Shown piece after piece: positions 1 to 21,480 of a stretch of DNA of 21,480 nucleotides. Source of the DNA: a virus; the IMG/VR virus record IMGVR_UViG_3300023184_000585, positions 1-21,480 of that record; one strand, given 5' to 3'. Every line of letters begins with the position of its first letter. Position 1 is the first letter of the stretch. A program made the position numbers and the translations under genes. Under the pieces are notes generated by a model that saw only the letters and a list, made by a program, of their open reading frames with translations, did no database searches and was not told where the DNA came from.

Positions 1-198
1 CGTGTGTGCTTTGAGTGCAAGAACCACGTGGCCAAACATTGCATGGCTTACAAGGACAATTTTGGAAAACCCACAATGCAGTTGCGCTTCATCCTACAAA
101 GGTGCCCAAAATTTGTGCTTAAAGGGAAGAAGCCTTTGACTGAAGAAGAGCGGCACCAAATCGACAAATCCACCCAACATCAGGAGAGAAACAAATGA
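1..198 (+). CDS. 5'-truncated small Cys-containing hypothetical protein
   Basis: The reading frame is already open at base 1, so the true start probably lies outside the window; a GTG at 4 is an in-window alternative. The visible 65 codons contain a C-x2-C pair near the start (CFEC), further Cys residues (HCMAY, QRCPKF) and a basic C-terminal half. This could be a small metal-binding fold, but no family is recognised. Its stop overlaps the next start by an ATGA, so it is translationally coupled to the membrane protein that follows. Function unknown. Confidence 0.55.
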   Translation, partial: RVCFECKNHVAKHCMAYKDNFGKPTMQLRFILQRCPKFVLKGKKPLTEEERHQIDKSTQHQERNK

Positions 199-389
199 CC
201 AAGACACCGCGCCAAAAAATCTTTTGGGCAATTTTTCTTTTGCCTTTTGTATTCTCAGCGGCCATTCAGTTCTTTCCGCTTTGGTTGTCTATTCCCACGG
301 CATTCTTGTGCGGCGCATTCTGGCTAGGTGCCATAGTGACGTTGCGTTACTTACCAACGAAAGTCAAAGATGAGAACACTGGGAATTGA
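195..389 (+). CDS. small two-helix membrane protein
   Basis: A 64-residue protein with a short basic N-terminus (MTKTPRQK) and two hydrophobic stretches, roughly residues 9-28 and 32-50, followed by a charged tail. This is a typical inner-membrane hairpin. The start overlaps the preceding stop by 4 nt and lies behind GGAGAGAAACA, a good ribosome binding site. The end overlaps the resolvase gene by 20 nt. No family is recognised. Many phage early regions carry such tiny membrane proteins that interfere with host processes or superinfection; assigning such a role here is speculation. Confidence 0.6.
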   Translation: MTKTPRQKIFWAIFLLPFVFSAAIQFFPLWLSIPTAFLCGAFWLGAIVTLRYLPTKVKDENTGN

Positions 390-834
390 TCCGGGCGCGA
401 CAGGCGCAATTGTGTTGTTGGAGGACGGCCAGCCCATTGAATGGACTGCCATGCCCACCAACAAGATTGGCACGGCTACTCGCGTGAATGCGGCCGCACT
501 GACTGATTTCATTGCGTCGTGTTGTTGTGAGCACGTGTACGTCGAGCAGGTGCATGCAATGCCCGGCAACGGCGGGGTTTCGATGTTTAACTTTGGCCAC
601 TCATGCGGCACCGTCATGGGTGTGTTGGGCGCGATGGGCTTACCGCACACCATGGTGACACCACAGTCGTGGAAAAAGGCCGCAGGCTTGATTGGCACCG
701 ACAAGGACGCCGCACGGGCACGAGCAATCCAACTGTGGCCAAGGTGGCGCGAGTTGGACAAGAAGGGCAGGGGTCAGGCTTTGGCTGACGCCGCATTGAT
801 TGCAAAGTTTGCTTTACAGAGGAATGTGACATGA
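370..834 (+). CDS. RuvC-like Holliday junction resolvase
   Basis: A 154-residue protein with an RNase H-like fold of the RuvC type, expected to cut four-way or branched DNA during phage recombination or before packaging. Visible motifs: the first-strand GIDPGATGA with catalytic Asp7; VYVEQV with Glu59; QSWKKAAGL, the Lys-rich motif seen in phage RuvC relatives, near 99-106; and the C-terminal ALADAALIA with Asp140. The length is close to bacterial RuvC (about 170). The start lies inside the end of the preceding gene with a weak ribosome site, suggesting coupling. The stop overlaps the next ATG. It is clearly a RuvC-superfamily enzyme; the exact substrate preference is inferred. Confidence 0.88.
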   Translation: MRTLGIDPGATGAIVLLEDGQPIEWTAMPTNKIGTATRVNAAALTDFIASCCCEHVYVEQVHAMPGNGGVSMFNFGHSCGTVMGVLGAMGLPHTMVTPQSWKKAAGLIGTDKDAARARAIQLWPRWRELDKKGRGQALADAALIAKFALQRNVT

Positions 835-1001
835 CAGGTTTTAAATCAAAACGCAAAGCGGCGCAGGACAAACAAGAGGTGTATGACGGTGATTACGGGG
901 GCATTGATGAATTTATGCACTGGGTGACCATCGTCATCCTTTTTTTGATGACCATCGTCTTCTTGAGTGCGGTGGCCGGGTTCATCTGGGCCATGCTATG
1001 A
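831..1001 (+). CDS. small single-pass membrane protein
   Basis: A 56-residue protein. The N-terminal 30 residues are charged (KSKRKAAQDKQE then an acidic YDGDYGGIDEF), followed by one long hydrophobic helix (WVTIVILFLMTIVFLSAVAGFIW) ending almost at the C-terminus. This predicts a tail-anchored or single-pass membrane protein with its charged domain on one face. It is bracketed by ATGA overlaps with both the resolvase gene upstream and the next gene downstream, which strongly supports that it is translated. No homologous family is recognised. Confidence 0.7.
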   Translation: MTGFKSKRKAAQDKQEVYDGDYGGIDEFMHWVTIVILFLMTIVFLSAVAGFIWAML

Positions 1002-1273
1002 CACGCGACAAAATTATCCGTATTGCTTTAGAAGCTGGGCTGCATTTGGCGACGGACGTTAATTGGATGCCAATCGTTCGGATTGAATATCTTGAATCTT
1101 TTGCCAAGCTGGTGCTGATGAACACAGACCCAAACTCGTTTATGTCGTACCAAGAGGGCGCAGAAGCAGGGCGTTTAGCCGAACGTGAGGCGTGTGCAAA
1201 ATTGTGCGAGGCACAAGGCGAGTACGGCGATGAGCAATACGCTGACGCCATCAGGGCAAGGGGAAACACATGA
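998..1273 (+). CDS. phage hypothetical protein, EREACA/AIRARG modular family
   Basis: A 91-residue protein. It opens with an MTRDKIIRIALEAG module (residues 1-14) and ends with an EREACAKLCE stretch (62-71) and ADAIRARG (82-89). The same opening and closing modules recur in the next gene, and the EREACA part recurs in the gene at 4474. Such proteins are common in phages of Burkholderiales, but I know of no assigned function. It is predicted to be mostly helical. Both ends overlap neighbours by ATGA, so it is part of a coupled operon. Confidence 0.75.
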   Translation: MTRDKIIRIALEAGLHLATDVNWMPIVRIEYLESFAKLVLMNTDPNSFMSYQEGAEAGRLAEREACAKLCEAQGEYGDEQYADAIRARGNT

Positions 1274-1644
1274 CTAAAGACGGCATAACATTAACCAACA
1301 TACGGCATCCACGAGGTAAACCTGCGCTTGGTGATTTAAATCCTGAGTCATTAGAAACTGTGGAGATTGATTTGCCTGAGCCTATTGGGTATGTAAGCAA
1401 AGGTTCGGCAGAACGACTGCGAGGAGAAGAACACATGACACAAGATGAAATTGTTGAGATGGCTAGACAGGTGGAATTTGAGGCTGGCTTTAAATGGTGC
1501 GTCAACTTCATTGAACTTGTTGCCTTCGCCGCACTGGTAGCCGCCAAAGAACGTGAAGCCATAGCAAAGGTAGCAGATGGATGGCCCGACTACGATGTAC
1601 AGGGATTGGCAGAAGCTATCAGAGCAAGAGGAGAGAAAGCATGA
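1270..1644 (+). CDS. phage hypothetical protein, composite of shared modules
   Basis: A 124-residue protein that looks like a fusion. Residues 30-50 carry an EPIGYVSKG segment like the EPVAWVCYG segment of the gene at 2101. From Met56 a second unit begins (MTQDEIVEMARQ...), with an EREAIAKVAD stretch (94-103) and AEAIRARG (115-121), matching the layout of the preceding gene. Met56 (base 1435) is itself preceded by GAGGAGAAGAACAC, a strong ribosome site, so a shorter 68-residue product starting there is likely, either instead of or as well as the full one. Function unknown. Confidence 0.7.
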   Translation: MTKDGITLTNIRHPRGKPALGDLNPESLETVEIDLPEPIGYVSKGSAERLRGEEHMTQDEIVEMARQVEFEAGFKWCVNFIELVAFAALVAAKEREAIAKVADGWPDYDVQGLAEAIRARGEKA

Positions 1645-1838
1645 CTGAACAACGCCCAAAACTAACGGTGATTCCATCCTCAGATCAAAAAGCTATGGGG
1701 ATGGACTTGATGAACGAACTACGAGACGTTATCAACACACCAAAATACGACCACATGACAACTGCAACAGTAATGGGAGTTTTGGAAATGACAAAACTAC
1801 ATTACTGGCATTGCAATATAACTGGAGAGAACACATGA
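1641..1838 (+). CDS. hypothetical protein
   Basis: A 65-residue protein. The start at 1641 is chosen because it overlaps the preceding stop by ATGA and sits behind AGAGGAGAGAAAGC; an in-frame ATG at 1581 lacks this and would overlap the previous gene deeply. The sequence has a short N-terminal extension (MTEQRPKLTVIP), then a helical part (MGMDLMNELRDVI ... TATVMGVLEMTKLHYWH). No family is recognised. The stop again overlaps the next start. Confidence 0.6.
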   Translation: MTEQRPKLTVIPSSDQKAMGMDLMNELRDVINTPKYDHMTTATVMGVLEMTKLHYWHCNITGENT

Positions 1839-2104
1839 CTGACAAAGAAGCAATGAAGCTGTCGCTTGATGCGCTGGAAGCGGATGAACTAGACATGGTT
1901 ATTGGTAAAGATGGGCACATGGTTTACCGTAAAGAAAAAGCCATCACCGCCCTGCGCGAAGCCTTGGCACAACCAGAGCAGCGCAAGCCGCTGACGCGAG
2001 ATGAAATTTCCGAGATCGCCGCGCAGTCTGGTGCTTATGATGAACAACTGCTGGCTTTTGCCCGAGCCATCGAAGCTGCCCACAACATCAAGGAGCAACC
2101 ATGA
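1835..2104 (+). CDS. phage hypothetical protein, DALE/ALAQPEQ module
   Basis: An 89-residue protein. The start at 1835 follows GGAGAGAACAC and overlaps the previous stop by ATGA; an ATG 24 bases upstream lacks such a site. Residues 1-15 (MTDKEAMKLSLDALE) match the opening of the next gene (MTNREVMQQALDALE). Residues 40-49 (LREALAQPEQ) match its TALAQPEQ, and residues 53-62 (LTRDEISEIA) match the opening of the genes at 998 and 1435. The gene thus joins modules seen elsewhere in the operon. Function unknown. Confidence 0.72.
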   Translation: MTDKEAMKLSLDALEADELDMVIGKDGHMVYRKEKAITALREALAQPEQRKPLTRDEISEIAAQSGAYDEQLLAFARAIEAAHNIKEQP

Positions 2105-2637
2105 CTAACCGAGAAGTAATGCAGCAGGCGCTGGATGCGTTAGAAACATTGAGCAAACTTGGCAATGGGAAAACCGATGGCAACAGCATCGGCAACACAA
2201 TTGCACAAGAAGCGCGAGAACATCTTTTTACTGCATTAGCGCAGCCAGAGCAGGAGCCTGTGGCTTGGGTTTGTTATGGAGCACCGGGAAAACGCGATAT
2301 TGACTTTGAGGAAGCCGACATTAACGGACTGCCAATCGGAACTAATCTTTACACCACCCCACCCGCAGCACAGCCACCTCCCGAGTGGGAATTGATCAAG
2401 AACATCCTTGACGAATACGGGCTACAGGCAATCAGCTTTTTGGCTGAGTGGAAAGCAGCACAGCGCCCGTGGGTAGGGTTGACGGATGAGGAGGTGCAGT
2501 TTTACGCCCTGAAGCACAGTAAGCTGATCAATGTGGGTTACTACAAAATGACGCACACCAACGTGGTTACTGAAGCATTTGACAGCACCGGCTTTTACAA
2601 AGAAGTTTCAGCCGTCTTGAAGGAGCGCAACACATGA
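2101..2637 (+). CDS. phage hypothetical protein, EPVAWV/LYTTPPAAQ module
   Basis: A 178-residue protein. Its module order is an MTNREVMQQALDALE helix (1-15), ALAQPEQ (45-51), EPVAWVCYG (52-60), then LYTTPPAAQ (83-91), a pattern widespread in phage accessory genes of proteobacteria whose function is unknown to me. The C-terminal half (about 92-178) holds a WVGLTDEEV segment and a helical tail and appears unique here. It sits in the coupled operon, with ATGA overlaps at both ends. It is a real gene by context and conservation style, but no activity can be assigned. Confidence 0.75.
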   Translation: MTNREVMQQALDALETLSKLGNGKTDGNSIGNTIAQEAREHLFTALAQPEQEPVAWVCYGAPGKRDIDFEEADINGLPIGTNLYTTPPAAQPPPEWELIKNILDEYGLQAISFLAEWKAAQRPWVGLTDEEVQFYALKHSKLINVGYYKMTHTNVVTEAFDSTGFYKEVSAVLKERNT

Positions 2638-2978
2638 GCGAACAAAAAGACATCAATGAAGCGGTGACTTTTTTGTACACCCATGGCAAAAAGTATGCTG
2701 AGGCTAAAGCGCACAAGGGGTACCTCGACAACTTCACCAAAGCACTGATCGCCTCGTTGTCGATCAAGTTCATTGCAGAAGGGCTGGCCAAGTCAATGGC
2801 GCAAGCTGAAGCCATGGCGTATGCAGACCCGTCCTACGATGTCCACATCCGTGGCCTCAAATCGGCCGTAGAGGCCGAGGAAGGTCTCAAGTGGGCCCTG
2901 ACCTCAGCAGAGGCCCGGATCGACGTGTGGCGCTCTCAGGAAGCCAGCAATCGCACTATGGACAGAGCGGCAGCATGA
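2634..2978 (+). CDS. phage hypothetical helical protein, partner of the HNH gene
   Basis: A 114-residue, almost wholly alpha-helical protein. Residues 1-60 are amphipathic and Lys-rich. The second half (ADPSYDVHIRGLKSAVEAEEGLKWALTSAEARIDVWRSQEASNR) resembles small phage proteins often found immediately before Ref-like or recombination genes; I do not know a formal family name. The stop overlaps the HNH nuclease start by ATGA, so the two are probably co-translated and may act together in phage recombination. That pairing is inference from context. Confidence 0.7.
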   Translation: MSEQKDINEAVTFLYTHGKKYAEAKAHKGYLDNFTKALIASLSIKFIAEGLAKSMAQAEAMAYADPSYDVHIRGLKSAVEAEEGLKWALTSAEARIDVWRSQEASNRTMDRAAA

Positions 2979-3238
2979 ACGGCAGTTACAGCCAAGCCGA
3001 ACGAGACTGGGTGCAACTAGTCAAAGAGCAACCCTGTTCAGTCTGTGGGCAGGCAGGCCCCTCAGACGCCCACCACATCAAACAGGGCCTGCACTACACC
3101 GTCGTGGCTCTGTGCAAGTCCTGCCATCAGGGCTCAAAAATGGGCTGGCACGGGGAGAAAGCCGCTTGGCGCATAGCCAAAATGGAAGAAATCGACGCAC
3201 TCAACGAGACGATCAAGAGCATTCACCGGGGTTTGTAG
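2975..3238 (+). CDS. HNH nuclease, phage P1 Ref-like
   Basis: An 87-residue protein with the metal ligands of a compact Zn-containing HNH fold: CSVC at 21-24, AHHIKQG with His33/His34, LCKSCH at 46-51, and WHG with His59. Spacing and order (C-x2-C ... HH ... LCxxCH ... HG) match the nuclease domain of the RecA-dependent endonuclease Ref of phage P1 and related phage recombination nucleases. The expected role is DNA cleavage during recombination or replication of phage DNA. The start at 2975 overlaps the upstream stop by ATGA; an upstream in-frame ATG would run through most of the previous gene. It is the last gene of the first operon. Confidence 0.82.
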   Translation: MNGSYSQAERDWVQLVKEQPCSVCGQAGPSDAHHIKQGLHYTVVALCKSCHQGSKMGWHGEKAAWRIAKMEEIDALNETIKSIHRGL

Positions 3239-3251
3239 CAAAAAAACGTAT

Positions 3252-3318
3252 TAGGGTTTGCCCTAGTAAAAATAATTGAAAAAAGTCTTGCCAACAGAAT
3301 CTAACTTCATGTTAGAAT
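3252..3318 (+). promoter_or_regulatory. promoter/operator module P1
   Basis: An intergenic module. An inverted repeat TAGGG-TTTG-CCCTA (3252-3265) is followed by an A-rich stretch, a -35-like TTGCCA (3288-3293) and a second inverted repeat TCTAAC-TTCAT-GTTAGA (3300-3316), which overlaps a -10-like TAGAAT (3313-3318). The -35 to -10 spacing is 19 nt, long but identical to the copy at 5087-5144. The second palindrome covers the -10 box, as expected for a repressor operator. It probably drives the genes from 3360 on. No regulator is identified in the window. Confidence 0.72.
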
Positions 3319-3359
3319 TCTTTTACCGCAACTTCAGCGGGTTTAACAAGGAAATGATC

Positions 3360-3677
3360 ATGACAACAGTTCAAGCAACCATCCAAGCCCTCGCAACTGT
3401 CGAGAGCCTCAGCAACGACATCGACACACTCGCAGTGCTCGACCGTCAAGTCAAGACACTGACTTTACAGTGCAAGACCCTCAAAGACAACCTTGCCAAC
3501 CAATATGGCGAAGGCAAATTCCGTGGTGAGAAGTACGGCGTGACCGTCACTATTGCTGATGTCAAAGGCACTGTCGATTACGACGCACTGTGCAAGCACT
3601 TCAACATCACCGAAGAGCAACTCAACTCCTTCCGCAAAGAAGGTTCTGCACGCATCACCGTGACACCAACAGCCTAA
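3360..3677 (+). CDS. hypothetical protein, coiled coil plus beta domain
   Basis: A 105-residue protein, first gene of the P1 transcript. The start at 3360 is chosen over an upstream in-frame ATG because AAGGA lies 7 nt before it and the longer form would run through the operator. Residues 1-45 form a helical, probably coiled-coil segment (leucines in ATVESLSNDIDTLAVLDRQVKTL). Residues 45-105 look like a beta-rich domain (GEGKFRGEKYGVTVTIADVKGTVDYDALCKHFN ... SARITVTPTA) seen in small phage early proteins. I do not know an assigned activity. Confidence 0.7.
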   Translation: MTTVQATIQALATVESLSNDIDTLAVLDRQVKTLTLQCKTLKDNLANQYGEGKFRGEKYGVTVTIADVKGTVDYDALCKHFNITEEQLNSFRKEGSARITVTPTA

Positions 3678-3684
3678 TTGCAAC

Positions 3685-3698
3685 GGGGCTTCGGCCCC
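3685..3698 (+). promoter_or_regulatory. UUCG tetraloop hairpin before a ribosome site
   Basis: GGGGC-TTCG-GCCCC is a perfect 5-bp stem closed by a C(UUCG)G tetraloop, one of the most stable small RNA hairpins. It lies 8 nt after the upstream stop and ends 3 nt before the AAGGAGAA ribosome site of the gene at 3714. There is no T tract, so it is unlikely to be a terminator. A role in mRNA stability or in setting translation of the next gene is inferred. Confidence 0.6.
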
Positions 3699-3713
3699 AT
3701 TAAGGAGAACACC

Positions 3714-4106
3714 ATGAAATTTCAAAACACATTTTGCTCACAGTGCGGCGGCGAGTTTGGGCCCGGTGATCATGGCTACAGCCATTGCAAAAACCACCAA
3801 CGGTTTGCTAACCATCTTGGCTACAGCGATGTAAACCCGTTTGAAGTTGTCAAAATCATCAGCGACAAAACCCTTGAAGTGCGCGAGATGAATGCAGAGC
3901 GCGACGAGAGCGTAAATCTGGAATTCCATGTTGGTGGTTTTAGTGCCCACTGCTCAAATCAACGTGATCAGAAATGGCACATCACGAGTGACGAGACCGC
4001 ACCCACAATTCGCATTCGTTGGGGCAAGCAAGGTTGGAAAGACGCACACGGTCGCCGTTTCAATCTGAGCCACAAACCAACTAAATTTTACGATTACAAC
4101 TTCTGA
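3714..4106 (+). CDS. hypothetical protein with N-terminal zinc-ribbon-like motif
   Basis: A 130-residue protein starting behind AAGGAGAACACC. The first 30 residues hold CSQCGG and a downstream HCKNH, a likely single zinc-binding knuckle. The rest is polar with beta character (FEVVKIISDKTLEVREMNAERDE; IRIRWGKQGWKD) and ends in KFYDYNF. No known family is recognised. A nucleic-acid or protein-binding role is possible from the zinc-like motif and the RWGKQGWKDAHGRR basic stretch, but this is a guess. Confidence 0.65.
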   Translation: MKFQNTFCSQCGGEFGPGDHGYSHCKNHQRFANHLGYSDVNPFEVVKIISDKTLEVREMNAERDESVNLEFHVGGFSAHCSNQRDQKWHITSDETAPTIRIRWGKQGWKDAHGRRFNLSHKPTKFYDYNF

Positions 4107-4115
4107 AAGAACATC

Positions 4116-4397
4116 ATGAAAATCAAAACAAAAGTGCATATTCATTTCACCCAATATGCAACCGACGACAAAGGAAAATACGAAGTGTTCAGCATTAAAT
4201 TGGATGATTCGGCTTATCGTTCGTATGTTGGAGAACAAGAAATTGAGATTGAAGTGCCTGATGACTTTGACCCACGAGCCCAACAGCTTGCTGTGTTGCA
4301 AGCCATGAAACAAAAAGTAATGGCTGACTACCAAAAGTCGGTCACCGACATCAATCGCCAAATTAGCATGCTGACAGCACTGGAACTTACCGTATGA
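4116..4397 (+). CDS. hypothetical protein
   Basis: A 93-residue protein with a beta-rich first half (KIKTKVHIHFTQYA ... YEVFSIKLDD ... EQEIEIEVPDDFDP) and a helical second half from about residue 55 to the end (QQLAVLQAMKQKVMADYQKSVTDINRQISMLTALEL), probably a coiled coil. The start follows CTGAAAGAACATC, a modest ribosome site, 9 nt after the previous stop. The stop overlaps the next tiny gene by ATGA. No family is recognised. Confidence 0.65.
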   Translation: MKIKTKVHIHFTQYATDDKGKYEVFSIKLDDSAYRSYVGEQEIEIEVPDDFDPRAQQLAVLQAMKQKVMADYQKSVTDINRQISMLTALELTV

Positions 4398-4471
4398 AAA
4401 TTCACCCCACCATTAAAACGTGGGGTGTGATCATCTTGATCTGCCTCGCCTATTACTTTGCAAAGGATTGA
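4394..4471 (+). CDS. 25-residue single-pass membrane micropeptide
   Basis: A very short ORF, MKIHPTIKTWGV followed by IILICLAYYFA and KD, giving one short hydrophobic helix with a basic N-side. It is supported by an ATGA overlap with the upstream stop and by a 2-nt gap to the next gene, so it fills the space between two genes exactly. It is below the usual annotation size limit. Function unknown; it is one of several tiny membrane proteins in the early region. Confidence 0.5.
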   Translation: MKIHPTIKTWGVIILICLAYYFAKD

Positions 4472-4473
4472 CC

Positions 4474-4758
4474 ATGAATGAAAAAAAAGAACTGAGTCCT
4501 CTTGCCCGGCAATTGCTTGGCAACAGTGGTGCCGTGAAGTTTTTTACCCAGCAGGAATTCGACGCCGCGCTGGCCATCGCCAAGGCTGAGATCATGACCG
4601 TGGCCATCCAGACCACCAAGACTGCCTTGCTGATCGAACGAGAAGCCTGTGCAGACCTTGTGAGAGACTTGGCAAAGGATCAAGCCATAGGCACCGCCCA
4701 AGTGCTTGAAAGCGCCGCTGAGGCCATTCTGAACCGCATACCGAGCCAAAGGCAATGA
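4474..4758 (+). CDS. phage hypothetical protein, EREACA module
   Basis: A 94-residue helical protein. Residues 55-60 (EREACA) and the surrounding IEREACADLVRDLA ... AAEAILNRI match the C-terminal module of the genes at 998 and 1270, but here the AIRARG ending is replaced by AILNRIPSQRQ. The start at 4474 is chosen because it directly follows the tiny gene before it; an ATG 54 bases upstream would overlap that gene completely. Function unknown. Confidence 0.68.
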   Translation: MNEKKELSPLARQLLGNSGAVKFFTQQEFDAALAIAKAEIMTVAIQTTKTALLIEREACADLVRDLAKDQAIGTAQVLESAAEAILNRIPSQRQ

Positions 4759-4759
4759 T

Positions 4760-5089
4760 ATGAACAAACGAGCGATTGAGTTGGTGCAACAAGTTAGCGA
4801 ATCTTTAGAAAGGCGTATCAATGAAACCGTACATGGCGTGATGGAACAACACTGCGAACTTGCGGCCATGAACATCCTGATCAACGTAGGCACCAGCTTG
4901 CTGGCCAAGGCTTTGGTCATGACCGACCCCAGCAACAGGGACAACGTCAAAAACATTGCTTTCACAATTACGCAAATGAAATTGCAAGAAGGTCATGCGG
5001 CTGTGGAGTCCATGATTGCTATTTCCAAGGCCATGTTTCCCCAAGGTGGCTCCGACACCTGCCAACAACACCCCCCCAAAAAGACTTAG
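4760..5089 (+). CDS. hypothetical helical protein
   Basis: A 109-residue protein, almost entirely helical to about residue 95 (RAIELVQQVSESLERRINETVHGVMEQ; AAMNILINVGTSLLAKALVM; HAAVESMIAISKAMF), with a Pro/Lys-rich tail. It starts 1 nt after the previous stop. Its TAG stop codon lies inside the first inverted repeat of promoter module P2, so the end of this gene and the start of the next control region overlap. No family is recognised. Confidence 0.65.
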   Translation: MNKRAIELVQQVSESLERRINETVHGVMEQHCELAAMNILINVGTSLLAKALVMTDPSNRDNVKNIAFTITQMKLQEGHAAVESMIAISKAMFPQGGSDTCQQHPPKKT

Positions 5090-5144
5090 GGTTTGTCCCT
5101 ATACAAATAAGTGTTGACGGCAGACTCTAACTTCATGTTAGAAT
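5087..5144 (+). promoter_or_regulatory. promoter/operator module P2
   Basis: A second copy of the P1 layout: TAGGG-TTTGT-CCCTA (5087-5101), TTGACG (5114-5119) as a good -35, then the identical TCTAAC-TTCAT-GTTAGA palindrome (5126-5142) overlapping TAGAAT (5139-5144). The -35/-10 spacing is again 19 nt. The two palindromes are about 10 bp closer together than in P1, close to one helical turn. It drives the genes from 5184 on. Conservation of both palindromes but not of the intervening sequence points to protein binding. Confidence 0.75.
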
Positions 5145-5183
5145 CCTACTCACTGCAAAGTCGCAGGTTTATAGGAGATAAAA

Positions 5184-5435
5184 ATGAAGCGCAAATACAT
5201 CAAAGCATTTAACGCCCTCAAGAAGCTGGGCGTGCCAGTTTTCGAGCGTGACGACATGGACGGTCGGTTCCAGATCAGTGCAGAAGACCCAGAGTCTTAC
5301 AAGTGGGCCGACTACTACGAGAGCCCATCAAGCTGGGCCTTCGGTGTCAATCCTAAAATTGACCAAGTCCTGCGCCAGTCTGGATTGTTTGCTGAGTGGA
5401 TCAACCCCGGTGAACTTGGTGTGTACGAGTTATAA
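5184..5435 (+). CDS. hypothetical protein
   Basis: An 83-residue protein, first gene behind promoter module P2, with an AGGAG ribosome site in ATAGGAGATAAAAATG. It begins with a basic helix (MKRKYIKAFNALKKLG) followed by a compact mixed domain rich in Trp, Tyr and Asp (MDGRFQISAEDPESYKWADYYE ... GVNPKIDQVLRQSGLFAEWINPGELGVYEL). It resembles small conserved phage early proteins, but I can name no family or activity. Confidence 0.68.
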   Translation: MKRKYIKAFNALKKLGVPVFERDDMDGRFQISAEDPESYKWADYYESPSSWAFGVNPKIDQVLRQSGLFAEWINPGELGVYEL

Positions 5436-5445
5436 GGAGAACAAA

Positions 5446-5703
5446 ATGGAAGACTTCAAAGCAATGGCCAAGATGGTCATCGAAACAACCGCCAAGGCAC
5501 ACAGCCTGATGGCCTACTGCGACTACATCGCCCACATCATCTCAGGCAAGCTGAAGACGCACGACAGCGAGAGCCTGCTGTCCGTGGTGACCAGCCCCAA
5601 GTACGACGTGACGCCTGATGGCAAGTTCGCCAGCACAAAGAAGACCATCATGGTTCAAGACCGTTACGGCAAGCAATACCGCATCACAGTGGAGGAAGCA
5701 TGA
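5446..5703 (+). CDS. hypothetical protein
   Basis: An 85-residue protein. The start at 5446 follows AAGGAGAACAAA directly after the previous stop; a longer in-frame version would cover most of the preceding gene and looks like a shadow. The N-terminal half is helical (FKAMAKMVIETTAKAHSLMAYCDYIAHIISGKL); the C-terminal half is beta-like (KKTIMVQDRYGKQYRITVEEA). The stop overlaps the next small membrane gene by ATGA. Function unknown. Confidence 0.66.
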   Translation: MEDFKAMAKMVIETTAKAHSLMAYCDYIAHIISGKLKTHDSESLLSVVTSPKYDVTPDGKFASTKKTIMVQDRYGKQYRITVEEA

Positions 5704-5819
5704 CCACATTGTGTGAAATATCCTTCTGCATCTTTGGAATGCTTGGAGCCCTTGGCTTTGGCATTCTTGCAGGCTGGCTTGGTGGCTTCGTTCACGGCTC
5801 ATTCTGGAGGCAGAAATGA
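5700..5819 (+). CDS. 39-residue glycine-rich membrane micropeptide
   Basis: A short ORF with one or two hydrophobic, Gly-rich stretches (ISFCIFGMLGALGFGILAGWLGGFVHG) and a basic end (FWRQK). ATGA overlaps at both ends tie it to the flanking genes, which is the main support for translation. The Gly-xxx-Gly pattern suggests helix packing in the membrane. No family is recognised. Confidence 0.55.
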   Translation: MTTLCEISFCIFGMLGALGFGILAGWLGGFVHGSFWRQK

Positions 5820-6085
5820 ACCGCCAAGACATCGACGAAATGATGCGCCATTTGCCCAGCCAACAGCCCACCGAAACCACCACCCAAAAGTTCATCATTG
5901 GCATGTGGTTCGTCATGTTCCTAATTTTGTGCGTTTATGCACCCGACATCCGTTACCAACCAACTGAGGAGAAAACCCATGGCACCAGCCAAGAAAGCAC
6001 CAGCCAAGAAGGTTGCCGCAAAGGCACCAGCCAAGAAAGCACCCGTGAAGGCCCCCAAACGGCCCGTGGCGGCCTCCAAACCTGA
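5816..6085 (+). CDS. small membrane protein whose tail overlaps the next gene
   Basis: An 89-codon frame. Residues 1-24 are polar (NRQDIDEMMRHLPSQQPTET), residues 25-42 form a hydrophobic helix (FIIGMWFVMFLILCVYA), and the rest is low-complexity polar sequence. The start overlaps the upstream stop by ATGA, so the first 55 codons look real. The last 107 nt lie inside the Lys/Ala/Pro gene in another frame, where the DNA repeats happen to lack a stop; that tail may be a by-product of the repeat. Function unknown. Confidence 0.5.
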   Translation: MNRQDIDEMMRHLPSQQPTETTTQKFIIGMWFVMFLILCVYAPDIRYQPTEEKTHGTSQESTSQEGCRKGTSQESTREGPQTARGGLQT

Positions 6086-6254
6086 GGAGCGTACCTTTGC
6101 CATGCCTAAGGAGGTTCAAGAGTGGATAGAGCGCGCATCCAGCACGATGAAGCACCAAGCCACCCAAATCGCCGCCATGAAGGAGGAGATCGTGCAACTG
6201 AAGGCCTACAAGAAGTTTGCCGCCAATAAGATTCAGGGGATGAGTTATGAGTGA
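5979..6254 (+). CDS. histone-tail-like Lys/Ala/Pro protein with coiled coil
   Basis: A 91-residue protein starting behind AGGAGAAAACCC. Residues 2-34 are a repetitive PAKK/APVKAPK tail like those of bacterial histone-H1-like and AlgP-type proteins, strongly basic and expected to be disordered and able to bind DNA or RNA. Residues 40-85 form a helix with coiled-coil character (VQEWIERASSTMKHQATQIAAMKEEIVQLKAYKK). The start at 5979 is preferred over an ATG at 5937 because of the ribosome site. A DNA-binding or condensing role is inferred from composition only. Confidence 0.72.
   Translation: MAPAKKAPAKKVAAKAPAKKAPVKAPKRPVAASKPEERTFAMPKEVQEWIERASSTMKHQATQIAAMKEEIVQLKAYKKFAANKIQGMSYE
5982..6038 (+). 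repeat. three copies of a 15-nt PAKK-coding repeat
   Basis: GCACCAGCCAAGAAA occurs at 5982-5996, 5997-6011 (last base G) and 6024-6038. Near-identity at the DNA level, including third positions, points to recent expansion by slippage rather than selection on the peptide alone. Confidence 0.8.
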
Positions 6255-6552
6255 CGATTACAAAGTACAAAACGCATACGAGGGCGGCTCATGCCAAGTG
6301 CAATACGCCGTCAAGCCTGAGACCTTGCACAGCGTTAGCGTGGAACTGCCAAAGCCCAAATACAACATCATTTTCCACAACAACGAGGGGTATGTGGTGG
6401 GTACCTTGGACTTCAATGGCCCCGGCTTGTATTTTGAGGGGAATGCCGAAGAGGGTGCCATTGTGTTTATGGATTGGATCAGCAAAATCTTTCAGCAACG
6501 CCTGAAGGACGAGTACGACCGTGGGTTTGCCGACGGGAAAGCCGCAAAGTGA
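6247..6552 (+). CDS. phage hypothetical protein
   Basis: A 101-residue protein with a beta-rich core (NIIFHNNEGYVVGTLDFNGPGLYFEGNAEEGAIVFMDWI) and a C-terminal helix (FQQRLKDEYDRGFADGKAAK). This layout is common in small phage proteins encoded upstream of terminase genes; function unknown. The start overlaps the previous stop by 8 nt and the stop overlaps the next GTG start. Confidence 0.7.
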   Translation: MSDDYKVQNAYEGGSCQVQYAVKPETLHSVSVELPKPKYNIIFHNNEGYVVGTLDFNGPGLYFEGNAEEGAIVFMDWISKIFQQRLKDEYDRGFADGKAAK

Positions 6553-6752
6553 CCAAGCAGACCGACGACATCTTGGGAGAGGCCTACACCGATGCATTGC
6601 TATACGGTGTGGGCATCATCAAAATCGTTAACACAATGGCTGGCCCACGGATGAGCTACGTGCCCCGTGAAGAGTTCACGCAACTGGCCGAACACTTAAA
6701 TTACGTGGTGGAAAACACCATGGACTTCACAGACACCCAGTCGAAGAGGTAA
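6549..6752 (+). CDS. hypothetical protein with GTG start
   Basis: A 67-residue protein read from GTG at 6549, in a GTGA overlap with the preceding stop. This is preferred over an in-frame ATG at 6474 that lies wholly within the previous gene. The sequence (DDILGEAYTDALLYGVGIIKIVNTMAG ... REEFTQLAEHLNYVVENTMDF) is helical with no recognised domain. It is the last gene before the packaging module. Confidence 0.55.
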   Translation: MTKQTDDILGEAYTDALLYGVGIIKIVNTMAGPRMSYVPREEFTQLAEHLNYVVENTMDFTDTQSKR

Positions 6753-6798
6753 ACTTCCAGTTATGCGCTGAAACGATTGCGCGACAAAGGACTGGAAT

Positions 6799-7407
6799 AT
6801 GACCGACAAAAAGACAAGAGTCGCAACACGCGAAGAGAAGATCACATCGCCCGGCGTGTACGAAATGCCCGTCGCGCCAAAGAACAAGGGCGGTAGACCA
6901 TCCACATACGACCCTGACACCGCACGTAAGATGTGCGAACAACTTAGTGAGGGAATACCGTTAAGACAGATATGCAGGGAGAATGAAGGATTCCCAGCAT
7001 GGAGGACGGTGTATGACTGGATGAGGAAAGACCCCGACCTTTCCACATCCATCGCGCATGCACGTGACGTGGGATACGACGCCATGGCCGAGGAGTGCCT
7101 GATGATTGCCGACACTCCCCTGCTGGGTGAGGAGGTCAGCGAAAGCGAGACGCCTGAGGGCACCGATGAGGACGGCAACGTCATTGTGCGCCGGGTGGTG
7201 ACCATCAAAAAGGTGGACATGTTAGGCCACCGCAAACTTCAAATTGAGACCCGGCTCAAACTGCTGGCCAAGTTCAACCCCAAGAAGTACGGTGACCGAG
7301 TCACCCACAGTGGAGACGACGACAGCCCGGTGGTGATCGAGCACAACCTGAACGTGTTTGGTGACCTTCTCAAAGCCATCAAGCTACAGCGCCAATCGAG
7401 CATATGA
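6799..7407 (+). CDS. terS: terminase small subunit
   Basis: A 202-residue protein that should recognise the phage packaging site and present DNA to the large subunit. A helix-turn-helix DNA-binding region at about 41-82 has the typical pattern (GGRPSTYDPDTARKMCEQLSEGIPLRQIC, then PAWRTVYDWMRKDP). The central helices (HARDVGYDAMAEECLMIAD) and the KLQIETRLKLLAKFNPKKYGDR motif (146-167) are hallmarks of the Sf6-type small terminase family. It starts behind AAAGGACTGGAAT, and its stop overlaps the large subunit start by ATGA, matching the conserved terS-terL pair. Residues 112-136 form an acidic insertion. Confidence 0.9.
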   Translation: MTDKKTRVATREEKITSPGVYEMPVAPKNKGGRPSTYDPDTARKMCEQLSEGIPLRQICRENEGFPAWRTVYDWMRKDPDLSTSIAHARDVGYDAMAEECLMIADTPLLGEEVSESETPEGTDEDGNVIVRRVVTIKKVDMLGHRKLQIETRLKLLAKFNPKKYGDRVTHSGDDDSPVVIEHNLNVFGDLLKAIKLQRQSSI

Positions 7408-8837
7408 GTGCTGTAGACGCAATCCTCGAAGATCAAGAGTATCTCGACGAGGAGTACGCCAAACTGAGCCCCGTCTCTCAAGCGGTGGTCAACTGGCAAC
7501 TGAAGTGGCACAAAGAGGCCCACAAGCACCAGATCGAGCCCATGGGAGACTGGTGGTCATGTTGGTTACTTTTAGCTGGCAGAGGTGCGGGAAAGTCGCG
7601 TGCGGCGGCTGAAACACTTGCATGGTGGGCATGGGAGCAACCCAACACCCGCTGGCTGGTATCAGCCCCAACATCGGGTGACCTCAGGGGGGTTTGCTTT
7701 GAAGGCGACTCAGGCCTGCTCAAGGTTATCCCGGACGGCATGATCGCCAAGTACAACTCCAGCCTGCATGAGATATACCTCATCAACGGGTCATTCATCA
7801 AGGGCATCCCGGCGTCCGAGCCCGAGCGGTTCCGTGGGCCGCAGTTTCATGGGGGCTGGCTCGATGAGTTGGCCGCATGGGAGTACCTCAGAGAGTCATG
7901 GGACATGATCCAGTTCGGTATCCGACTGGGTGACCGCACCAAGCTGATCTGCTCGACCACACCCAAGCCAAAGGACGTGGTGATGGAATTGATCGAGCGT
8001 GAGGGCGACGACGTGGTGATCACCCGCGCCAGCACGTACAGCAACATTGCCAACTTGGCCAAGTCCTTCCAGAAGCAGATTCTCCAGTACGAGGGCACCA
8101 ACCTTGGCAGGCAGGAGATTCATGCTGAGATCATCGACCCCGAGGAAGGCGGCATCGTCCACCGTGACTGGTTCAGGCTCTGGCCAGACGGCAGGCCCTT
8201 CCCCCGGCTGGAGTACATCCTACAGTCCTACGACTGCGCCACCAGTGACAAGACCATCAACGACCCCACGGGATCGATCACGCTGGGCGTGTTCAAGCCT
8301 GAGGACGGTGGCATGTGCGTACTGATCCTTGACTGCTGGCAAGACCACCTTCAGTACCCGCAACTGCGCCCCAAGGTCATCGAGGAGTTCGAGACCGTCT
8401 ACGGTGAGGGCAAGACCCGAAAGCTGGTGGACGTGATCCTCGTGGAGGACAAGAGCGCAGGCATCAGCCTGATCCAAGACTTACAGCAGGCCCACCTGCC
8501 CGTGATTGCCTACAACCCCGGCCGGGCCGACAAGGTACAGCGACTGTCGATCGTGGCCAACATTATCAAAGCCGGGCGCGTGTGGGTGCCTGAGTCGTCC
8601 GTGCGCAAGGGCTTTGTCAAGGACTGGGCCGAAGGCATGGTCAGTCAGATATGCAGTTTCCCTGAAGGAGCGGTGCATGACGAGTTCGTGGACTGCATCA
8701 GTCAGGGGCTCAGGTACCTGAGGGATGCCGGGTGGATCAGCATTGACTACTCATCACGGGAAGAGATCGAGGAAGAGGACATCACCGACGCTGAGATATT
8801 CAACATGCGCGGCCGGGAGAATCCGTATGGAGCATGA
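7404..8837 (+). CDS. terL: terminase large subunit
   Basis: A 477-residue packaging motor with an N-terminal ATPase and a C-terminal RNase H-like nuclease. Walker A is GRGAGKS (59-65), Walker B is WLDE with Asp154/Glu155, and the coupling motif is STTP (184-187). The nuclease carries Asp277 in SYDCAT, Glu348/Asp349 in VEDKSAG, and Asp426/Asp430 in VHDEFVDC, the expected acidic triad region. The length is normal for terminases (about 450-550). It docks on the portal, translocates DNA by ATP hydrolysis and cuts the concatemer. It is coupled to terS by ATGA. All catalytic motifs appear intact. Confidence 0.95.
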   Translation: MSAVDAILEDQEYLDEEYAKLSPVSQAVVNWQLKWHKEAHKHQIEPMGDWWSCWLLLAGRGAGKSRAAAETLAWWAWEQPNTRWLVSAPTSGDLRGVCFEGDSGLLKVIPDGMIAKYNSSLHEIYLINGSFIKGIPASEPERFRGPQFHGGWLDELAAWEYLRESWDMIQFGIRLGDRTKLICSTTPKPKDVVMELIEREGDDVVITRASTYSNIANLAKSFQKQILQYEGTNLGRQEIHAEIIDPEEGGIVHRDWFRLWPDGRPFPRLEYILQSYDCATSDKTINDPTGSITLGVFKPEDGGMCVLILDCWQDHLQYPQLRPKVIEEFETVYGEGKTRKLVDVILVEDKSAGISLIQDLQQAHLPVIAYNPGRADKVQRLSIVANIIKAGRVWVPESSVRKGFVKDWAEGMVSQICSFPEGAVHDEFVDCISQGLRYLRDAGWISIDYSSREEIEEEDITDAEIFNMRGRENPYGA

Positions 8838-8839
8838 CG

Positions 8840-8883
8840 CTAGTCTGACTAGTAAGTAGAAACCCTAACTAGTCTGACTAGTA
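8840..8883. repeat. tandem palindromes after the terminase
   Basis: The 15-nt sequence CTAGTCTGACTAGTA occurs twice, at 8840-8854 and 8869-8883. Each copy is a near-perfect palindrome around a central T; the second extends to ACTAGTC-T-GACTAGT. Centres are 29 nt apart. Between them, AAACCCTAA (8860-8868) is the reverse complement of TTAGGGTTT found at the first palindrome of both promoter modules. There is no T tract, so a simple terminator is unlikely. An operator pair or RNA structure controlling the gene at 8900 is likely. Confidence 0.7.
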
Positions 8884-8899
8884 CCAACAGGAGAAATAA

Positions 8900-9118
8900 A
8901 TGTCGCATGAAGATTACATCTACATCAACGCAGGGCCCGGCTATGAAAAAGTCATCCAGCACGACGGTGTGCGCACTACTGTCTGCGAGAACCGATACGA
9001 ACTACTTGCCAGCCCCACGGCAGAGGTGCCTGAGCAACAAGCCGTGCAAGCACTGCGTGAGTGGATCAGGGGGCGTAATGCGAAGGTCGTGCAATTGTCT
9101 GGGTGTGTGTCAGGGTGA
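8900..9118 (+). CDS. small hypothetical protein after the terminase
   Basis: A 72-residue protein starting behind AACAGGAGAAATAA. The opening (MSHEDYIYINAGPGYEKVIQHDGVRTTVCENRYELL) looks like a genuine small domain. After about residue 58 the sequence loses character, while the +1 frame becomes strikingly Cys-rich. The real product may therefore end here, be followed by a separate small ORF, or continue by frameshift. No family is recognised. It lies directly after the tandem palindromes, which may control it. Confidence 0.58.
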   Translation: MSHEDYIYINAGPGYEKVIQHDGVRTTVCENRYELLASPTAEVPEQQAVQALREWIRGRNAKVVQLSGCVSG

Positions 9119-9149
9119 CGGACGGTGTCCTGATTGCCCAAATGCATGA
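9078..9149 (+). CDS. possible Cys-rich micropeptide
   Basis: A 23-codon ORF in the +1 frame relative to the gene at 8900, with ATG at 9078 preceded by AGGGGG 4 nt away. It reads MRRSCNCLGVC then QGDGRCPDCPNA, with five Cys in a C-x-C-x3-C-x5-C-x2-C spacing, which suggests a small metal-binding knuckle. Upstream in the same frame lies another CxxC (CKHC). It may be an independent micropeptide or the C-terminus of a frameshifted longer protein. Confidence 0.35.
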   Translation: MRRSCNCLGVCQGDGRCPDCPNA

Positions 9150-9186
9150 CCCCAAGGCATAATTGACATATTCAATGAGATCACCT

Positions 9187-12100
9187 ATGGCAGAACCAAA
9201 AAACACGGTTAAGGCATATAAACTGTTCCGAGTGCATCAAGAGCATCCGGGCAAGCTGTTCCCGTTGTTTGTGGACTCCACCACCCCGGTAGAGATGGAC
9301 AAATGGGTGGATGCAAAAGAAGGCGACATGGCCAATGGTAAGGTCAAGTCCAAGATTGGGCCTTTGGCGTATCGACCGGGGTGGCATGCGGGTGATCTAC
9401 CTATGGCCACGCACATTGGTGAGAAGTCCGACTCCAAAAAAACCGCGCCCGACCGCCGACCTTCCAACCACGCATGGGCTGAAATAGAAATGCCTGACGA
9501 CGTGGACTGGCAAGCTGAGGCCACCAAGCGCGGCACCAATGCACAAGGCAGGGTGGTGCCTGTGAAATCACACATCACCGACCAGATACCCAAGGGTGGC
9601 CACTACCGATACAAAACCAATCCCAACATGACGGGCAACTGGTTGATCGGTGGATCAATGAAGGTCAACAAGGTGTTGTCAGACGCTGAGGTGGAGCGCA
9701 TCAACAAGAAAGCTGGCATGGCCGATCTGCCCCGATCCCAGCCATTTAAAAAGAAAGACTTTGGTTTTGCTCATGGTGGCTGTGTGGCCCCGGATGAGTG
9801 GAAAGCCGAAGAGCATGTGAACTACGCTAAAGGTGGCTCTGTGATGGGCATCAACGTGGCCACAGACCGCAAGTCAGGCCGCAGGTATGCCGACATGATT
9901 GTGGACGGTCACAAAACCCTTGAATCACGCAACAGTGACACCTTGCGACCCTATGTGGGAAAACGTGTTGCCATCGTCAGGACGGGTGAGGGCAGGGCCA
10001 AAGCAATTGGAGAGGTAACCATTGGTGAGCCCATGGTGGTCAACAAACAAAAGTTTCGGGCGCTGGAAGACAAGCACCACGTGCCCGAAGGATCAGCATT
10101 TGACATTAACACGCCGACCAAACACTTGTACCCCATGCATGACCCAATCCGATACGACAAAGAGCGTGACGTTGGGCATGGCATTGTGTCACGCAAGGTC
10201 ATTGAAGAAGCCAAAGGAGGCACAGTGAAAGAACCTAAAAACACATGGGACTACGAGAACCAAAAGCACTTGACCAATATCTCTGGCCATGCCGCCCAAC
10301 ACCGTGATCTAAAAGACATCCCTGACGTGGCCAAGCACTTGCGTGAAACCCTGTCCGAAGGGCATCACCTACACATTGAAGACCCCCGCATTCAAAAGAG
10401 CATTGCTCATTATGGGCACGACTCATACTATGTGCGGGAAAAAGATGGCAAGAAAGCCCACGTAATAAACAAAGCAAAGGGGGGCGAAGTGCGTCCATCA
10501 ACAGCCCAAATGAAAATTGAACTTGCCCAAAAAGGCAACAAGGTTGACCTTAAAAATATTGGAGTGAACGAAGCGCCAAGCATGTCGCCCAAGCACTTCT
10601 TCCCACCAGAACGAAGTGACATTGGTATGCCCAGCCCCGGTGGCGTGGCCACACCCAAAAAAGGCATGCCCATTGGTGGCGTAGATATGAGCAAAACTCA
10701 AGTCGGTCAACAGTTGATGCCAACACCTCCCCAGCCACCACAAGGTGGCCAACCACCCGGCGCTCCTCCTCCTCCCGGTGGCCCCGGTGCCCCTCCGGGC
10801 GCGCCACCCGGTGCCCCACCAGCGCCAGCAGGCAACTTGCTCCAGATGACACCCCAAGGCCAGACCATGGCCGCATTGAGTGGTGGTGCCCCCGCTCAAA
10901 AGTTGGCAAAGGGTGGCCAGCCGTCTGTGAACGAGATGAAGGCTGAGATGGCGGCAAAGAAAGACGACTCCAAAGAAAAGCGCACAACGATTACGGCCCC
11001 CGGCGCTGGTGGCGTTAAGGGCATTGTGGTGCCAAAGCATTTGATTGAGGGAAACCCCAAAGCAGGCGCTGAAGGGTTGAAAAACATGATGGATGCGAGA
11101 GCAAAGGTCTACGGGGAAGAGCACCGTGAACCTTTAAACCTTGGTCAGGTAGGAAAAATCCACAAGCAAACGCTTGAAGATCACTTTGCAAAACCAATTG
11201 AAGAACAAAAGAGTGCAGAGCAAGAGGCTCTAAATAAAATCCGCGCCGCCAAATTTATCAAGCACAACAGAGACACGCTAGACGAGTCTGAAAAGCTAGA
11301 CACGGTGGAGCACGAGCACGACGATGAAGGTCGATCGCACGTTGGCTATGCGTCCAAAGGTATTGCAGGGCATGCGCTGTTTCCAAGAGGTCACGGCAAA
11401 GATATGGACTACAAGGTGATCAACACCTGCCCCGGTCAAACCGAAGGTTGTGGTGGCGGCAAGAGCGCCGAAGGCATCGTTGACACCAAGCAAGGTACAT
11501 GCTTTGCGCCCAATGCTGAATCTCAATACGCCGCCGCCGTCAGTCGTCGCGCTGGCCACGCAATTGCCAAGCACGATCCTGCTATGACCCGCGACTGGAT
11601 CATTGCTCACACTGGTTCAATGCGTAACGCATCAGATAGAGCAGACAAGCAAAACAAGCGCATGCTGTACCGTCCTAATGTTGTGGACGAGACTGACGTG
11701 TCCTCACGCCACGTCATTCGTCATTTGAACGAACAGCGCAAGATGGATGACAAACCACCGATCATTGCCAACTCATACGGCAAAACCAACGAGTTGCATG
11801 ACCCAGAAAATGGCTACCATGTGACGCACTCAAATGTGGGCCCCAAAGTCAAAAAAGGTCAGGAAGTTAGCGAGAACATTTCCCGCGACAAAGCACGTGT
11901 TCGCAACACCGTGATGGCGGCTGATAACCAAGGCGACTTTAAAAACGAGCAGGGCAATAAGACGCCGCCCAAGGGCTCGTACATGGTGACTGACGTGAAG
12001 CGTGGCTCCCCCATGGCCAAGAAGATGGAAGGCGCAATCACCCACGCCAAGTACTGGACAACAGGACGCCCTGAGAATGAGTTGAGCGAGTCAGAGAAAG

Positions 12101-12756
12101 ACGAGGGCCCGGAAGGCCACTACAGCGGCTCTGGACGCAAGACCGACGAAGACAAAGCCCACTACGGGCACACCACCCAAGATGGCTTGCGCTACGACTA
12201 TCAGCGCCAGCATGTACTGCACCCACGCTTGGTTCAAGTAGGTAAAAACGATGACGGTACTCCGCACATAATTCCAACCGACTCACGGTTCAAAGACACT
12301 GAGTTCCTGCCAAAAAACAGGTACAAAACAAAGAACGGCAAAGATGCTGGCCACATCTTGATGACCACGCCCACTGAGTCCACCAGCAACATTGGCCATC
12401 AAACATCGTTCACACACAATGTGGGCGACAAGCACATCGAGCACGCGCAAAAAAACAATGGCGAGTACGAGATCGACAAGCCAGAAGATCAAGCCAAGGC
12501 CAAAGGCAAAGAGTACGCCGCACCTCAGGCAATCAAGTTCTATGCAGAAGGCGGCACCGTAGATGGCCGTCACCGTGGTTTCAGTCACGACGACTTCCAT
12601 GCATTCCCTGAACAAAACGTGGTGGCCCAGCGCCACTTGGCTATGCGTCACGGTGAAGATGAACATAAACAAGGCGCTCCAAAAAAAGCTGTTGTTGTTC
12701 ACAACTCATTGGGCGCAATGCAACTTGAAATGTTAAAAAACAAAAAGGCTAAATGA
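9187..12756 (+). CDS. giant modular KGG-linked protein (candidate polyvalent virion protein)
   Basis: About 1189 residues, set between terL and portal. The start at 9187 is chosen for a weak GAG 7 nt upstream; ATG 9175 and TTG 9163 are alternatives. Modules are separated by [FYEKL]A[KEH]GG peptides at residues 194, 213, 341, 429, 573 and 1119. Module 1 (1-190) is a globular domain (KAYKLFRV ... GNWLIGGSMKVNKVLSD). Module 2 (220-340) looks like an ASCH/PUA-fold domain (ADMIVDGHKTLESR ... GEGRAKAIGEV). Module 3 (348-428) is unknown. Then come a Pro-rich linker (about 510-548) and a large module (575-1118) holding TCPGQTEGC and GTCFAP, with a faint resemblance to phage gp88-type proteins. Large multidomain phage proteins in this position are often packaged and act on the host; that role is inferred. 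Confidence 0.75.
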   Translation: MAEPKNTVKAYKLFRVHQEHPGKLFPLFVDSTTPVEMDKWVDAKEGDMANGKVKSKIGPLAYRPGWHAGDLPMATHIGEKSDSKKTAPDRRPSNHAWAEIEMPDDVDWQAEATKRGTNAQGRVVPVKSHITDQIPKGGHYRYKTNPNMTGNWLIGGSMKVNKVLSDAEVERINKKAGMADLPRSQPFKKKDFGFAHGGCVAPDEWKAEEHVNYAKGGSVMGINVATDRKSGRRYADMIVDGHKTLESRNSDTLRPYVGKRVAIVRTGEGRAKAIGEVTIGEPMVVNKQKFRALEDKHHVPEGSAFDINTPTKHLYPMHDPIRYDKERDVGHGIVSRKVIEEAKGGTVKEPKNTWDYENQKHLTNISGHAAQHRDLKDIPDVAKHLRETLSEGHHLHIEDPRIQKSIAHYGHDSYYVREKDGKKAHVINKAKGGEVRPSTAQMKIELAQKGNKVDLKNIGVNEAPSMSPKHFFPPERSDIGMPSPGGVATPKKGMPIGGVDMSKTQVGQQLMPTPPQPPQGGQPPGAPPPPGGPGAPPGAPPGAPPAPAGNLLQMTPQGQTMAALSGGAPAQKLAKGGQPSVNEMKAEMAAKKDDSKEKRTTITAPGAGGVKGIVVPKHLIEGNPKAGAEGLKNMMDARAKVYGEEHREPLNLGQVGKIHKQTLEDHFAKPIEEQKSAEQEALNKIRAAKFIKHNRDTLDESEKLDTVEHEHDDEGRSHVGYASKGIAGHALFPRGHGKDMDYKVINTCPGQTEGCGGGKSAEGIVDTKQGTCFAPNAESQYAAAVSRRAGHAIAKHDPAMTRDWIIAHTGSMRNASDRADKQNKRMLYRPNVVDETDVSSRHVIRHLNEQRKMDDKPPIIANSYGKTNELHDPENGYHVTHSNVGPKVKKGQEVSENISRDKARVRNTVMAADNQGDFKNEQGNKTPPKGSYMVTDVKRGSPMAKKMEGAITHAKYWTTGRPENELSESEKDEGPEGHYSGSGRKTDEDKAHYGHTTQDGLRYDYQRQHVLHPRLVQVGKNDDGTPHIIPTDSRFKDTEFLPKNRYKTKNGKDAGHILMTTPTESTSNIGHQTSFTHNVGDKHIEHAQKNNGEYEIDKPEDQAKAKGKEYAAPQAIKFYAEGGTVDGRHRGFSHDDFHAFPEQNVVAQRHLAMRHGEDEHKQGAPKKAVVVHNSLGAMQLEMLKNKKAK

Positions 12757-15221
12757 TGGCAACAAAAAATTTAGGCGATCTTGACATTGAAGAACAAGAA
12801 GACGGCAGTGCCGTTGTTGATCTTCCCGAGATGAGCACGGAAGAGCAAGAAGACGGCTCGGCCATTGTTGACATTGATGACGGGCCAGAATTTAACCCCG
12901 AGTTTTACGACAATCTTGCAGACAGCATTGACCCCAGCGTTATTTCAACACTGGCATTCAGGTATCTTGATTTACTTGAAACGGACAAAGAAGCGCGCTC
13001 ACTGCGCGACAAACAATATGAAGAGGGCATCAGGCGCACTGGTATGGGCAATGATGCCCCCGGAGGTGCTACCTTTATGGGTGCATCTAAAGTGGTTCAC
13101 CCTGCCATGGCTGAGGGCTGTGTGGATTTTGCCAGCCGCGCAATTAAAGAAATGTTCCCGCCTGATGGCCCTGTCAAGACCAAAATTATTGGCAAGATGG
13201 ACGACCTCAAGTCGGCAAAGTCGGAACGCAAACGAGACTTTTTAAATTGGCAAATTACTGACCAAATTGAAGAGTTCAAAGACGAGCAAGAACAGTTGCT
13301 GACCCAGTTGCCACTGGGCGGTTCACAGTACTTTAAGCTGTGGTTTGACGAGCAGAAAAAACGCCCATGCGTGGAGTTCTTGCCAATCGACCGTGTGATC
13401 CTGCCCTTTGCGGCCACCAACTTTTACACGGCCCAGCGCGCCGCTGAAGTCCACGAAATCACGCAGTACGAATTTGAACGACGCATCCGCACTGGCATGT
13501 ACCGTGACGTAAGTTACATCAAAGCCTCTGGGACGTTAAATCAAAACAAAGTTGAGCAAGCCAACAACAAAATTGAAGGCAAGCAATTTGAGGAAAATAA
13601 AGATGGCCTGCGCAAGGTCTATCACATCTACTGCTACTTGGAGTTGGAAGACGACAAGGCAACCAAAGGCGATTACGCACCCTACATCTTGATGGTTGAT
13701 GAACTTGACAATCAAGTTGTGGGTTTGTATCGCAACTGGGAAGAGCAAGACGATACCCGCACCAAACTGGACTGGGTTGTAGAGTTCAAATTCATCCCGT
13801 GGCGCGGCGCGTATGCCATTGGGCTACCTCACCTCATTGGAGGTCTCAGCGCGGCCTTGACGGGTGCATTGCGTGCCTTGCTGGACACTGCGCACATCAA
13901 CAACTCGGCCACCATGCTGAAGTTGAAGGGAGCCAAGATTAGTGGCCAGTCACAACAGGTTGATGTCACCCAGATCATTGAGATTGAAGGCGCGCCCGGC
14001 GTGCAGGACATTCGCCAAATTGCAATGCCAATGCCGTTCAACCCGCCCAGCCCCGTGCTGTTTGAGTTGCTGGGTTGGTTAGATACAGCCGCCAAAGGCG
14101 TGGTCACCACCAGTGAAGAGAAGATTGCTGATGTCACAAGCAATGCGCCCGTGGGCACCACGCAGGCTTTGATTGAACAAGGCGCGGCAGTGTTTTCATC
14201 GATTCACTCGCGCATGCACGACTCACAAGCCCGTGTGTTGAAGATTTTGTGCCGTTTAAACCGCTGGCACTTTGACGAGATGAAAAAAGGCGACATTGTT
14301 GCCGACTTAGAAATCAACCGCGACGATTTTGAAAAGAACACCGACGTGGTGCCTGTGTCTGATCCTCATATCTTCAGTGAGACTCAGCGCATGGCACAAA
14401 ACCAAGCCGTGTTGGCGTTGGCAGAAAAGCACCCTGAGCAGTTCAACATAAGTGCTGTATTGAGCCGCATGCTCAAACAAATGAAAGTGCCAAACATCAA
14501 TGAGTTGATGAAAGACGTGCCATCACCAGAACAGCGTACATCGGCCGACGAAAACGCCGCCATGCTTGTTGGTCAACCAGCCTATGCGTACTTGCAACAA
14601 GATCACATTGCGCACATTCAAGATCACTTGCAATTTGCAATGAACCCGTTCTTGGGACAATCTCCATTTGCAGACCCAAATTACTTAAACAATTTGATCG
14701 AGCATTTAAAACAACACATGACGCTGTGGTACCTCAACCGCTCCAACGGTTACGTAGAAGAGTCTGTGGGCAAGCCTGTGGACGACTACGACGATCCAGC
14801 ACTCACAGCCACCATTGACAAGGTCTATACCGCTGTGGGCGCGCATGTCATGTTGGACACCCAACAAGTGTTTGGCCAGTTCCAGCAAGCCTTGGCATCG
14901 CTTGTTCAAATGGCACAGCAACGCAAAGGCGCTCCACCACCACTGCCAGCAGACGCTCAAGTGGTCAAAGACACCAGCATGGCCGAGACTCAACGCAAGA
15001 CTCAAGCAGATCAAGCAAAGTCGCAATACGACCAAGCCAAATTGCAATTTGACAACCAAAAACTTCAGATGGACAACCAAACAAAAATTGCCATCGAAAA
15101 TTCAAAATTGACGCACGAGACAATTCAAAATATGTCGCAGGCGCAACCACCGCAGGAACCACCTGCACAACCCCCGGCAGTAATGCCACAACCTCAAGGA
15201 GTTCCAAATGTCAACCAGTGA
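12753..15221 (+). CDS. portal protein, P22-like
   Basis: An 822-residue protein expected to form the dodecameric ring at the capsid vertex through which DNA is packaged. Family-like stretches: the opening helix LLETDKEARSLRDKQYEEG, GASKVVHPAMAEGCVDFASRAIKEMFPP, and the mid-region LPLGGSQYFKLWFDEQKKRPCVEFLPIDRVILP. The core helix region follows (GALRALLDTAHINNSATMLKLKG). Length and order fit the large P22-type portals (about 725). Residues 13-43 carry two copies of EEQEDGSA[VI]VD, also found in the scaffold. The C-terminus (about 740-790) is a Gln-rich coiled coil with a Pro tail. The start overlaps the previous stop; ATG 12756 is an alternative. Confidence 0.88.
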   Translation: MMATKNLGDLDIEEQEDGSAVVDLPEMSTEEQEDGSAIVDIDDGPEFNPEFYDNLADSIDPSVISTLAFRYLDLLETDKEARSLRDKQYEEGIRRTGMGNDAPGGATFMGASKVVHPAMAEGCVDFASRAIKEMFPPDGPVKTKIIGKMDDLKSAKSERKRDFLNWQITDQIEEFKDEQEQLLTQLPLGGSQYFKLWFDEQKKRPCVEFLPIDRVILPFAATNFYTAQRAAEVHEITQYEFERRIRTGMYRDVSYIKASGTLNQNKVEQANNKIEGKQFEENKDGLRKVYHIYCYLELEDDKATKGDYAPYILMVDELDNQVVGLYRNWEEQDDTRTKLDWVVEFKFIPWRGAYAIGLPHLIGGLSAALTGALRALLDTAHINNSATMLKLKGAKISGQSQQVDVTQIIEIEGAPGVQDIRQIAMPMPFNPPSPVLFELLGWLDTAAKGVVTTSEEKIADVTSNAPVGTTQALIEQGAAVFSSIHSRMHDSQARVLKILCRLNRWHFDEMKKGDIVADLEINRDDFEKNTDVVPVSDPHIFSETQRMAQNQAVLALAEKHPEQFNISAVLSRMLKQMKVPNINELMKDVPSPEQRTSADENAAMLVGQPAYAYLQQDHIAHIQDHLQFAMNPFLGQSPFADPNYLNNLIEHLKQHMTLWYLNRSNGYVEESVGKPVDDYDDPALTATIDKVYTAVGAHVMLDTQQVFGQFQQALASLVQMAQQRKGAPPPLPADAQVVKDTSMAETQRKTQADQAKSQYDQAKLQFDNQKLQMDNQTKIAIENSKLTHETIQNMSQAQPPQEPPAQPPAVMPQPQGVPNVNQ
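12789..12881 (+). repeat. duplicated acidic peptide in portal N-terminus
   Basis: Portal residues 13-26 (EEQEDGSAVVDLPE) and 30-43 (EEQEDGSAIVDIDD) are a tandem peptide duplication. A third copy, EEQDGSAVVDLPE, lies at scaffold residues 15-27 (16134-16172). Codons differ at many synonymous positions between copies, so the likeness is kept at protein level. Confidence 0.8.
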
Positions 15222-15375
15222 ATACGAACAGAGAACCATCAATGTGCCTCAGCACAAACGCATTGCCATGGGCGAAAAGTTGGATGGCACAACCATGCAA
15301 CCAAAAGGGAAAAGCGCCAGCAACGGCAAAAAACCTTCTGGTGGTTTAGCAAATCTCAAGAAAAAAAATGCTTGA
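15208..15375 (+). CDS. small basic hypothetical protein
   Basis: A 55-residue protein, overlapping the portal end by 14 nt in another frame and starting behind CAAGGAGTTCCAA. The sequence (MSTSEYEQRTINVPQHKRIAMGEKLD, then a Lys/Ser/Gly-rich tail KGKSASNGKKPSGGLANLKKKNA) is basic and probably disordered in its second half. Small genes between portal and scaffold are common in phage head modules. No function can be assigned. The stop overlaps the next start by 8 nt. Confidence 0.62.
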   Translation: MSTSEYEQRTINVPQHKRIAMGEKLDGTTMQPKGKSASNGKKPSGGLANLKKKNA

Positions 15376-15547
15376 AGCATTGATTCACAGAGTAAAAATA
15401 CGCCAAGCTGATTTGCATTTAGCCCTTGCACATGGGGTTCCTGCATCTTGGGATGGCTACCAACGTATGGTCGGAGAGTACCAAGGACTGCAATTAACCT
15501 TGGACATGATTAACGCCATGTTGGATGAAGAGAAGAACCAAGATTGA
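15368..15547 (+). CDS. small helical hypothetical protein
   Basis: A 59-residue protein (MLEALIHRVKIRQADLHLALAHG, VPASWDGYQRMVGEYQGLQ, LTLDMINAMLDEEKNQD), predicted as two or three helices. It begins within the 3' end of the previous gene, just after a run of eight A, so it is probably translated by coupling. The pattern of a helix, a PxxWDxYQRMVGEYQGL core and an acidic tail is typical of small proteins in phage head operons. Function unknown. Confidence 0.65.
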   Translation: MLEALIHRVKIRQADLHLALAHGVPASWDGYQRMVGEYQGLQLTLDMINAMLDEEKNQD

Positions 15548-15550
15548 TAG

Positions 15551-15585
15551 CCCCACTCCGGGGTGAGACCGCGCTGACTAAGCGC
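15551..15585 (+). promoter_or_regulatory. short hairpins ahead of the chaperonin gene
   Basis: The 76-nt gap 15548-15623 holds CCCC-ACTCC-GGGG (15551-15563) and GCGCT-GACTA-AGCGC (15571-15585), followed by CACC ... GGTG. None has a T tract. They may stabilise or separate mRNA segments before the GroES-like gene. No promoter boxes are evident. Confidence 0.35.
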
Positions 15586-15623
15586 ATAACGATGCACCTG
15601 AAATATGGTGTTAGGAGTTGATG

Positions 15624-16079
15624 ATGAGTGAAGTAAAAAAAATTGTGGCTTTCGAGTCCACAAATGACATGCCAGACTTGCAAGAGTTGGCGTGGGCTTT
15701 CCCAGATATACATCCGGGAATGGCACCGCTTGGTGGGCGAGTAATCGTTCAACTGCGGCGCATTAAAAAGAAAACAGGACGCATCGTTCTGGTTGAAGAA
15801 ACCAAAGAGAACGAAAAATGGAACAACATGATTGGCAGAGTCGTGTCTGTTGGCCCATTGGCGTACAAAAATCGTGACACCATGACTGCATGGCCTGAGG
15901 GCGCGTGGGCTGAGGTGGGCGATTTCGTTCGAGTCCCTAAATGGGGCGGTGATCGCTGGGAAATTAAAAGCCGAAGCGATGAAGAGAACGAAGACCCGGT
16001 GTTGTTTATGACGTTGAACGATCACGAGTTGATTGCCAAAGTCACCAGCAACCCACTTTCTTTCAAAGCCTACGTATAA
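15624..16079 (+). CDS. GroES-like co-chaperonin
   Basis: A 151-residue protein with a Cpn10 beta-barrel layout: GGRVIVQLRRI at 38-47, a short mobile-loop segment KKTGRIVLVEET, IGRVVSVGP at 70-78, and AEVGDFVRVPKWGGDRWEI at 96-114. It ends in LFMTLNDHELIAKV at 127-140. The IVL tripeptide (54-56) is the motif by which GroES binds GroEL. Phage co-chaperonins such as T4 gp31 and RB49 CocO let host GroEL fold large capsid proteins, and its place in the head operon fits that role. An N-terminal extension of about 35 residues is additional. Start 15624 is chosen because AGGAG lies 6 nt upstream. Confidence 0.85.
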   Translation: MSEVKKIVAFESTNDMPDLQELAWAFPDIHPGMAPLGGRVIVQLRRIKKKTGRIVLVEETKENEKWNNMIGRVVSVGPLAYKNRDTMTAWPEGAWAEVGDFVRVPKWGGDRWEIKSRSDEENEDPVLFMTLNDHELIAKVTSNPLSFKAYV

Positions 16080-16091
16080 CAGGAGGAAACA

Positions 16092-17063
16092 ATGGCTGAT
16101 CCAAACAACAAAGAAGACGATATTGCAATCGTTGAGGAGCAAGATGGCTCCGCAGTGGTTGATTTACCTGAAAAAATGCTTCAAGGCGATGGCTTTGAAG
16201 AAAAATCGGAGGGTGGCACCGTTCGTGATGAAGATGCAGACCATCCAGATGACAATGATGAACTTCGATCGGCTAAACGTGGCCGTCGAAGAGCCAAAAA
16301 AGACTTGATTCGCAAGACAAATCAGGAAAAAGACGTTCGTTTGACCGCTCTACAGCGTGAAAACGAAGAATTCAAGCGCCGTTTAGGTCAATTGGAGCGA
16401 AATACCAAATCCGAGCACTTGGTTCGCATTGACAAAGGCCTTGAAGACGCTCAAACCCGGCTTGAATACGCCAAAATGAAGCTGTCTGAGGCCACTCAGA
16501 ACGGCGATGGCGAGGCAATGGTGTCAGCCCAGACCATGTGGCAAGCCGCACAGGAAGAAACCCGTAATTTGACTGTTTTGCGCCAACAGGCTGACCAAGA
16601 GTTGCGCCGTCCCCAGCAAAACAACGAAGCGCCTGATCCTCAGGTTCAACGTCTGGCCACACAGTGGATGCGCCGCAATAAATGGTACAACCCGGCCACC
16701 ACAGACCCGGATAGCCGCATTGCCAAGAAGATTGATGAGGTCATGGTGACTCAAGGGTGGAACCCAACCGATCCCGATTATTGGGAAGAATTGGACAGCC
16801 GCTTGCAAAGAGAGTTGCCTCACCGCTACAATAATTCCAATGACAACGAATCTCGTGGTGTCAGACGACCAAGGAATGTTGTGGGAAGTGCAGGACGCGA
16901 GGCTTCGGCCGCTTATGGAGGTTCCAATCGAACCCAATTTGTTTTATCACCTGACCGAGTCAAGGCGATGAAAGAAGTGGGTGCGTGGGAAAATCCTGAG
17001 CGCAAAGCACGAATGGTCAAGCAGTTCATTGAATTCGATCGTATCAACGGTCGCCGCAACTAA
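16092..17063 (+). CDS. scaffold-like protein
   Basis: A 323-residue charged protein behind ACAGGAGGAAACA. It has an acidic N-terminus with the EEQDGSAVVDLPE peptide (15-27). Next come a basic patch (RSAKRGRRRAKKDLIRK, 59-75) and a long coiled coil (about 76-175; LQRENEEFKRRLGQLER). A WMRRNKWYNPATTDPDSRIAKKIDEVM segment follows at 192-218, and a C-terminal helix-rich end. Composition, coiled coil and position between portal and capsid genes fit an internal scaffolding protein that directs procapsid assembly and leaves before DNA fills. No protease is seen nearby. Assignment rests on context and layout. Confidence 0.75.
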   Translation: MADPNNKEDDIAIVEEQDGSAVVDLPEKMLQGDGFEEKSEGGTVRDEDADHPDDNDELRSAKRGRRRAKKDLIRKTNQEKDVRLTALQRENEEFKRRLGQLERNTKSEHLVRIDKGLEDAQTRLEYAKMKLSEATQNGDGEAMVSAQTMWQAAQEETRNLTVLRQQADQELRRPQQNNEAPDPQVQRLATQWMRRNKWYNPATTDPDSRIAKKIDEVMVTQGWNPTDPDYWEELDSRLQRELPHRYNNSNDNESRGVRRPRNVVGSAGREASAAYGGSNRTQFVLSPDRVKAMKEVGAWENPERKARMVKQFIEFDRINGRRN

Positions 17064-17080
17064 TCTAAGGGGAAAACATC

Positions 17081-17626
17081 ATGGAATCACGTTTAAAAAA
17101 ATCTCTCAATGCTGGTGGCCGCAATGATCGCGCAAGCGAGGACGCAAGCCGCAAAGCACCTGAGGATAAGTTCATTTCAAATCAGGAACGTCGCAAGATG
17201 TGGAGTGAGGAATGGACGCAATCAGCATTGCCAAAACTGCCCGACATGGACGGGTGGCACCTTTGCTGGCTTTCAACAACCAACAGCTACGACAGCATAG
17301 ATAAGCGGATTCGCTTGGGTTACGTTCCCGTTAAATCGGACGAGTTGCCCGGCTATGAAGACTATCGCGTGAAGTCAGGTGAGCATGTTGGATACATCTC
17401 ATGCAACGAGATGTTGTTGTTCAAGTTGCCTATGGATATTTACCAAGAGGTCATGACTTACCACCATCACGATCAACCTCGTGAAGAGGCTGAGAAGATT
17501 CGTGTCCAAGTGGCAAACCTCCAAGGACAACGGGACAGCAACGGAAAGTCGCTTGTGAATGTTGAGGGTGAAGGTATTGGCTCTATTGAACAGCAACCCA
17601 ATCGAACGCCCGTATTTTCGGGTTAA
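17081..17626 (+). CDS. conserved hypothetical head-module protein
   Basis: A 181-residue protein. After a basic, polar N-terminus (1-40), a compact domain follows (WHLCWLSTTNSYDSIDKRIRLGYVPVKSDELPGYEDY ... VGYISCNEMLLFKLPMDIYQEVM, about 58-130), then a helix (REEAEKIRVQVANLQGQ) and a polar tail. Position between the scaffold and decoration genes suggests a minor virion or assembly protein. Similar proteins occur beside gpT-like capsid genes in environmental phages, to my recollection. No activity is known. The ribosome site is AAGGGGAAAA. Confidence 0.68.
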   Translation: MESRLKKSLNAGGRNDRASEDASRKAPEDKFISNQERRKMWSEEWTQSALPKLPDMDGWHLCWLSTTNSYDSIDKRIRLGYVPVKSDELPGYEDYRVKSGEHVGYISCNEMLLFKLPMDIYQEVMTYHHHDQPREEAEKIRVQVANLQGQRDSNGKSLVNVEGEGIGSIEQQPNRTPVFSG

Positions 17627-17640
17627 CTAAGGAGTAAATT

Positions 17641-18237
17641 ATGAGTACAACCTCTGCTCCGTTTGGCTTGCGTCCTGCGTTCCATCCTTCTGGTTTGGAT
17701 CGCGCACAGGCGCTGGCTGGCGGTATCGTTTCGGGCTACGCCTCGAACATTTTGAAGGGTCAACCCGTACAGTACGGCACGACTGCAAACAGCGGTACCT
17801 TGGGTACCATTGTCATCGCCGCCAATACTGGTGCGTTTGTTGGCGCGTTTGCTGGTGTGCAGTGGACTGATACTACTGGTCGTGCCCGTGTTTCCAACTA
17901 CTGGCCTGCAAGCACTGCGTACACCGCAGGAACTTGCGTTGCTTATTTCTACAACGACCAAAACATCGTTTATGAAATTCAGTCGGATGCGACTTTGGCA
18001 CAAACGTCTATTGGTAACGAGTACAACTTCAGCAACATTGCCGCTGGTTCCACAACCACTGGTTTGTCGCAAGCAACTTTGGGCGCATCAACTGCCGCAG
18101 GTAGTGCTGTTCAAGGTCAAATGCGAATTGTTGATATTGCACCGTATCCGGGCAATGAATGGGGTGACGCTTACGTTATTGTTCGCGTTGTTGTAGCCAA
18201 CTCGCAATTCTTCGGTGCTGTCACCGCAATTGCTTAA
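17641..18237 (+). CDS. probable capsid decoration protein
   Basis: A 198-residue protein directly before the major capsid gene with a strong AAGGAGTAAA ribosome site like that of the capsid gene. It begins STTSAPFGLRPAFHPSGLDRAQAL, an opening often seen in phage head-associated proteins, and the rest is Ala/Gly/Thr-rich and beta-like (IVIAANTGAFVGAFAGVQWTD ... GDAYVIVRVVVANSQFFGAVTAIA). Codons end mostly in T or C, as in the capsid gene, consistent with high expression. A cement or decoration role is inferred from position and composition. Confidence 0.65.
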   Translation: MSTTSAPFGLRPAFHPSGLDRAQALAGGIVSGYASNILKGQPVQYGTTANSGTLGTIVIAANTGAFVGAFAGVQWTDTTGRARVSNYWPASTAYTAGTCVAYFYNDQNIVYEIQSDATLAQTSIGNEYNFSNIAAGSTTTGLSQATLGASTAAGSAVQGQMRIVDIAPYPGNEWGDAYVIVRVVVANSQFFGAVTAIA

Positions 18238-18255
18238 CTAGCCAAGGAGTAAAAA

Positions 18256-19170
18256 ATGGCCGCACCAATGCGCAGTACGGACTTCCGTTCAATTGTCGAA
18301 CCCATCTTGAATGAGTGCTTTGACGGAGTCTATGACCAACGTGCCGACGAGTGGAGCCGTGTGTTCCGCGAAGAAGACGGCATTCCACGCAACTACCATG
18401 AAGAACCCGTCTTGTACGGTTTCGGAGCCGCACCTCAGTTACCTGACGGTACGCCCGTAACCTATCAACAAGGTGGTGTGCTCTTCTTAAAACGCTACCT
18501 GTACAAAGTGTACGGTCTTGCTTTTGCCTTGACTAAAGTCTTGGTTGAAGACGGCGACCACATCCGTATCGGTCAGGTTTATGCACGTCACTTGGCTCAG
18601 TCTTTGGTGGAAACCAAAGAACTGTTGGCCGCTAACGTGTTGAACGTCGGGTTCAACAGCGCATATCCCGGTGGCGACGGCGTGTCTTTAATCAGCACTG
18701 CCCACCCCATCGTGAACGGCACGTTCAGCAACCAATTGGCTACTGCCGCCAACTTGTCCCAGACTTCTCTGGAGCAAATGTTGATCCAAATCCGTCAGGC
18801 TGTGGACAACAACGGCAAGAAAATTCGTTTGGTTCCACGTCAACTGATTGTGGCTCCCGGCAATATTTTCCAAGCTGAAGTTTTGCTGAAATCTGTGCTT
18901 CGCACAGGTAACGCAAACAACGACATCAACCCCGTCAAGTCTATTGGCTTGCTGGACGAAGGTGCCGCTGTGCTTTCTCGTTTGACTTCATCCACTGCGT
19001 TTTTTGTTCAGACCGATGCACCTGAAGGCTTTAAGCTGTTGATGCGTCGTCGTTTGGAAAAAACCATGGAAGGTGACTTCGAGACCGACACCATGCGTTA
19101 CAAAGCTACCGAGCGTTATGACCTCGGCTTTACAGACCCACGTTGCGCCTACGGCACACCCGGCGTCTAA
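18256..19170 (+). CDS. major capsid protein, gpT-like (HK97 fold expected)
   Basis: A 304-residue protein with the features of Mu gpT-like capsid subunits. These are a long N-terminal helix region (SIVEPILNECFDGVYDQRADEWSRVF), ETKELLAANVLNVGFN (119-134) and DGVSLISTAHPIVNGTFSNQL (141-161). An LSQTSLEQMLIQIRQAVDNNGKKIRLVPRQLIVAP helix-strand segment (167-201) and NANNDINPVKSIGLL (218-233) follow. It forms the capsid shell. The strong ribosome site CAAGGAGTAAAAA and the terminator just after the stop fit a highly expressed gene. It probably folds with host GroEL aided by the phage GroES-like protein. Confidence 0.9.
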   Translation: MAAPMRSTDFRSIVEPILNECFDGVYDQRADEWSRVFREEDGIPRNYHEEPVLYGFGAAPQLPDGTPVTYQQGGVLFLKRYLYKVYGLAFALTKVLVEDGDHIRIGQVYARHLAQSLVETKELLAANVLNVGFNSAYPGGDGVSLISTAHPIVNGTFSNQLATAANLSQTSLEQMLIQIRQAVDNNGKKIRLVPRQLIVAPGNIFQAEVLLKSVLRTGNANNDINPVKSIGLLDEGAAVLSRLTSSTAFFVQTDAPEGFKLLMRRRLEKTMEGDFETDTMRYKATERYDLGFTDPRCAYGTPGV

Positions 19171-19176
19171 AGTGAC

Positions 19177-19207
19177 AGGGCTGGCGTAAAAAACCAGCCT
19201 TTTTTTT
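19177..19207 (+). terminator. intrinsic terminator after the capsid gene
   Basis: GGCTGG (19179-19184) pairs with CCAGCC (19194-19199) around a 9-nt loop, extended by outer G:U and A:U pairs, and is followed by eight T (19200-19207). It begins 6 nt after the capsid stop. It is the clearest terminator in the window. Since no obvious promoter follows, partial read-through probably supplies the next genes at a lower level. Confidence 0.9.
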
Positions 19208-19238
19208 AACTGATCATGCTTTTCAAGGAGAAGATCAA

Positions 19239-20201
19239 ATGCCTCAATTTTCCGATGACCTATTTTTAGGCCCTGCCGAAACCTACATGGGTACGGGTCT
19301 GCGCCCGTACACCTCAACATTTACTGGCTCGATTGCTACGACAACATTGACGGTCACCGCAATGCTGTCTGGCTCACCAATTGTGCTTGGTATGTACATT
19401 GATGGTTCTAGCGTCACTGATGGTTCATACATCACCGCATTTGGCACTGGCACTGGTGGCACAGGTACTTACACGGTAAGCGCATCGTCCACAGCGTCTA
19501 GCACCACAATTACTGGTCATACCAATGTGCCTCTTGATAACCCTGCTCCTATGGACTTGGGTGTTGGCCCTCTGGGTCGCATCTACGTTTGGGACATCGT
19601 TCCTCAAGCCGCCGTCACCAACAACATTGCTGTGTCGCAAACTGCCGCCGCTGCTGGTGCTGTAACCCTGACTGCTGGTACTTCTGTAAAGTCTGCCACT
19701 ACCGCTGGCGGTGTAGCCGTGTTGCAGTTGGATTGTCCTCGTGCTGTTAAGGTAAATTGTTCCACAACTGCTCGTGCATTTACTGTCAGTGGTTACGACT
19801 ACTATGGACAGGCCATGAGTGAAGTTATCACTGTGGTAACTCCCGCAACTGCTGTGACTGGTTTGAAAGCTTTTTACCAAATCAGTGGCGTGACTATTGC
19901 TGGCTCTGCAACTGTTGTTGTGGTTGGTACAAGCGACGTTCTGGGAATCCCAGTTCGCGTGTTCAACGTCTCATACGTTGCCAGCGTCAAGAGCAACAAC
20001 GCACTGGCACAAGATGCTGGTACGTTTGTAGCCGCCGCAACTGCTACTGCAACCACTACTACGGGAGACGTGCGCGGTACCTACACCCCTGCCACTGCAT
20101 CGAACGGCATCGTTCGTACAACAATGGGAATTCTGTTGCCTGCCATCGCTGTTGGCCCTAACGCAACTCGCGTTGGCGCTCTCGGCGTAACTCAAGCCTA
20201 A
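19239..20201 (+). CDS. virion structural protein with inserted beta domain
   Basis: A 320-residue Thr/Ala/Val-rich beta protein. The base domain reads [12 protein letters not shown] ... then [26 protein letters not shown]. Between these, residues about 27-93 hold a separate Thr/Ser/Gly-rich module ([15 protein letters not shown] ... [13 protein letters not shown]). Such modules recur in many phage virion proteins and look like Ig-like or adhesin surface domains. The position after the capsid gene suggests a head or head-tail surface component. RBS AAGGAGAAGATCAA. Codon use is as in the capsid gene. The exact virion location is unknown. Confidence 0.72.
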
Positions 20202-20213
20202 TAGGAGGTCGTT

Positions 20214-21480
20214 ATGGGACAATTTAAACCAATGGTCAAAATGATGACCGATGAGCCTTCAGTTATTCTGAAACTGAAAAAAGGCGGCAAAGTTAAATCC
20301 AAAGCCGCTGGTCAGTCCGACGCTTTCAAATCCATGGCAAGTAACAATTCCAAGGTGTTTGAAGACGCTGAAAGTGGCATGGCTCCTAAAAAACCATCCA
20401 TGGCTGTGCGTCGTCGCGCAATGAACCCCAACATGTATGCCAAGGGCGGCAAAGTCGCTCACAAGCAAATGGGTGGTGGTATGCCTATGGCCGCAAGCCC
20501 CGGCATGGTGCCCGGAGCCACTTCACCTGCTCCTGCGCCTATGCAGGCTATGGGTCGTAACGCTTTAGCTGGTATGACGCCAAACAAACGCGCAATGCGT
20601 GCCGCCATGGTTCAAAAGGCTTTGTCTGGCATGAAAGACGGCGGTTCTGCTGAGTGCAAGTCTCTTATGAAAGAGTTGAAGCACCACGAGTCAATGTCTG
20701 CCCAGCGCGCTCACGGCAAAGCTGGTGGCGGCAAAGTCAGTACTTACGCCAAAACCAAAATGGATACTGCCAAAAAAGACAGCGCCCATGGTACTGGTGA
20801 AGTCAAAGAAGGCAAACCCGGTGGCTATGCCATGGGCGGTAGCATCATGGGCAACGAGAAGGCCTATGAGAACACCAAGATGCACACAGCAAAGCGTGAC
20901 ACAGCCCATGGTACTGGTGGCATTAAAGAACGCAACGCAGGCGGTTTTGCCAAGGGTGGCAAGGTGCCCGGCGTAGGTCGCGCCATTGAAGGTGGCAACT
21001 GGGAAAACCGTCCTGCTGACACAGCCAAGCCCGGCATCAAGAACGGCACCACTGGTGGCGTGAAAGAAGCAAATGCTGGCGGCTACAAAAAAGGCGGTGC
21101 CGCAAAAAAGCGTTTTGCTACGGGGGGTCAAGTCGTTGATGACGGCAAGGCAGTAAAGATGCCTCGTCACTTCGTCTCGCGTCCCGTAGCCAACAGCTTG
21201 CAGTCTGGCACCTTTGCCAAGGGCGGTAAGGTTGAGAAAGAGGAGAAGCCAAACCTTCGCCTCGTCAAGACCCATACTGGCCCAAAAGGCCATGTAGCAA
21301 AAACCTACAAGGACAGAGATTATGGTGAGTACAGAACAAAATTCTTTACTCCCGAAGGCAAACACTTGCCCGATTCGGACAACCATACTGATGCCCTTGA
21401 CGATGCCTTTGGGACTGCACAGTCTCAAGTCAACAAAGGATACAAAAAAGGTGGCAAGGTTCGTTTTGCAGAAGGTGGTA
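20214..21480 (+). CDS. KGG-repeat modular protein (3' truncated)
   Basis: The frame is open from ATG 20214 (behind TAGGAGGTCGTT) to the window end, at least 422 residues. Motifs of the form [FY][AK][KME]GG[KSQ][VI] occur at residues 22, 75, 205, 245, 291, 301, 334, 410 and 418, plus GGGKV at 171. Residues 182-297 hold three degenerate tandem units (TAK-x-D-x-AHGTG-x-VKE-x-NAGG). Residues 346-405 look like a small folded domain (LRLVKTHTGPKGHVAKTYKDR, GEYRTKFF, DALDDAFGTAQS). The protein is rich in Lys, Gly, Ala and Met and mostly disordered. The same GG linkers occur in the giant protein at 9187. It is probably a virion-associated protein; function unknown. Confidence 0.7.
   Translation, partial: MGQFKPMVKMMTDEPSVILKLKKGGKVKSKAAGQSDAFKSMASNNSKVFEDAESGMAPKKPSMAVRRRAMNPNMYAKGGKVAHKQMGGGMPMAASPGMVPGATSPAPAPMQAMGRNALAGMTPNKRAMRAAMVQKALSGMKDGGSAECKSLMKELKHHESMSAQRAHGKAGGGKVSTYAKTKMDTAKKDSAHGTGEVKEGKPGGYAMGGSIMGNEKAYENTKMHTAKRDTAHGTGGIKERNAGGFAKGGKVPGVGRAIEGGNWENRPADTAKPGIKNGTTGGVKEANAGGYKKGGAAKKRFATGGQVVDDGKAVKMPRHFVSRPVANSLQSGTFAKGGKVEKEEKPNLRLVKTHTGPKGHVAKTYKDRDYGEYRTKFFTPEGKHLPDSDNHTDALDDAFGTAQSQVNKGYKKGGKVRFAEGG
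20757..21104 (+). repeat. three tandem coding repeats in the KGG protein
   Basis: Units at about 20757-20846, 20877-20966 and 21012-21104 encode TAKKDSAHGTGEVKEGKPGG-YAMGG, TAKRDTAHGTGGIKERNAGG-FAKGG and TAKPGIKNGTTGGVKEANAGG-YKKGG. The first two share the 16-nt GCCCATGGTACTGGTG; the third is more diverged. Confidence 0.8.

Follow-up and report, generated by a model that had tools for sequence, protein, structure and literature searches.

A short Gly-Gly peptide at the borders and apparent exchange points of modules in a polyvalent-type phage protein

A 1189-residue protein encoded in the window (the whole 21,480-nucleotide stretch of viral DNA analysed here, IMG/VR record IMGVR_UViG_3300023184_000585) is a chain of different modules punctuated by a short Ala-x-Gly-Gly peptide, and comparison with its relatives shows these peptides, as far as sequences tell, to be both the borders of modules and the points at which modules are exchanged, in two phage lineages. 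We propose that this is a delivered chain of the polyvalent type built on a constant GP88-like core, with xAxGGxV junctions that are selected at the peptide level and with a short helix as a tag; our rough probability for this joint reading is 0.72.

Results

The reading frame runs on the forward strand from an ATG at 9187 to a stop at 12756, with an alternative upstream TTG start at 9163. The gene order is Sf6-like small subunit, TerL (7404-8837), modular protein (9187-12756) and portal (12753-15221); the stop of the modular-protein frame overlaps the portal start, inside which its final codons fall. Homologues occupy the same place, between TerL and portal, in IMG/VR contigs and in MW202545. 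An earlier note on this DNA, made from the letters alone, had placed a protein of about 1189 residues between terminase and portal, and this holds: the reading frame is real and its flanks are TerL and portal. The window genes examined were all viral and the contig is short (27,455 bases as reported), so a phage contig was probably placed in a bacterial bin. A PADLOC search gave no match. The features are as follows.

9187..12756, + strand: whole modular protein, 1189 aa, in the TerL-portal interval (reading frame call; same-place homologues)
9187..9765, + strand: module 1, phrog_30118 family (E 1.2e-63)
9766..9780, + strand: GG peptide 1, FAHGG (motif count)
9823..9837, + strand: GG peptide 2, YAKGG, bounding the ASCH cassette on the left (motif count and junction comparison)
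9838..10206, + strand: ASCH module, PF04266, absent from relative L007 (profile match)
10207..10221, + strand: GG peptide 3, EAKGG, bounding the ASCH cassette on the right (motif count and junction comparison)
10222..10470, + strand: 'FDYEN' module (profile match to ART-PolyVal modules, C-terminal half)
10471..10485, + strand: GG peptide 4, KAKGG (motif count)
10504..10524, + strand: helix AQMKIEL after GG peptide 4 (model helix at residues 439-447; motif count)
10525..10902, + strand: Pro/Gly-rich linker module, probably disordered (module comparison and AlphaFold2 model)
10903..10917, + strand: GG peptide 5, LAKGG (motif count)
10930..10950, + strand: helix NEMKAEM after GG peptide 5 (model helix at residues 581-591; motif count)
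10978..12540, + strand: constant GP88-like core with three invariant cysteines, C-x6-C-x16-C (profile, fold, alignment)
12541..12555, + strand: GG peptide 6, YAEGG (motif count)
12556..12753, + strand: C-terminal tail with helix element GAMQLEM at 12712-12732; the stop and the portal start overlap (model and motif count)
20214..21479, + strand: separate protein P0002, just after the capsid genes, rich in YAKGG/FAKGG/YAMGG (runs off the window)

The six xA[KEH]GG peptides of the modular protein begin at residues 194 (FAHGG), 213 (YAKGG), 341 (EAKGG), 429 (KAKGG), 573 (LAKGG) and 1119 (YAEGG), against a mean of 0.61 xAxGG in composition-matched shuffled copies (maximum 6 in 5000). With modules identified between the peptides, this bears out the proposal that six GG peptides separate different modules. 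Their description as aromatic/Ala-Lys/Glu-Gly-Gly was right in part: A-x-GG is found in all six, but an aromatic first residue in only three. Nine further GG pairs of the window protein do not follow the pattern, and IPKGG at 137, LIGG at 155, GAGG at 608 and CGGG at 756 are pairs of this kind that lie within domains. When the whole protein is modelled with AlphaFold2, each of the six peptides falls in a stretch of low pLDDT between or beside folded parts, outside the well-folded domains, in agreement with the view that they stand at domain borders and not inside domains; the ASCH region, nearly without alignment depth, is poorly modelled, and its low confidence reflects this limit of the input and is no counter-evidence to a domain. 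Homologues, to which the earlier note had looked for conservation of the motif, keep the GG peptides. Ala is preferred at -2 (92%) and Val at +2 (63%), and Ser, Ala or Thr is common after GG, preferences that follow partly from the definition of the motif, the Val at +2 excepted.

Module 1 (residues 1-193, phrog_30118) is mobile, being found also in Roseobacter phage CRP-212 and in MW202675-type phages; its sequence had no significant match in the PDB. The ASCH-like domain that had been suspected is recognised by PF04266 at residues 231-306 (E 1.2e-5), with 26.4 bits above the gathering cut-off of 21.2. The FDYEN module (residues ~345-428) is equivalent to half of an ART-PolyVal-type module, the C-terminal one, the N-terminal half with YHGT being absent, and its profile retrieves the full ART modules of relatives with E values down to 1e-18; the Pro/Gly-rich stretch takes up residues 430-572.

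No other part of the family is nearly as conserved as the core, which has a mean column identity of 75% over 52 aligned sequences, in every one of which the cysteines C-x6-C-x16-C are kept. It is modelled with confidence (residues 598-1118; pLDDT 84.8, pTM 0.84) and its fold matches GP88 proteins in BFVD. The GP88 profile PF17338 was matched by all 13 core sequences tested (best E 1.6e-7), and the window protein scored 20.3 bits against it, or 21.6 for the core alone, under the gathering cut-off of 24.4. Since this score is below the cut-off while other members and the fold match, we describe the core as related to GP88 and do not assign it to PF17338. The top structural matches of the core were radical SAM barrels, with weak Z values of 4.7 and 4.2; a radical SAM enzyme was considered and set aside, the cysteines being spaced C-x6-C-x16-C and not as the canonical CxxxCxxC. 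The core sequence found no solved relative in the PDB, and a Foldseek search of the whole model against the PDB gave no significant match.

Relatives were drawn from IMG/VR and GTDB contigs and from MW202545, and a breakpoint was defined as identity of at least 50% over 25 aa that stops abruptly, with at most 25% immediately beyond. For close relatives, an xAxGG was no more than 8 aa away from 46 of 58 breakpoints (4.8 expected; maximum 13 in 5000 draws), and equally near to 257 of the 450 clean breakpoints in 122 non-redundant proteins (34.7 expected; maximum 56 in 1000), these counts not being independent, as related proteins share events. As a control, GG pairs outside the motif in these 122 proteins had 44 breakpoints against 51 expected. 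When the peptides were masked before alignment, 350 of 618 breakpoints were still at xAxGG (48.5 expected), with 39 at other GG pairs (72 expected). Nearly half of the breakpoints lie away from the peptide, and the large LQSDWHQ module contains some of these.

Recent events give finer resolution. Among 15 gains or losses of modules with flanks of at least 85% DNA identity, 14 have their junction no more than 2 aa from the motif and one has it at 5 aa; with the breakpoint excess, this upholds the earlier suggestion that domains are exchanged at the GG peptides. Relative L007, ~98% identical to the window, is without the 384 nt that carry the ASCH module, its YAKGGSV being joined directly to KEPKNTW, and it has an ART-PolyVal module (E 1.7e-17) ahead of MAKGGEV where the corresponding start in the window is MAEPKN. 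Compared in this way, the unit of gain and loss is, as read from the genes, one module together with one GG peptide. Architectures vary strongly among relatives, and one module may be found beside many different neighbours; in relatives L012 and L015 the peptide is gone at a seam and the modules are retained. We also noted in L015 an in-frame stop (6553-6555) that splits the protein near the end of the phrog_30118 module, both halves being still open and similar.

That the peptides are plain flexible linkers, lying at borders that tolerate insertions and having no partner of their own, is in our view unlikely. Such a reading would accommodate the low pLDDT around every GG peptide and the general tendency of breakpoints in multidomain proteins towards linkers; however, in the main family breakpoints are not in excess at the remaining GG pairs of these proteins, and the preferences of the motif extend beyond GG and are common to two lineages. 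We think it very improbable that module exchange is driven by the coding DNA of the peptide acting as a recombination substrate in its own right. The motif codons do stand as direct repeats on either side of inserted modules, and the alignments of recent junctions share as much as 30 nt of overlap, but exact runs at the ASCH junction are only ~5-6 nt and synonymous sharing within the gene is no greater than codon usage predicts (third-position identity of motif copies 0.372, against 0.356 expected). The idea of the motif as a recombination site at the DNA level is thus not supported, and, given that motif copies resemble one another at synonymous positions no more than by chance, selection seems to act on the peptide and not on a DNA site.

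A similar format is found in a second lineage. MW202675, an annotated myophage with its own portal and terminase, encodes three large proteins after its portal gene, with GNAT, M15 peptidase and ART-PolyVal; LQSDWHQ; and InPase (E 2e-47) modules, and here too xxGGxV peptides separate the modules, with phrog_30118-like modules (KAYKLFR) also standing behind GG peptides. In relatives of MW202675, 107 of 169 breakpoints are at GG peptides (12.5 expected), with a weaker control in this lineage, other GG pairs having 35 against 19.6 expected. A universal GG rule for the InPase class was tried and rejected, GG preceding the InPase module in only 19 of 65 proteins; since most of the InPase modules found in other phages are without a preceding GG, the format appears to be bound to lineages and not required for the class. 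Within the window, P0002 packs YAKGG, FAKGG, YAMGG and KAGGG into degenerate repeats, and its sole relative among phage records is in MW202545.

The GG peptides could instead be protease sites, a phage or host enzyme cutting after Gly-Gly to free the modules before packaging or after delivery; adenovirus and African swine fever virus offer examples of Gly-Gly-X cleavage. The motif is stricter than a passive linker requires, in its Ala at -2, its Val at +2 and the frequent Ser, Ala or Thr after GG, and P0002, another protein of the head region, is likewise crowded with this peptide. In tailed phages, short motifs mark the sites at which head proteins are processed, as with gp245 of SPN3US (A-X-E, with a preference for Ser at P1'; PMC10052503), and polyvalent proteins are expected to be processed by built-in metallopeptidases (Iyer et al., PMC5512222). 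However, Pfam recognised no peptidase in the modular protein or in the neighbouring proteins scanned, and some relatives keep seams that have no GG, so we hold this reading to be doubtful.

A second element accompanies the peptides: a short helix, xxM(R/K)x(E/A)(L/M), of which there are 231 copies in the 122 proteins (12.1 in shuffles), at a density of 1.74 per 1000 aa in the family against 0.20 in other reading frames. Almost half of the copies (113 of 231) follow a GG peptide within 20 aa, a zone that makes up 8% of residues, while 68 are found in the last 30 aa before the C-terminus and 24 close to the N-terminus. Three copies belong to the window protein, and AlphaFold2 predicts each of them as a short helix in disordered surroundings; the helix peptide is PSVNEMKAEMAAKK, and the copy in the C-terminal tail is GAMQLEM. 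In the second lineage 2 copies were found against 5.7 expected. The helix would most probably serve this lineage as a tag for docking or packaging and, if a packaging tag exists, the 'xxMRxEL' helix beside GG would be a better candidate than the GG peptide itself. The C-termini 'KKAK' and 'ERxL' were tried as tags and rejected, their last codons coinciding with the start of the next gene, and we therefore count only the preceding helix as an element. In L034, L035, L065, L108, L123, L140, L144 and L145, at least two overlapping genes often share the module chain, the upstream ones ending in a conserved 'HxIxxxERxL' tail that perhaps codes for the ribosome site of the next gene.

Discussion

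As marks of the polyvalent class we took 2-15 distinct domains, virion or packaging neighbours in a portal-terminase phage, a catalogued domain and variable architecture. The window protein has phrog_30118, ASCH, half-ART and GP88-like core domains in one polypeptide, lies between TerL and portal as its relatives do, and belongs to a family of variable architecture; of catalogued polyvalent domains it has only the C-terminal ART-PolyVal half, with a full module in L007. The peptide-bordered modules of the family include ART-PolyVal (PF18760; E 1.7e-17 in L007, 4e-21 in L009, 9e-25 in L129), GNAT, GDSL lipase, PcfJ-like, ParB-type (phrog_2579, E 1e-29), L5 gp82-like, ASCH, phrog_30118 and LQSDWHQ. 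The proposal that this is a polyvalent-type protein is well supported by such sequence relationships, direct relatives carrying ART-PolyVal, GNAT, GDSL, PcfJ and ParB-like modules in the same type of chain; a role of the window protein in countering host defences is suggested by family resemblance only.

L157 (PQ492659, Limnohabitans phage DC33) is filed under Inoviridae yet is 39 kb long and encodes a 3125-aa protein that matches an ART-PolyVal module; this taxonomy looks wrong. Related polyvalent-type genes are also found in contigs binned as bacterial (L154, JASGCE010000001, in a Paceibacterota MAG; L153 in a Rubrivivax MAG), which are likely phage contigs.

The protein would probably be delivered with the virion. 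Alternatively it would be an ordinary late intracellular protein, not delivered, whose modules act on phage assembly or phage DNA, and to our knowledge neither ASCH nor GP88 has a delivered role. We judge this quite improbable: the gene lies in the head gene cluster and overlaps the portal gene, the same type of chain carries ART-PolyVal, M15 and InPase modules, and the LQSDWHQ module is found in gp34 of the cultured Pelagibacter phage HTVC028P, near genes for a 'putative internal protein A' and a 'putative internal virion protein'.

Our main reading remains the delivered chain. Independently folding effector and accessory modules would be chained around the constant GP88-like core; the gene stands among those for the head, and the protein would probably travel in the virion and be delivered along with the phage DNA. 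In this scheme xAxGGxV is the standard junction between modules, and a unit of module plus GG would let insertion, deletion and replacement stay in frame without breaking a fold; the peptide, perhaps a flexible hinge with a recognised sequence, would be kept by selection on the protein. The 'P(S/T)xxxM(R/K)xEL' helix, which follows many GG peptides and stands at protein ends, could then act in docking or packaging.

More tentatively, several phage lineages may share a cassette format defined by this peptide, with xAxGGxV being read by a common partner such as a protease or a head-assembly protein. If so, the junction would be a plug that makes effector modules interchangeable between phage lineages, and an effector acquired in this format would at once be packaged, spaced or released correctly. 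The peptide allows unknown phage giants to be dissected into modules from sequence alone and new delivered effectors to be sought between the peptides, and it would reduce the packaging, processing and diversification of polyvalent proteins to a bench test on one short motif. We found no description of the junction peptide in the literature on GG cleavage, domain shuffling and ART-PolyVal, within a coverage outside which most subscription papers lie.

T4 internal proteins and microcompartment cargo carry capsid-targeting or encapsulation peptides, short helices at the ends of proteins or between domains with flexible linkers, to which our helix bears a resemblance of layout only. The GP88 family resembles the core in fold and profile, and here a GP88-like domain is fused to a chain of modules. 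Like the polyvalent proteins of Iyer et al. (2017, PMC5512222), which vary in architecture and for which cassette-like variation was already suggested, the window family is large, multidomain and encoded beside virion genes, with ART-PolyVal and InPase in relatives; unlike them, it has no metallopeptidase that we could find, and a defined peptide punctuates its modules and marks their exchange points. The words ASCH, glycine and linker are absent from the main text of that paper, as are linker, glycine, breakpoint and polyvalent from that of a study of phage protein mosaicism (PMC10684548, 2023). The mosaic proteins of the latter likewise reflect recent exchange of fragments between phages, and in the family described here a short peptide predicts where that exchange takes place.
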